Below the pieces are notes generated by a model. It worked only from the letters and a program-made list of their open reading frames with translations. It searched no databases and was not told the DNA's origin. A DNA stretch of 64,000 nucleotides. Source: Candidatus Melainabacteria bacterium (GTDB taxonomy: Bacteria > Cyanobacteriota > Vampirovibrionia > 2-02-FULL-35-15). The stretch is from assembly GCA_023250195.1 (NCBI GenBank), contig JAHFBF010000003.1:62001-126000 (forward strand), given 5' to 3'. The position numbers and the translations under genes are program-made. Below are positions 1 to 64,000 of this stretch, piece after piece (the first letter of the stretch is position 1; each line of letters starts with the position of its first letter).

Positions 1-635
1 TCATTGTCAAATATTTTTCCATTTTCGAAATCTTCTTTTAAACGTTCAAAAACAGTAATGCCTGGTGCAATAGCAAGAAAATGTCTTGGCATTGGTGAGT
101 TAGATTCGTAAAGAGAGTGGAAATAACTCCAGACGATTGCAAGACTCATTACTTTTGTTTTTCCAGCACCAGTTGCAATTTTAAAGGCATATCTAGTCCA
201 GAGTTCTTCTTCCGGGCTTATACCTGCAGATTCTATTTCGCTATCATCTCCACTAAATTCATAAATAAGAGAGGATAAATTATCTATATTTCTGCATTCT
301 TTTAGATAAATTAATGTTTCAATTGCTTCACGCTGACAAAAGTAATATTTAAATGGGTTACTTTCACCATCACTACTTTTAATAGTGTGATCTCTAAAAA
401 ACCAGTGATGCAAAAGTTCTCTTGTAGTTTCGGATGCACCAGGATAACTATTGTTTCTCCACTCTTTAACCCAAGCTCTTAAATTCTGAGCAATTGTAAT
501 AGGGCTTGGTCTGCGTGCATTAATTATTTGGGCTGGAGTACCCGGTGTTATAGATTTTATTCTATGCTTTGTTGGTTCTTCATATGGAGCAAACAAGGAC
601 TCTAGTGCTGAAGGATTAATTACATGTTTAGTCAT
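1..635 (-). CDS. Type III restriction enzyme Res subunit / DEAD-like helicase, N-terminal part (truncated by window edge)
   Basis: Own translation of the minus strand from ATG at 633-635: [21 protein letters not shown]...[32 protein letters not shown]...; Walker A ATGAGKT; overlaps the stop of the adjacent mod gene. Not in the ORF track because it runs off the window. Confidence 0.85.
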
Positions 636-2613
636 AATCAATGTCCACAGTTATCGAAGTATCTGCTCCAAAAACATCAATAACTTTTACACAAGCAGTA
701 TATTTCCCTTTTTTAGGATAAACATAATTTTGATCTGAGATCAATTTGAGAGTTCTATCTTTCCTTGTTCGATAATCTTGCCAGTGATGTTCAAATGGCT
801 TTCCAGGCTTATAATCAAAGTCCACTGCCCAAAAATCAATAAAGTCAAATCCATTGTCTGATGCACGCTCCCTTAATGCTTTTAGTTCTTTTTCAGGCAC
901 TTCAGCAAGTGAGGGAATGTAATCAGTTAACTTAATATCTACCGTCTTTTTTCCTTTATCCCCTTTTTGATAAACGGGTTTCGCCTCCAAAAGGGCTATT
1001 TCGAAAAATACAACTTCACTTCTATTCTTTTCCATTATTTCCCTAGGTATTTTTACAAGCTTTATTTTTATATTTTCTTCAGCCTCGATTTCACTACAGA
1101 TAAACTTTAAGTCCATTTCAAATTCCCATGCAAGTAAATGAACTTCTTTTGCTCCTAATTCCCTAGCAGACTTAGCAACAACTTTTACCTCATCTCGTGT
1201 TAGAAGAGTATCAATATTATCCACGTGGACGAGTGCCTGTCCTTTTTTACCATGTATAAGAGGTGATGGAGGATCGTTTATTTCCTCTGCCTTATAAAAT
1301 TTAAGTACAAGTTTCCTATGCTCTTCATCTGCCCCTTGTAGATCTTTCATCTGCCACCACTGGCGTTCATAGCGACCCAGATTATAAACATCAAATGAAC
1401 GATAAGATTTTTCTTCTTTGTAAAGCTGTCTTTGAACTTCAATTAATCTTTTACGTGATGTATGAATAGCAAAACGTCCTAGATCAGCCATAACCCAGCG
1501 ACGTCCAAGTTTCTCAGCAACAGCACCAGTAGTACCACTCCCACAAAACAAGTCTGCAACTATACCACCTTCGGTTGAGGATGCTTTTATAATTCTTTCT
1601 AGTAAAGCTTCAGGTTTTTGAGTAGGATAATCTACTCTTTCAGTAGCCCCCGATTGTATAGATTGTATATCAAACCATACATCTTCTGGTGTTTTCCCTT
1701 CATCCAAATAATATCTGTATAATTTTTTTTTCCCCGTTCCCCATTTTTCTACATATTCTCTACCATCTTTATCAATACCCATTCTTCCACCATAATTTTT
1801 GCCTGATTCATCCTGCTTGTGTGGTGTAAACGGTAATCTCACAGCATCTTCATTGAATAAGGGATTCGAAGTTTTACCATATAAAAAAATCGTATTGTGT
1901 TTCCTTGCAAAGTACTTCTGTCCTTTCCCACCTTGACTAAAGTACCAAATAATTTCATTTATAAAATTTCCTTTACCAAAAATTTCGTCAAGTATGGAAT
2001 TGATATAACTGTTTACTCTCCAATCACAGTGAATATAAACAGATCCCCTATCACTCAGAAGTTCTTTAATCAAACCAAGACGTTCATATATCATTTGAAT
2101 ATAAGAATCAGTTCCTTTCCCCCAAATATCTTTATAAGCAACAGATTCTATGATGGATTGTTCTTTGTTAATTTCATCATCATCATCGCTACCTATAGGA
2201 ACATCCATTGTAAAATCTGCCCCGACATCAAATGGTGGATCTATATAAATTAAGTCAATTTTTCCTTTGAAGTCTTTTAACAAGCTTGCCATTACAAGCT
2301 TATTGTCACCCCAAATAAGCATGTTTCTAAAATCATCTTTTTTCTTTTTCTCAAGAAGTAAATTAAGTTTAGTTTGGTCTTTATTTTCATTAGAAGCTCT
2401 AAGCCTGCTGATAGGTTCATCTACGTTTTCTATTCTTTGCATTGGCATTGCCATTCCAGCGATGTCAACTTCTCTACGGTTACCCCATTCATCGTATTTA
2501 CCTTCCCAGATAAGTTCTGTTTTTCTGGTACTTAAAGGGTGAGGATTACCAGGCCCATACTTTATTTGGGTTTCCTCTTTTTTTGTTTTAGTTTCTTTTA
2601 ACTCGATAGCCAT
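628..2613 (-). CDS. Type III restriction-modification DNA N6-adenine methyltransferase (Mod)
   Basis: LIYIDPPF (DPPF motif) and [22 protein letters not shown] (AdoMet motif); paired with the res-like gene. Confidence 0.9.
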
Positions 2614-2714
2614 AATTTACCTTGTTTTAAAAAGCTAACTAAAATTATAGTTTAGTTTGCCTAATAATCCTACGAAAATACAGATCCTGCTTGAAAGCAA
2701 CATAAAGATCCTTC

Positions 2715-2739
2715 ACTGTAACCTTCATTATGTTACAGT
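2715..2739. promoter_or_regulatory. Inverted repeat ACTGTAAC-N9-GTTACAGT between divergent mod and regulator
   Basis: Perfect 8-bp arms read directly. Confidence 0.45.
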
Positions 2740-2757
2740 CTAAATGTTTTAGATACT

Positions 2758-2774
2758 CTATCAATTTTTGATAG
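2758..2774. promoter_or_regulatory. Operator-like palindrome CTATCAA-TTT-TTGATAG (copy 1)
   Basis: Read directly; located 36 bp upstream of the WYL regulator ORF; near-identical copy at 3765-3781. Confidence 0.6.
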
Positions 2775-2809
2775 AAGTAAAATTATATTTGTTTCTATTA
2801 TTTTATTAA

Positions 2810-3757
2810 ATGGTAATGTTAAAAAATCCAGATTCACAAGACAGGCAAAGAGAAATTGTTTTTGCTCTTTTAAATGGAGCTAAAACTGTAAGAGAACTCG
2901 ATAGTTGGATTACTGAAAGACTAAAACTTAAAGAAATAATTTCTGAGCCTACAAGAAACAGAGATCTGAAAGAGCTAAGGGAAAAAGGATATGAAATTAC
3001 TGTTGAAAAACAATCAGATTTAAGCCAACCAGTTTATAAGCTAAATAATTTTGAACTGTCTTTTCCATTTGTTCAGGAAGATTTGTGTATGCTTCTTGAG
3101 CTCATAAATCTTGGTTTTGAAATGAAACTATTGAAAGATCAAGCTCTTTTAGATAAAGTAAAAGAATATGCAACATTAATTAATACTAAAAAAGGCCAGG
3201 TAAGAATGGACGTTTTTGACAGGCTTACAAAACTTGAACATGAAGACCTGAAAAGAATTAGAACAGGAATTAACAAAAGATGTGCAATAGAGTTCGTTTA
3301 TAACAGACCTTCAGACAATAAGCATGTAGAGATTAAAGGCTACCCAAAAGAAATAGTTTTAATGGACAAGTTTTTATATTTAATCTTAAAAGTTGAAAAA
3401 CCTATTAAATGGAGAGAATACAGACTAGATAAAATACTGCCACCTAAAAATGAAAAGTATATTGTTTTGCATAAGAGAAATATAGATCCTGATCCAATTG
3501 ATTCAAAACCAAAGACATATTTGAAATGTAGAGTATTACCTCCATTAGCTAATTTCTTTGAACCGCAAGTTTGGGGATTAACTCATAGTAAAAAAGAAGA
3601 TAGCGGATCAATTATTTATTCAGGCTATGTAGCTAAATCCAGGTTCAGAGTTTTAAAAGATGCATTAGCTTTTCTGCCACACATACAAATACTTGAAGAT
3701 GCAGAACTTGCCAAAGAGTTCAAGGAAATCATAGAAAGATCATATAAATTGCTTTAA
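2810..3757 (+). CDS. HTH-WYL domain transcriptional regulator
   Basis: N-terminal wHTH-like region, then WYL-like core IEFVYNRPSDNKHVEIKGYPKEIVLMDKFLYLILKVE...WREYRLDKI. Confidence 0.7.
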   Translation: MVMLKNPDSQDRQREIVFALLNGAKTVRELDSWITERLKLKEIISEPTRNRDLKELREKGYEITVEKQSDLSQPVYKLNNFELSFPFVQEDLCMLLELINLGFEMKLLKDQALLDKVKEYATLINTKKGQVRMDVFDRLTKLEHEDLKRIRTGINKRCAIEFVYNRPSDNKHVEIKGYPKEIVLMDKFLYLILKVEKPIKWREYRLDKILPPKNEKYIVLHKRNIDPDPIDSKPKTYLKCRVLPPLANFFEPQVWGLTHSKKEDSGSIIYSGYVAKSRFRVLKDALAFLPHIQILEDAELAKEFKEIIERSYKLL

Positions 3758-3764
3758 ATATCCT

Positions 3765-3781
3765 CTATCAATATTTGATAG
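3765..3781. promoter_or_regulatory. Operator-like palindrome CTATCAA-TAT-TTGATAG (copy 2)
   Basis: 9-bp arms CTCTATCAA/TTGATAGAG (3763-3783) around TAT; upstream of the secreted repeat protein. Confidence 0.6.
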
Positions 3782-3837
3782 AGACCTACTTAAAAAAGAT
3801 CATATACTATTTGTAGAAACTGTGGAGGTTAGACATT

Positions 3838-4116
3838 ATGAGATATTTTATTTTTGCTATTATCCTTTCAATGTGCCCAATGGCCTCAATTGCTGACAAT
3901 CTTACAAGTCAGCAGATTGGTAGTTTTACTTATACAAATGGTTTTGTTAATGGTCAAAGTTACAATACAACAACTCAAAAGATAGGTGGCTTTGAATACA
4001 CAAATGGTTTTTATGGAAACCAACCAATTAACACCTCTACACAGCAGATAGGAAACTTTAAATATACAAACGGTAATTTAGGAGGACTTGGATTATCAGA
4101 TGACTATAACCAGTAG
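3838..4116 (+). CDS. Small secreted protein with 22-residue internal repeats
   Basis: Signal peptide MRYFIFAIILSMCPMASIAD; repeats QQIGSFTYTNGFVNGQSYNTTT / QKIGGFEYTNGFYGNQPINTST / QQIGNFKYTNGNLGG. Confidence 0.75.
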   Translation: MRYFIFAIILSMCPMASIADNLTSQQIGSFTYTNGFVNGQSYNTTTQKIGGFEYTNGFYGNQPINTSTQQIGNFKYTNGNLGGLGLSDDYNQ

Positions 4117-4125
4117 GGTGAAATT

Positions 4126-4551
4126 ATGACAATAAAGTTTAGTCAAAAAATATTCAAATGCTCAGGCTGTAAAGCTGAGTTCATTCCTTTTGACAAAGAG
4201 CATAAGTGTCCACAGTGTCATAAGAAAGTAAACAAGTGCATTCACGAGTTTATACCAATGGTTAAATATACAATGCTTTGTAATAAGAAAATCTATGGTA
4301 AATATCTGCCGGGTTCATATGGAATATACTCCCTAATGGATTATATCCAAACAACTATTTTTAATATCTTTGATTTGGCAGAGGCTAAAAAAATCAAAAA
4401 CAGAGAAAGATTTATTGATAGATACTTTGAGAATAAGTTTTGGAAGAAAAGAAAATACTTAAAAGCTCATGTAAGAGATATTGCACATAAAATTAGCAAT
4501 GAGCTAGAACTCAATAATAATAAAGGGCAAAACCAATGGGAAAACAATTAA
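4126..4551 (+). CDS. Zinc-ribbon hypothetical protein
   Basis: FKCSGCKAEF...HKCPQCHKK double CxxC. Confidence 0.6.
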   Translation: MTIKFSQKIFKCSGCKAEFIPFDKEHKCPQCHKKVNKCIHEFIPMVKYTMLCNKKIYGKYLPGSYGIYSLMDYIQTTIFNIFDLAEAKKIKNRERFIDRYFENKFWKKRKYLKAHVRDIAHKISNELELNNNKGQNQWENN

Positions 4552-5213
4552 CAAAAAATGGACAAATAAAATTATCACCATCTGCTTTAAGTCTTTTTAA
4601 AGAGTGCCCAAGATGCTTCTGGCTTCACTACAAGCAAGATATAAAAAGACCCAGTGGAGCTTTTCCTTCTATTACTGGTGGAATGGATCGTGTAATTAAA
4701 GATTATTTTGATACCTATAGAGGAGCTTTACCACCAGAGCTCGAAGGAAAAATTAAAGGCAATTTAATACCTGACGTTGAACTTTTAAAGAAATGGAGAC
4801 ATTGGAAATCTGGGCTTGAGTATATTGATGATTCAATAGGTGCAAAAATATATGGTGCTCTTGATGATTGCCTGGTAGATGATGGTGTTTATATTCCTCT
4901 TGATTATAAAACCAGAGGTTCAGCTCCAAAAAGTGGAGACAGTGAAAAATACTATCAAACACAGCTAGATACATACGCGTTGGTTTTAAAAGTTAATGGT
5001 TATCCTGTAAAAGACATAGCTTATCTCATATATTACTTTCCTGAAAAAGCAGAAAACCATGGCGTAGTTAAGTTTAATATTCAGCCTGTAGAACTAAAGG
5101 CTTCACCGGACAATGCAAAGAGGCTCTTCGAAGAAGCGGTTAATATTCTAAAAGCAGACATGCCAGCAGTTAATAAGTCATGTGATTTTTGTAGCTGGAG
5201 AAATGGTGCTTAA
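4536..5213 (+). CDS. Cas4/RecB-like PD-(D/E)XK nuclease
   Basis: LSPSALSLFKECPRCFW N-terminus, YGALDDCLV...PLDYKTRG catalytic region, C-terminal CDFCSWRNG; four Cys consistent with an Fe-S cluster. No cas genes nearby. Confidence 0.75.
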   Translation: MGKQLTKNGQIKLSPSALSLFKECPRCFWLHYKQDIKRPSGAFPSITGGMDRVIKDYFDTYRGALPPELEGKIKGNLIPDVELLKKWRHWKSGLEYIDDSIGAKIYGALDDCLVDDGVYIPLDYKTRGSAPKSGDSEKYYQTQLDTYALVLKVNGYPVKDIAYLIYYFPEKAENHGVVKFNIQPVELKASPDNAKRLFEEAVNILKADMPAVNKSCDFCSWRNGA

Positions 5214-5260
5214 ACAATGATAAAACTAAGAGTAGGAGTAATCAGATACGAAATAATTAA

Positions 5261-6091
5261 ATGAAAATAACTAAAAAAAACTTTTTGATTTCTTTCTCTA
5301 TAGCTATTACAGCATTTTTCACTTTTATTTATTTCAGCTCTGCTCATAGAAGTACAGATATAAGTTTCCTTGATAGAGCAGTACAAAAATATGCTAACTT
5401 TCAAAACGTAAAATCAGGCAATGTTCTCAGAGAATATCACCCAAATGGAAAACTTAAATCAGAGTTTAGGTATGTTAATGGCATAAAAGAAGGTACATTT
5501 AAATACTATTTTGATAATGGTTCTTTACAAGGAATCGGAACTTTCATTCATGGAGAACTGAATGGAGAGCATAAAGGCTTTTATAAGAATGGAATGTTAG
5601 AAGGAGTTATTTATTTTAAAGATTCTGTTCCTCAAGGAAAAGTTGTTAGATTTTATGAAAATGGAAATAAAAGATCAGATGCTGTTTATAAAAATGGACT
5701 TATAGTGGAAGAATGCATTTACTACGAAAACGGAAATAACAAATCAGAAGCTTTCTATGAAAATGATGTTTTGGTAAAACTAAGTCTTTATAATGAAAAA
5801 GGCATAATTCAGTCTATTGGAAATTATAAGAATGATATGAGAGATGGTTATTATAAGGTTTACTTTGAAAGTGGAGTTCTAAAAGAGGAAGGGATCTATA
5901 AAAATGATAAATTAGATGGAATATCAAGAGTTTATGATGAGGATAGTTCTTTGGCTTGTGAAGATGTATTTGAAGATGGCATTCTACTGCATAGAAAAGA
6001 GTTTGATAATAATGGAATATTGCTTGATGAGCAGGAATTCAACAAAAATGGTGAGATAACATCTATAAAAAATGAACCAGCTGCAGTATAG
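5261..6091 (+). CDS. MORN-variant / YwqK-like repeat protein
   Basis: Repeated REYHPNGKLKSEFRYVNGIKEGTFKYYFDNGSLQG motifs; N-terminal hydrophobic segment. Confidence 0.75.
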   Translation: MKITKKNFLISFSIAITAFFTFIYFSSAHRSTDISFLDRAVQKYANFQNVKSGNVLREYHPNGKLKSEFRYVNGIKEGTFKYYFDNGSLQGIGTFIHGELNGEHKGFYKNGMLEGVIYFKDSVPQGKVVRFYENGNKRSDAVYKNGLIVEECIYYENGNNKSEAFYENDVLVKLSLYNEKGIIQSIGNYKNDMRDGYYKVYFESGVLKEEGIYKNDKLDGISRVYDEDSSLACEDVFEDGILLHRKEFDNNGILLDEQEFNKNGEITSIKNEPAAV

Positions 6092-6109
6092 CTAAGGAGT
6101 TAAAAGCTG

Positions 6110-6259
6110 ATGTTGAAGAATAAAATGAAAAAAAACAAAGAGAATAAACCTGAAATTATAGAGGAGCTTATACCAATGACGGAGGAACAGCTTGAAGAAA
6201 CTATTGAAAAACTAACTCAGATCTATGCACTGGTTTATGGATGGGAGCCTAAGAATTAA
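6110..6259 (+). CDS. Small acidic hypothetical protein (49 aa)
   Basis: ORF MLKNKMKKNKENKPEIIEELIPMTEEQLEETIEKLTQIYALVYGWEPKN preceded by AAGGAG. Confidence 0.5.
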   Translation: MLKNKMKKNKENKPEIIEELIPMTEEQLEETIEKLTQIYALVYGWEPKN

Positions 6260-6561
6260 TTTTCATTTGAGCAAATTAAATTATTAAATTATCCAATATG
6301 GGTTAGGTATGCATCTGATATATGAAAAATACTAAGGTTCTAACCTATAACATTTTGTATTTAAAGTAAGTTCCCTTGATCCGATATGTATAATTTATTA
6401 GTTTTCTTTTTCAATTATTGTATTGGATATAGTATGAAAACTTATAACAATGCCCAGGACTCAATCCTTCAAATAGAAACCACACCAGACATAGGTTTTA
6501 TCAAGAGGGCCGTGTATTAATGCGTTCTGGGGCTACCGGGGATCATCTGGATGAGTAGTTT

Positions 6562-6804
6562 TTAATGATATAGTACATCCTCGGGGGTAATATCATAAAC
6601 TAAACACAAAGCTCCTAAAATATCTGCTCGGCAAGAAATATTACCAGTTTCTATTTTCCCTAGATTTGCTAATGAACATTTAACCCTTAAATCTTTTAAT
6701 TCTTCAATTACTACACATAAAGGCATATCTTTTGATTCTCTTGCAGATCTTAACGTTTTTCCTATGGCAGATTGTCTTTTTAGCCTTCTCATATTTGAGA
6801 ACAT
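6562..6804 (-). CDS. XRE-family HTH regulator
   Basis: IGKTLRSARESKDMPLCVVIEEL...CSLANLGKIETGNISCRADILGALCLVYDITPEDVL. Confidence 0.75.
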   Translation of the reverse strand: MFSNMRRLKRQSAIGKTLRSARESKDMPLCVVIEELKDLRVKCSLANLGKIETGNISCRADILGALCLVYDITPEDVLYH

Positions 6805-6845
6805 TATGATAGGATTTGTAAAAGTGCTTTCTCATATTTGAGAAA
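6786..6845. promoter_or_regulatory. Two copies of TTCTCATATTTGAGAA dyad in divergent promoter
   Basis: Identical 16-bp sites at 6786-6801 and 6829-6844; the first overlaps XRE codons 2-5. Confidence 0.65.
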
Positions 6846-6870
6846 TCTAAATCAATCAGAGAGGGAAAAC

Positions 6871-7281
6871 ATGGAATTAGCGTTTCAAATAGCAATAGGG
6901 ATAGTAATGGCTATTTTTATACTGGCTTTATTACCTTTTGCTCTTTATCTTGCTGTAGTTTTAATTTGTTTACTGATCTTTTTGGGGATAGGAGCTTATG
7001 CTATTAATAAATTCCCATTTTTTACTGTGATAATGGTAATTGCAGCTTGTACAGTTTATTTCTTTAGAAACAAGCTTGAAAAGTATAAAGAGTTTTGGAC
7101 AAAGAAACCAATAAATAAGGATGTTGAAACAAAACAAATTGATACTGCTGATACTACTGTTGATGAAATGTCAGATAATCAAATTGAAGATGATAGCAGT
7201 ATTCCTGATGGCTTATCAGAGGAACAAGTAAAAGATAGAATTGAAAAAATATTAGATGAACATAAAAGAAAGTCTATGTAA
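6871..7281 (+). CDS. Small membrane protein, divergent from XRE regulator
   Basis: Two N-terminal hydrophobic segments; ATG at 6871 preferred over the TTG at 6838, which lies in the operator. Confidence 0.6.
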   Translation: MELAFQIAIGIVMAIFILALLPFALYLAVVLICLLIFLGIGAYAINKFPFFTVIMVIAACTVYFFRNKLEKYKEFWTKKPINKDVETKQIDTADTTVDEMSDNQIEDDSSIPDGLSEEQVKDRIEKILDEHKRKSM

Positions 7282-7574
7282 CCATTAAAATACTTTCTTG
7301 TAGCAGTTGTTACTTTATATACTTTGTACGGTTTTTATCGAAGCACCACCAAGAAGTTTGGCATAGTAGAGAGGTACTTGAAAGTAATAAGTAGGATATA
7401 TATGTTTAAATTTCTTACCGCCTTAGTAATAGTTGCTGGTAGTAATTTGATTTAAATAGATCTTTTTCAAATTTCAGTAGTTTTACCGAACGTAAATACT
7501 TTATTATTCAACAAAAGTAAACTAAAGTTGTGTGGAAATATTGTTTTTATTAACTTTTACATCTTTTACTTTTT

Positions 7575-8897
7575 ATGAATAATGATTTAAAGCCATTGAA
7601 TACTCAGAAAATATTCCTTGATGAAAGCTTCCTAATTTTTCTAATTCAGTTATCAATAGGATGGTATTTCAATCAAGATGATAGTTCTTTCCATATACAG
7701 TTTGATTATCTTAAAAATATGACTATTGAATCTTATATTAAAGATTTAAGTAGGGAAGCTTTAATTAATAATGATGTAGTTGTTAAATGGAATGAAAAAC
7801 CATATGAGAAAGTAGCTGAGTATTTAGAATTTTTTGAAAAAGCTTTTGATGCACAATTTACTTTTAGATATTCAGATAGTATCCCTTATCGCTTTTCTCA
7901 AAGTATGGGAGAAGTATTTTCTCATAGTCCCGAAGCAAATTATTTTACTGTTGCAATGTTAAAAATGCTATCTTTTGAAAAGATTAACCAACTAAAAGAA
8001 AAGAAAGGGTATCAAGCTCTTCTTGGTGTGGCAAACTTAGATCAATCATGCTTGTATGACGTAGCTTATACTCCACTTAGCATTGCCTTCAATAAGGCCA
8101 AAGATGAATATGACTTACATCTTTTTCTTTATGGTATACCAAAAGAGAAAATCAAAAATTATCTTTCGGAGTATATTAAAGATTACAAAAATCAACGCCT
8201 CAATAAACCTGGTAAAACCATAAACTCAATTCCTGGACACATAGATCTTTTAATGCAATGTATTAATGATCATCTTGGAAAAAATAAAAACACAAATAAT
8301 CAAAATATTGAATTAACTAAAAACGAAATTGCATATAGTGTTTTAAATATGCCCTGTAAAGAGCACCAAGTATTAGATGAATATAGATTTTTAGAGTTTT
8401 TACTCTACCTACAAAATCAAGAGTCTATAGTAATTGAGTCTATTGAATGGTTAGATGAATCAAGTACAGCTTACAATGCAAAACAAAAGAAGTTAAAAGC
8501 AGTTCTAATTGATGGGACTAATTTTAAAGTAAGATTCAAACTTTTAAAGCCAATTGAAGAAATAGTTAATTATTTTTCAAATCAAAAAGCTAGGGTTAAA
8601 GTCGATAGAATATCAAGAACAATCTATGTAAATGATAAAAGATGTCCTTTTAGAAAGGAAACTCCAAGCTATCAACTAATACTTGAAACACTTGAAGTGC
8701 CCTGCAAGCCAGTAATCAGAAAGAAGGTCATAGCTATATTTAGACTAAAAGAAGAAAAAAATGAGTATATAAAATCTGATAATAATAATTTCATCTTAGA
8801 CAAAATTAAGAAACTCAGAAAGAAATTAGGTGTTTCATCAGAAATATTAGAGTTAAATGATGGGAATGTTACTTTTCATACTGAATTGATTATTTAA
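7575..8897 (+). CDS. Hypothetical protein (440 aa), no recognised family
   Basis: Long ORF with natural codon usage. Confidence 0.6.
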   Translation: MNNDLKPLNTQKIFLDESFLIFLIQLSIGWYFNQDDSSFHIQFDYLKNMTIESYIKDLSREALINNDVVVKWNEKPYEKVAEYLEFFEKAFDAQFTFRYSDSIPYRFSQSMGEVFSHSPEANYFTVAMLKMLSFEKINQLKEKKGYQALLGVANLDQSCLYDVAYTPLSIAFNKAKDEYDLHLFLYGIPKEKIKNYLSEYIKDYKNQRLNKPGKTINSIPGHIDLLMQCINDHLGKNKNTNNQNIELTKNEIAYSVLNMPCKEHQVLDEYRFLEFLLYLQNQESIVIESIEWLDESSTAYNAKQKKLKAVLIDGTNFKVRFKLLKPIEEIVNYFSNQKARVKVDRISRTIYVNDKRCPFRKETPSYQLILETLEVPCKPVIRKKVIAIFRLKEEKNEYIKSDNNNFILDKIKKLRKKLGVSSEILELNDGNVTFHTELII

Positions 8898-9025
8898 TTA
8901 ACAATAAGTCCGTTAATTTTTTGAACAGCACTGTTTATACCCTGTTTATGTCCTGCTTGTGGACTTAATTTGGATATTTAATTCAGATATTCTAATAATT
9001 GAAATCGTATTTAGGACTTATTAGA

Positions 9026-9418
9026 ATGATTAACTTTTCTCAAAAATATCTAGAAAAAACAATTGAGCATTGGCAACCTTTTTATCAAGAGCAATTAAAT
9101 CTAGATGACGCCATAGAAATTGCTACTAATACAGTTTCTTTTTTGGAAGTGGTTATGAAGTGGCTTGAAGATGATGGTATACAAAAGCAAGGATCAAAAC
9201 TAGATTATTGTCCTACCTGCGAAGGGTCTGGTGTTATACCCGTAAAAGTTAAAAGAAATATCTATGGCTATGAAAGCACTTACGACGAAGGGTTTGCATG
9301 TCCAAACTGTTTAACAGGTAGGGATAAGAAAGAAAGACCAGTTTACAGATTTATAAATAGTTGTTGCAAAGAGTACACAAAGGAAATAGGCAAACAAAAA
9401 AAAGGAGTAAAAACATAA
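9026..9418 (+). CDS. Zinc-finger hypothetical protein (DnaJ-like CxxCxGxG)
   Basis: DYCPTCEGSGVIP...FACPNCLTG; ATG at 9026 preferred over TTG at 8999. Confidence 0.55.
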   Translation: MINFSQKYLEKTIEHWQPFYQEQLNLDDAIEIATNTVSFLEVVMKWLEDDGIQKQGSKLDYCPTCEGSGVIPVKVKRNIYGYESTYDEGFACPNCLTGRDKKERPVYRFINSCCKEYTKEIGKQKKGVKT

Positions 9419-9502
9419 GAACTATAAAACATGAAATGGAAAATGAAAATCTACGGACGAAGAAGCAATAGTTTATTAATCTAATAAAAGAGGAGGAAAA
9501 CA

Positions 9503-9799
9503 GTGAAAAATAATTTAGGAAAAGGAACACACCGTAACAAAAAGAAAGAGAAGAAGGTAACAAAGCAAAAATTTTTTGTTGTATCTTTGTTTACTCATGA
9601 TTTTCTTGGTGTTGATTCAATATGGATGACCCAGATAGGTGCACTGAAAAGAGCTTTGCAGATTGCTCCGCATTATAGTAAGGATTTGCAAGATTGGGAA
9701 TTACTCCAACTTGATGAGCTTAGGGATAATATGCTTATTTTACAAGACAAGCAAGGAGATGATATCCACATAAGAGAGCATGAACTTGAGAAGATATAA
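9503..9799 (+). CDS. Hypothetical protein
   Basis: GTG start with AGGAGG upstream. Confidence 0.5.
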   Translation: MKNNLGKGTHRNKKKEKKVTKQKFFVVSLFTHDFLGVDSIWMTQIGALKRALQIAPHYSKDLQDWELLQLDELRDNMLILQDKQGDDIHIREHELEKI

Positions 9800-10343
9800 A
9801 GAATTCTTTATGAAAAAGCTTAAGTGCAAGTTTGATAGTTGTTGCGAAGAGTATACCTGGGAAATAGGTAAACAAATAAGGAATAAAAAAATGCAAAATA
9901 CAACAAATGAAAAAAGATACTCAGTAGAGTTAGTCCTTGACGAGTATCGTGGTTATCTTGGTGTTCCTGTATATCTTTATAAGGGAGGTTTTATGAATGT
10001 AGAAGATCTCCGAAAGATCACCAATGATCTAGATGAGATAAATGATGAAAATGAAATGCTGCATCCTCGGCTGACAGCACAATATTTGTTTTCTGCAAAA
10101 GAAATAAATGAACTGAAAGCTTATTTTGGATCTAAAAAAGGGGTAAAGCTTGTAACAGATGAGATCCCATTGCCAATTAAGCTAAAAGGAATTGTGAGTT
10201 ATGAAGAAATAGCTGGCGGTACATATAAGGATCCATTAGTTGATGTGTTCATATATCGTGATGAGTATAATATCTTAAGCTTTGAACTTAAAGGGTATTC
10301 TGACCTTGAAGTAAGGAATGCTTTAACTCTGGAGGTGAGTTGA
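9780..10343 (+). CDS. Hypothetical protein (SCCxEYTxEIGKQ module)
   Basis: ORF; N-terminal module shared with the C-terminus of the 9026-9418 product. Confidence 0.5.
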   Translation: MNLRRYKEFFMKKLKCKFDSCCEEYTWEIGKQIRNKKMQNTTNEKRYSVELVLDEYRGYLGVPVYLYKGGFMNVEDLRKITNDLDEINDENEMLHPRLTAQYLFSAKEINELKAYFGSKKGVKLVTDEIPLPIKLKGIVSYEEIAGGTYKDPLVDVFIYRDEYNILSFELKGYSDLEVRNALTLEVS

Positions 10344-10464
10344 CATATGACTGAATAAAAAACCCTGCTTTAGTTTAGAAAACAGGGGTAAAACCTAGAT
10401 TAGTTTTTTACATTCAAAATAATTTTATCAAGGTTTTGCCTCAAATGACATAGGAGGTAAAAAC

Positions 10465-10638
10465 ATGGCTAAAAGCTATGATAGGGCTTTTTTGTGCCTA
10501 TACACAAACAAAAATAGAAATCAAATAAATGCTTGCATATCTGGGAGTAATAGTGAAATTAATTTAATCCTTATTAAATTTCTTAAAAAGTGTTCTCCAA
10601 AAGAGCAAAAAAACATTCACTGGAAAGTGATTGTATAA
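10465..10638 (+). CDS. Small hypothetical protein (57 aa)
   Basis: ATG preceded by TAGGAGGT: MAKSYDRAFLCLYTNKNRNQINACISG... Confidence 0.5.
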   Translation: MAKSYDRAFLCLYTNKNRNQINACISGSNSEINLILIKFLKKCSPKEQKNIHWKVIV

Positions 10639-10725
10639 ACTCATGCTTTTGTCAGATAAAGACAAAAAAGAGAGCTTTGCAATTGCACCTATTCTAAGAA
10701 GTGAAAACTAAGAGGTAACTATTAA

Positions 10726-10893
10726 TTGCAAATCCCAAGTGAACAGCTTGAGAAGTTTAAGTTAATTATGAAAGAGAACGGAATTAACTTAACAGATGAG
10801 CAAGCTCGTGAAGAAGGCTTAAAGTTGCTTACCTTTTTTAAAGCAATTTACAGGCAAATTTCAGTAGAGGAGTATGAGCAATATAAAAAGTAA
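10726..10893 (+). CDS. Small hypothetical protein (55 aa), upstream of primase
   Basis: TTG start; QIPSEQLEKFKLIMKENGINLTDEQAREEGLKLLTFFKAIYRQISVEEYEQYKK. Confidence 0.45.
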   Translation: MQIPSEQLEKFKLIMKENGINLTDEQAREEGLKLLTFFKAIYRQISVEEYEQYKK

Positions 10894-10901
10894 AAGGGGA
10901 A

Positions 10902-13142
10902 ATGAAGATGAAAATTAATCCAAAAGAATACTTAAACAAAAAAGGAATTCAATATAAAGAAGTAAATGGAGAGCTAGCTATAGCTTGTCCATTTGGATGT
11001 GATGATGACAGCAGACCAAATGAGAGACATTTTTATATGTGTGCTCAGACTGGAGTTTACAACTGTAAAAAATGTAATGCAAAAGGTAATTTAATAACTT
11101 TAGCAAAACACTTTGGAGATGATTTAAAGCCTAGAAATAATAATCCTGTCAAAAAAAAGGCTGTTGTTAAACCAGAAACTATTACATCTGAACAAGTCGA
11201 TAAGTGGCATAATGCTTTAACTAAAGAAGTAAGAAAATATTTAAATGACAGAGGTATTCCTGATGACCTAATAAATAGATTTAAACTCGGTCAGGGTAAT
11301 GTCCATGGCAAACCATGGATAACTATTCCAGTAAAAGATTTAGATGGTAATTATGTTCTTATAAAGCTTAGAAAACTACCAAATAATAATTTAGATAGCC
11401 CTAAAATGCTTGTACATCCTAAAGGGGCTGGACACTATTTATATAACATTGAAGCTATTAAAGAAAACTCAGAACTTGTAATCTGTGAGGGAGAGTTTGA
11501 TTGTTTAGTATTACTAAGTCATGGAATACCTGCTATTACTTCAACCGGTGGTTGCAGTACCTTTAAAGAAGAATGGCTTGAATATATTAAAGGGCTTGAT
11601 AAGGTAACTGTTTCCTTTGATAAAGATGACCCAGGTAAAAAAGCAGCTTTAGAACTAGTAAAAAGATTAATTGATTTAGATTCACCTGAAGTATTTAAAA
11701 TTGACCTGCCAGAAAACATGAAAGAAGGTCATAAAGATATAACTGACTTTTTTATTAAAGAGGGTAGGACTAAAGAAGAATTTCTTTCTTTGTCTAAAAC
11801 AATAGTTCTTTTTGAAGATGTAAATAGAGTGAAAGAGGTAAAAAATCCAAAGAATAAAATTACATTCTTAGAATGGAAAAATACCATAAACTCAAACTTT
11901 CCAGACTGTGCATTTGCAGCGGAAGTTATACTTTCTATAGTCTGTCAGTTACTTCTAAACGACGTAAGAAACCCATTCGCACTGGTTTTAATAGATGTAC
12001 CTTCAGCAGGAAAAACAATTACAATTAACTTTTTTGCTGATATAAAAGACTTAGCTTATTCAACAGATAAATTTACACCTGCTTCCTTTGTTTCAAATGC
12101 AAGTAATGTAAGCAAGGAAAAGCTTAAAGAGATAGACCTTTTACCCAGAATAAGATATAAACTCTTTTTAGTTAGAGATTTAGCACCACTTTTTGGTGAA
12201 AGAGATGATGACCTCCTTAAAAGCCTTGGACTTTTAACTAGAATCTTAGATGGTGAAGGATTACAAACGGAAAGTGGTGTTCACGGGCATCGTGAATACG
12301 TGGGTGATTATCTATTTATGCTTGTAGCCGCTTCTACACCCATACAACCAAGAGTTTGGAAAACAATGGGTAATTTAGGAGCTAGGCTTTTCTTTTTAAA
12401 TATGCATTCAAAAGATAAGTCTGAATCAGAATTAGCTAATCAGGTACTTGGTAATTCTTACAAAATTAAAGAGAAGAAATGTCAGGAAGTCACTAAGGAC
12501 TTTCTTTACGGACTTTGGAATAAATATCCAAAAGGTATTGATTGGGATAAATCAAAAGAAGATATTGAGAATGTAAAGATTATTGCCAGATGTGCAATTC
12601 TCCTTTCTAAACTTAGAGGGACTATAAATATATGGAAGGATAGCTCACAAAGTGGTGAAGCCTATGATCATACTAATGTAGTTATTGAAAAACCAGATAG
12701 AATAAACCTGCTTTTATATAACCTTTGCAGGAGTCATGCTTTAGCGTGTGGAAGAACTTATATTAACCATGAGGACTTGAAACTTGCAATAGAAATAACT
12801 ATTGATAGTGCTCCAAACGTAAGAGCAAATTTAATAAGAAAATTACTTGAAAAGGAAGGGGAACTTAAAACCACACAAATAGAAGTAACTCTTAAATGTT
12901 CCAAGCCTACAGCTTTAAAAGAAATGGAAAAGTTAAGGCTTTTGGGTGTAGTTTATGTAAAGGATTTAAGCCTTCTTGATGATTCTGAAAAAGAAATAAA
13001 ACTTATTTCAGAGCTTGAATGGTTTTTAAGTGAGGAATGCAGGAAGATTAGAGGATTGCCTTTACCAGAAAGACAGTACACACTATCAGATTTAGTTAAT
13101 CAGGACCGATTAAGTGAATCTGACACTGTAGCAGGTACATAA
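10902..13142 (+). CDS. Mobile-element primase-helicase (CHC2 zinc finger + Toprim + AAA helicase + C-terminal wHTH)
   Basis: CPFGCDDDS...YNCKKCNAKGNLITL zinc finger; LVICEGEFDCL...VSFDKDDPGKKAA Toprim; VLIDVPSAGKTI Walker A. Confidence 0.8.
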   Translation: MKMKINPKEYLNKKGIQYKEVNGELAIACPFGCDDDSRPNERHFYMCAQTGVYNCKKCNAKGNLITLAKHFGDDLKPRNNNPVKKKAVVKPETITSEQVDKWHNALTKEVRKYLNDRGIPDDLINRFKLGQGNVHGKPWITIPVKDLDGNYVLIKLRKLPNNNLDSPKMLVHPKGAGHYLYNIEAIKENSELVICEGEFDCLVLLSHGIPAITSTGGCSTFKEEWLEYIKGLDKVTVSFDKDDPGKKAALELVKRLIDLDSPEVFKIDLPENMKEGHKDITDFFIKEGRTKEEFLSLSKTIVLFEDVNRVKEVKNPKNKITFLEWKNTINSNFPDCAFAAEVILSIVCQLLLNDVRNPFALVLIDVPSAGKTITINFFADIKDLAYSTDKFTPASFVSNASNVSKEKLKEIDLLPRIRYKLFLVRDLAPLFGERDDDLLKSLGLLTRILDGEGLQTESGVHGHREYVGDYLFMLVAASTPIQPRVWKTMGNLGARLFFLNMHSKDKSESELANQVLGNSYKIKEKKCQEVTKDFLYGLWNKYPKGIDWDKSKEDIENVKIIARCAILLSKLRGTINIWKDSSQSGEAYDHTNVVIEKPDRINLLLYNLCRSHALACGRTYINHEDLKLAIEITIDSAPNVRANLIRKLLEKEGELKTTQIEVTLKCSKPTALKEMEKLRLLGVVYVKDLSLLDDSEKEIKLISELEWFLSEECRKIRGLPLPERQYTLSDLVNQDRLSESDTVAGT

Positions 13143-13335
13143 GCTAAACATAGGTATAAGTGAGGTTATTAATATGGATCTAGAAAAAATAGATAAAAGA
13201 TGTAAATCAACAAAGTTAAACGGTACAAAGCGTAATAGCGATAAAAAGCTGCATAGAATAGTTTAAAACGGACTAATTGTTGAAAACAGCACCACATGCA
13301 GGTTTCATAGGTTGTAGAGATTTATAATATTTATT

Positions 13336-15012
13336 ATGAATAAAAAAGAAAAACCAATTAAATACATTCTATATGCCAGAAAATCTACTGAATCAGAAGA
13401 TAAACAGGTTCAATCTATTGAAGATCAAGTAAATAAAATGACTGAAATGGCTCAGCAGAAGGGTTTACAAATTATAGATGTATTGTGGGAAACCAAGTCA
13501 GCTAAAACCCCTTTTAAAAGAGATAAGTTTAATGAACTAATTAAAAGAGTTAAAGCAGGTGAAGCTGATGGGATACTAACATGGGCGATTAATAGGCTTT
13601 CAAGAAATGCCTTTGAGACGGGAGTGATACATCAGATGTTACAGGATGGAATCATTAAGTCTATATGGACATGCACTGGAGAACATAAATCAGGGGATAA
13701 CGTTTTAATTTTTTATATGCTCGGTGGTATGGCAAACCTGGACATTCAAATTACTAGCATTAGTACAAAACGTGGGTTAGAAAGTAAGATTGAAAAAGGT
13801 TGGCTACCTACTATTGCACCTATTGGGTATTTGAATAATAAGTTTAAAGACAAGGGAGAAAAGGATATTGTAAAAGATCCTGAACGATTTTCCATAGTTA
13901 GAAAAATGTGGGACTTAATGCTTACAGGAAATTATACAGTGCCACATATACTTAATATTGCCTATGAGAATTGGGGACTAAGAACAGTTAAAAGAAAAAG
14001 AATTGGTGGAACTAAACTTTCTAAATCAGGCTTATATAAAATCTTTACTAATCCGTTTTATGCAGGAATACTTGAATGGAAAGGGGAAAGATACCCTAAT
14101 CCAGGTAAGCATGAATCTATGATTACTCTTGAGGAGTTTTATAGAGTCCAGTTTATATTAGGTAAAAGAGGCAAGCCTAGAGTAACAAAACATCAACATA
14201 AATATAATGGTGTTCTTAAGTGTGCTGAATGTGGTTGTAGTTTCACTGGTGATCTAAAAAGAAAATATGCAAAGACTACAGGTAAATTAACTGAGTACAT
14301 ATTCTATAAATGCACTAAGAAGAAGCCTAACTATGATTGTCAAAACAGAAAGCATATAAGACAAGAAAAAATGGAAATGCAGATACAAGAAGCATTAAAC
14401 AATCTTTCTTTGATTCCTGACTTGTGTAAATGGTCTATTGAAACTTTAAAAATGACTAATGAAAAAGAGTTCGAAGAAAGGGAAGATATTCATAAGAGTT
14501 TAAATAGTGCCATTATTAATACTCAAAAACAATTAGATAATTTATTACAACTTAGAATAAGTGAATTAATTACAGATGAAGAATATAAGGGAAAAAGAGC
14601 TACACTTCAGGATGAGCTGTTTAGACTTAGGGAAAATTTAAGAGGTACAGAAGAAAGAGCTGATAAGTATCATCAGTTAGTCGAGGACGCTTTTGATTAT
14701 GTTACTTATGCAAAAGTCTGGTTTGATAAAGGTACTTACGAAGAGAAGAGATCAATAATGTCAACGTTAGGGTCGAACTTTTTGATAAACATTGGGGAAC
14801 TGCTAGTAACTAACAAAAATTGGATAGATTTGATTAAAGAGAAGTATGCTCCGGTAACGGATGAATATCGAAGGATCGAACTGGCTCATTCTGACAAATA
14901 CTTAACCGAAAATGAAAAACGGGAGCTTTTTGCTCCCGTAATTTCTAAACTCCTCCCAGGAGTGGGATCGAACCACCGACCAATCGGTTACTATCTGACT
15001 TCAATTTCTTGA
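13336..15012 (+). CDS. Large serine recombinase / integrase
   Basis: YILYARKSTESEDKQVQSIEDQ resolvase N-terminus, GMANLDIQITSISTKRGLESK, recombinase zinc beta ribbon LKCAECGCSFTG..YKCTKKKPNYDC; C-terminal residues encoded antisense to tRNA-Asn. Confidence 0.93.
   Translation: MNKKEKPIKYILYARKSTESEDKQVQSIEDQVNKMTEMAQQKGLQIIDVLWETKSAKTPFKRDKFNELIKRVKAGEADGILTWAINRLSRNAFETGVIHQMLQDGIIKSIWTCTGEHKSGDNVLIFYMLGGMANLDIQITSISTKRGLESKIEKGWLPTIAPIGYLNNKFKDKGEKDIVKDPERFSIVRKMWDLMLTGNYTVPHILNIAYENWGLRTVKRKRIGGTKLSKSGLYKIFTNPFYAGILEWKGERYPNPGKHESMITLEEFYRVQFILGKRGKPRVTKHQHKYNGVLKCAECGCSFTGDLKRKYAKTTGKLTEYIFYKCTKKKPNYDCQNRKHIRQEKMEMQIQEALNNLSLIPDLCKWSIETLKMTNEKEFEEREDIHKSLNSAIINTQKQLDNLLQLRISELITDEEYKGKRATLQDELFRLRENLRGTEERADKYHQLVEDAFDYVTYAKVWFDKGTYEEKRSIMSTLGSNFLINIGELLVTNKNWIDLIKEKYAPVTDEYRRIELAHSDKYLTENEKRELFAPVISKLLPGVGSNHRPIGYYLTSIS
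14920..14938 (-). terminator. Intrinsic terminator of tRNA-Asn
   Basis: CGGGAGC-AAAAA-GCTCCCG followed by TTTTTC on the minus strand, 15 bp past the tRNA 3' end; embedded in the integrase ORF. Confidence 0.8.
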
Positions 15013-15232
15013 AGAGTCGGACTTTCTCTTTATCCTCGACTTGACGTTAGGATAGTGGGTGTAAAGTCTCTGCACTTATCTAAGTTTTCTAAACTTAAAC
15101 TAGCTCAGGATTGCCTTTTACATTTCTGTAGTTAAGGGTTCCCTGAATTAGCCCACTTTTCACCACAATGTTTCCATTATGGGCTGCTAACTATGTTTAC
15201 AGCCGATCGCTCTACCGCTGAGCTACCTGGGA
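14953..15232 (-). tRNA. tRNA-Asn(GUU), split by a group I intron (exons 15232-15199 and 14990-14953)
   Basis: Spliced: TCCCAGGTAGCTCAGCGGTAGAGCGATCGGCTGTTAACCGATTGGTCGGTGGTTCGATCCCACTCCTGGGAG; full cloverleaf, anticodon GTT, CCA not encoded. Confidence 0.95.
14991..15198 (-). ncRNA. Group I self-splicing intron (compact, subgroup IC3-like) in tRNA-Asn anticodon
   Basis: P1: exon GGCUGU with IGS GCAGCC (U.G at splice site); P2 CCATAATG-GAAA-CATTGTGG; P3 GTGGG/CCCAC; P4 TTCAGG/CCTGAG; conserved GGCAATCCTGAGC and GTGCAGAGACT; P7 AGACTTT/AAAGTC; P8 ATCCT/AGGAT; P9 CTTCAA-GAAA-TTGAAG; terminal G. Confidence 0.95.
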
Positions 15233-15382
15233 ATAATTTTGGATCAGAATCCATACGACAATTTATCATTGTCAATCGATTATGATAGCGTACTTTGAAA
15301 TCAATGTCATCTGTTTGTTTAATGCTATTGCTTAAATGACTAGAATGCTGATTACTCTCATTTATAATAGGGGGTAAGACAT

Positions 15383-15790
15383 ATGAGAAAGAATAAAAAA
15401 AACAACCTGCCCAAAATAAAAATCGGTACAGATATCTGCCAGATAAACAGAGTGAGCTCTGTGTATAAAAGATATGGAAAAAGGTTTTTAAAAAGGATTC
15501 TAACTGAAAATGAAATTAAATATGTTATTTCAAATAGAAAAAATTTAATCAGTCGTTTGGCCGGAAGATATGTAGCAAAAGAAGCTACTTCAAAAGTTTT
15601 AGGCACAGGTTTAAGAGGAGTATATTTTAAAGAAATTGAAGTCTTAAGAGAATCCTCAGGGGCTCCAAAAATCATTTTGCATAAAAGAGCGAAATTAAAA
15701 GCTAAAGAAAAAGGATTGACTAATTTTGAGGTTTCTATTTCACATGAGAGGGACTTTGCTATTGCTATTGTTGTTGGCATAGGAAGCTAA
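15383..15790 (+). CDS. acpS: Holo-[acyl-carrier-protein] synthase
   Basis: KIGTDICQINRV...FLKRILTENEI...RLAGRYVAKEATSKVLGTGLRG...VSISHERDFAIAIVV. Confidence 0.9.
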   Translation: MRKNKKNNLPKIKIGTDICQINRVSSVYKRYGKRFLKRILTENEIKYVISNRKNLISRLAGRYVAKEATSKVLGTGLRGVYFKEIEVLRESSGAPKIILHKRAKLKAKEKGLTNFEVSISHERDFAIAIVVGIGS

Positions 15791-15940
15791 AATCCTTTTT
15801 GCAATAGCTTCATTTGCACAGGGGATCTTTATTTGTTTATTTATTGTTTGAATTACTATAAAGAAAGGGAATCCTTTTAATTGATTTTTATTTGTATTAT
15901 CTTGTCTTTGTTCTGGGTTTAATAAACTTAGATTTTCCAT
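15740..15940 (-). CDS. Possible small protein overlapping acpS 3' end
   Basis: 66-aa ORF only; weak RBS. Confidence 0.25.
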   Translation of the reverse strand: MENLSLLNPEQRQDNTNKNQLKGFPFFIVIQTINKQIKIPCANEAIAKRILASYANNNSNSKVPLM

Positions 15941-16153
15941 AAATACTACTTACTTTGTATCTTCATTGATACAATAAAATTATCAATCTTAGTCATAAAA
16001 AACAATTCTTGACAATAAAGAAACTTTTTGCAGCCTTGCATTTGTAAGCTTTTTTAACTGTACAATCTGTTATTTCTTCAAAAATTTGACAGGTTCTTGA
16101 CATAGACCTGTTATGCAAGGTTACAATTATAAAGCGGTTATAAAGGAATAATT

Positions 16154-16447
16154 ATGATTCTTGAAGAATTTGTAAGCTACTATCACAAAAACAAAAATAA
16201 AAAAAAGCAAGTAAAAGAAGTACTTTTAAACTGGCTGAAGATAGAGCTTTCTAATTTCCCACAAAATAATTATCAAAAAGTCTTACATAATGAATTGATT
16301 CTTATGGAAGATGACAGTGTTGTACCTAAGAATAAACAGGGAGAAAATCTTTTAAATTCATTAATCAGAATCACAACAATTTTAGAAGAAAAAGAATTTG
16401 AATCCTGGACAAACAATGTGAAGCCTAAGGATTTTTTACATGCCTAA
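16154..16447 (+). CDS. Hypothetical protein
   Basis: ORF overlapping start of the epimerase; promoter-like TTGACA upstream. Confidence 0.55.
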   Translation: MILEEFVSYYHKNKNKKKQVKEVLLNWLKIELSNFPQNNYQKVLHNELILMEDDSVVPKNKQGENLLNSLIRITTILEEKEFESWTNNVKPKDFLHA

Positions 16448-17453
16448 TAATTCAGAGAGTAGAGATCAGAGAGCAGAGATCAGAAATACAAAGATATTAG
16501 TTACGGGGTTTGCGGGATTTATAGGAAGCCATTTAACTGAAAGGCTTTTAAGTGACGGATGTACAATAATTGGAATTGATGATTTTAATGACTACTATAA
16601 TTCGAAAATAAAAGAAAGAAATATTTTTTCGTTTAAAGACAACAAGAACTTTTTTTTTAACAAAGTTGATATAAGAGATAAAGATTCAGTCAATGGAATC
16701 TTTGTACAGCATAAGCCTGATATTATGATTCATTTGGCTGCAAGAGCTGGTGTCAGGCCGTCGCTCCAACTCCCCCTTTTGTATGAAGAAGTAAATGTTC
16801 TTGGTACTTTAAATCTTTTGGAAGCTGCAAGAAACAATGGTTGCAGCAAAATTATATTTGGATCAAGCAGCTCTGTTTATGGGGAATGTAAAAATATTCC
16901 ATTTAAGGAGACTGAACTGGATTTAAAGCCGATTTCACCTTATGGTGTAAGCAAACTAACCGGTGAAAAATATTGTCAGGCATATAATCATCTTTATAAA
17001 ATCCCAATAATCTGTCTCAGATTTTTTACTGTCTATGGACCAAGACAAAGACCGGACCTGGCTATTCATAAGTTTACAAAATTAATAGAAGAAGGGAAAC
17101 CTGTTCCTGTTTTTGGAGATGGAATGTATAAAAGAGATTTTACTTATATTACAGAAATTATAGATGGGATAATAAGTTCAATTAATTATAATAAAACAAA
17201 TTTTGAAATATTTAATTTAGGTGAATCGCATACTACGACAGTGGTTGATCTTGTAAAACTTATAGAAAGTGCAACAGGCAAAAAAGCAGTTATCGACTGG
17301 CAGCCGCTGCAGGCTGGTGATGTCCCGCTTACATATGCTGATGTAAGTAAAGCTGAAAAACTTTTAGGATATAAGCCAGGAACAAAGCCGGAAGATGGGA
17401 TTAAAAAGTTTGTAGATTGGTATAGAAAAAGTTTGGCTCTTTTGATGATTTAA
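16440..17453 (+). CDS. NAD-dependent epimerase (UDP-glucuronate/UDP-glucose 4-epimerase-like)
   Basis: ILVTGFAGFIGSHLTERLL Rossmann motif, SSSVYGE...SPYGVSKLTGE. Confidence 0.9.
   Translation: MPNNSESRDQRAEIRNTKILVTGFAGFIGSHLTERLLSDGCTIIGIDDFNDYYNSKIKERNIFSFKDNKNFFFNKVDIRDKDSVNGIFVQHKPDIMIHLAARAGVRPSLQLPLLYEEVNVLGTLNLLEAARNNGCSKIIFGSSSSVYGECKNIPFKETELDLKPISPYGVSKLTGEKYCQAYNHLYKIPIICLRFFTVYGPRQRPDLAIHKFTKLIEEGKPVPVFGDGMYKRDFTYITEIIDGIISSINYNKTNFEIFNLGESHTTTVVDLVKLIESATGKKAVIDWQPLQAGDVPLTYADVSKAEKLLGYKPGTKPEDGIKKFVDWYRKSLALLMI
16453..16486. repeat. AGAGATCAG repeat tract coding ESRDQRAEIRN
   Basis: Same family at 21317, 25339 and 34361. Confidence 0.75.
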
Positions 17454-17456
17454 ATA

Positions 17457-18002
17457 TTAGTCTTTATGGGCACAGATAGAAAATTTGCCCTCAGTTGTAG
17501 AGTATCTGTTTCCTGCAATATCTTTATACCTGAGTTTTATATGATTTTTTTTAGGTGTTTTGATCCTGTCTAATTCCGAAAAGATTGCATAGATTTTATC
17601 ATCAGGTTTTATCCAGCCCCATTTAGCTGCACAGTCTATCTTGTGTCTTTCAGCCTGAGCTATGTCATGGAAAAAATGAAGTCTGTATTTATACCCATCT
17701 TCTATAATTTCTCCGCTAAGATCTTTTGCAATGTTTTTTAAAACAATAAATTCCAATAAATGTTTTTTCTTTAACTCATTCAAATCTTTATAATCTTTTT
17801 CACCAAGAGGAGAAAGTCCTTCCCAGTCCCTGCTTTCATTTCGCAGGATAACAGGTCTTAAAAATGCATTAGCTTGAAGATCTGTAAGTTTTTTATTTAT
17901 TGAAACCTGTGCTATTCCAACAAGTATTGCAATTGAGACAGTGATTACTCCTAGTATCAAAGAAAAAAAATGATAAATCTCCTGCTTTACGATAAGTATC
18001 AT
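17457..18002 (-). CDS. Hypothetical membrane-anchored protein
   Basis: N-terminal TM segment HFFSLILGVITVSIAILVGIAQV. Confidence 0.6.
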   Translation of the reverse strand: MILIVKQEIYHFFSLILGVITVSIAILVGIAQVSINKKLTDLQANAFLRPVILRNESRDWEGLSPLGEKDYKDLNELKKKHLLEFIVLKNIAKDLSGEIIEDGYKYRLHFFHDIAQAERHKIDCAAKWGWIKPDDKIYAIFSELDRIKTPKKNHIKLRYKDIAGNRYSTTEGKFSICAHKD

Positions 18003-18011
18003 ATTGATTAC

Positions 18012-18041
18012 AAAACAAGCAGGCTTTTGCCTGCTTGTTTT
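18012..18041. terminator. Bidirectional intrinsic terminator downstream of recA
   Basis: AAAACAAGCAGGC-TTTT-GCCTGCTTGTTTT. Confidence 0.8.
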
Positions 18042-18056
18042 CCTTTTCTTATTTTT

Positions 18057-19205
18057 CTACTCTTCGTTTTCTTCTTTGTCGTTATCTTTTTCTTCGGAAC
18101 TAATAGCATTTTTATGCTGTGTTCTTAATTCGTGGATTTTAACTCTGACCTTTGATTCTATTTCCTTCATCATCTTTAGATTTGAAGTTATAGTTTCAAC
18201 TGCTTTTTCACGTCCTTGTCCAATTTTTTCAGAGCCATAGTTAAACCATGTGCCTGATTTTTGAACTACATCAAGACTGCATGCTACGTCAAGAAGTGAG
18301 CTTTCAAAGCTTATTCCTTTTCCGTAAATAAGATCACATTCAGCTATTCTAAATGGAGGGGCAACTTTATTTTTAACAACCTTGATTTTTATTCTATTTC
18401 CGTACTCTACATTATCTTTTTTCAAGGTTTCAATTCTTCTTACATCCAGACGGATTGAAGCATAGTATTTAAGAGCATTTCCACCGGTAGTTGTTTCGGT
18501 AGGACCATACATTACTCCGATTTTTTGCCTCATCTGGTTTATAAAAATAACTGCACTTTTTGTCTTACTTACAATACCTGTAAGTTTTCTAAGTGCCTGA
18601 GACATTAAACGCGCTTGTAAACCCATGTGTGAGTCGCCCATTTCTCCTTCAATTTCTGCTTTTGGCACAAGGGCTGCTACTGAATCTACTACAACTACAT
18701 CTACTGCTCCAGATCTGACCAACTGCTCTGTAATTTCAAGCGCCTGTTCACCTGAATCTGGCTGGCTTACAAGTAGATCATCGGTGTTTACACCAAGAGC
18801 TTTTGCATATTCAGGATCAAGAGCATGTTCAGCATCAACAATTGCTGCAGTTCCTCCAAGCTTTTGAGCCTGTGCACAAATATGCATGGCTACTGTAGTT
18901 TTTCCGCTGGACTCAGGTCCAAAAATTTCAATTATCCTTCCTCTTGGTACGCCACCTACTCCAAGTGCTAAATCCAGGGCAATTGCTCCTGTAGGGATAG
19001 CTTCGATTATGCCATAACGGGCATCACCAAGACGCATTACAGAACCTTTTCCAAAATCTTTTTCTATTTTTTCAAGGGTTAAATTTAAAGCTTTAAGTCT
19101 TTCTGACTTTTCATCTATTTTGGTTTCAGCTTTTTCACGTCCTTTTTCTGTTGAGGCAGATTTTAAACCTGCCTTTACGTCGTCTTTTGTCATCGTCTTT
19201 ACCAT
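18057..19205 (-). CDS. recA: Recombinase RecA with repeat-derived N-terminal extension
   Basis: [27 protein letters not shown]...; [37 protein letters not shown]. Confidence 0.98.
19141..19178. repeat. GGCAGGTTTTAAACCTGCC-family repeat in recA
   Basis: Reverse complement GTAAAGGCAGGTTTAAAATCTGCCTCAACAGAAAAAGG almost matches 27933-27970. Confidence 0.85.
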
Positions 19206-19221
19206 CTTTTTCTCCTCTTTC

Positions 19222-20268
19222 TTATTTTTCTTCTACACCTAAAAAGTCTAATGGGGTATTTTGAGTAGCTGATAGTTCTAATTGTAATTGCTTATCTAAA
19301 TCATTTATCGCAACTGGACCAGTTAACTCAATTAGTGAATTCTTTTGGGATCTAAGCTGTGCATCAAGCTTGCGAATTTCTCTTTCAATAGATCTTCTTT
19401 GAATATCTGCTAAAACCTGAGCAGGTGTTGAATCTGAATCCTGGGCAGTTAAAGTGTCTTTTTTTACTTCTTCTAATTCAGTGGTAGCTAAAGCTCTTTC
19501 TACCATTACTTTTTTATAAGCATGATATCTCTGCCTTAATCTTTCAGCAACTTCATCTATCATCATAAATAAAATTATTGCTTCTGTTTGTGAAAGTTGA
19601 ATTTGTGTCTGGTTTTTTTTCATTTTACCTTCAATAACACTACCTAAAACACGTCCCCCAACCTGACTTCCATAATAGGCTCCTGAATTATTTGTTAATG
19701 CCTGTAGAGCATAAAATGGCAGAAAAACTGCTGCACCTAGAGTTCTTGATAAAAGGGAATTACCCTGCTCTGGAGAATTTGCAGGACTTAATTTCTGAAT
19801 AATAAACTGAATGGTTTTATTCCTTTCAATTGTAGCTTTCCACAAATTTAGAAGCTGCTCCTGCTCATTTCTGGAAAAGAATTCATCAATGGATTGTTGC
19901 TCTTCTGGAGTCAGAGAAAGAGATGGTTGTATGAAGTTTAACCCTTCTTCTTCTTCTTTCTGTAAGTCTTTTCGCCTGATTTCAAGTTCAGACAGGCTCC
20001 CTTTTTCTTTTTTTTGCTCTAGTTTTATTGTAGTCTCATTTTGTGGAGATAAATTAATTGTTGCTGGAAGTGATTGGAAGATAGAAACACCAGCTTTTAA
20101 TGGAGTCTCTATCTTTCCAAAGAGGGGTACATCAGGTTTTACAACTGTACTTAATTCTTTTAATTTTTCTTCTTGTGTTTTTGATAATCTTTCAATAGTT
20201 GGAGAAGCAGGTAAAACTTGTACTGTTAAAAGTATTGATAGAGTTGTTAATAAAGATCTTCTTTTCAT
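19222..20268 (-). CDS. Hypothetical exported protein, directly upstream of recA
   Basis: Signal peptide [23 protein letters not shown]; 16-bp gap to recA. Confidence 0.65.
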
Positions 20269-20350
20269 TTTTTATGTGTTGTTTAAATAGTGGTTTTACT
20301 TATTGGCTATTTATCTTAAAAATATACTATCAGGTTTGTATTAATAGGAA

Positions 20351-20367
20351 TGTAACCTAGGGTTACA
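20351..20367. promoter_or_regulatory. Dyad TGTAACC-TAG-GGTTACA
   Basis: Same 17-bp geometry as the sites at 27408-27424 and 27479-27495; lies between the divergent recA operon and the secreted-protein pair. Confidence 0.6.
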
Positions 20368-20447
20368 TAGGGATTAGAAGCATATAATTTTATTGAAATA
20401 TGCTTTAATATTCATTGTGATGAATCCTTGCGCATTTACAGGTTAAA

Positions 20448-20523
20448 GGATTTATCACATTTACTGGGCAAATCCGATCCAGCGAAAGAAACTACTAGCG
20501 GGACGCTTCAGCTTGCCTGGACC
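20448..20523 (+). ncRNA. Candidate structured RNA / repeat element, copy A
   Basis: GGATTT...AAATCC stem, GATCC...GGGA stem, TTCAG-CTTGC-CTGGA hairpin; similar to copies at 27621 and 29065. Confidence 0.45.
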
Positions 20524-20535
20524 AAAATAAAAACA

Positions 20536-20832
20536 ATGAATAAAAAAGTTATATTTTTAATATTGATTTTAAGCATATATGTAATTGTTATTGATTCTGA
20601 ATGTATAGCAAAGATTAATTTTAATGAAAAGAAAAAAATAACTGTATCTGCAGAATGTACTACAGCAGGTGAGCTTAATTGCCCGAAAGGATTTAAAGCA
20701 AACTGCCCTAAACAATATAAACCTTCATGTGTCTTTTTAGGAACAAAGCATCTGCCTGCATGTTTAGCGGACAATGCTGACAATACTTTCTATAGTTTTG
20801 ACTTAAATAAAATAACTTGTGAAAAGAAATAA
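20536..20832 (+). CDS. Small secreted Cys-rich protein (paralogue 1)
   Basis: ATG at 20536 preferred over TTG at 20428; signal peptide; CPKGFKANCPKQYKPSCVFLGTKHLPAC. Confidence 0.65.
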   Translation: MNKKVIFLILILSIYVIVIDSECIAKINFNEKKKITVSAECTTAGELNCPKGFKANCPKQYKPSCVFLGTKHLPACLADNADNTFYSFDLNKITCEKK

Positions 20833-20833
20833 A

Positions 20834-21187
20834 ATGAGATTTATTCTTGGCATATTGATTTTGTTATTTTTACTTGCTGGTGATACTAATGCACAGGCAG
20901 GGATTGAGGCTTTTGAGGTGTCTCCATTATGTGATATGAATGGAGAAATAATTTGTCCTGTAGGTTTTGAGATTGGTTGTGCAGATGATATTTCTCTGGC
21001 AACCCAGCCAAAATGTATATTTTATGAAAATAAATATATTCCCGGTTGTCTGAAATTTGTTGGTATCAAAAAGATAGATCTTAATTTTGAAGCACTAATG
21101 CTAACACCAAGTTCAATGATTAAAGTAATTGGTGGTGGCGAAACATATACTTTAAACAGGGAAATTGTCGGGTGTAAAAAGCTCTAA
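20834..21187 (+). CDS. Small secreted Cys-rich protein (paralogue 2)
   Basis: Signal peptide MRFILGILILLFLLAGDTNAQA; CPVGFEIGCADDISLATQPKCIFYENKYIPGC. Confidence 0.65.
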   Translation: MRFILGILILLFLLAGDTNAQAGIEAFEVSPLCDMNGEIICPVGFEIGCADDISLATQPKCIFYENKYIPGCLKFVGIKKIDLNFEALMLTPSSMIKVIGGGETYTLNREIVGCKKL

Positions 21188-21316
21188 TTAATTGAGAATT
21201 GATAATGGAGAATTGAGGATTAGAATATAGAACCGAGAATTGTCAATTTTCAATTCTCAATTGTCAATTAAATCACTGATTTAAGTTATTATATTATTGA
21301 ATCTATTTTATTATTC

Positions 21317-21350
21317 TGATTCTCTGATCTCTGACTACTGATCTCTGATA
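21317..21350. repeat. TCTGATCTCTGA repeat tract, upstream of tRNA-Cys
   Basis: ctgattctctgatctctgactactgatctctgata. Confidence 0.7.
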
Positions 21351-21351
21351 T

Positions 21352-21423
21352 GGCGGCTTAGCCAAGTGGTAAGGCCGAGGTCTGCAAAACCTCTATACGG
21401 CGGTTCAAATCCGCCAGCCGCCT
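21352..21423 (+). tRNA. tRNA-Cys(GCA)
   Basis: GGCGGCTTAGCCAAGTGGTAAGGCCGAGGTCTGCAAAACCTCTATACGGCGGTTCAAATCCGCCAGCCGCCT folds as a cloverleaf. Confidence 0.95.
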
Positions 21424-21424
21424 T

Positions 21425-22729
21425 TTAAGCAGCCATTTGTTTGGCTGATTCTTTTGAACTTATAAAGTTTAATTCTTCAGTACTTGAGAAGCCTTTGGGT
21501 GGGACTTTCCAGATTAACAACTGATGGTAATAAGCTAAAGAATGTTCACATTGCTCTTTAGTCCTGCTGCTGGGTTCATTTGATTTAAAATAAATCAATT
21601 CTCCAGCTTCCGAAAGTACAGGTTCCTTATCTCTTACAATCATTACAGGGATTGCATCTCTTTCATTTGCAAACTCGATTAATGAAATTAACTGATAATG
21701 CAGCCTGTTATTATAAGCAGGCATCATATTTTTTCTAAAACCGGTTTTTGCTTCAATAATAAACTTATAGATTTCCCCATCTATTTCCTTTTCAATAATC
21801 ATATCTATTTCTCTTGGATACCCGTTGCGGTCTCTAAGGTCTTTGGTTTCACCCTCGTCATTTGTAATTTTGCTTATAGAAACCTCTTCTACTTTAAACC
21901 CGGCTTCAATTAAAGAAAGTGCCAGTTCTGCTTCAAAATAAAATCCCGCGACATATTTCTCCTGTAAAAGGATTTCTTCTGCATTATTAAATATTCTTTT
22001 AACGCCTTTTACTTCACTACCATCAGCATTGTTAATATTGTTTAATTTTATGAGATTAGTAATAAAAAATATTGCATGTGGTAAATCTTTTTCTCTATCC
22101 AATCTTTCGAGAAAACTAATAACTCTTTTTCTAAAGTCAGAAGAGTCTTCAAAAGTTTTTGCAGCACTATCTGCAACAACTCTACAATGTAAATATTTTC
22201 TACCTTCTTTTACCTTGCCTTGATTAATTAACTCGATGGTTACAGATAAAGCTTCTTGAAGATAGATGTTGTCATGATTTTTCAGTAGATAAAGAAGCTC
22301 AGGCAACGATCCGGAATTTCTGATAAAAGCAAGACTTTCTATAAAGTCTAATCTCTTTTTCAATTCGATTAATTTACCGGTGGCATTATCTTCATTGAAG
22401 CTTAAAAATTTATCAAGCTCATTAATAAAAAGAGTTTCCTGCATTTCATCCAGGTCTTTAATGAGTATATTGGTTGAGTCATTTATTCGCTTATAAATAG
22501 CAGATAGTTTAGAAGTACTTTCCAGGCTTAGCCTTGCAATAGCCGCATTTCCTGTTAAATATTTGTCTTCTAGCTGCTGCTCGAATAATTTTAAATGCTG
22601 ACTTGTTGTGAATCTGCTTAATTTGTTAACTGTAAAGGCTTGTCGATCTTTTCCACCTTTTAATCCATTAGAAATAAATCTATTTCTAATGTTAGGAGAA
22701 CATGAAAGTGTCTCACAAGTTGTAAGCAT
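21425..22729 (-). CDS. Hypothetical protein with C-terminal PD-(D/E)XK nuclease-like motif
   Basis: YPREIDMIIEKEIDGEIYKFIIEAKTGFRKN. Confidence 0.55.
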   Translation of the reverse strand: MLTTCETLSCSPNIRNRFISNGLKGGKDRQAFTVNKLSRFTTSQHLKLFEQQLEDKYLTGNAAIARLSLESTSKLSAIYKRINDSTNILIKDLDEMQETLFINELDKFLSFNEDNATGKLIELKKRLDFIESLAFIRNSGSLPELLYLLKNHDNIYLQEALSVTIELINQGKVKEGRKYLHCRVVADSAAKTFEDSSDFRKRVISFLERLDREKDLPHAIFFITNLIKLNNINNADGSEVKGVKRIFNNAEEILLQEKYVAGFYFEAELALSLIEAGFKVEEVSISKITNDEGETKDLRDRNGYPREIDMIIEKEIDGEIYKFIIEAKTGFRKNMMPAYNNRLHYQLISLIEFANERDAIPVMIVRDKEPVLSEAGELIYFKSNEPSSRTKEQCEHSLAYYHQLLIWKVPPKGFSSTEELNFISSKESAKQMAA

Positions 22730-22794
22730 TATGATATTTAATTTTTAAACTTAAATTAATATTATCATTTCTTATAATCTTTTTTGAAAATCAA

Positions 22795-23664
22795 TTAATT
22801 TTGTAACAAAACTTTGCTTATTTTTTCTGACAGGGCTTCCAGGTTGATTTGTGCTTGAGGAATAAATGCATCAAGAGCTTCCTCGATTTTTTCTTCTGTC
22901 GGGATATCACTGTTTGTTGAGTATCCAATTAATTGGGGAGAATCTTTAATTTCATCTTTTAAATGCGTTATTAAATTACTTATTTCTTTATTTGGAGTGC
23001 TAATGTCCAGTAGTATTAAATCCTGCTTTGTTTCTTGAGTCATTGAAGAAATCTGGTCTAGTGAATTTGTTGAAGATACCTTAAATCCACATATTTCTAA
23101 AGCAAGTTCCAGTGCTTTTAAACAGGGCTCATTTTGTCCATAAATTAATATTTTTCTTTCTTTTTCCTTATTAACTTTTTTAATTTCCTCCTTTTTAACA
23201 TATTCTAATACCTCAGAATGTAGTACTCCAGACTCTAACAAAATATAAGCAGGATATAACTCTAGTTCTTCTCTTTTAATCCTGACGAGTAACAATCCTT
23301 TAAAAAGCGAATATCCATTTGTAAAATCTTCAATAAAGATCTTTAACCCTTCTTTGTTTATACAATACCTCTTAAAAAAATCTATTGTAATAGATGAAAG
23401 TCGCTCCATATCATATGAATATTTTTTTGCAATCTTACGAGTCTGAGGATTACGAGTAAGAGCCGGATAAAGTATTTTGTCTTCTTTTTCTAAATGAGCA
23501 AATAAGATTTCAGTAATTCTGTTTAATTTATCGATTGAATTGTGTAAATTATTGTGGCCAATGATTTGACTGTCAATATCGTCAATAGTAGATATAATAG
23601 CCCTATGTTCAGACTTTAAGTTTTTAATGAAATCTATTGGATTATCGGTAAGCATAATAATCAA
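22795..23664 (-). CDS. Hemerythrin-like domain fused to response-regulator receiver-like domain
   Basis: KSEHRAIISTID...LFAHLEKEDKILYPAL (HHE-like) and KILIYGQNEPCLKALELALEICGF...DLILLDIS (REC-like). Confidence 0.65.
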   Translation of the reverse strand: MIIMLTDNPIDFIKNLKSEHRAIISTIDDIDSQIIGHNNLHNSIDKLNRITEILFAHLEKEDKILYPALTRNPQTRKIAKKYSYDMERLSSITIDFFKRYCINKEGLKIFIEDFTNGYSLFKGLLLVRIKREELELYPAYILLESGVLHSEVLEYVKKEEIKKVNKEKERKILIYGQNEPCLKALELALEICGFKVSSTNSLDQISSMTQETKQDLILLDISTPNKEISNLITHLKDEIKDSPQLIGYSTNSDIPTEEKIEEALDAFIPQAQINLEALSEKISKVLLQN

Positions 23665-23882
23665 ATTTTACCTATATTAAAACAAATATCAATGCTGCTA
23701 ACCCTTTTGTTAAGGTTATTTTACAGTCTTTTTATAAACGCCTCGTCGCATCTACGATGACTCCTCGGCTATTAGCTATTTAAATTAACGCGCTCGGATT
23801 TTTGATTGGAAAATCCTCGCTTATCTAGTAAACAATAGTTATCAACAAATCCTATAAGTAGTGAGTTGTTTATGCTGGAAAT

Positions 23883-24431
23883 CTAGAAGGTTATCAATCG
23901 TGTTATCTTACAGTCTTCAGGTAGTTTTTTCCGTCCGTTTAAAAACTCCAGTTCTACTACAAAGGCAATTCCTATGATTACCCCGCCGATTTTCTTAACT
24001 AGTTTAATTGCAGCTTCTGCTGTGCCGCCTGTAGCTAAAAGATCATCTACTATTAAAACTCTTTTCCCGGGTTCTACTGCATCAGTATGAATCTCCAGGC
24101 TGTCCTTTCCATACTCTAAATCATATGAAACTCTTTCAGTCTTTGAAGGAAGTTTTCCGGGTTTTCTGATCGGGATAAAACCAACTCCAAGTTTATATGC
24201 AAGGGCACTTCCAAAAATAAATCCTCTTGATTCTATACCGGCTATGTAATCGATCTTTTGTTTCTCAAAGTGTTTTGCTAAAAGATCTACACAGTGTTTA
24301 AAAGCTGCCGGGTTACTAAGGACAGTGGTAATATCTTTAAAAATTATTCCTTCTCTGGGAAAATCAGCTATATCTCTGATCTTTGATTTTATAAATTCCG
24401 GAGCATTTTCTTCTGTTTCTTTCACGATCAC
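23883..24431 (-). CDS. apt: Adenine phosphoribosyltransferase
   Basis: IRDIADFPREGIIFKDITTVL; VLIVDDLLATGGTAEAAIKLV. Confidence 0.97.
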   Translation of the reverse strand: MIVKETEENAPEFIKSKIRDIADFPREGIIFKDITTVLSNPAAFKHCVDLLAKHFEKQKIDYIAGIESRGFIFGSALAYKLGVGFIPIRKPGKLPSKTERVSYDLEYGKDSLEIHTDAVEPGKRVLIVDDLLATGGTAEAAIKLVKKIGGVIIGIAFVVELEFLNGRKKLPEDCKITRLITF

Positions 24432-27046
24432 AATACTAACCCCATTCCTTCTGTTTCAGCAATAGCTGCCTTTATACTATTTTTGCTTAACATCTGTACT
24501 ACTTCATTTAAATCACTTTCACAAAACCAGATTCTGAATTTTGCAATTTGTTTTAATTCAGAAACTAACAGGTTATATTCTAGTAAGTCATTAAAGTTCT
24601 GTCGAGAAGGATTTGAAATATTGATATTTAAGTTACCGTTATTCTTCTTATAAGATAAAAACCCAATTTTTACAAGTGTTTCCAGAGCAAATGCAAGAGC
24701 AGTTTTATTAATGCCAAGAGCAGCTTGTAATTCTGATTCAGTTACTGTTGAGTCTTTGTTGTTTACTGTGTATTTTAATAAACCGCTAAGATTCTTTAAT
24801 AAGTGTGTAGGGGCAGACCATGTTGGGGCAGACCATGTTGGGGCAGACCAATGTGTCTGCCCTGATGTAAAAGAAAGATAAACCGTTTCAGCATTGGATA
24901 ATTTTATAAGATCAATAAAAATATCTTCATCAGGCGGAGATTCCAGGAAAATAAGATTTTTAGCTTCAGGAATATTGGTTCTTGAATTTGTTTTTAATGG
25001 CAGATAATCCTTTTGTTTGGTTTCTGCAAAATAAGTTACAGATTCTTGTGTTGACGCAAGGAGTCCCAAGCATTCTTGTGTCTTTCCGCGAAAGTCATAA
25101 ATTCTGATAAAGCTTTCTTTTTTGATCTTCTGATTTTTGATTCTCTGATTCTCTAGCATTTGCCAGTCCTTAATTTCAAGCTGTATGAAAGTTTCTCCAT
25201 TAAAATGATTTAATTTTGGAGTATAAACGATTTTAATTTTTTCTCCAAGATTAAACGGGATTTTACTGTCGTGATTCCAGATTAGAGCTTCAAAAATGAG
25301 AGGTGAGAGATGAGAGGTGAGAGATGAAAATTCTTTTTTCTGATCTCTGATCTCTGATCTCTGATCTCTTAATTGTAGTTTCAAATGTTGTCCAGTTTTT
25401 CCAATACTTCTCATTCCGGAAATCTCAACTTCGTCGCTTACAAAAACCGGCAATGGATTTCCTAGTCCAAATGGTGATAGCTTATATATTTTTTCCAGCA
25501 AATCCAGATTCAGTTCACTAAGTGACAGTCCTGAATCTATTTTTATTATGGCTTCAAGGGTTTCATTGGCAAGTTTTTTATCTACAAAGTTTTTAAAATC
25601 AAAAATAAAATTACTTATCTTTTCTGGTTTAATGCTAAGTCCGCATGCAGCTTTATGTCCGCCATATTTTTCAAGATGAGTGGAGCTGTTTATAAGTGCT
25701 TCAACAATATTTAATTTTTCAATACTTCTTCCTGACCCGCGAGCAGTATTTTGTTCATTATCAATTGCAATTAATATGGTGGGTAAATGGAACTTTTCAA
25801 CCACTCTTGACGCTACTATGCCAATTACACCGTGATGCCAGTTTTCTTTTGCTAAAACTATGCACTTATCATTTTTAATATCTACCTGTTCGGAAATAAG
25901 CAACATCGCTTCCTTAAGTGTTTCTTCACAGATTAATTGTCTTTCTTTATTTTGTGATTCAAGCTCACATGCAATTTGCACAGCTTCAAACAAATCATTT
26001 GTAGTTAAAAGTTTTACAGCACGTGCGGCATCTGTTAATCTGCCTACTGCATTAATCCTGGGAGCAATTCCAAAACCAATGTGTTCAGCATTTGGTTTAT
26101 TTGCACTCTCTTCTTTAAGACATCCGCACATTTTAAGGAGTTCTTGTAGACCAATTTTCTTTGTCTTTGCTAGCTTTTTTAGCCCGACTTGAACTAAATA
26201 TCTATTTTCATCTAAAAGTGGAGCAAGATCAGCTATCATCCCAAGCGCTACAAGATCGAGAAGATCTTCTTTTGTTACGTCATTGCGAGGAGGCACAAAG
26301 TGCCGACGTGGCAATCTCCCTAACGTTTTGGAGATTGCTTCGTCGCTTTGCTCCTCGCAATGACGTAATGCGAATTTCTGTTCTAATATTGATTCAGCTA
26401 ACTTATAAGCCACTCCCACACCTGGCAGCCAGTGCAGCTTGTGATCCGGTGGCAATAATTTTGGATTTAAAACAGCATGTGCAGGTGGCAAAATTTCCGG
26501 GAGTGAATGATGATCGGTAACTATAACATCCATTCCAAGCTCATTTGCAAGTTCGACTTCTTTATGATTTGTTATTCCACAGTCACAGGTAATTAATAAT
26601 TTTGTTTTGTTTTTCTTGGACATTGTTTTAACAGCTTCAATGTTTAACCCATAACCTTCTGTCAATCTGCTTGGAATATAAAAGTCAATATTTTCAGTAA
26701 ATTGTCTGAGAGTAGTTAGCAGACAGGCAGTAGAGGTTACTCCGTCTACATCATAATCACCAAAGATGGTTATATTTTCTTTTTTATTTAGAGCTTTTAT
26801 GATTCGATCTTTTGCTTTTATTAATTCAGGGATTTCTTCAGGTTTTGATTCTTTATAAAAATCAGGATTTAAGTAAGCTTTTGCAGCTTCAGGTGAAGTG
26901 ATATTTCTGTTTAACAATAACTTTGCAATAATTTCAGAACCATAAGCAATATCAAGAAACTCTTTTGTGATTTCTTTTTGTTCTTTTATTAGCCACTTGT
27001 ATTTCAAATTATTTTTATTTCCTTGCTTCTCTTCCTCTTTTATCAA
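24428..27046 (-). CDS. recJ: Single-stranded-DNA exonuclease RecJ with in-frame repeat insertions
   Basis: DYDVDGVTSTACL, VTDHHSLPEILPPAHAVLNPK, GGHKAACGLSI. Confidence 0.97.
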   Translation of the reverse strand: MIKEEEKQGNKNNLKYKWLIKEQKEITKEFLDIAYGSEIIAKLLLNRNITSPEAAKAYLNPDFYKESKPEEIPELIKAKDRIIKALNKKENITIFGDYDVDGVTSTACLLTTLRQFTENIDFYIPSRLTEGYGLNIEAVKTMSKKNKTKLLITCDCGITNHKEVELANELGMDVIVTDHHSLPEILPPAHAVLNPKLLPPDHKLHWLPGVGVAYKLAESILEQKFALRHCEEQSDEAISKTLGRLPRRHFVPPRNDVTKEDLLDLVALGMIADLAPLLDENRYLVQVGLKKLAKTKKIGLQELLKMCGCLKEESANKPNAEHIGFGIAPRINAVGRLTDAARAVKLLTTNDLFEAVQIACELESQNKERQLICEETLKEAMLLISEQVDIKNDKCIVLAKENWHHGVIGIVASRVVEKFHLPTILIAIDNEQNTARGSGRSIEKLNIVEALINSSTHLEKYGGHKAACGLSIKPEKISNFIFDFKNFVDKKLANETLEAIIKIDSGLSLSELNLDLLEKIYKLSPFGLGNPLPVFVSDEVEISGMRSIGKTGQHLKLQLRDQRSEIRDQKKEFSSLTSHLSPLIFEALIWNHDSKIPFNLGEKIKIVYTPKLNHFNGETFIQLEIKDWQMLENQRIKNQKIKKESFIRIYDFRGKTQECLGLLASTQESVTYFAETKQKDYLPLKTNSRTNIPEAKNLIFLESPPDEDIFIDLIKLSNAETVYLSFTSGQTHWSAPTWSAPTWSAPTHLLKNLSGLLKYTVNNKDSTVTESELQAALGINKTALAFALETLVKIGFLSYKKNNGNLNINISNPSRQNFNDLLEYNLLVSELKQIAKFRIWFCESDLNEVVQMLSKNSIKAAIAETEGMGLVL
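24807..24862. repeat. GGGCAGACCATGTTG tandem repeat (15 bp x3) in recJ
   Basis: Encodes WSAPT x3; related palindrome at 53898-53923. Confidence 0.85.
25296..25371. repeat. GAGAGGTGAGAGAT and CTGATCT tandem tracts in recJ
   Basis: Encodes LRDQRSEIRDQKKEFSSLTSHLSPLIF. Confidence 0.85.
26277..26366. repeat. GTCATTGCGAGG...CCTCGCAATGAC palindromic repeat inside recJ, in frame
   Basis: 90 bp; encodes LRHCEEQSDEAISKTLGRLPRRHFVPPRNDV. Confidence 0.92.
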
Positions 27047-27106
27047 ATATCTTTATTAAGATTATTGGTATAGATAAAGCTATGCCCATAACAAAAAGCA
27101 TTAGTA

Positions 27107-27379
27107 TTAATTCGATATCCATTTTCTTTCTTCCCTTTCAATTAAATGTTCAGAGCCTTTTAATATTAGTATAATACCAAAGTAAGCCAGTAAAAGAATA
27201 AATCCTAAGTATGCAAAAGTATTAAACGAAAGATGAGCAAATTCTTTTCTGATATTTAAAATGAATTGTCCAAAGGGTGTAAAACAAGCAATTCCAAAAT
27301 TTGAAAGACACTTGCAATATACTTCTGTTCTTCTGAAATCATAATTTTCATTATATTTTTTGTTAAGTGAGGACTTCAA
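27107..27379 (-). CDS. Small membrane protein
   Basis: C-terminal TM AYLGFILLLAYFGIILIL. Confidence 0.45.
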   Translation of the reverse strand: MKSSLNKKYNENYDFRRTEVYCKCLSNFGIACFTPFGQFILNIRKEFAHLSFNTFAYLGFILLLAYFGIILILKGSEHLIEREERKWISN

Positions 27380-27407
27380 TCTGAAAAAAGTTAAATTGTT
27401 ATATTTT

Positions 27408-27424
27408 TGTAATTCTGGGTTACA
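27408..27424. promoter_or_regulatory. Dyad TGTAATT-CTG-GGTTACA
   Basis: Same 17-bp geometry as 20351 and 27479. Confidence 0.55.
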
Positions 27425-27478
27425 TTGGTTGATAAAATCTTTTTAATGTTCGTAAGAGTGGAGTTAAACAGTAAGCAA

Positions 27479-27495
27479 TGTAACGCTGGGTTACA
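27479..27495. promoter_or_regulatory. Dyad TGTAACG-CTG-GGTTACA
   Basis: Same 17-bp geometry; upstream of gspF/pilC. Confidence 0.6.
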
Positions 27496-27620
27496 GTAAA
27501 GACAGACAAATTGGTTACTACCAGCAACATTTTGAAAGAAATTACCTCTTAACTAATGTATGAATTGACTATTATGTTATTGAAAAATACAAACTATTTA
27601 TAGGCGTTGTATATTGAAAG

Positions 27621-27695
27621 CATTTGTCTGATTTATTCGGCAAATGTGATCCTGCAAAAATAATTTACCGAGGGAAGGTTCAGCTTGTCTGAACC
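27621..27695 (+). ncRNA. Candidate structured RNA / repeat element, copy B (gspF/pilC leader)
   Basis: CATTTG...CAAATG stem, GGTTCAG-CTTGT-CTGAACC hairpin ending 15 nt before the start codon. Confidence 0.45.
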
Positions 27696-27710
27696 AAATA
27701 AAAAAAACTT

Positions 27711-29045
27711 ATGCCAACATTTACATACAAAGCAAGAGACAATAGAGGAGAACTACAGGAATCTTCAATTCTTGCTGACGATATGATTCAGGCTAAAGCG
27801 ACTCTTAAGCAGGGAGGACTCTGGGTTTTAGACATAAAGCAAATTGATAAGACAGAGAAAAAAGAAATTCCTGAACCTGCAAATCCTTTTGCAGCTGGAC
27901 AAATGTCAGAGGGACAGGAACAATCTTCTGAAGTAAAGGCAGGTTTTAAACCTGCCTCAACAGAAAAAACAAAAACTACATTTGAGGACTTTTTAACAAA
28001 GTATCAGCCAATAACTTTAAAAGATATGGTTATCTTTTCAAGGCAGTTTGCATCAATGGTTGAAGCTGGCGTTGCATTACTTAGAGCACTGAACGTTATG
28101 ACTGACCAGACTCAAAATCCAAGACTTAGGAAGGCCCTTTCGGAGATTAGGCGTGATATTGAGCAGGGGAGTACACTTTCTGATGCTTTGGACAAACATT
28201 CAAAGATTTTTGATCGTTTGTATATTTCAATGGTTAGAGCTGGTGAAGCAGGTGGTGTATTGGATAAAGTTTTAAACCGTTTAGCTATATTTTTGGAAGA
28301 GCGCAGTAAATTAACTCAGCAGGTTAGAGCAGCTATGACTTATCCGGTAGTTGTAATGTTAATTGCAGTTGGTGTGTTTTATGCAATGTTGACTTTAGTA
28401 TTGCCTACTTTTTCAGGGTTGTTTGCCTCTTTAGGAAGTGAGTTACCGGCTTATACAAGATTTTTAATATCAATAAGTGAATTCTTGAGATCATGGTATA
28501 TGCTGCTTTTGATCGGTGGAATTATTGCTATTGGATGGGCTTTAAAAAACTTTTATCAGACAAAGCAGGGAAAATTTACCATTGATTTTACATTGCTCCA
28601 GGTCCCGGTATTTGGAGATATTTTAAGAAAAGTTGCTGTAGCAAGATTTACAAGAACATTTGGAACTCTTACAAAAAGTGGTGTCCCGATAATTTCTGCA
28701 CTTGATGTAGTAAAAGATTCTGCTGATAATGAAGTTTTAGCTAGAGCAGTAGAAGCTGTTCAGTCGAAAGTTCAGGAAGGCGGTACAATCAATGGACCAA
28801 TGAGTGAAAGTAAGATTTTCCCTCCAATGGTTACACAGATGGTTGCAATTGGTGAAGAGACAGGGCAGCTTGAAAATATGCTTGAAAAAATTGCTGACTT
28901 TTATGATATAGAGGTTGCTACTGCCGTTGAAGGTTTGACATCACTTCTTGAACCAATAATGATAGTTACTCTTGGTGGTTTAGTTGGAGCTATCGTTATA
29001 GGAATGTATCTGCCAATATTTTCAGTTATTTCCCAGATTCAGTAA
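27711..29045 (+). CDS. Type II secretion/type IV pilus inner membrane platform protein (GspF/PilC)
   Basis: FTYKARDNRGE; FSRQFASMVEAGVALLRAL; ALSEIRRDIEQGSTLSDAL; MVRAGEAGGVLD. Confidence 0.95.
   Translation: MPTFTYKARDNRGELQESSILADDMIQAKATLKQGGLWVLDIKQIDKTEKKEIPEPANPFAAGQMSEGQEQSSEVKAGFKPASTEKTKTTFEDFLTKYQPITLKDMVIFSRQFASMVEAGVALLRALNVMTDQTQNPRLRKALSEIRRDIEQGSTLSDALDKHSKIFDRLYISMVRAGEAGGVLDKVLNRLAIFLEERSKLTQQVRAAMTYPVVVMLIAVGVFYAMLTLVLPTFSGLFASLGSELPAYTRFLISISEFLRSWYMLLLIGGIIAIGWALKNFYQTKQGKFTIDFTLLQVPVFGDILRKVAVARFTRTFGTLTKSGVPIISALDVVKDSADNEVLARAVEAVQSKVQEGGTINGPMSESKIFPPMVTQMVAIGEETGQLENMLEKIADFYDIEVATAVEGLTSLLEPIMIVTLGGLVGAIVIGMYLPIFSVISQIQ
27933..27970. repeat. GGCAGGTTTTAAACCTGCC repeat in gspF/pilC
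   Basis: Encodes VKAGFKPASTEK, compare Rec[13 protein letters not shown]. Confidence 0.88.
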
Positions 29046-29064
29046 TCTACGTTTATTAAGTATA

Positions 29065-29151
29065 GGATTTGTCCCCAATTTATATAAACGAATTGGCAAA
29101 TCCGATCAAGGGAAAGTTCTTGACCGATGGAAGCTCAAGCTTGTCTTGAGC
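29065..29151 (+). ncRNA. Candidate structured RNA / repeat element, copy C
   Basis: GGATTTG...CAAATCC stem, TCAAG...CTTGA, GCTCAAG-CTTGT-CTTGAGC hairpin; between convergent genes. Confidence 0.4.
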
Positions 29152-29165
29152 ATTATAAAAAAAAT

Positions 29166-29792
29166 CTAATACAAATTAACCCCTGCAATACAAAGTCCAA
29201 TTGCTGAGTAATAAGTATCAAGCTTTAAACGTCCAGAAACCCCTTCTCCAGAATCACTAACGTTTATATTTCCAAATGGAGCTTCAGTTAAAGAGATTTC
29301 GTAAAAATCTCCATGATCAATTACTTTAACTTCCGGGATTTCACCTAAAGATTCCAAGAGTGCTTTTTCATCTTTGATTTTATCTTTTTTAATAAGAATA
29401 TATGGTGAGATTGCAATTGAGTCAAGAGCTTCATCTAAGTTTTTAGCTAGGGGTAGTGGGTTGTCAATTGTTCTAAATGCTACTTCACCATTAGTCTGCT
29501 TGAAGATTTCTATAAGTGCCCTTCTTATTCCATCTGATATTTCTTTTGCATGGGGATTTAAATCTCCCTTTGTAAAATGTAGTTGATTTGAAGCAAAAAC
29601 TACAGCAGTACTTATTAAGCCACTATTATCGTTTTCATATAGGTTAGCAGGTTCATTACCTGTATTAGTTGAAATTATTAACGATGATGGAGCATCATCA
29701 GATTTGGGATCAGAATTAAATCTACTGAACCCTGCTCCTGTTACAGGAACGAAGCTTTTACTTAAAAGTATTATTGCAGGTGATATTGACAG
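29166..29792 (-). CDS. Hypothetical protein, apparent CTG start (ORF track shows only the last 63 aa)
   Basis: Own translation: open frame with no ATG/GTG upstream; AAGGAG 7-8 nt before CTG; LSISPAIILLSKSFVPVTGAGFSRFNSDPKSDD... Confidence 0.55.
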   Translation of the reverse strand: MSISPAIILLSKSFVPVTGAGFSRFNSDPKSDDAPSSLIISTNTGNEPANLYENDNSGLISTAVVFASNQLHFTKGDLNPHAKEISDGIRRALIEIFKQTNGEVAFRTIDNPLPLAKNLDEALDSIAISPYILIKKDKIKDEKALLESLGEIPEVKVIDHGDFYEISLTEAPFGNINVSDSGEGVSGRLKLDTYYSAIGLCIAGVNLY

Positions 29793-29916
29793 GAATTTTC
29801 TCCTTGTTTGTGAAATAGTTTTTAGTGGACTTAATAATATTTTAAAACAAATGTATTACTTACAAACACCTAATATTTCTTTATAATTGTCAGGATAAAA
29901 TGAAATACTAAATTAA

Positions 29917-31980
29917 CTAGGCTCTACCTTTTAGATGTTTTATGCTTTTTTGAAGGTTTACATCGAGTTGTGGTAAAGCCTTTTCATACTGGCGTCTAAT
30001 TTCTTCCAGGGCATCGGTTTGATGATTTTTGCTATTGCTTTGTGCGTCTGCAATGTTACTGGTTTTTGTTTCTACAAATATAAGCCTGTCATCATCTATA
30101 TAAACTATATCAAGTTCTCTTTCGCAAGCGGTTCTTAAGGAATCTCTTATACCAATTTCTCCACGCAGGGGTCCTTTTTTATCAATATCAGGTTTAATCC
30201 CTGTAGCTTTTTCAATTTCTCTATTTAAGTCTTCATATTTTCTAAATGATACACCAATAATTGTTTTGCCATCTTTCATTAGCTCTACAGCTTTTTCAAT
30301 ATTCCAGTAATGACCTACAAACTCGCTATATGAAGCATCATTTGGTATTCCTTTAAATTTGTGGTGTGCATTAAGAACTTCATTTAACATTTCTCTTGCT
30401 CCAAATACGCCTATGATATTTTGTGGACTATCATGATCTTTTTGTTCCATTAGTTTAATGAGATTCTCTATAAATTTTTCAGCTTGCCCATTTCTATCAG
30501 TATTGGCATTATATCCATGATTTCTTCTTTCAAGAAAATTTATTAGGTTTTCTCTTAAAAGGTAATCAGGATCAGTGGATCTGTTTAGCAAGAGATCAAA
30601 CTTTACTGCGAGAGCCTTAAATTTCAGATTCTCACATCCTTCAAATTTTAAATAAGCTTCTGCAGTGTGTTTTTGATCTTTTCTGTAATCGGTCGTTTTT
30701 TTTATTATTTCCTGATTTGTTTTATCATCAGGATTTAGGAGTAGTTTTTCCGGAATATCTATACCTTTGGATTTTATTTGTTCTACATTTTTAAAATACT
30801 CAAGCCTTTTCTCAATGATTTCAATAGTGTTTTGTCTTGATTCTGTATTTGCTAAATCTTTTAGTAGGCTTATCTCTACTTTGCCGCCAAGCCTTTTTAC
30901 TTCTGCAAGAGTTTTTAATAAACCGAGATTTTTTTCATAGACGGTTAAAGACAAGTCTGCTTTTAGTAAATTTGAAATTGCTAAACGATAATCTTTAGCG
31001 GATTCATCTTTTGGAATAAGGGTACTGAAAATCTGCCTTAAAGTTATTTCAAGTTTTGCATTTTTTAATTGTCTTGCAATCTTTTGAATTTCAGGAAGCT
31101 GTACTTTGTTAAATTTGCCTAACTGATCAAGAATTTTCCTAGATGTTTCGTCAAAGGCAGGTTCATCTAAATTAGGTGCTGTCATATGTTCAAGAAACTC
31201 ATCGGCTAAAGACTGAAATTCTTTACCTGCATTGCTAAGCAAATCATAGAGTGCTTCTGAGGAACTATTTGCTGAAGAACTGTTTATAAGAAACTTGATT
31301 AATCCTTCATCTGAAGATAAATCTTCTTCTTTTGGAATTAGCGGTGGCTCGTCTTTTGAAACTTTTGGCTTAGTAATTTCTTTAGGGGGCGGTAGTGTTG
31401 TACTTCTTTGAGATTCTTCTTCTTTACCTTGTTGTAAATTATGAATAACAACTGCAGCAGCAACTTTTTGTGGTGATGATATTGGCAATGGTCTTGTCAG
31501 TTCACTCCTAATGCATTTTCCTGTTGATTCAAGACCAAATTCTTTTTCAAGACCGCCTGCAATTGATGTCCTATCTCCTGCAAGCTCTTTTTTGATTTCA
31601 GCTGATAGTCTTTCAGTTAAAGCTGGCATTAAGTGTTTGTCTCTCTCTTCAAAACTAAGAAAATCATTTTCTTGGGCAAGTTCAAATACTCTTTTAATTG
31701 TTTTTAAATCACTATCTTTGTCTTTTATTATTGATTTAAGTGCAGTTTTAATTTTTGCGAAGAGAGTTCCTTCTGCTGTTTTATAGTCTGTTTCAGCTTT
31801 TTGCTGCCATTGGAATATCCTGGCTTTTATAAAACCAACTGATGCATTGGAGTTTAATAGGCTCTTTAGTTCACATAAGCGATTTGCAATAAATTCCTGT
31901 GAAGTTGCTTCAATACTACTTGAAGCAACTGGTTGAGGAGTTTTTAATAAATTTTGTTGTGAGACAAGCGTTCTTGGCAT
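29917..31980 (-). CDS. Large hypothetical protein with C-terminal PD-(D/E)XK nuclease-like motif
   Basis: C-terminal RELDIVYIDDDRLIFVETKTS. Confidence 0.55.
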   Translation of the reverse strand: MPRTLVSQQNLLKTPQPVASSSIEATSQEFIANRLCELKSLLNSNASVGFIKARIFQWQQKAETDYKTAEGTLFAKIKTALKSIIKDKDSDLKTIKRVFELAQENDFLSFEERDKHLMPALTERLSAEIKKELAGDRTSIAGGLEKEFGLESTGKCIRSELTRPLPISSPQKVAAAVVIHNLQQGKEEESQRSTTLPPPKEITKPKVSKDEPPLIPKEEDLSSDEGLIKFLINSSSANSSSEALYDLLSNAGKEFQSLADEFLEHMTAPNLDEPAFDETSRKILDQLGKFNKVQLPEIQKIARQLKNAKLEITLRQIFSTLIPKDESAKDYRLAISNLLKADLSLTVYEKNLGLLKTLAEVKRLGGKVEISLLKDLANTESRQNTIEIIEKRLEYFKNVEQIKSKGIDIPEKLLLNPDDKTNQEIIKKTTDYRKDQKHTAEAYLKFEGCENLKFKALAVKFDLLLNRSTDPDYLLRENLINFLERRNHGYNANTDRNGQAEKFIENLIKLMEQKDHDSPQNIIGVFGAREMLNEVLNAHHKFKGIPNDASYSEFVGHYWNIEKAVELMKDGKTIIGVSFRKYEDLNREIEKATGIKPDIDKKGPLRGEIGIRDSLRTACERELDIVYIDDDRLIFVETKTSNIADAQSNSKNHQTDALEEIRRQYEKALPQLDVNLQKSIKHLKGRA

Positions 31981-32078
31981 CTAAGATATAAAACGCCATA
32001 TTAAGTCGGAAATTTACTATTGACGGTTAATAATTCCTTTAAATTGGCTTTAAGATTAAAGTTCTGTTAAAAAGAGTC

Positions 32079-32387
32079 TTATTTCTTCTTTTTCTTGGAA
32101 TACTTTTTGCTTATTTCATTCAGTATATTTCTGGGATCTGCCATCACAAATGGGTTTGTAAGCATTGTAGGAAGGTGTTGTAGTTTTTTTAGATCACCTG
32201 CTATTTCAGAAACTTTGGATGACAGTGTTGCCATGGCACCAAATGCACCTATTTTTGATGAGTCATTTAACTCTTTAATTAGTTCAGAGAGCTCTTTAGT
32301 CAGCTCTTTATATAAGTGATCAATTAAATTCTGATCCAATGCTCTAATTGGAATTGAGGGTTCATTTTTTGAGTTTTGGCGTGACAT
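32079..32387 (-). CDS. Hypothetical protein
   Basis: 102-aa ORF, Lys-rich C-terminus. Confidence 0.5.
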   Translation of the reverse strand: MSRQNSKNEPSIPIRALDQNLIDHLYKELTKELSELIKELNDSSKIGAFGAMATLSSKVSEIAGDLKKLQHLPTMLTNPFVMADPRNILNEISKKYSKKKKK

Positions 32388-32855
32388 TTTTTTCTTTATT
32401 TCCTAAACATAGCCAGGTAGAAATCATTTTTCTTTAACTAATGCTTAACTTTATATCATCCCTGTATCACTAATAATAACTTTTTTATAGAGGTTTTTGA
32501 AGACATAATACGAATAAACAGATAAAAAGAATTTAAGGTTTGTGAAATTAGCTTGTAAAAAAGCATTTTAAATGGCTATATTCCATATTCACTAAGCAAG
32601 ATTAAAAAAAATTTAGATTGAGACATGACTAAGATAAGATGAAAAGAGGTGTTATGCCTATTGGGTTTGAGGGATCGTAATAAGTATTATAGTCCTTTGT
32701 AACTATAGGATTTGTGCGGTTCATCCACTTTGCAGCATAGAAAAAATACATATAGCTTTGTGATGTTTTACATTTGTTATCAAATATCCTTTTTGAGATT
32801 AAGTTCTACTAAAATTAACTAACTGAATAAAGCTGAAAGGTGAAAAGATAATTTC

Positions 32856-33287
32856 ATGGAAATAAAAAATATAAAACAGAAAAGTTTGGTAATTGTAGGA
32901 ATTATATGGTTCCTGGTTGGTGCAGGGTTATCAGCTGCAGGTATAAATTGGATGCTTCAACTTGGCTTTGGGCCTAAAATGATTATATTTCTTACTTCAA
33001 GTGTTTTAATTGGTGTGTTGAAAGGAAAATTTGTACTTCAAAAAGTTGCCTTAAAATACTATAAAAGGTCAGATATAATCCAATTTAATGATAATGACAT
33101 TTTTCTTGGCTGGGTAAAGATATTGGGTGTAAAAGGTTTTATTCTTATTGGTTTAATGATGGCAATGGGCTCTTTTCTTAGGCATAGCAATATTGATAGA
33201 CCAATTTTAGGAATAGTCTATCTGGCAGTTGGTATAGCTTTATTGTATGCTAGTAAAATATTTTTTAATACAGACAAAGTAAAATAA
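32856..33287 (+). CDS. Hypothetical membrane protein
   Basis: Several hydrophobic segments. Confidence 0.6.
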   Translation: MEIKNIKQKSLVIVGIIWFLVGAGLSAAGINWMLQLGFGPKMIIFLTSSVLIGVLKGKFVLQKVALKYYKRSDIIQFNDNDIFLGWVKILGVKGFILIGLMMAMGSFLRHSNIDRPILGIVYLAVGIALLYASKIFFNTDKVK

Positions 33288-33332
33288 AAAAACTAAAATA
33301 TTAAAAAAGTAAAAAAAGAGGCAAAATTATTA

Positions 33333-34532
33333 ATGTCGACAATAACATTTGAAGAATTAAAAAATAAATACCAAAACAAAATCGAAAAAGATTCTGAAGT
33401 GACCTGTAAGCTGCTTATAAAATTAAAAGATGGTTATCTTGTGGATATTAATGATGAGTGGGAAGGGATTGTTCCTGCCAGTCATATTTTGAATTATGCT
33501 GATGAATCTAATTTAAATGAAACATTTAAGGCGCTTGTAATTTCAGGACCAGACAAAAACGGCAGGTCTACAGTTTCTCCAAAAGCGCTAAAGGAAAAAT
33601 CCGCCTGGGAAATGCTTGCGAAATTCAAGGAAGAAAATAAATTATTTAAAGTTACTATTTCCAAGGTAATAAAAGGTGGCGCTGAAGTTTTTATTGATGG
33701 GCTAAGAGCATTTTTGCCAGGCAGATATATAAGGTTACCTGGAATTAGTCAGGAGAACTGGGCAAATCAGGAAATTGATGTATTAATTGAAGAACTAGAA
33801 TATAAAGAGAAGAAAATAATCTTAAATCAAAAGAAAGCTGTTGATTTGGAAAAACAAAAAAAAGCTGAAATTGTTATCAAGGGACTTAATGAAGGGGATA
33901 TTGTTGAAGCAGCTGTTCTAAGGATTGCAGATTTTGGGGTTTTTGTTGATCTGGGTGGATTGGATGGCTTAATACCTGCTTCAGAATTAAGTCGTGGTAG
34001 ATTTACTCATCCAAAAGATCTTCTTAAAGTAGGTCAGACCGTACGGGCAAGAATATTTCGGATTGAAAGGGAAAGTCTGCGGGTTGCTTTAAGTATTAAA
34101 CAGCTTTTAGGAGATCCATGGGAGCAAATTGAAAATGAGGTTGAAGTTGGTCAGCTATTAATAGGAAAAGTTATTAATGAAGCACCATTTGGTCTATTTA
34201 TTGAACTGAAGCCCGGGGTTGAAGCGCTTCTTCATAATTCAGAAATGGTTGAAGGGATGGAAAGACCAAAAGTAGGTTCTACAATTACAGCCAGGTTAAT
34301 AAAAATTGATTTGGAGCAAAGGAAAATAGGACTTTCATTTAAAGATATTGAACAGAAAACAGAGGTCAGAGATCAGAGATCAGAGATCAGAGAAGAACAA
34401 GCAGAGCAACCACAAAATCCAAAATCCAATCTCCAATCTCCCATCTCTGAATCTGATAATGAATTAAGTTTGCCTGCTTCACAGGGTAGTCTCGAAAATT
34501 TTATACTGACAGAAAGTATAAACGAGAATTAA
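33333..34532 (+). CDS. S1 RNA-binding domain protein (ribosomal S1-like)
   Basis: Repeated S1 motifs: VEAAVLRIADFGVFVDLGGLDGLIPASELS; LIGKVINEAPFGLFIELKPGVEALLHNSEM. Confidence 0.88.
   Translation: MSTITFEELKNKYQNKIEKDSEVTCKLLIKLKDGYLVDINDEWEGIVPASHILNYADESNLNETFKALVISGPDKNGRSTVSPKALKEKSAWEMLAKFKEENKLFKVTISKVIKGGAEVFIDGLRAFLPGRYIRLPGISQENWANQEIDVLIEELEYKEKKIILNQKKAVDLEKQKKAEIVIKGLNEGDIVEAAVLRIADFGVFVDLGGLDGLIPASELSRGRFTHPKDLLKVGQTVRARIFRIERESLRVALSIKQLLGDPWEQIENEVEVGQLLIGKVINEAPFGLFIELKPGVEALLHNSEMVEGMERPKVGSTITARLIKIDLEQRKIGLSFKDIEQKTEVRDQRSEIREEQAEQPQNPKSNLQSPISESDNELSLPASQGSLENFILTESINEN
34361..34394. repeat. AGAGATCAGAGATCAG tract in S1-protein gene
   Basis: Encodes TEVRDQRSEIREE. Confidence 0.85.
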
Positions 34533-34543
34533 GGAGATAAACT

Positions 34544-35968
34544 TTGCCAACACAAGAAATACAAACAGTTACAAAAGAAATTCAAAAAGTTGTTTTAAAG
34601 ACTATTTGTGAATCCCCTGTCATTGGAATTGAGGAGTTGGTTCTACTGTTAAATTCCAGAGATAAAAAAGTTTCTCAGGAAGAAGTTATACAAGTCCTGC
34701 ACAGTATTGCACCAAACAAAAACTGGCATAGAACTTCTAAAGAAGAGATGCAGAAAGAGGTGCTGAATTATCTCTGGACTTTGGAAAATCAGATTCTGTT
34801 TTTACTTCCGACAAAGCAAAAAGAAACAACAGTTGCAGAATTTAATCAAATAAGACTACAAAACAAACAATCTAAAGTATCAAAGGATTTGATAAGACAT
34901 TTACAGACTTTACTTTCTGTAGAAGCCAGGAGCCTTTCAAAGTTTAGAAAATTTACAAAAGACCTGTCAGTTCAAGATGATACAGAACCAAACATTCAGG
35001 CAATGTGGCTGCTTAGAATACTTCTTGCAGAGCTAAATTCAAATTCAATTACTTCAAATGAAGAATTGGTTTCAACTGTTATTAATAATCTAAAAGAGAA
35101 ATCGCCGGTAATGTCTGAAAAAGTAGGCAGAACAATTCAAAGAATAGCAGAGAAGTTCGTTGAAAAATATTTTCCTAAACATATTTCAGTTGAGTTATTG
35201 AAAGAATTAATATCTAAATATCAAACCATTTATCAAAACTATGCTTCGGGGGCTGAACGTGAAATTGTGTCACAGGGGGAGTCTCACGATCAAAACAAAT
35301 TAACCCGGGAAATTGTTGAACATTTACAACAAGCTCAGGAAATTGTAAATGACTCACATGAAGGCGGATTTTTGAGCAAGTTGCTTTCAGGAAAAGTAAA
35401 GAATAGAGAAGGTGTAATTAAAAAAATTGATGATGCAATTGTTTTAATTAATAAGTTGAATGAATTGCATAATAAAGGGAGTAAATCCACCAGTGAAAAG
35501 ATTTTACTTATTCAAAAATTTCAGTCAGACTATGAAAATATTGTTCTTGTAAAAAGTCAACTTGAGAATGATCTGTATAATTTGAAAGAAAGTTTAACAA
35601 TTCTTGAAGAAAAGAACTCTGTAAATCAGAACGAGATTCAGGATAAGACTGAATCTCTGGAAAAAGCACATGAAAAAATCGCAATGCTTCAGCAAAAAGT
35701 TGATCAAATGTCTGAGATGGAAGGAAAAGTCAGTAATTTTAGGGAAGAATTAGTTACTGCAAAAGATTTAGCAGTCAGGCTTTATTCAAGACTACATAAA
35801 ATCAAAGAAGATTTATTTAAGCAGATCTCTGAAAAACATAAAAATAATAAATCAAACGGTGAACAAAAAAATGGTATAGTTAATAACTTTACAGTCCATA
35901 AAATTCAGCAAAATCAAGAAATCGGTGAAACTACGATTAATACAGAAGTTTCTTCAACTTTGCAATGA
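34544..35968 (+). CDS. Hypothetical coiled-coil protein
   Basis: Long heptad-like C-terminal half; follows the S1 gene. Confidence 0.6.
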   Translation: MPTQEIQTVTKEIQKVVLKTICESPVIGIEELVLLLNSRDKKVSQEEVIQVLHSIAPNKNWHRTSKEEMQKEVLNYLWTLENQILFLLPTKQKETTVAEFNQIRLQNKQSKVSKDLIRHLQTLLSVEARSLSKFRKFTKDLSVQDDTEPNIQAMWLLRILLAELNSNSITSNEELVSTVINNLKEKSPVMSEKVGRTIQRIAEKFVEKYFPKHISVELLKELISKYQTIYQNYASGAEREIVSQGESHDQNKLTREIVEHLQQAQEIVNDSHEGGFLSKLLSGKVKNREGVIKKIDDAIVLINKLNELHNKGSKSTSEKILLIQKFQSDYENIVLVKSQLENDLYNLKESLTILEEKNSVNQNEIQDKTESLEKAHEKIAMLQQKVDQMSEMEGKVSNFREELVTAKDLAVRLYSRLHKIKEDLFKQISEKHKNNKSNGEQKNGIVNNFTVHKIQQNQEIGETTINTEVSSTLQ

Positions 35969-35979
35969 AGTGTTACGTT

Positions 35980-36717
35980 CTAGACAAATTGTTCTGCTAG
36001 AACCTTTTCTACAATTTTTATATCTTCAGGTCTGTCTACTGCTGGATAAGCCTTTGGTACAACTGAAAGTTTGATTTTAACGCCATTTTCAAGAGAGCGA
36101 AGCTGCTCTAATTGTTCTGCAGTTTCAAGAGGGGATGGTGGTAATAAGCTGAACTGTAAAATAGTTTCTCTAGTATAGCCATAAATGCCGATGTGACGAA
36201 AATATTTTATATTTTTTCTATTATCTCTATCAAAGGGAATTTGAGATCTGGAAAAATAAAGAGCAAAATTGTCTTTGTCCATAATTGCTTTTACAATGTT
36301 TGGATTATTTAGATCGTTAGAGTTGGTTAAAGGGGCTATTAAAGTGGTCATTTGAGCTTGATTTGATATCAGAGATTCCAAGACTTTATCAATATATTCA
36401 GATGGCATAAGTGGTTCATCGCCTTGTACATTAACCACATATTTAATATCAGGATATTTTTTTACAACTTCACAGATTCTGTCTGTGCCGCATTTGTGAT
36501 CTTTTGAGGTAATACATACTTCTACATTCAGATTTTCTTTTACAAAATTAAATATTCTTTGATCTTCAGTAGCAACAATTATTTTATCTGCAAGTTTTGA
36601 TCCTTTTGCTGCATTTACAATCCACTCAATCATTGGTTTACCGGAAATCTCTGCAAGCGGTTTGCCGGGGAAACGTGTGCTTTCATAGCGTGCTGGAATA
36701 ATAATTGCTGTGGTCAT
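35980..36717 (-). CDS. kdsB: 3-deoxy-manno-octulosonate cytidylyltransferase
   Basis: IIPARYESTRFPGKPLAEISGKPMIEW; VVNVQGDEPLM; HIGIYGYTRETI. Confidence 0.96.
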   Translation of the reverse strand: MTTAIIIPARYESTRFPGKPLAEISGKPMIEWIVNAAKGSKLADKIIVATEDQRIFNFVKENLNVEVCITSKDHKCGTDRICEVVKKYPDIKYVVNVQGDEPLMPSEYIDKVLESLISNQAQMTTLIAPLTNSNDLNNPNIVKAIMDKDNFALYFSRSQIPFDRDNRKNIKYFRHIGIYGYTRETILQFSLLPPSPLETAEQLEQLRSLENGVKIKLSVVPKAYPAVDRPEDIKIVEKVLAEQFV

Positions 36718-36822
36718 GGTTAAGATTATAGCCTATAAAATTAATTTGGTATTAATTAGGCTAATTAAAAGATTATAGTTCGAATCTTAATTATAGTTTA
36801 ATTTTATAGAAGCATTTTTTGC

Positions 36823-37293
36823 TTGAATTTTGTATTTAAGTTTGTGAAAATACTTACAGATCTTATATCTGAGGAATATTTTATGTCAGTAAATTCTAAT
36901 AGTATTTTGCCAAACTTTCATATCAAGCCTACTGTGCCTAAATGTACTAAACCAGAGGGAAATGGTATTGATTGGGGAATAATAGCATTAATGAATAAAG
37001 AGGTTGGAATGCTCATAAATGCAGGATTTAGTTGGCGTACTAACTGGGGCGATCCAGACCAGATTACTAATCATGTAAAAGCTAAGAAAACAAGGCAAGA
37101 GCTTGATGAGTATCTTGAAAAATTAAAAGTTGATTTTGGTCCAGAGGGTGTCTGTGTAATTAAAAGTGTTTATGATACGAACGGTCGACCTTATAAAGGT
37201 GCAGTTGCTATATGGGTTTGTGATGTTAAGCCAGATTTAATAATTAAAGAACTTCCAAGCAAACCAACCGAAAAATTACCCCTTCTTTTTTAA
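36823..37293 (+). CDS. Hypothetical protein
   Basis: ORF; internal ATG at 36883 also possible. Confidence 0.5.
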   Translation: MNFVFKFVKILTDLISEEYFMSVNSNSILPNFHIKPTVPKCTKPEGNGIDWGIIALMNKEVGMLINAGFSWRTNWGDPDQITNHVKAKKTRQELDEYLEKLKVDFGPEGVCVIKSVYDTNGRPYKGAVAIWVCDVKPDLIIKELPSKPTEKLPLLF

Positions 37294-37577
37294 TGCAGTC
37301 CTACTTTGCTTTCTACCATAGGCAGAATTTCTTCCATTGTGTGAAATACTTTTTTAAGTAATTCACATACCTGTTCTGGTTTCATTGTAGGTTCTGCATC
37401 ATCACCTTTTTTCTTTACTGAGCTGTTTATGTATGCTACGACAATGTCTTTTGTGACCTTTAGTTTTTCTTCATTTGAAACATTTTTTAGGATTGATGAC
37501 ATAATTGTTTCCTCCTTTTGAATAAGATAACATACTTCCTTGCAATGACACATGGCGCTATAATAATTCCATGCCAA
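37290..37577 (-). CDS. Hypothetical protein (true start likely the internal [11 protein letters not shown])
   Basis: ORF with upstream GGAGG. Confidence 0.5.
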
Positions 37578-38035
37578 AGAAAAGAAAAAGCAGCCATAAA
37601 AAGAAACAAATACTTGTTCTTCATGGACCTAATTTGAATATGTTAGGCAAAAGAGAGAAGAAAATTTATGGGAAGGTAAGCCTTGAAAAAATAAATTCAG
37701 ATCTTAAGTCACTTGCGGAAGAATTAGGTGTAGAGCTTAAATTTAAACAATCAAATATAGAAGGTGAGCTTGTAAACTTTATCCATGATGCAGCAAAGAA
37801 CAAAACAGCAGGAATACTTATTAATCCTGCAGCATATACACATACAAGTGTTGCAATTAGAGATGCTCTTTTGGCTGCAAAATTGCCTGCAGTAGAAGTA
37901 CACCTTTCAAATATTTATCAAAGGGAAGAATTCAGGCATAAGTCTCTAACTGCACCTGCTTGTGTTGGACAGGTAACTGGGTTTGGTAAAATGAGTTATC
38001 TATTGGGTTTGATGGCGCTGGTAAATAGGATCTAA
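37571..38035 (+). CDS. aroQ: Type II 3-dehydroquinate dehydratase
   Basis: [61 protein letters not shown]. Confidence 0.97.
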
Positions 38036-38037
38036 GT

Positions 38038-38125
38038 GTCATTGCGAGGAGCGTTAGCGACGAAGCAATCCCAGGCTAACTTGCGCAAAGATTGCCACGT
38101 CTCACTTTGTTCGGCTCGCAATGAC
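38038..38125. repeat. GTCATTGCGAGG...CTCGCAATGAC palindromic repeat
   Basis: Intergenic aroQ-obgE. Confidence 0.9.
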
Positions 38126-38146
38126 GTATTGAGATAGAATATTTAT

Positions 38147-39442
38147 ATGAAATTTATTGATACCGCTAGAATTAAAATCTCATCCGGCAAAGGCGGAAAT
38201 GGTGTTGTTGGCTGGAGAAGGGACAAATATGAACCACGTGGTGGACCGGCTGGTGGTGATGGTGGTCGTGGTGGAAACGTTTATATTCAGGGAGATAATA
38301 ACCTTGGAACCTTATTGGACTTTAAATATAAATCTATTTTTAAAGCAGGTGATGGGCAGAGAGGGGGTCCAAAAAAGATGTCCGGAAAAGCCGGAGAAGA
38401 TCTTATTATGAAGGTTCCCTGTGGTACGGTAGTGCGTGATTGTGAAAGTGGAGAAATCATTGCAGATATTGTAAATGAAACTCAAAAAGTTCTGGTTGCT
38501 GAAGGTGGTCGTGGTGGAAGAGGGAATTCTCATTTTGCTACAAGCTCCAGACAGTCTCCGCATTTTTGTGAACCTGGTGAACCACGAATTGAAAGAGAAC
38601 TTGAATTAGAATTGAAACTTATTGCTGAAGTTGGAATTGTAGGAATGCCAAATGCCGGCAAGTCTACACTTATAAGCGTAATAAGTTCGGCAAAGCCAAA
38701 AATTGCAGATTATCCTTTTACTACACTGGTTCCAAATCTAGGTGTAGTAAGAAAACCTGATGGAGATGGAATTGTAATTGCTGATATACCTGGATTAATA
38801 AAAGGGGCATCAGTAGGAGTTGGTTTAGGACATGATTTTATACGTCATATAGAAAGAACCCGTTTATTGGTTCATATAATAGATTCTGCTGGAGTAAATG
38901 GGACAAATCCTGAAGATGCATACAAAATTATTCAGAACGAATTAAAAGAATACGATAAGTCTCTTTTAAAGAAGAAACAATTGTTGGTTTTAAATAAAAC
39001 AGACCTTTTGTCTGATAAAGATTGTAAACAATTGAAAGAATATTTTAAAAAGAAAAAGTTAAATCCAATATTTATCTCTGCTGCGACAAAGAAAAATGTT
39101 GATTCTCTTTTAAACCAACTTTTTCAGTTTCTTGAAAAGAATCCAAAGGAAGAGGAAAGTGTAATTCATGAGTTTTTCGATCCGGATGCGACGGATCATA
39201 AGCTGAATAATTTTACAGTTTTTAAAAATGGAAAAACGTTTTATGTTGAAGGAGGCAAAGTAGAAGGACTTATTTCCGTAACAGATTTAAAAGACTTTCA
39301 ATCAGTAGCACATTTAATGAGAGTTTTAAAAAGCATGGGAATTTTTACTGAACTTGAAAAAACTGGTATTAAAGAAGGTGATACCGTTTATATCTCAGGA
39401 GTGGAATTTGAGTATAGTCCTGAGACGATGGTTATTACATAA
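38147..39442 (+). CDS. obgE: GTPase ObgE/CgtA
   Basis: Gly-rich Obg fold; GMPNAGKSTLI; DIPGLIKGAS; C-terminal OCT domain. Confidence 0.98.
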   Translation: MKFIDTARIKISSGKGGNGVVGWRRDKYEPRGGPAGGDGGRGGNVYIQGDNNLGTLLDFKYKSIFKAGDGQRGGPKKMSGKAGEDLIMKVPCGTVVRDCESGEIIADIVNETQKVLVAEGGRGGRGNSHFATSSRQSPHFCEPGEPRIERELELELKLIAEVGIVGMPNAGKSTLISVISSAKPKIADYPFTTLVPNLGVVRKPDGDGIVIADIPGLIKGASVGVGLGHDFIRHIERTRLLVHIIDSAGVNGTNPEDAYKIIQNELKEYDKSLLKKKQLLVLNKTDLLSDKDCKQLKEYFKKKKLNPIFISAATKKNVDSLLNQLFQFLEKNPKEEESVIHEFFDPDATDHKLNNFTVFKNGKTFYVEGGKVEGLISVTDLKDFQSVAHLMRVLKSMGIFTELEKTGIKEGDTVYISGVEFEYSPETMVIT

Positions 39443-39463
39443 AGATTGTTATAGAATATTGTT

Positions 39464-40606
39464 GTGGAATTAATAAATTTTAATGGATCGAAAAATCACA
39501 CTGTTGGCGTAGAGCTTGAATTCCAATTGATAGATCCAAATTCGAGAGAGCTTACTTCAGCAACAACGAAGATTTTGAAAGAGTTGGATGGCTATCCTTA
39601 TGTTAAACATGAGTTGTTTGAATCTGTAATAGAAATAAACAGCACTCCCTGCATGACTATAGATGAACTTAAAGTTGATTTACAAAAGCATGTACAGGTG
39701 CTTTATCAAACGGCTTCAAAGCTTGGTGTAAAACTTTCAATGGCAGGGACAAATCCTATTAGTAACTGGGCTCACCAGACGATTTCACCGCTTGAAAGAT
39801 ATCAGGATATTGCAAATAAAATTCAAATGCCTGTAAAAAGAATGTTAATTTTTGGATTGCATGTACATGTAGGTGTACAGAGTGGAGATGAAGCAATTGC
39901 CGTAAAATCAGGTCTTATGGATTATCTGCCGCATTTACTTGCTTTGTCTGCGAGTTCACCGTTCTGGGTAAAAAGAGATTCTGGCATGGAATCCTACAGA
40001 GTCAAAATATTAGAAACACTGCCTACTACCGGGCTGCCTTTTAAGTTAAACAACTGGGAAGAGTTTTGTGAACTGGTTTATGTGTTAAAAAAAGCAGGAA
40101 CTATAGAATCTATTCGTGAAATCTGGTGGGATATAAGGCCGCATCCTGCCTTTGGAACGGTGGAAGTAAGAATTTGTGATGCGGTGCCTTTATTAGATGA
40201 TGTTTTGTCACTTGCTGCATTAATACAATCACTTGTTGCTTTTCTTGCAAATCAATATCGCATGGGAGAAGAAACAGGACATCTGCCTTCTTTTTTAATC
40301 AGAGAAAATAAATGGCGTGCTGCAAGACATGGTATAAATGCAAACCTAATAATTAATAAGCTTGGAGATACTGTGCCTATAAAACAAGCTGTGGAGAGGC
40401 TTTTAACTGATATGGAACCAACAGCAAAAGAATTAAAAGCTGATAGCAGTTTGGCTAATATAAATAAGATATTTGAGCGTGGAACAAGCAGTACAAGACA
40501 AAGAAAAATTCACAGTCAAACTAAAGGTAACTGGAATGCAATTGTTGATAGCTTGATTAATGAATTTGAAGAGAGCTGGGATTTGAAAACGCTTTTAGTC
40601 CCTTAG
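39464..40606 (+). CDS. Carboxylate-amine ligase, YbdK/GCS2 family
   Basis: TVGVELEFQLIDPNSREL; LHVHVGVQSGDEAI; WWDIRPHPAFGTVEVRICD. Confidence 0.92.
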   Translation: MELINFNGSKNHTVGVELEFQLIDPNSRELTSATTKILKELDGYPYVKHELFESVIEINSTPCMTIDELKVDLQKHVQVLYQTASKLGVKLSMAGTNPISNWAHQTISPLERYQDIANKIQMPVKRMLIFGLHVHVGVQSGDEAIAVKSGLMDYLPHLLALSASSPFWVKRDSGMESYRVKILETLPTTGLPFKLNNWEEFCELVYVLKKAGTIESIREIWWDIRPHPAFGTVEVRICDAVPLLDDVLSLAALIQSLVAFLANQYRMGEETGHLPSFLIRENKWRAARHGINANLIINKLGDTVPIKQAVERLLTDMEPTAKELKADSSLANINKIFERGTSSTRQRKIHSQTKGNWNAIVDSLINEFEESWDLKTLLVP

Positions 40607-40610
40607 ATTT

Positions 40611-40880
40611 ATGTTTCAAGTGCATTTAATAATTTCAGGAAAAGTTCAAGGGGTTTTCTATAGAGTTGTCTGTCAGGAAGTGGCTCAGGAATTAGGTTTA
40701 ACAGGGTGGGTAAGAAATCTGCCAACTGGTCAGGTAGAAGTCTTAGCTCAGGGAGAAAAAGAAAAAATTGAAAAATTAATTGAGTGGTGTAAAAAAGGTC
40801 CATCGGGAGCAAGGGTTAATGATGTTGATGTAATTTGGGAAAATATTTCTGAAAAGGTTAGTGATTTTAGTATTAAATAG
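40611..40880 (+). CDS. acyP: Acylphosphatase
   Basis: VHLIISGKVQGVFYRVVCQEVAQELGLTGWVRNLPTGQVEV. Confidence 0.96.
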   Translation: MFQVHLIISGKVQGVFYRVVCQEVAQELGLTGWVRNLPTGQVEVLAQGEKEKIEKLIEWCKKGPSGARVNDVDVIWENISEKVSDFSIK

Positions 40881-40890
40881 TCATTTTTTT

Positions 40891-41850
40891 CTACACAAAC
40901 CTAAATTTACTCCACCTTAGCGCCTGATAAATCCCCAAAATTATAAATACACAGATTGCTGGAATAAAGGTCACTTCAGTCTTTTGAGGTATCAGTTTTA
41001 TGGTTTTTTTAATCTTCCTGTAAATTTTATTCATATCCTGAAAGTCCTGTGCATTAAAATAATATCCGCCTGTAAGTGAAGTAATTTCTTTAAGAGTAAA
41101 TTCATCCAGCCTTGTTAAGATACCGCCTCGGATGATTGTGCCCATGGGATTTCCAATTCCAATTGAATGGATGGTTATGTTGTTTACTTTTGCCTGTGCT
41201 GCTGCAAAAACAGGGTCGATTCCTATATTTGCTTCTCCATCAGTTATTAAAATTATTATTTTGTCAAAATTATTTCTTGATCTTTTGTTTGTAGGATTAT
41301 CAAGCGATAGGACTTCAATTCCGCCTAAAATCGCATCGCCAATTGCTGTGCCTGGCTCAAGCTTTCTTGCATTGAGTTTATCCAGAATATTTAAAGTCGG
41401 CAATTTATCAAGGGTTGGATTTATAAGCATTTTTACATTTCCACTGAATAATCCAAGTCCAAGTTGAATTCCTTTTGGGAGATCAAGGATAAATTTCTTT
41501 GCTGCATCTTTTGCCGCAGTTATTCTGTCCGGTTCGATGTCACCTGCTTCCATGCTTATTGAAGTGTCCATAAGCAGTAATATCTTTGTATCACGCATGG
41601 GAATATAAATTGTACTCATTGGTCTGCTTATAGCCAGAATTAAAAGACTTAAGACAATAGATTTTAAAATTAAAGGGGTATATTTTAAAAGGTCAATTTT
41701 TTTTGATTTAGATATTGATTCTGCAAGAATCTCAAGATTTCCAAATGGAATGATATCTTTTGTCTTTTTTCTTTCAAAGTAAAAATGCAAAAGTATGTAA
41801 AGAGGAACTAATAACAAAAAACATAAAGCTTCGGGGTAGATAAAACTCAT
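40891..41850 (-). CDS. VWA-domain membrane protein (BatA-like)
   Basis: ILLLMDTSISMEAGDI MIDAS motif; IILITDGEANIGIDP. Confidence 0.88.
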   Translation of the reverse strand: MSFIYPEALCFLLLVPLYILLHFYFERKKTKDIIPFGNLEILAESISKSKKIDLLKYTPLILKSIVLSLLILAISRPMSTIYIPMRDTKILLLMDTSISMEAGDIEPDRITAAKDAAKKFILDLPKGIQLGLGLFSGNVKMLINPTLDKLPTLNILDKLNARKLEPGTAIGDAILGGIEVLSLDNPTNKRSRNNFDKIIILITDGEANIGIDPVFAAAQAKVNNITIHSIGIGNPMGTIIRGGILTRLDEFTLKEITSLTGGYYFNAQDFQDMNKIYRKIKKTIKLIPQKTEVTFIPAICVFIILGIYQALRWSKFRFV

Positions 41851-41875
41851 ACCTTAGTATTATAAATCGATTCAT

Positions 41876-41960
41876 GTCATTGCGAAGAGCGAAGCGACAC
41901 GGCAATCTCATAACGTTAGCAGATTGCCGCGTCGCTTAATGCATCTCCTCGCAATGATGT
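41876..41960. repeat. GTCATTGCGAAG...CTCGCAATGAT palindromic repeat
   Basis: Intergenic. Confidence 0.88.
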
Positions 41961-41971
41961 GACAACTTGCT

Positions 41972-43027
41972 CTAAGTGGGTGCAATTGAGGGTCTGCCAA
42001 CTTTTGATGTTTGTGTTTTTCTTCCCTTTGTTTTTTGCCAGACAGTCCTTACAAGAAGTTCATGTACTTCAACTGCCAAAAACCCTGACTTTTTTAATAT
42101 TTCTTCTAATTCTGTAAGATAATCAACTGCTTTTACTGTAAGCATAAGAGGCGTTGCATGCAATACCTCTACAGGAATATAGTCACAAATAATTGTATTT
42201 AGGAATTGTTCGTATAAATGAGTCCAGCCCGGGTTTGCAAGCAACTCAATAATATAATTTTCATCTGACTGCTTTTGAATGTGGGCCCAGCCAATTATTA
42301 ACCCTCGTGATTTATCAATTACTACAATTGAATCTTTCTTTTGTCTGAAATATTCTTTTGACTTCCCTAATGCTGGTCTTAAATCAGGTGGGACAGATGA
42401 TACTTCAAGTTTTTCCAGTTCAGAAAGATCATTATTGGTTTGTGTTCTGAGAATAAAATCCTTGCCCAGCATGGGTATTCCATGGAACGTTTCTACTGAA
42501 TCTGTCCCTATTTCTTTTTGATAAAAAGAAATCTTTGCATATCTTCTAAAACCACACTGATGAAAAAGTGAAAGTGCAGGGGTGTTCTGTGAATTAACTT
42601 CGGCTAAAAAATGTTCTATACCATATCCTCCATAAACTGAGAGCACATATCTTAAGAGCTCTTCTCCTACTCCTTCATTTCTAATTTCATCCAGAACAAA
42701 TACTTCGTCAATCTGCCATGAATTGTTTGGTTTAGATACACATTTTAAAATTACATATCCAAGAATATTATTTTCGTCTACTGCTAAGTGAACACTTGGT
42801 AAGAATCTCAGATTACATGGAGTTAGATTTTGTAATATACAACCAAATTGATTTGCAGGAGTTTTGTTGATTTGCTCAAATGTAATATTGTCTCTAAATA
42901 GTTCTAAGAGCTTTTTTAGGTCATTTATATTGGGGGTTCTAATTTTGAACATACAGATCTTAATTTTAGCTGATTGACTGACTTTACAAAGAACATTAAT
43001 ATAAGGAAGTATAAAGGAGCACTGCAC
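41972..43027 (-). CDS. GNAT-family acetyltransferase (true start likely MFKIRTPN)
   Basis: VFVLDEIRNEGVGEELLRYVLSVYG...NTPALSLFHQCGFRRYAK. Confidence 0.8.
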   Translation of the reverse strand: MQCSFILPYINVLCKVSQSAKIKICMFKIRTPNINDLKKLLELFRDNITFEQINKTPANQFGCILQNLTPCNLRFLPSVHLAVDENNILGYVILKCVSKPNNSWQIDEVFVLDEIRNEGVGEELLRYVLSVYGGYGIEHFLAEVNSQNTPALSLFHQCGFRRYAKISFYQKEIGTDSVETFHGIPMLGKDFILRTQTNNDLSELEKLEVSSVPPDLRPALGKSKEYFRQKKDSIVVIDKSRGLIIGWAHIQKQSDENYIIELLANPGWTHLYEQFLNTIICDYIPVEVLHATPLMLTVKAVDYLTELEEILKKSGFLAVEVHELLVRTVWQKTKGRKTQTSKVGRPSIAPT

Positions 43028-43038
43028 AGTGCTCCTTT
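43013..43038. repeat. Perfect palindrome AAAGGAGCACTGCACAGTGCTCCTTT
   Basis: 26 bp, upstream of glnA. Confidence 0.75.
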
Positions 43039-43121
43039 ACGAAAAGCTCCTACGGCAGCAGCAATTTTAATTAACATTTTATGTAAAACATAAAAGGCCC
43101 AAAAAAGGAGATATTATAAAA

Positions 43122-44492
43122 ATGAGCACAACTATGACACAACCAAGAATGAGCACATCTAAGAATCCATCAAATGAAGAAATCTTAAAACTGGCAAAAG
43201 AAAATGATGTCAAGTTTGTAAGAATGCAGTTTATAGATATTTATGGCATTGTGAAGAACCTTGCTATTCCAGTAGGGCAATTGCAAAAAGCCCTTGATAA
43301 CGAATTAATGCTTGATGGAAGTTCTGTAAAGGGATTTCAGAGGATTGAAAAGTCTGACCTTTATTTCTATCCTGATAAAAGAACATTTAGAATTCTTCCC
43401 TGGAGACCATCTGAAGGTCGTGTTGCAAGACTTGTCTGTGACATATATGATCCTGAGGGTAAGCCATTCCCAGGCTGTCCAAGAAATAACTTAAAGAGAG
43501 TTTTAGCTCAGGTTGAAAAAGAGCTCGGTTATACGATGAACGTAGGACCAGAGTGTGAATTCTTCCTGTTTAATAAAGATGCAAACGGCAATCCTACAAT
43601 TGATCCAAGCGATGTTGCTGCATACTTTGATGTAGAACCACTTGATATAGGACAATCAGTCAGAAGAGAAATTATTTATACTCTTGAAGAAATGGGCTTT
43701 GAAATTGAAGCTTCACACCATGAAGTTGCAATTGGTCAACATGAAATTGACTTTAAATATGAAGATGCACTTAGTGCAGCTGATAACATTGCTACATTTA
43801 GATGGGTTACAAAAGCAGTAGCTGCAAAACATGGTATGCATGCTACTTTTATGCCAAAGCCAATCTTTGGTCAGAATGGTTCAGGTATGCACTGTAATCA
43901 GTCACTTTCAAAAGACGGAAAAAATATTTTCTTTGATCCGGCTACGTCGGATAAATTAAGCAGGGAAATGAAATGGTACATTGGTGGACTTCTAAAACAT
44001 ATTCGTGGCATTTGTGCTGTTACTAATCCACTTGTAAACAGTTATAAGAGGCTGGTTCCAGGTTATGAAGCGCCGGTTTATATTGCATGGTCACCAGGAA
44101 ACAGATCAGCACTTTGCAGAGTACCTGATAAAAGAGGGAGCTCTACCAGAGTAGAACTCAGGTCTCCTGATCCAGCAGCAAATCCTTATCTGGTAGTTGC
44201 TTGTATGTTAATTGCCGGGCTTGATGGTATGAAAAATAAGATTGAGCCACCAGCTCCAGTTAACAGAAACATCTATCACTTAACCCCTAACGAAAAAGCT
44301 GAACTGAAAGTTGACAGTTTGCCTGGTACTTTAGAAGAAGCTCTCAGGGAATTTGAAAAAAGTAAAATTGCAGAAGAAGCTTTAGGCCCTCATATTTATT
44401 CCCAGTTTAAAGAACTTAAATGGGAAGAATGGGATAAGTATAGGATTCAGGTAACTGGCTGGGAAGAAAGTATGTATCTGAGGACTTACTAG
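43122..44492 (+). CDS. glnA: Type I glutamine synthetase
   Basis: LDGSSVKGFQRIEKSDLYFYPD; GPECEFFLF; NRSALCRVP; VELRSPDPAANPYL. Confidence 0.98.
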   Translation: MSTTMTQPRMSTSKNPSNEEILKLAKENDVKFVRMQFIDIYGIVKNLAIPVGQLQKALDNELMLDGSSVKGFQRIEKSDLYFYPDKRTFRILPWRPSEGRVARLVCDIYDPEGKPFPGCPRNNLKRVLAQVEKELGYTMNVGPECEFFLFNKDANGNPTIDPSDVAAYFDVEPLDIGQSVRREIIYTLEEMGFEIEASHHEVAIGQHEIDFKYEDALSAADNIATFRWVTKAVAAKHGMHATFMPKPIFGQNGSGMHCNQSLSKDGKNIFFDPATSDKLSREMKWYIGGLLKHIRGICAVTNPLVNSYKRLVPGYEAPVYIAWSPGNRSALCRVPDKRGSSTRVELRSPDPAANPYLVVACMLIAGLDGMKNKIEPPAPVNRNIYHLTPNEKAELKVDSLPGTLEEALREFEKSKIAEEALGPHIYSQFKELKWEEWDKYRIQVTGWEESMYLRTY

Positions 44493-44550
44493 AGCTTAGA
44501 TAACCTTCTTTAAAGTTTAATATTTGAAAAAGTGTTAATTTCTCCGGGTA

Positions 44551-44672
44551 ACGTCATTGCGAGGAGGTTCAGAGAATGAGCCGACCCGTTCCGACTTGTC
44601 AGAGACGAGGCGAGCACGGCAATCTCATAATGTTAGGAGATTCCCGCGTCGCTGTGCTTCTCGGAATGACGC
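44551..44672. repeat. Expanded GTCATTGCGAGG...CGGAATGAC repeat
   Basis: Intergenic glnA-phaC. Confidence 0.8.
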
Positions 44673-44734
44673 AACCAGTTTTACTCTGAATCGCTTAACG
44701 CACTAATGATTTAAAAAGTGTTAAATTGTAACTC

Positions 44735-45883
44735 ATGCTGTTTAACTATAAAAAACTGCTTAATCTTGAAATACCAAAAGACTTTGAGCCGCTTATTCAG
44801 GATCAGCTTGAAAAGACATTGCTTAGGGCCATTAATGGATTAGAAATTGCAATTAAAAAAGATATAAGACCCCCATCAAACATAAATAAAAAACTTCTTT
44901 ATCAGGAAAAGTATCTTTCTCTTTATCACTATCTGCCAAAAAATAAAAATGTTTATAGTACTCCAGTTGTGCTTGTACCTCCTTTAATGATCACTAATGA
45001 CATTTTTGATCTTGTACAGGAGCACAGCTTAGCAAATACATTAATTGAAAATGGTTTTAATGTCTATCTTGTGGATTTTGGAAAACCTGATCAGGATGAT
45101 GCACACTTGAAAATTGATGATTATGTTTTAAACTTTTTATATCGAGCTGTTCATATGTCAAAAAAACATTCAAACGCAGACCATATGACTTTACTTGGAT
45201 ACTGTCTTGGTGGTACTTTCAGTACTATTTATGCAAGCGTTTCACTGGATATAAAAAACGATATTAAAAATGTAATTAACATTGCAGGTCCAATTGATTT
45301 AAAGCATCTTTCATTTTTTAATTTACTTTTTAAACCGTTTAAAAAAGAATGGTTTGCACTAGCTGATAAGTTTGGCGGACTTCCCAAAGAGCTTCTGACA
45401 TTTATTTTTAAAATTGCAGATCCAGTAAGTCATTTAAGAAGACCTTTCCACTTAATTAATAAAGCATGGGATAGAGATTTTTTAATAAAATACCAGGCGC
45501 TGGGTGATTTCTTTAATAACTTTCAAAGCCTTCCTGCCACTACATTTAAACAATGTTTTGAAATTATTTCATCAAATGATTTAGTCTCCGGGAAATTAAA
45601 ACTTTTAGATCAAAATATTAATCTTTCAAATTTACAAGCTAATTATCTGGCTTTTGGTGGATCAAAAGATACATTTATTCCTCCTGATTCTGTAAGAGCT
45701 GTACAAAAACATATTTCATCAAAAGATTTCCAGTATATGGAGTTTCCTTTTGGACATCTGTCTATAATGGGAAGTGAAAGAGCTAAGAATACAGTATGGA
45801 AAACATGTGTTGATTGGTTGAAGGAAAGAAGCGGAGAATTGAAATGTAACGACGCGATTAATGGTGTTGTTAAGTCGACATAA
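44735..45883 (+). CDS. Poly(3-hydroxyalkanoate) synthase (PhaC-like)
   Basis: LVPPLMITNDIFDL; LGYCLGGTFSTIYA lipase-box-like Cys; DWL end. Confidence 0.85.
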   Translation: MLFNYKKLLNLEIPKDFEPLIQDQLEKTLLRAINGLEIAIKKDIRPPSNINKKLLYQEKYLSLYHYLPKNKNVYSTPVVLVPPLMITNDIFDLVQEHSLANTLIENGFNVYLVDFGKPDQDDAHLKIDDYVLNFLYRAVHMSKKHSNADHMTLLGYCLGGTFSTIYASVSLDIKNDIKNVINIAGPIDLKHLSFFNLLFKPFKKEWFALADKFGGLPKELLTFIFKIADPVSHLRRPFHLINKAWDRDFLIKYQALGDFFNNFQSLPATTFKQCFEIISSNDLVSGKLKLLDQNINLSNLQANYLAFGGSKDTFIPPDSVRAVQKHISSKDFQYMEFPFGHLSIMGSERAKNTVWKTCVDWLKERSGELKCNDAINGVVKST

Positions 45884-45909
45884 TGATAAATATTGTTTAA
45901 AATAAAAAC

Positions 45910-46341
45910 ATGCCAAAGACATTTAACTTAAAAGTAATTACACCAAATTCAACTATATTAAATACTGCTGTAGAACAAATTATTGCCAGGTCTATAGATG
46001 GTGAGATTGGAATTTTACCTGAACATATTCCGGTAATTACTCCGCTTACCAGTGCACCATTCCAATACTGGGAAGGTGGAGAAAGAAAAGTTGCAGCTGT
46101 TTTAGGCGGCATGATGGAAGTGTCAAAAGAAGGCGTAACTATTATTTCAGATCATGCAGCGCTTGCTGAAAATATAGATACAGTGGTAGCTGAAAAAGAA
46201 AAAGAATTAGCACAGGCAAAATTAACACAGAAAAAAGATAAAGTGGATATTCAGAAAGCTGAAATGGAATTAACAAGACTGCTTGTAATGTTAGAGGCAG
46301 TAGAATTGGCGAAGAGATTAAAAAACACACGGGTAGGGTGA
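45910..46341 (+). CDS. atpC: ATP synthase epsilon subunit
   Basis: FNLKVITPNSTILNTAVEQIIARSIDGEIGILPEHIPVITPL. Confidence 0.95.
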   Translation: MPKTFNLKVITPNSTILNTAVEQIIARSIDGEIGILPEHIPVITPLTSAPFQYWEGGERKVAAVLGGMMEVSKEGVTIISDHAALAENIDTVVAEKEKELAQAKLTQKKDKVDIQKAEMELTRLLVMLEAVELAKRLKNTRVG

Positions 46342-46352
46342 ATTTATAAATT

Positions 46353-46380
46353 GTAGAGGTGGGTTTAAACCCACCTCTAC
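46353..46380. terminator. Perfect palindrome GTAGAGGTGGGTTTAAACCCACCTCTAC between convergent atpC and rsmG
   Basis: 28 bp; contains the rsmG stop codon. Confidence 0.6.
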
Positions 46381-47078
46381 ATAAATTGGATAATCACCAA
46401 TTTTCTCTCAACACCATTTAATTCCTTAGAAAATATTTTCAATTCCAAATTGTTTTTTTTAATAAGCTCCTCTGCATTTTTAATTTCATCATCAATACCT
46501 TTTGCTTTGTAAGCGATTAAATATCCACCTTTTTTTAAAATGGGAAGGGCGTATTTAATCAGTTTATCAAGTTTTGCTATTGCACGGGCGGTGACCAGAT
46601 CGTATTCTGTTTTGTTGAGGCAGGTTTTAAACCTGCCTTTACTAGCGATACTCTCTACTCTATCGTTTATTATTTCTATCTGTTTTTCAAGACCCAATTC
46701 TTTTACAAGATGTGTTAAAAAATTTGCTTTTTTTGTAATTGATTCACATAGGATAAATTCCCATTCTGGTTTCATTATTGAAAGTGGGATAGCAGGGAAT
46801 CCTCCGCCAGAACCTATATCAAAAATTGTACGGGTGTATTGCAATACGCCCGTACAGAGATTCTCTATCTCCGGTAAAAATAATATTGAATCTAAAAAAT
46901 GTTTCTCAATTATGGAATCTTCTCCTTTACGGGATATTAAATTAATCTTTTTATTCCATTCTATTAAGATTTCATGATATCTTCCAAAAAGCATGAGTTG
47001 ATTATTATTGATTTCAATTTTGTAGCTTTTAGCTAAAGACTTAAAATCTTTAAATGTGGCAGATTGCTTTATTCCCAT
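46377..47078 (-). CDS. rsmG: 16S rRNA (guanine527-N7)-methyltransferase
   Basis: FDIGSGGGFPAIPLSIMKPEW; NLISRKGEDSIIEKHFLDSI; DLVTARAIAKLDKLI. Confidence 0.95.
   Translation of the reverse strand: MGIKQSATFKDFKSLAKSYKIEINNNQLMLFGRYHEILIEWNKKINLISRKGEDSIIEKHFLDSILFLPEIENLCTGVLQYTRTIFDIGSGGGFPAIPLSIMKPEWEFILCESITKKANFLTHLVKELGLEKQIEIINDRVESIASKGRFKTCLNKTEYDLVTARAIAKLDKLIKYALPILKKGGYLIAYKAKGIDDEIKNAEELIKKNNLELKIFSKELNGVERKLVIIQFM
46612..46646. repeat. GGCAGGTTTTAAACCTGCC repeat in rsmG
   Basis: Encodes SKGRFKTCLNKTE; DNA matches the recA/gspF copies. Confidence 0.85.
46828..46855. repeat. GTACGGGTGTATTGCAATACGCCCGTAC palindrome in rsmG
   Basis: Encodes CTGVLQYTRT; near-copy at 58907. Confidence 0.88.
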
Positions 47079-47287
47079 ATTGTTATCATATATTTTGCTT
47101 TAGAATTTGTGCAGTATAATAAAGTCCAGCAATTACTCAGCGAGTGTTAATTTAAATAGCTAACTTTATTAGGAGGAAAGGTTTTGTCAGATTAATTCTG
47201 CAAAACCTGTAAAATGTATTATGAAGTAGTGTAAGTGCACTATGGAAAGCCCGACAAGCGAAGGATGAGCGAGGAGGGCGGTGAAAA

Positions 47288-49237
47288 ATGGACGAAAATA
47301 TTACCTCAGTTTTGTCAGAAAAGAGGACTTTTAGTCCATCAAATGATTTTGTAAAACAGGCAAATCTAAATAAGGCAGAATATGAAAGGCTTATATTAAA
47401 AGCAAAAACTGATTTTGAAGGATTTTGGACAGAACTAGCTGAAAAAAACATTTTCTGGTTTAAAAAATGGGAAAAAGTTTTAGAGTGGAATGAACCGTTT
47501 AGCAAATGGTTTATTGGTGGGAAAACAAACATTTCATATAATTGTTTAGACAGGCATTTGGAGAAAAAGTCTGATAAAAAAGCATTGATTTGGATCGGTG
47601 AGAATGGTGAAAAAAGAGAAATAACATATAAAGAACTTTTTAATGAAGTGTGCAGGTTTAGTAATGCCCTTTTAAAGCTTGGAGTAAAAGAATCAGATTG
47701 TGTTGTTATTTATATGCCGCTTATTCCGGAAGCGGTTATATCGATGCTTGCATGTACAAGAATTGGTGCAGTGCATAGTGTTGTCTTTGGTGGCTTTAGT
47801 AAAGAAGCTCTTGCAGATAGAATTAATGATTCAAAAGCAAAAGTAGTAATTACTGCAGATGGTGGTTATCGTCGTGGACAGGTTGTTCCTTTGAAATTAA
47901 ACGTAGATGAAGCATTACAAAGATGTTCAAGTGTAGAAAAAGTAATTATAGTGCAGCGAACAAAAAATAAAATTGAAATCAAGCCTGAACGGGATCTCTG
48001 GTACCATGAATTAACTGCTGACTCATCGTTGGAAAATAAAGCAAAAGAACTTGATTCTGAACATCCTTTATTTATTCTTTATACATCAGGTACGACAGGT
48101 AAACCAAAAGGGATTTTACATACTACAGCAGGATATTTACTTTGGACTACTGTTACTACAAAGTGGGTTTTTGACATAAAAGATAGCGATGTCTATTGGT
48201 GTACGGCAGATATTGGCTGGGTAACAGGGCATAGTTATGTTGTTTATGGTCCATTGAGTTCTGGAGCAACCAGTCTTATTTATGAAGGTGCACCAAATTA
48301 TCCTGACTGGGGAAGGTTCTGGGAAATCATTCAGGAGAATAAGATAAATATTTTTTATACAGCTCCAACAGCAATACGTGCCTTTATGAAAGCAGGAGTT
48401 GAATGGATTAAAAAATATGATCTTTCAAGCTTGAGATTGCTTGGATCAGTTGGTGAACCAATTAATCCTGAAGCATGGATGTGGTATCACGAAAATATTG
48501 GTAGAAAAAAATGTCCTATTGTTGATACATGGTGGCAGACAGAAACAGGTGGCATTTTAATTTCTCCACTTCCTGGTATTACAGTTACCAAGCCTGGTTC
48601 AGCGACTTTTCCTTTGCCTGGGATTTTTGCGGAAGTAGTTAATCAGGATGGAAACCCTGTTCCACCTGAGCAAGGCGGCTTCCTTGTTATAAAAAAACCA
48701 TGGACTTCAATGCTAAGAACAGTTTATGGTGATGATGAGCGATACAGGCAAACTTATTGGAAAAGAATAAAAGGGGCATATTTTGCTGGAGATGGTGCAA
48801 AAAAAGATAGTGATGGATACTTTTGTTTGCTTGGTCGTGTTGATGATGTAATTAAAGTTTCAGGGCATCTTTTAAGTACAATGGAAGTTGAATCTTCTCT
48901 TGTAAGTCATCCTTTTGTAGCAGAAGCTGCTGTAGTGGGATATCCACACGATATTAAAGGTGAAGCTCTTTGTGCGTTTGTAGTATTGAAAACTGTAGAA
49001 GCTTTGCATGCAGCTCCTCTACTTGCTGAAGAATTAAAAAATCATGTGGCGAAAGAAATCGGACCAATAGCAAAACCTGATCAAATAAGGTTTACAGAAA
49101 GTCTACCAAAAACACGTTCCGGGAAAATAATGCGCAGACTTTTACGTGATATTGCAAGTGGTAAGCAAACTACAGGAGATACCACGACTTTAGAAGATAT
49201 TTCAGTAATTGAAAAATTGAGAGAAAATGAATTATAG
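47288..49237 (+). CDS. acsA: Acetyl-CoA synthetase
   Basis: [68 protein letters not shown]. Confidence 0.97.
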
Positions 49238-49238
49238 G

Positions 49239-50528
49239 TTAATGATTTTTTCTGAGACAAACAATTCTATCTATCTGCAATCCCTGGTTCGCAGTCAAGA
49301 ATGATGAGTTGTATCTCTTTGTCGGCGGGATGTCATCATTAATTATGAGGTCTACTTCAAATCCAACTTTTTTTGCTTGAGTTGATATTACATCGCTGGT
49401 TCTAATTATAATTTTTTCATCACCGGATTTTTTAGTTACATCACCTACTACTACAAATGCTCTCTTTCCTGGTTTAAGGACACGGTAAGCTTCTCTTAAA
49501 AATAAATACATAGCATGTGAGTATTTTTCATAGCTTGCTGTCTGGGTTGTTTGTTTCCTTACTTCTTTAAAATCAAATCCTAGAAGCCATTCACGCAGCC
49601 AGTTATCCCATGCATAACTTTGAGCAGTGAAATATGGTGGTGAAGTTACAATCAAATCAAATTTTTCTTCCCAGCTTTTTGGCAGTTCCTGTGCTTTTCC
49701 AAGAGATGCTTTTCCTGAAACACCTGCTATGCCGGCACTTTGCAGATAAAATGACTTTTCAATCATGGATTGTATAACATTTCGGTCTGGCTTTTTTAAG
49801 TTGTGTTTTTTAGCATAGTTTTTCGTATAATTTGGTGCCATTGAAAATGAGTGTGAGCAGGGAAGGCTTAAGCTGTAGCTTGAAGAGCCATGAAGTATGC
49901 CGATTAATATTCCAAGCCAGTACTGTGCAAATTGCTCTTTTTTTGTTTTAGTTTGATGAGAAATCTGACCAGTTTCATAATTAAGGTTAGTTGCATCAAA
50001 ATTAAAGTCTTCCAATAGCCTTTCCCTTATAACTAAAATTTGAGCCAGTGTTTTTGTAGAGAAGAAAATTCTTACATCTGGATTTATATCTTTAATATTT
50101 GTTTTAGATATACCAAATCTTATTGATTTTAAATATTCAACAGCTTCTTCATGTTTTACGATGTTAACTTTTGCACCAGTTAAAACATATGCTTCAGGAG
50201 TTACATCTACTCCAAATCCAATACGGTTCAGTAAACATGCCTGGTATGGAGCAGTCCCTTTTCCTGAATAAGGATCTAAAACAAGATCCCCGACTTTTGA
50301 AAAATTGCTTATGAAATAATCTGCTAAAGCCGGTGGGAAAGAACCGGATCTGGAAGCCATACTGTGCATTGGATGCCCGTAGAGACGCCCTGCCAGCGCG
50401 TCTCTACGCCAGGTGTTGTTTAGCTGAAAGCTGCTTGTATAAGGGGATGTAGAACCTTCAAATCTGTCATATGAAAGATTTTCTGTAGTTATTATTTTTT
50501 CCAAATCGTTTAATTTTGTTTTTAACAT
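49239..50528 (-). CDS. Site-specific DNA methyltransferase
   Basis: LVLDPYSGKGTAPYQACLLNRIGFGVDV; LIVTSPPYFTAQSYAWDNWL. Confidence 0.9.
   Translation of the reverse strand: MLKTKLNDLEKIITTENLSYDRFEGSTSPYTSSFQLNNTWRRDALAGRLYGHPMHSMASRSGSFPPALADYFISNFSKVGDLVLDPYSGKGTAPYQACLLNRIGFGVDVTPEAYVLTGAKVNIVKHEEAVEYLKSIRFGISKTNIKDINPDVRIFFSTKTLAQILVIRERLLEDFNFDATNLNYETGQISHQTKTKKEQFAQYWLGILIGILHGSSSYSLSLPCSHSFSMAPNYTKNYAKKHNLKKPDRNVIQSMIEKSFYLQSAGIAGVSGKASLGKAQELPKSWEEKFDLIVTSPPYFTAQSYAWDNWLREWLLGFDFKEVRKQTTQTASYEKYSHAMYLFLREAYRVLKPGKRAFVVVGDVTKKSGDEKIIIRTSDVISTQAKKVGFEVDLIINDDIPPTKRYNSSFLTANQGLQIDRIVCLRKNH
50379..50407. repeat. GTAGAGACGC...GCGTCTCTAC palindrome in DNA methyltransferase
   Basis: Encodes RRDALAGRLYG. 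Confidence 0.85.
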
Positions 50529-51170
50529 TGTTGTTTTTTATAACGCGACATAATTTGCGTTAGCAATTATGTCGCTATTTTGTGACAGGTCATGAATGAC
50601 GTTCGGATTTGTATTGGACAAATTCTCACTTGCAAAATCCTGTTTGGACTGAGCGCCAAGAGGCGTTCCTAGAATGTCGAAAAAATAAATTTGTGGTTCC
50701 TTTTGGACTTCTCTTTCTGTGTGAATTATCAGAAAGCATCAGTGATAACATTCAAAAAAATTTTTGATAATAAATTTGTTCCAATGAAGTTCCTGCAGAA
50801 ATAAAAACATTTTTTGGAAACAAATATTCTGCACTTGATTTTTAAAATTGTTTTTTCATAGAATTGACCTATCGTTTTTGAAAGACAAAAATATAGAGCT
50901 GAAGTTTTTACAATAGGGGAGTTTTGTCTATTTGTAGATTGGTTTAAAAAAATCTAAAGAAGAACATAAGAAAAAAGCTGGATAGACATATTCGCTCCAT
51001 TTTTTCAATGTGCTTATAGATATATCTAATTGAGAATAGATTTCAGTGAATTTTGTTTTATAAAGATAGAAGCTTGAAATGCTTGATTTTTTGTTTTTTT
51101 TAATACAATTATCTTGGTCTAATTAGTTAAGCTAAGAACGAAAAACTTTAAGGAGCTTTTTAAATTAAAA

Positions 51171-52553
51171 ATGTTTTTTTCTGATGAAGAAAATTCTGCC
51201 AGTAGAAATTTTATTATTACAGCAGTTATATGGTTAGTAGTTGGAATGACACTAGGTTTAACCGGTGCGTTGGAATTTACTGCTCCTGATATGAGTACGG
51301 GAATCGCTCAGTTAACCTTCTCCAGAATAAGACCTGCACATGTCAACACTGTTGCTTTTGGCTGGTTATCAATGGCAAATATTGGAATTGTTCTTTATAT
51401 AATTCCTACTCTGACCAGATCAAAACTTTTCAGTAATAAACTTGCAAACTTTGTTTGTCTTCTCTGGAATCTTGCAATTCTATTTGGTGGATTGTGTCTG
51501 GTAAACGGTTATACGGAAGGTCGAGAATATGCCGAATACCCGGTTCCTATTGATGTAGTAGTAATTATTGGATTACTTACGCTTTCATTTGTCGTTTATA
51601 TGACGGCTATAACAAGGACAGTAAAAAAACTATATGTAAGTCTTTGGTATATGCTCGGGGCATTTTTCTGGATGCCTATTGTTTATTTTATTGGAAACAG
51701 GACTTTTATAAGATTAGACGGATTAAATGATGGGATCGTAAACTGGTTTTATGGACATAATATTTTAGGAATGTGGTTTACCACGCTTGGTGTTGGGATT
51801 GCATATTATATGATTCCAAAATTAAGTGGTCGTCCACTATGGAGTCATAGCTTATCTATGCTTGGTTTCTGGACAATTGCATTTTTCTATGCACCTACAG
51901 GGACACATCACATTCTTCAGTCGCCTGTTCCTGAATGGTTAAAAGCGCTTGCAGTAGTATTTAGTGTTGCACTTGTTATTCCTGTTATTACGGTGCTTAC
52001 AAACTTTTGCATGACAATGAAAGGAAACTGGTGGCAGCTTGCAAATAATTTACCTCTGCGTTTTGTTTTAACAGGAGCTTTCTTTTATTTTACTACCTGT
52101 ATCCAAGGTCCTTTTCAGGCGACCAGGTCTATTAACTGGTACCTTCACTTTACACAGTGGGTTGTAGGACATGCTCATGTAGCGCTTCTTGGTACATTTA
52201 CATTTTTTGATTTTGGAGCTATCTATTATATCTTGCCTAGAATTTTAAAGAGACAAATTTATAGTGTTGCTTTAGCAAGGGCACATTACTGGTTTACACT
52301 AATTGGGTTTTTAATCTTTTTTGCGGCAATGACAATTGGTGGATTGGTTCAGTCAGCAGGATGGCACTTAGGAATTCCAGTCAGCCAGTGGGGACTTGAA
52401 ATGCCTCCATACTGGGTATTCCGTGCAATTGGTGGAAGCCTGATGTGGTTTGGAAATATTTTATTCCTTATTAATGTAATCCAAACTGCAAGAGGTGTTA
52501 AGCCGCTTAATCCTCCAGATATAGAACCTGCAATGTCACCGGCAAAGGGATAG
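51171..52553 (+). CDS. ccoN: Cbb3-type cytochrome c oxidase subunit I
   Basis: RIRPAHVNTVAFGWLSMANIG; WFYGHNILGMWFTTLGVGIAYYMIPK; FTQWVVGHAHVALLGTFTFF. Confidence 0.96.
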   Translation: MFFSDEENSASRNFIITAVIWLVVGMTLGLTGALEFTAPDMSTGIAQLTFSRIRPAHVNTVAFGWLSMANIGIVLYIIPTLTRSKLFSNKLANFVCLLWNLAILFGGLCLVNGYTEGREYAEYPVPIDVVVIIGLLTLSFVVYMTAITRTVKKLYVSLWYMLGAFFWMPIVYFIGNRTFIRLDGLNDGIVNWFYGHNILGMWFTTLGVGIAYYMIPKLSGRPLWSHSLSMLGFWTIAFFYAPTGTHHILQSPVPEWLKALAVVFSVALVIPVITVLTNFCMTMKGNWWQLANNLPLRFVLTGAFFYFTTCIQGPFQATRSINWYLHFTQWVVGHAHVALLGTFTFFDFGAIYYILPRILKRQIYSVALARAHYWFTLIGFLIFFAAMTIGGLVQSAGWHLGIPVSQWGLEMPPYWVFRAIGGSLMWFGNILFLINVIQTARGVKPLNPPDIEPAMSPAKG

Positions 52554-52558
52554 GGTAA

Positions 52559-53524
52559 ATGAATTCAAACAACAAAAATTATATTCTTCCCGCAATAGTA
52601 ATTTTGTTTTCATTTAGCATGATTATGTTTTCTACAGTACTTTTGCCAAATATGATTTTTAAACCAAAGCCTTCTGAATTTGCAGTAAAGTATACTCCTC
52701 TTGAAGCGCGCGGAAGAAAAATTTATATGAAAGAAGGCTGTGTTTATTGCCATAGTCAGTTTGTAAGACCTCAGGATAGAGACTTTGGACCACTTGTTAT
52801 GGCTGGTGATTATGTATATGAAACACCAAATTTATTAGGAACGATTAGAACTGGTCCTGATCTTTCAAATGAAGGGGGTAAGCATCCTGATGCATGGCAC
52901 CTTGCACACTTTAAAAATCCAAGAACAGTAACTCCTGGTTCAGTAATGCCTCCATTTGTTTACTTAAAAGATGATGAAATGAAAGCTCTTATTGCTTATG
53001 TCCAATCAATAGGCAAAAAGAGACTTGTAAAATATCAGAGAATCTATCATCCTGATGAACTTGACAAAGTTCTGGAAAAAAGAAAAGTTAATGTAGATAG
53101 CTCTGCTGCTGCAAATGCTGGAAGAGGAATTTTCCAGCAGAACTGTGCTACATGCCATGGTACTCATGGGCTTGGAAATGGTCCAAATGCAATTGCTATT
53201 GGTAAAAAACCGGCAAACTTTTCAAGACCATTTTATAAAGATTATGATGATGTAACCTGGTTCTGGAGAGTCTCAGAAGGTGTTCCCGGAACAAGAATGC
53301 CTCAGTGGGAAAGACTTCTAACTGCAGAGCAGAGATGGTATCTTGTCGCATTTTTAAAGACCATTCCAAGAGAAAATGAAGTTTATCCAAAAGCATATGA
53401 AAATCTTAATGCTGAAAAATGGGTTGAGCAAAATATAATTTCCGAGAAAGAGTTGAATTCTCAAAAACCGGCAATGATTATTGAAACGAAGGGTCCGCCA
53501 CCGGCAGCAGGAGGGGGACATTAA
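52559..53524 (+). CDS. Cbb3 oxidase CcoO fused to a second cytochrome c domain
   Basis: EGCVYCHSQFVRPQDRDFGPLVMAGDYVYETPNLLGTIRTGPDLSNEG (CcoO) plus C-terminal QQNCATCHGTHGLGNGPNA...TRMPQWE. Confidence 0.93.
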   Translation: MNSNNKNYILPAIVILFSFSMIMFSTVLLPNMIFKPKPSEFAVKYTPLEARGRKIYMKEGCVYCHSQFVRPQDRDFGPLVMAGDYVYETPNLLGTIRTGPDLSNEGGKHPDAWHLAHFKNPRTVTPGSVMPPFVYLKDDEMKALIAYVQSIGKKRLVKYQRIYHPDELDKVLEKRKVNVDSSAAANAGRGIFQQNCATCHGTHGLGNGPNAIAIGKKPANFSRPFYKDYDDVTWFWRVSEGVPGTRMPQWERLLTAEQRWYLVAFLKTIPRENEVYPKAYENLNAEKWVEQNIISEKELNSQKPAMIIETKGPPPAAGGGH

Positions 53525-53730
53525 TGAATATAACAGCACAAGAAGTAATTCATGACTTAATAGCAAGACCAGGACTGGGGATGTTTGCATGGTTATGCTT
53601 TATATTTTTTATAGTAGCTTTTGCTATTTTTATCTGGGCTTTAAAGTCGGGGCAAATGACTGATGTTGAACAGGCGAAATTTGATATGTTAGAAGATAAT
53701 CCAAAGAAGGAGATTCATAACAATGGCTGA
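53524..53730 (+). CDS. Small membrane subunit, CcoQ-like position
   Basis: Single TM MFAWLCFIFFIVAFAIFIWALKSGQM. Confidence 0.65.
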   Translation: MNITAQEVIHDLIARPGLGMFAWLCFIFFIVAFAIFIWALKSGQMTDVEQAKFDMLEDNPKKEIHNNG

Positions 53731-53893
53731 AGAAATAAAACATGAATATGAACCTCTTTGTCAGGTTCCTCAGGTTACAAAGCCTGAAGAATATAGAATG
53801 GGTGAGCATAAGCCCCCTATATTTTTAGTTGTATTATTCTTCCTTGTTTTTGTATGGGCAATGATTTCATGGATTCCATTTTTTGGGTACTGA
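53723..53893 (+). CDS. Small membrane protein in cbb3 operon (56 aa)
   Basis: MAEEIKHEYEPLCQVPQVTKPEEYRMGEHKPPIFLVVLFFLVFVWAMISWIPFFGY; absent from ORF track. Confidence 0.75.
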   Translation: MAEEIKHEYEPLCQVPQVTKPEEYRMGEHKPPIFLVVLFFLVFVWAMISWIPFFGY

Positions 53894-53897
53894 GGAT

Positions 53898-53923
53898 GTA
53901 AGGGTAGACCTATGTGTCTGCCC
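53898..53923. repeat. GTAAGGGTAGACCTATGTGTCTGCCC palindrome
   Basis: Same family as 24807-24862. Confidence 0.75.
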
Positions 53924-53945
53924 GAATTAAGGATGACAGAGCAAG

Positions 53946-54749
53946 ATGGGGCGTAAAAAACAAATAACAGGAATATTAAAGACAGTCACACTAGTAATGT
54001 CCATTGTAATAGTGGGGATTTTAATTACTGCCTGCCAATCAAATTTGAATATAAATAAAGTAGCACTACCATCTAATCAAAAACCATTAATCAGTCAAAA
54101 AGGTACTCAGGAAGATTTTGCATACCCTACAAAAGATCCATCGATAGTAGAGGGCAAAAAATTATTTGGTCAGAATTGTGCTTCATGTCATAGTTTTGGG
54201 AATCAGGGTGGAAAGAATGTATTCACTCTTAAATACATAAATAGTGTTACTCCTTCTCACTTATTTAAAACGATTACAAGCAGTGATAAACATGAATCAT
54301 TTAAAGATAAACTAAACAGGCAGGAAAGATGGGAGCTGGTTATGTACCTGCGCTCTGAACTGTTTGGTTTGCCAAAAGATTTTGAAGATGTAAAAATAAA
54401 ATTTGGAAGTAATTGTGCTGTATGTCATGGTACAAGAGGTTTTGCAGATGGACCTATTCATTACTATTTAAATCCTCCTCCTGCAAACTTCAATGAGTTT
54501 GACAGACTTTATGAAAAAACCGATGCAAAGATCTTTGATGAAATCTCAAATGGGATTCCCTGGACAGCAATGCCTCCATGGGCAAACAGAGTTGATAAAG
54601 ATAAGCATTTTACATTTGATGATAAGTTCAGATGGGAGCTTGTTAAGTATGTAAGGAGCTTTGGTTATTCTACTGAAAAAGATGCTTTGCTTGAGCTTTT
54701 AAAGCCTGATAAAAAGGTTCAGTCAGAAAAAGTTGAAGAGGATAAATAA
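53946..54749 (+). CDS. Diheme cytochrome c lipoprotein
   Basis: Two CxxCH (CASCH, CAVCH); lipobox-like LITAC. Confidence 0.9.
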   Translation: MGRKKQITGILKTVTLVMSIVIVGILITACQSNLNINKVALPSNQKPLISQKGTQEDFAYPTKDPSIVEGKKLFGQNCASCHSFGNQGGKNVFTLKYINSVTPSHLFKTITSSDKHESFKDKLNRQERWELVMYLRSELFGLPKDFEDVKIKFGSNCAVCHGTRGFADGPIHYYLNPPPANFNEFDRLYEKTDAKIFDEISNGIPWTAMPPWANRVDKDKHFTFDDKFRWELVKYVRSFGYSTEKDALLELLKPDKKVQSEKVEEDK

Positions 54750-54751
54750 AA

Positions 54752-55318
54752 ATGGATTTTGAAACAACAAGGCGAAATTTATTAAAAGGAATATTAGCAA
54801 TTCCTGTTTTAGGAACATTAGCTGCTGCTGTATCTCCTTTTATGAGGTTTTTAAAACCTACCATTAAACCTCTGAATTATATGCAGGGACCGGATTTGCC
54901 AAAGTCTTTAAAGCCAGTAATGTTTGATCTCTCTTTATTTACAAAACCATTTGATGTTCAGTCATTTAATTTTACACAGGTAAATAAAGAATATACTGCG
55001 CTTGGTACACAGATGAGAGACATACCGGGATATGCTGTAAAACTTCCAAGTGGAGAATTTGCAGTTTACAGTAGAATCTGTCCTCATCTTGGCTGTGTTT
55101 TTAACTTTGTTCCAAATCCTGATGATGTGGCAAAAGGTTATAACTTTAGACCAGATGGACCAGTGTTTGCATGTCCATGCCATTTAAGTGTTTTTGATAT
55201 TCAAAAAGAAGGACAGGTTGTTTCAGGTCCTGCACCAAGGCCACCAAGAAAATTTGTTTATAAAATCGAAAACAATCAGTTAATTATTAGTGATCTTGAG
55301 AGTGGAGGGGTTGCATAA
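54752..55318 (+). CDS. Rieske [2Fe-2S] protein
   Basis: CPHLGCVFNF...FACPCHLSVFD; N-terminal anchor. Confidence 0.95.
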   Translation: MDFETTRRNLLKGILAIPVLGTLAAAVSPFMRFLKPTIKPLNYMQGPDLPKSLKPVMFDLSLFTKPFDVQSFNFTQVNKEYTALGTQMRDIPGYAVKLPSGEFAVYSRICPHLGCVFNFVPNPDDVAKGYNFRPDGPVFACPCHLSVFDIQKEGQVVSGPAPRPPRKFVYKIENNQLIISDLESGGVA

Positions 55319-55331
55319 TATGATGTTTGGT

Positions 55332-55420
55332 GTCATTGCGAGAAACGTTAGTGACGAAGCAATCTCCAAAGCGTTAGGGAGATTGCCGCGTCGGCACTTT
55401 GTGCCTCCTCGCAATGACGT
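55332..55420. repeat. GTCATTGCGAGA...CTCGCAATGAC palindromic repeat inside respiratory operon
   Basis: Between Rieske and cytochrome b genes. Confidence 0.9.
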
Positions 55421-55433
55421 GAATAGGTAATTT

Positions 55434-56774
55434 ATGATCGACAAATTAAAAGAAATTGGAAAACAGCAATTTGAAACCTCTAAAAAGTGGGTTTTGGACC
55501 ACATTAATAATATTGATATTTTTGATGAGCACTATGTAGATAAAGCAAAGACAAATCCCTGGTATACGCTGGGTTCACTGGTATGGTTATTCTGGATGAT
55601 AACAATTATTTCTGGTTGTGTTTTAATGGCAATTTATATTCCATCTATAAATGAAGCTTATGATTCAATTGTTAAAATACAGTTCCAAATTCCTTTTGGT
55701 GCAATAATCAGAGGTGTTCATAAGTATGGAGCAGATGCGGTTATTATCGCAGCCACGATTAGGCTTTATAGAATTTTTATTGCATGTGACTATAAACCAA
55801 ATAGGGAGTTTAATGTAGCAATTGCACTTCTTACTTTATTGCTTGGAATGTATTCAGGTTTGACCGGCTATCTTCTAATCTGGAATCAGCGAGCGTTCTG
55901 GGCTACAAAGGTTTTTGCAACCTTTCCTACTTATGTCGAAAGTTTTTATCTTCTTGGTCCTACACATGTTGGCATAAATACTTCACAAATTCTTTTAGGC
56001 GGAAGTTCAATTGGACAGGCTACAATGACAAGATTTTATTCTTTTCATACAGCATTTACCCTGATTCCATTGATTATTGTTGAACTGTACTTTTATAGAA
56101 ATGGACTTAAGAGATTTAATATTCCCTGGAAATTAGCTTTAATTCCCATTTTCATGGTATTTATTACTGCAATTGTTCTTCCTGCACAAATTGGTCACAG
56201 AGCAGATCCCAGCGTAACACCGCTGCCGATTTTATCCGACTGGTACTTCCTGGCACTTTATCAATTCTTGAAATATATGGAGCCTGTCTGGGCAACTGCT
56301 CTTACAGTGTTGATTCCAGCGACTGTAGTTGTTCTTCCATTCTTGGATCTTGGATCAGAAACAAGAATATTAAAAAGACCAATATTTTTAATGGTAACCA
56401 TAATGGGCTTTATTCAGTTCTTGGTTTTTTCAGGATTAATAATTATGAACATTGCAAATATTCACAGAGATCCACCTATTTGGAGAGCTGGAACCTGGAT
56501 ATTGATTGCCGTTGGAGTTGTATGGCAGTATATTAATCAAAAGACTGAAAGACCCGAAAAGCTGTTTGTAGCAATTGGTGACTTTATTGCATATGTAGTT
56601 TGTCCTCTTTTTGTTTTGTACTGGGTATTTCCCACACTCTTAAATGGCTGGATAACTTTAAAGCAACAGCTTGAGGGAGTGGGTATTTGTATGATTCCTG
56701 CGGTGATTGCTTATACATGGCATTTGCTTATTAGGAAAAAACTTGTAAAACCACAGGAAGCAGTGCTGGCATGA
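55434..56774 (+). CDS. Cytochrome b (bc1/b6f type)
   Basis: FGAIIRGVHKYGADAVIIAATIRLYRIF; GLTGYLLIWNQRAFWATKV; PILSDWYFLALYQFLK. Confidence 0.9.
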   Translation: MIDKLKEIGKQQFETSKKWVLDHINNIDIFDEHYVDKAKTNPWYTLGSLVWLFWMITIISGCVLMAIYIPSINEAYDSIVKIQFQIPFGAIIRGVHKYGADAVIIAATIRLYRIFIACDYKPNREFNVAIALLTLLLGMYSGLTGYLLIWNQRAFWATKVFATFPTYVESFYLLGPTHVGINTSQILLGGSSIGQATMTRFYSFHTAFTLIPLIIVELYFYRNGLKRFNIPWKLALIPIFMVFITAIVLPAQIGHRADPSVTPLPILSDWYFLALYQFLKYMEPVWATALTVLIPATVVVLPFLDLGSETRILKRPIFLMVTIMGFIQFLVFSGLIIMNIANIHRDPPIWRAGTWILIAVGVVWQYINQKTERPEKLFVAIGDFIAYVVCPLFVLYWVFPTLLNGWITLKQQLEGVGICMIPAVIAYTWHLLIRKKLVKPQEAVLA

Positions 56775-57130
56775 TGAAAAAAATGAAGATAACTAGAATT
56801 TTTACTTTTTGTTTGTCAGTTTATTTTCTGTCTGTTTTTTTTGAAGCCGGCAGATTGCTTGCTTATGAAAAAACATTTATTCACTTAGGAATTTCGCTCT
56901 TTTCAGGATTCATGTTTATTCTTTCTCTCTTAGTAATAGGCTATTGGGTGTACAGTGAAGAAAAAGAAAAAAATAATCTAAAGGTAAAATTTGGTTTATA
57001 TGAATGGTTCTACAATCTTCCGATTAACGTCATTGCGAGAAGCAAAGCGATGAAGCAATCTCATAACGTTAGTGGATTGCCGCGTCAGCACTTTGTGCCT
57101 CCTCGCAATGACAAAGAAGTGGTAGCATGA
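56771..57130 (+). CDS. Small membrane protein with repeat-derived C-terminus
   Basis: C-terminal NVIARSKAMKQSHNVSGLPRQHFVPPRNDK encoded by the palindromic repeat. Confidence 0.65.
   Translation: MMKKMKITRIFTFCLSVYFLSVFFEAGRLLAYEKTFIHLGISLFSGFMFILSLLVIGYWVYSEEKEKNNLKVKFGLYEWFYNLPINVIARSKAMKQSHNVSGLPRQHFVPPRNDKEVVA
57027..57112. repeat. GTCATTGCGAGA...CTCGCAATGAC repeat, coding
   Basis: In frame within 56771-57130. Confidence 0.9.
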
Positions 57131-57345
57131 AAGCACTCATCCAATTATTAATAGCTGGTTTATGTGCTCTTGGCACAATGGTGATTTTATTTCTTTTAGC
57201 AACCAGTGAGTTAAGCTACAGAGATATAACATTTGCAAAGTATTTTGGAATGCTTGGAGTTCTTGCAGCAATAGCGTTTGTTGTTTTGACAAATAATGAT
57301 GATAACGAAGAGACTAATCCAGGAAAGGAGAAGTTGAAAAAATAA
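57127..57345 (+). CDS. Small membrane protein
   Basis: Two TM segments; ATGA overlap with upstream gene. Confidence 0.6.
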   Translation: MKALIQLLIAGLCALGTMVILFLLATSELSYRDITFAKYFGMLGVLAAIAFVVLTNNDDNEETNPGKEKLKK

Positions 57346-57348
57346 AAT

Positions 57349-58479
57349 ATGTACAGGAAAATCTTAGACAAACTGCAAGTACTAACAATTGACTTTGAAA
57401 AGTTCTTAAATAAAGTATTTAGTCAACAATATAATCCTTTCTATTACCATGGTGCAGTGCCAAATCTTTTCATGTGGACATTATTTATAACAGGACTTTT
57501 ATTGTTTGCCTACTTTCAACCTACCTTAGACAGTGCTTATATTTCAGTAAATTATATTTCTACAAAGATTCCATTTGGGCAGATAGTGCGTGGATTACAT
57601 AGATATGCTGCAGATGCAATGGTGATTGCAGTATTAATTCATGCTATCAGGGTCTTCTTTACTGATAGATATAGAAAATATCGTTGGATTGCATGGTATT
57701 CAGGAGTTGCACTTTTGCTTTGCATGTTTGTCATTGGTGTAACTGGATATGTGCTTGTCTGGGATGAGCGTTCTTATATGATTGTTTTAATGATGACAGA
57801 TGCTCTGAATCAAATACCCTTTATAGGACAGACACTTGCAAAATTATTTGTAAATGGTGAAGTAATCACTCATTACACAATGGCAATGTCATTTTTTATA
57901 CATGTTGGAATTTCATTCTTCCTTTTATATTTAATTTGGTTACACTATGTAAGAATCTCAAGACCGGTTACAGATGTTCCGCTTGGGCTTGGAATGTTGC
58001 TTTTTTCATTGATAATGATTCCTGCAGCTCTTATTCCTGTAGTGAGTGGAAAACCTGCAGTGCTTACTGAAACACCACATGAGTTTCCTATCGACTGGTT
58101 TTATCTCTGGATTTTCCCTTTATTTTCAGGAATGCCGGCTTTAATAGTCTGGACTGGCTTATTTGTAGCAGTAGCAATTTTGCTTCTTGTTCCATATTTG
58201 ATAGTGGATATTCCAAAATCACCAGCTGCAGTTTCACTGGATAATTGTGTGGGATGTACTCTCTGTGCAAAGGATTGTCCATATGAAGCTATTTACATGG
58301 TTCCAAGGACAGATCATCCAAAGTATAAACAGCTTGCAATAGTAATAGATTCTCGTTGTGCTGAATGTGGTCTTTGTGTTGGAGCATGTGCATTTAAAGC
58401 AATTGATTTACCGCAAAAGCATTCAAAAGAAATCATTGCAAAGATTGGTGATGTCTTAAAGGAGCCGATTACGGTGTAG
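57349..58479 (+). CDS. Cytochrome b fused to C-terminal 2x[4Fe-4S] ferredoxin domain
   Basis: FGQIVRGLHRYAADAMVIAVLIHAIRVFF (b-type heme) then CVGCTLCAKDCP...CAECGLCVGACAFKAI. Confidence 0.93.
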   Translation: MYRKILDKLQVLTIDFEKFLNKVFSQQYNPFYYHGAVPNLFMWTLFITGLLLFAYFQPTLDSAYISVNYISTKIPFGQIVRGLHRYAADAMVIAVLIHAIRVFFTDRYRKYRWIAWYSGVALLLCMFVIGVTGYVLVWDERSYMIVLMMTDALNQIPFIGQTLAKLFVNGEVITHYTMAMSFFIHVGISFFLLYLIWLHYVRISRPVTDVPLGLGMLLFSLIMIPAALIPVVSGKPAVLTETPHEFPIDWFYLWIFPLFSGMPALIVWTGLFVAVAILLLVPYLIVDIPKSPAAVSLDNCVGCTLCAKDCPYEAIYMVPRTDHPKYKQLAIVIDSRCAECGLCVGACAFKAIDLPQKHSKEIIAKIGDVLKEPITV

Positions 58480-58487
58480 AACTGTAG

Positions 58488-58507
58488 GGGCAGGATTTAT
58501 CCTGCCC
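58488..58507. repeat. GGGCAGGATTTATCCTGCCC palindrome
   Basis: Intergenic, terminator-like hairpin. Confidence 0.6.
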
Positions 58508-58525
58508 TTCTTAGGGTAAGAAAAG

Positions 58526-58909
58526 ATGACAAACAAAAAAAAGAAAATATTAGGTATAGTTTGCGAACGAAGTGTTGATTTAAAAAAACACATTCAAAAG
58601 AACAAGCTTAAAGACAAAGACAATGTATCTATTGTAGAACTTACCTGTTCCGGGATGATTCAGCCAGTAATGCTTGAAGAAGCTTTTAAACAGGGTGCTG
58701 AGGGTGTTTTTGTAATGGGATGTCAGATTGGGGACTGTCATTTTCGTGAAGGAAATAAATGGTGTCAGGAAAGATTACTTGGACAAAGACCCCCAAATAT
58801 TAAAAAAACAGTAGATAAAAATAAAGTCAGAGGATATTGGCTGGCAAAATGTGATTATAAAAAATTTCTGGATAAGGTTAATAAATTTGAGGAAGATTTG
58901 TGTAAGTAG
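58526..58909 (+). CDS. MvhD/FlpD-like (hydrogenase/heterodisulfide reductase-associated delta subunit) protein
   Basis: IVCERS...VELTCSGMIQPVMLEEAFKQGAEGVFVMGCQIGDCHFREGN. Confidence 0.87.
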   Translation: MTNKKKKILGIVCERSVDLKKHIQKNKLKDKDNVSIVELTCSGMIQPVMLEEAFKQGAEGVFVMGCQIGDCHFREGNKWCQERLLGQRPPNIKKTVDKNKVRGYWLAKCDYKKFLDKVNKFEEDLCK

Positions 58910-58934
58910 GGGGCGTATTGCAATACGCCCGTAC
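58907..58934. repeat. GGGCGTATTGCAATACGCCCGTAC palindrome
   Basis: Near-copy of 46828; the first bases are the stop codon of the MvhD-like gene. Confidence 0.85.
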
Positions 58935-58961
58935 AGGGTCAAATTGTAATGCGATGGATAT

Positions 58962-59105
58962 ATGTCAACAGTAAAAGATGCAAAATATGTAATGGGCGGC
59001 AGTATTTCACCAATCAAGTTGTTCTTTAGCTATGTACTTTTCTATCTGCACTTTTTTATCTGGTTGTTATTGATAGCTAGTTTTGGAGTAATAGCAGAGT
59101 TCTAA
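58962..59105 (+). CDS. Small TM protein (47 aa)
   Basis: MSTVKDAKYVMGGSISPIKLFFSYVLFYLHFFIWLLLIASFGVIAEF; absent from ORF track. Confidence 0.55.
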   Translation: MSTVKDAKYVMGGSISPIKLFFSYVLFYLHFFIWLLLIASFGVIAEF

Positions 59106-59308
59106 AATCAATTATGTTTTGAGATCCTTCGGTTGGAGTTTACCCTGAGCGAAGCGAATGTGCCTCAGGACTCCGCTTTGTATCAAGAATTTTAATCTAT
59201 GTTAAGAGATCTAAATCTATTCTTCTTAACCTGCGTAATAGCATTTGCTTTTCTTTCCTTAAATTGTTTAGTATAAAATTAAAGGAAGATATTTAATACT
59301 AAACAATA

Positions 59309-60454
59309 ATGTTATCAGCGGCAGCAATCGGAAGAGCATTGTTTTGGCCAACAGGATGTCCACAGCCTCCTGTTGGAGAAGATCCTGACCAGTTCGCAAC
59401 AAAATGGATAAAAGAAAATCCAAATGTAGGAGTTTATAAAACATCATCTCGAGCAACTTATATTGGAGCTGGCATTACTGTTGTAGGGTTACTAACTGGA
59501 ATTAGCGGGTATTTCAAAGACAATAAATTTCTAAAGAATTTTGGATGGGGACTTGGAGCTCTTGGTTTTATTGCAACTATGGTTGGAAAGATGTGTGGAT
59601 TTGAATTTGATATACCAAAAACTATTAAAAATACTATTGTTACCGGTGGTACTTGTAGACCTCAAAAAACACCCGTTGAGGTTGGAATAGAAGCAGACAA
59701 GGTTGAAAAAGCAGATATAACATCACATGGTGAAAAACTTGATGGGTACTTTATCAAAGCAAAAACAGAAACAAAGAAAACTTTAATTTATGTTCATGGT
59801 GTAAGAAACAATGTGGGAGACTGCCTTGAGGAAATTAAAAAGATTCGTGAAAACTTGAATGTAAATATTTTAGTTGTTGATCCAAGAGGCTTTGGCAATA
59901 GCAAATTAGGGAGTTCTGAATTAACTGCAGAAGGACTGGTTGATGATGTAAAAGCAATGTATGAATTTGTTGAAGCAAAATATGGTTCCGAAAATATTTC
60001 AGCATTTGGGCACTCGTTAGGGGGAGCAATTTTAGTTCAGCTTGCTCAGGAAAAAGAAATTGATACTTTAATTCTTCAATCTACATTTACCAAGAGTGAT
60101 GAGGCTATAGCTTCATTTGGAAATGGAACATTGCCTAAATTTGTTACTGACTTTATAGCAGGGCGTAGTATGGTCCCATTTAACTCTATAGATTCTATTA
60201 ATAAGGTTAAAGCAAAAAATGTTGTTATTGCTCACGGAACAACAGATTCAACAATTGCAGATAAACAGGGAAAGGATTTGTTTGACAAGCTTACAAAGTT
60301 CTCTGATACAAATAAAAAATACTTTGAATTAATTGGTGCAACTCATGCAAACTATAATGATTACTATAAAGATGCTGGCGTTTATGATGTTTTAAATGAG
60401 TTTATTTGTGATGAAGCTGTTGCTGACAGCAAAGAGCCGGTTGGCAAAATATGA
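59309..60454 (+). CDS. Alpha/beta hydrolase with N-terminal TM region (paralogue 1)
   Basis: GFGNSKLG; SAFGHSLGGAILVQLA; TM YIGAGITVVGLLTGISG. Confidence 0.82.
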   Translation: MLSAAAIGRALFWPTGCPQPPVGEDPDQFATKWIKENPNVGVYKTSSRATYIGAGITVVGLLTGISGYFKDNKFLKNFGWGLGALGFIATMVGKMCGFEFDIPKTIKNTIVTGGTCRPQKTPVEVGIEADKVEKADITSHGEKLDGYFIKAKTETKKTLIYVHGVRNNVGDCLEEIKKIRENLNVNILVVDPRGFGNSKLGSSELTAEGLVDDVKAMYEFVEAKYGSENISAFGHSLGGAILVQLAQEKEIDTLILQSTFTKSDEAIASFGNGTLPKFVTDFIAGRSMVPFNSIDSINKVKAKNVVIAHGTTDSTIADKQGKDLFDKLTKFSDTNKKYFELIGATHANYNDYYKDAGVYDVLNEFICDEAVADSKEPVGKI

Positions 60455-60523
60455 TTATAAGAAAATTCTTTAGCTTATACCTCAGGACCCCGCTTTGCTC
60501 TGGTTTTAGGTTATAGCAGAGTT

Positions 60524-60808
60524 TTAGGGAGATAAGCTTATATTTTCTAATGATCTTGGCTTAATACCAAGATTTCCTAATTCACGTAATATCAATCCTC
60601 TGGATTTCTGATTTCCACTAACTGTTAGTATTATTGCATCTGTTTCTTTATCTATTTTTACAGGTATTCCTAATCTACTCTCAATAATTTTTGCTTGTTT
60701 AGAATTTACACCTAGAGCTATATAGTGCATGACTCGTTCTGGTTCTGGAAATTGCTCAAGAGCCGGAAATACGGTTGTTAATAAATGTGATGGTATTGAA
60801 CTAATCAA
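60524..60808 (-). CDS. Hypothetical protein
   Basis: 94-aa ORF. Confidence 0.45.
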   Translation of the reverse strand: MISSIPSHLLTTVFPALEQFPEPERVMHYIALGVNSKQAKIIESRLGIPVKIDKETDAIILTVSGNQKSRGLILRELGNLGIKPRSLENISLSP

Positions 60809-60899
60809 ATGCTTAAATCCTATTTTATTAAAACTATAAGTATTAAATCATGATCTACTTTAAAAATCAATAAAACTAAGATTTAATTTATTTAATGCT

Positions 60900-61619
60900 T
60901 TATCTGTAAATCTCAAAACTTGCCGCACCTTCCAGGATATTTATAATTTTGTCAGATTCTGTTGAAGAACGACTGCTTGCAATTTTATACGGACCATCTG
61001 CAGATATGTCTTTTATAGGAATTCCTTCTATTCTTTTTAATAGAAGAGTTCTAGGTGTACTATAGCTTTCTGCCGGATCATGAACCAAAAATCCATTAAG
61101 TCCTGTATTAAATCCTGCAATGGTTACAGCATGACCAGTAACCCGAGTATAGGTTTTGTCTTTTTTATTATATTTATACTCACCGAGCCAAAGTATACTA
61201 TTGCTAGTCCCTATTGTTTTTTTCATTATCAGCTCTAGATCTGTTTCATCTTTTAATTTCCTTTTCCCTTGATAAAAATATCCAATCCAACAAATTTTTA
61301 TTTTATATCTACGATCTTTGACATATTTTTCTAATCCATCAATAAAAGGTTCAATATTAGTTCCAGCTTTTGTTGTATGCATATCGCTGGTTAGAATTTC
61401 AACTAAGTTACTGCCGATCGTGTGTTTAGTATCATCAAAAGAGCTAGAAACCAGTTGTGCTTTAGCTTTGCTAAGATACAATAATATATTTGCCGCAGAA
61501 GTCGGGGCACAAATTCCTAAAGAATTATTACCTAAAGTGTCAAGGATTAAACTGCTGTCTAACGAAGGCATTCTTCTTTTATACATAAAGGTTGGAAGAT
61601 ATGTACTTTTTACTTTCAT
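60900..61619 (-). CDS. Peptidase C39-like / papain-fold cysteine peptidase
   Basis: GICAPTSAANILLYL (Cys), TGHAVTIAGF (His), FLVHDPA (Asp). Confidence 0.65.
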   Translation of the reverse strand: MKVKSTYLPTFMYKRRMPSLDSSLILDTLGNNSLGICAPTSAANILLYLSKAKAQLVSSSFDDTKHTIGSNLVEILTSDMHTTKAGTNIEPFIDGLEKYVKDRRYKIKICWIGYFYQGKRKLKDETDLELIMKKTIGTSNSILWLGEYKYNKKDKTYTRVTGHAVTIAGFNTGLNGFLVHDPAESYSTPRTLLLKRIEGIPIKDISADGPYKIASSRSSTESDKIINILEGAASFEIYR

Positions 61620-61756
61620 TTTTTTAATCTAAGTTAAGTAAACTTTAGTTTACCTTCTTAATCTTGTTTTGTTAAGAAGAGAAGACTTGAATGTCTTGCT
61701 GTCTTTAGGTTAATATAAAATAAATAGTTAAATTTTAAATATTTTATATAATTCTT

Positions 61757-62911
61757 ATGTCAAGCGCATCAGCAGTAAGTTGGTTTCATACACCGGTTGG
61801 GTATCAAAGGGCTCCGAACGCACCGTCGCCAAATAAAAAAATTGTCCAAAAATGGCTGATTGAAAATAAAAATCTAAACTTTTTTGAAAAAAATTCTTAT
61901 GGTACATATATTGGAGCACTTATAACTTTACTTGGTATTATAAGTACAATTTTTGGTATTAAAAAAGATAATCCTTTTTTTAAATGGACTGGAATAATTC
62001 TTGGTTTGTCCGGAGCTGTTACCACTGTAATTGGTAAGCTTTGTGGTTGTGAATATGATGGGCTTGAAAAACTTAGGAATAAGGCTATCATTCAACCAAA
62101 CAGCAACATTGAAAAAACGCCAAAAGAATTAGGTATACCGCACGAAGAAATTTCTATTGATACGCCTGAATCAGTTTTAAAAGGTTACTATTTCCCCAAT
62201 CCAATAGAAACAAAGAAAACAGTTATTATACTTGGTGGTAGCAGATATAGTTTAAGTAAGTCATATGAAAAAGTAAAAATGATTCAATCTGAAGTCCCTG
62301 TAAACATCGTAATGGTTGATTATAGGGGCTTTGGGAATAGTACTTCAAAAGATGGAACAGTAACCTTTCAAGGTTTGATTAATGATGCAAGGGAAATCTA
62401 TGATTACATAGTAAGAGAGAAAAAATTGACTGCAGATGAAATTAATATATTTGGAGCTTCATTAGGTGGTGCTGTTTCAATTGAATTAGCAAATCAAGAA
62501 GGAGTAGACATAAATACTCTTGTTGTTCAATCATCTTTTACAAAGACCAAAGATGTAGGTGAATCATTAGTTGGGAAGGTTACTAGTTCAAAGCTTGTAC
62601 AAAATCTAGGCTCTTCTTTAATTGAAACTGATTTTGACTCAGAAGTAAAAATAAAAACGGTAAGAGCTAAAAACATTATTGTTTGCCATGGTAAAGAAGA
62701 TGAATTTATTCCCCATACTCAAGGTGAAAGGTTATTTAATGCCATTACTCTGGCTGATGCTAACAAATGTTATGTAATTTTAGATGGCTCTAAACATGAT
62801 GATTTCATGGATTATTACTTTAGTGATAAGAAAAATGGTCTGATTTTATTTGAGGCTTTTAGGACATTCGTTGATAATTCAACTTTGCCTACTACTGCAC
62901 GAGCAGCTTAA
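61757..62911 (+). CDS. Alpha/beta hydrolase with N-terminal TM region (paralogue 2)
   Basis: YRGFGNSTSKD; NIFGASLGGAVSIELA; co-linear with 59309-60454. Confidence 0.82.
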   Translation: MSSASAVSWFHTPVGYQRAPNAPSPNKKIVQKWLIENKNLNFFEKNSYGTYIGALITLLGIISTIFGIKKDNPFFKWTGIILGLSGAVTTVIGKLCGCEYDGLEKLRNKAIIQPNSNIEKTPKELGIPHEEISIDTPESVLKGYYFPNPIETKKTVIILGGSRYSLSKSYEKVKMIQSEVPVNIVMVDYRGFGNSTSKDGTVTFQGLINDAREIYDYIVREKKLTADEINIFGASLGGAVSIELANQEGVDINTLVVQSSFTKTKDVGESLVGKVTSSKLVQNLGSSLIETDFDSEVKIKTVRAKNIIVCHGKEDEFIPHTQGERLFNAITLADANKCYVILDGSKHDDFMDYYFSDKKNGLILFEAFRTFVDNSTLPTTARAA

Positions 62912-62925
62912 GTTCTTATGTTAAG

Positions 62926-63381
62926 TTAAATATCTATTCCCAAATCCACAAAGCTCTTTGATATCCCTTTATAAGAATCTATAGTATCTGTAAACTCATC
63001 AGGATTAATTAATGTAGCAAGGCTTGCATCATTTCTGGCAGGTGTTTCAAAAACCTGTTCGTTTCCGTTTTCATCTTTTGTAGTCCAGATTGTTTTGTCT
63101 TTGTAAGCACGTGCTTTTAATATCCCCGGTTTACCGGTAATTTCAAATGGCAGTCTTATATCAATAGCCTGCTGAGGACAAATTTTTATACATGCTGCAC
63201 AATCCCAGCAATCAGCGTTACAGGTGATTTGTGCTTTTCCATTTGGCTGCATGAAAATAAGATCTCCCGGACAAGCCATGTTACATGGGGTTTCATGTTC
63301 TGGAAACCCGCAGCCGTTGCATAGATTTTGATCGATGTAAATGCCCATAAGTTTAATTATAAAGGTGTAGGGACGTTGCAT
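62926..63381 (-). CDS. 4Fe-4S ferredoxin, adenylylsulfate reductase beta (AprB)-like; true start likely MGIYID
   Basis: NLCNGCGFPEHETPCNMACPGDLIFMQPNGKAQITCNADCWDCAACIKICPQQAIDI. Confidence 0.78.
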   Translation of the reverse strand: MQRPYTFIIKLMGIYIDQNLCNGCGFPEHETPCNMACPGDLIFMQPNGKAQITCNADCWDCAACIKICPQQAIDIRLPFEITGKPGILKARAYKDKTIWTTKDENGNEQVFETPARNDASLATLINPDEFTDTIDSYKGISKSFVDLGIDI

Positions 63382-64000
63382 GCAACGTCCCTACTTCGTT
63401 CTATGATTTTAATTTCATCCTTTCTTTGATCATAAATTGAGTTAACAAATTTCAGCCAGTTTTTATCATCACGTTCAGGATAATCGGCTCGGCTCTGGTA
63501 AATAGGCCACCTGGTTTCTTTTCTGTATAAAAGATGTTCTATAAGTACACTTGCTACATCCAGTCTGTCTATAACTTCATGACACTTCATAAGTTCATGT
63601 AGAGATATAGTTACACCATCTTTACTTGCAAAAAGATTTTTTGATTCTTCTTTTAATTGTTTTATATGTTTCCTGCCTTTTAATAATTTTTGTTCATTTA
63701 AAATATAACCACTGGTTACTCCGCCTGCATATTCATCCATAACTTTCTGCATGCGTAATTCCAATTCGTCCGGCTGTAGAGACGTTGCGTGCAACGTCTC
63801 TAACAGGGGATTAAAGACCCTTTTCATTTCATCTTTTATATCCTTTTCATAAATTTGTTCTTCATTTATATTTTTTAATTTTGAAACGATGTTTCTAGCT
63901 GCAATTATTCCTTCAGCACCGGCACCGGATAAATATTTTTTTGGAGCTCCACCGGCTACATCACCTGCAGCATAAAGGTTTTCAATGGTTGCCATCCTGT
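63357..64000 (-). CDS. FAD-dependent fumarate reductase/AprA-like flavoprotein, C-terminal part (truncated by window edge)
   Basis: ENLYAAGDVAGGAPKKYLSGAGAEGIIAARNI; RWPIYQSRADYPERDDKNWLKFV; adjacent AprB-like gene. Confidence 0.75.
   Translation of the reverse strand, partial: RMATIENLYAAGDVAGGAPKKYLSGAGAEGIIAARNIVSKLKNINEEQIYEKDIKDEMKRVFNPLLETLHATSLQPDELELRMQKVMDEYAGGVTSGYILNEQKLLKGRKHIKQLKEESKNLFASKDGVTISLHELMKCHEVIDRLDVASVLIEHLLYRKETRWPIYQSRADYPERDDKNWLKFVNSIYDQRKDEIKIIERSRDVACNVPTPL
63367..63394. repeat. Perfect palindrome GTAGGGACGTTGCATGCAACGTCCCTAC
   Basis: Forms the 3' end of the AprA-like gene. Confidence 0.9.
63776..63804. repeat. GTAGAGACGTTGCGTGCAACGTCTCTAAC palindrome in AprA-like gene
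   Basis: Encodes LLETLHATSLQ. Confidence 0.88.

Follow-up and report, generated by a model that had tools for sequence, protein, structure and literature searches.

In bc1 and b6f complexes, cytochrome b is the product of one gene. The cooperation of the two halves of complex III was examined in engineered Rhodobacter-type (R. capsulatus) bc1 dimers, a B-B fusion with Qo knocked out on one side and heme bH on the other (G158W / H212N); the construct was active, and electrons crossed from bL to bL in milliseconds (PMC4330944). Proteins of the MvhD/FlpD family are known as parts of HdrABC-MvhAGD and QmoABC. QmoB ends with an MvhD-like domain, and QmoC combines 4Fe-4S clusters with a membrane part (PMC4911364). 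For Melainabacteria, petB/petC genes beside a C-type oxidase and a complex III/IV combination have been described (PMC6349859), Obscuribacter was reported to have a complete respiratory chain (PMC4040986), and a non-cyanobacterial origin was assigned to complex III of these bacteria (PMC8235220). The passages considered from these three papers contain no mention of two cytochromes b, a missing heme site, or a ferredoxin-FlpD port. In the open-access literature, we found no natural asymmetric bc complex and no described cytochrome b–ferredoxin fusion; an open reading frame (ORF) that joins cytochrome b, two 4Fe-4S clusters, and FlpD in one chain (RME88945.1) is present in a domain table, without discussion (PMC8756737).

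The window analyzed here is a 64,000-nt stretch from a Candidatus Melainabacteria genome (2.2 Mb, 99% complete) in which FlpD is a single-copy gene. Its forward strand contains an operon with the gene order ccoN–ccoOP–diheme cytochrome c–Rieske–cytochrome b1–b-Fd–FlpD, interspersed with FixS-like and other small membrane proteins and closed by the b-Fd/FlpD pair. The first genes encode subunit I of cbb3 oxidase (ccoN, 51171..52553; PF00115, E 1.4e-86), a fusion of CcoO with a CcoP-like cytochrome c (52559..53524; PF02433 and PF00034), a FixS-like small protein (53524..53730; its homologue in locus L003 matches PF03597), and a 56–amino acid (aa) single-TM protein whose position in the operon is conserved (53723..53893). 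They are followed by a diheme cytochrome c with a lipoprotein-like N terminus and two CxxCH motifs (53946..54749; PF13442/PF00034) and a Rieske [2Fe-2S] protein (CPHLGC...CPCH; 54752..55318; PF00355), whose CxHxGC/CxCH ligand pattern is present in 40/40 homologues. A 446-aa cytochrome b, here called b1 (55434..56774), is separated from b-Fd by a small membrane protein (56771..57130) and a 72-aa membrane protein located directly before b-Fd (57127..57345). A 47-aa single-TM protein after FlpD (58962..59105) is present in relatives of family f1. The cytochrome b fold, the bL and Rieske ligands, the position of Qo, the c-type cytochrome, and the shared operon with cbb3 oxidase are all as in bc1 and b6f systems. 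In contrast to them, the locus has two unlike cytochrome b genes, of which one lacks bH ligands and the other carries a ferredoxin and has an FlpD partner.

REP/MITE-like repeats (GTCATTGCGAG...CTCGCAATGAC) are located between operon genes at 55332-55418 and 57029-57112; the second of these copies alters the 3′ end of gene 56771-57130 and changes the C terminus of its product compared to homologues. Further copies were found at 26279-26364, 38038-38125, and 44553. The window also contains a full-model match to a group I intron (RF00028, 94 bits; 14998-15208, reverse strand) in an apparent integrated element; a serine recombinase-like gene (13336-15012) has its 3′ end at this place on the other strand. 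A PADLOC scan gave no match.

The sequence-only reading of this DNA had proposed a cytochrome b–ferredoxin fusion next to an MvhD-like protein with conserved Cys residues (CSGM and GCQIGDCHF), and both ORFs were confirmed. The fusion (b-Fd, 376 aa; 57349..58479) matches PF00033 at residues 22 to 203 (E 1.7e-30) and Fer4 models at residues 294 to 351. Its top match in a PDB search was cytochrome b6 (E 3e-28), while the ferredoxin domain resembles the C-terminal ferredoxin of HdrA. An AF2 model of b-Fd had a pLDDT of 58 (<50 in the ferredoxin part), and the folds that it matched in the PDB were those of cytochrome b6/bc1. The score against the ExtP selenite/tellurite cytochrome b model NF040969 was 139.9 bits, below the cut-off of 290. 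The b-heme helices are retained, as the earlier reading held: the heme bL ligands H84/H185 (codon starts 57598 and 57901) and the heme bH ligands H98/H199 (57640 and 57943) are all His in 53/53 homologues. At the position of b6 Cys35 (heme cn), b-Fd has Tyr-His in 52/53 sequences, and this b6f feature is without a match. The iron-sulfur clusters CVGCTLCAKDCP and CAECGLCVGACA correspond to two full CxxCxxCxxxC motifs (C300, 303, 306, 310 and C337, 340, 343, 347; domain at 58228..58404), with the eight Cys kept in 52/53 homologues.

The neighboring FlpD/MvhD-like [2Fe-2S] protein (127 aa; 58526..58909) belongs to PF02662 (E 1.3e-22; 80.5 bits at a cut-off of 22.3), matches the MvhD chains 5odc_D and 8rvv_F in the PDB, and has C13, C41, C66, and C71 kept in 51/51 homologues, so the Cys ligands on which the earlier assignment depended are conserved in both proteins. 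The gap between b-Fd and FlpD is mostly <70 bp. The location of FlpD directly downstream, together with the existence of single-chain cytochrome b–ferredoxin–FlpD fusions (see below), makes it very likely that b-Fd and FlpD touch. According to hydropathy, six helices precede the ferredoxin and basic loops are inside; this topology suggests that the ferredoxin domain faces the cytoplasm, where heme bH also lies.

The ligand positions of b1 were obtained from a profile alignment to b6 and a multiple alignment. H96/H205 (codon starts 55719 and 56046) align on the bL ligands H86 and H187 of b6. At the bH positions, R110 (codon start 55761) aligns on b6 H100, and b6 H202 falls on Y219/F220 (Y219 codon start 56088). 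The four positions read H-R-H-Y in 42/52 b1 sequences and H-K-H-Y in 10/52, with both bH His gone in 52/52; the sequence sets contain at least one probable duplicate contig pair (L011 and L156). Since the loss is seen in 52 sequences, sequencing error was ruled out as its source. The four His are kept in all 25 other cytochromes b compared. Thus, of the features of complex III, the bL ligands are invariant in both b1 and b-Fd, and the complete set of four His is present in b-Fd only. The n-side helix-C Gly beside the bH site is found in 20/52 b1 sequences, compared to 53/53 in b-Fd and 25/25 in the other cytochromes. Unlike b6 and subunit IV of b6f, b1 is unsplit. An AlphaFold model of b1 built with 11 sequences had a pLDDT of 42 and no usable fold.

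The opposite is seen at Qo. In b1, the PILSDWY motif and the cd1 W-A pair are each present in 52/52 sequences. In b-Fd, the cd1 Trp is absent and the next residue is Leu/Ile/Val (53/53), and the ef motif is variable (IDWFF, FDLLY, LSFLY, and others). The PIDWFYLW segment, taken earlier as PEWY-like, does lie at the PEWY position, but its variation among homologues argues against taking it for a functional Qo motif. To compare the two proteins over one common history, identities were calculated for 51 genomes with both b1 and b-Fd. Overall identity was similar (0.64 for b1 and 0.62 for b-Fd), but it was 0.97 in b1 versus 0.42 in b-Fd at ef/PEWY and 0.85 versus 0.47 at cd1. For n-side elements, the relation was reversed: 0.77 in b-Fd versus 0.56 in b1 and 0.60 versus 0.46. 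None of 20,000 column permutations gave a contrast between Qo and the n-side as large as this, and the contrast holds with one genome per family. Such reciprocal conservation is expected if b1 and b-Fd share one catalytic cycle.

Homologous loci were found in Candidatus Melainabacteria/Caenarcanales genomes and in one uncultured bacterium, with the same gene order where the contig allows. Among 387 genomes of the phylum, the full-length fusion was present in 9, all in the window's class and each with exactly one FlpD. A class-wide search of 384 genomes revealed b1 in 78, b-Fd in 80, and both in 77, i.e., in 77 of the 81 genomes with either; the exceptions (one and three) are contig edges or incomplete genomes. 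In 40/40 further regions from the Vampirovibrionia-like class, b1, b-Fd, and FlpD follow the Rieske gene in that order, and the full order from ccoN is seen in 39 of them, the remaining one beginning at a contig end. Family f43 includes large genomes (3 to 9 Mb), which probably belong to Obscuribacterales. No relatives were found in the viral contigs scanned. A third cytochrome b (360 aa) with four His and an intact PEWY is encoded in another part of the window's genome, at G000:C1:450292-451272 (L088). Its homologues in L087, L076, and L068 have a monoheme cytochrome c (CxxCH) as neighbor, with no Rieske gene seen in these short loci. G076, a genome of the same genus, has the third cytochrome b yet lacks b1, b-Fd, and FlpD.

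The phylogeny of cytochromes b was reconstructed with ligand columns removed. The comparison of the b-Fd cytochrome with 55434-56774, suggested by the sequence-only reading, placed them in separate clades (support of 100/98 for b-Fd and 100/99 for b1). The b-Fd clade includes a protein from Defluviimonas sp. (Alphaproteobacteria; WP_347309654.1), and a recent duplication of b1 into b-Fd was therefore rejected. The two clades together were separated from b6, bc1, and others with a support of 96/90; since the branches are long, their sister relation is tentative. Descent from cyanobacterial b6 was unsupported, as neither b1 nor b-Fd groups with it. The Defluviimonas protein, encoded on a plasmid, has a related architecture: cytochrome b, two 4Fe-4S clusters, and FlpD are joined in one chain with 32% identity over 96% of b-Fd, and the four His and eight Cys are all present. 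It differs in being a single polypeptide located beside a heme-copper oxidase-like gene, and its neighborhood contains neither b1 nor Rieske. This oxidase-like subunit I is unusual, with 59 bits to CtaD only, and genes for heme O synthase, SCO, and hemerythrin are found in the same plasmid region (L059:10510-16481).

The earlier reading saw b-Fd and FlpD as a membrane-to-cytosol electron relay. The connection between membrane and cytosol, though not necessarily its direction, agrees with the topology, the 1:1 pairing with FlpD, and the Defluviimonas fusion. The pair itself is real, but that reading contained neither the complex III/IV operon setting nor the lack of bH ligands in b1 nor the degenerate Qo of b-Fd. 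Given these three features, it is more probable that the relay makes up half of a heterodimeric complex III than that the pair works by itself. Complementary cytochrome b defects in one operon suggest a natural lopsided complex III. Probably, this is an asymmetric bc-type heterodimer in which b-Fd and FlpD form the half on the cytosolic side, whereas the other half consists of b1, Rieske, and the diheme cytochrome c. That this heterodimer is obligate, with Qo and n-side chemistry on different cytochrome b subunits, each turnover passing through bL-bL, and a covalently attached Fd-FlpD port to cytosolic redox carriers, seems to us an even bet. As in the engineered bc1 fusion, a Qo half without bH and a bH half without a working Qo would be linked by bL-bL only; in contrast to that laboratory construct, there are two diverged natural genes and a cytosolic Fd/FlpD port.

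The invariant Qo and the presence of Rieske and cco genes lead us to infer that quinol would be oxidized at Qo of b1, with one electron going through Rieske and cytochrome c to cbb3 oxidase. The second electron would pass to heme bL of b1 and, as the protein has no heme bH site, would have to hop to heme bL and then to heme bH of b-Fd. There, it could reduce quinone in a Q cycle–like manner or be exchanged with the fused ferredoxin and FlpD, which would serve as a fixed port to cytosolic carriers. Under aerobic conditions, we favor inward flow, from a cytosolic reductant through FlpD and ferredoxin to bH and quinone.

A different division of labor would make b-Fd and FlpD a separate FlpD/ferredoxin:quinone oxidoreductase, with b-Fd as a homodimer and b1 forming its own homodimeric complex III with one b heme per subunit. 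The Defluviimonas fusion, found with no b1 or Rieske neighbor, speaks against the heterodimer here, since it implies that the module can work without b1, and b-Fd, having both hemes, could function alone. A b1 homodimer, however, would strand the low-potential electron from Qo on bL with no route to a quinone-reducing site, although Qo is its most conserved part, and the near-perfect 1:1 co-occurrence, adjacency, and reciprocal loss would be left unexplained; we consider two separate enzymes unlikely. The heme count of b1 could also be larger than its His residues suggest. All 52 sequences have Tyr at position 219 and a basic residue at position 110, which leaves room for another n-side ligation or function, and an n-side heme might be held by Tyr219, Lys/Arg110, or a residue of a small membrane protein; His-Lys ligation of a b heme was functional in engineered bc1 (PMC4807273). 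Yet both His are missing in every sequence, residue 110 is Arg, not a normal axial ligand, in 42/52, and the Gly near the heme is relaxed in b1; we regard such ligation as improbable.

Another possibility concerns direction within the same complex: in outward bifurcation, the low-potential electron would travel through bL-bL-bH to Fd-FlpD and on to a cytosolic acceptor, for example ferredoxin or a flavoprotein; AprAB could take this role in family f1. Ferredoxin and FlpD are hard-wired on the bH side, POR/KOR-type genes are present in the genome, and NuoF is not found there, which would make a quinol-to-cytosol route useful. However, transfer from the p- to the n-side opposes the membrane potential and is then uphill to 4Fe-4S, no HdrA-type flavin partner lies beside the operon, and the sole CCG protein is distant. 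Low-potential 4Fe-4S clusters beside heme bH, energetically awkward for outward flow, also count against the heterodimer. We regard outward bifurcation as improbable.

Candidate cytosolic partners adjoin the operon in family f1 only. They are an AprB-like ferredoxin (62926..63381, reverse strand; TIGR02060, 59.6 bits, below the cut-off) and an AprA-like flavoprotein that runs past the window end (63357..64000, reverse strand; NF005331, 799.7 bits on L056, above the cut-off of 557). AprA above the cut-off adjoins the operon in all seven tested f1 genomes with b-Fd; it is absent from G366, G342, and G076, and Apr is absent in family f5 and f6 genomes that retain b-Fd. Apr as a universal partner was therefore rejected. 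In family f1, AprAB could donate electrons to the port, as in QmoABC run backwards. The window's genome also encodes ATP sulfurylase; to our knowledge, the lineage is not known for sulfur oxidation. The domain likeness to Qmo, i.e., an MvhD-like domain, 4Fe-4S clusters, and a membrane subunit next to AprAB, means that Apr, FlpD, ferredoxin, and cytochrome b could act in a Qmo-like way (PMC4911364). By the features tested, the system is not a Qmo: its cytochrome b is of the bc type (PF00033) and not of the NarI/HdrE type, and the operon has no HdrA-like QmoA/B flavoproteins.

The FlpD fold family, its four conserved Cys, and the HdrA-like ferredoxin are shared with HdrABC-MvhAGD. Here, however, FlpD is tied to a membrane cytochrome b, and the genome, judged by its one FlpD and one CCG protein located far off, seems to have no HdrABC/Mvh operon; no Hdr partners for FlpD were found in it. 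The CCG protein (690 aa; L057:3987-6059, G000:C6), which has two CCG domains besides 4Fe-4S and a membrane domain of the NarI-like kind, presumably resembles HdrD-type ETF:menaquinone oxidoreductases. In another member of the phylum (L055, G006:C81), FlpD is clustered with HdrA-like flavoproteins and a 4Fe-4S HdrE/QmoC-like membrane protein. With NuoH present, NuoF not found, and two POR-type genes in the window's genome, ferredoxin is plausible as the main carrier.

Whether electrons pass from one half of complex III to the other is a long-standing question, and the only tests that we found used engineered dimers. In this class of bacteria, evolution seems to have made the cross-inactivated arrangement permanent, which offers a natural system for the bL-bL question. 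The heterodimer would be a complex III that has its own iron-sulfur port to the cytosol, a parallel to the ferredoxin:quinone activity that has been suggested for cytochrome b6f, and would define the respiratory chain of non-photosynthetic close relatives of cyanobacteria.
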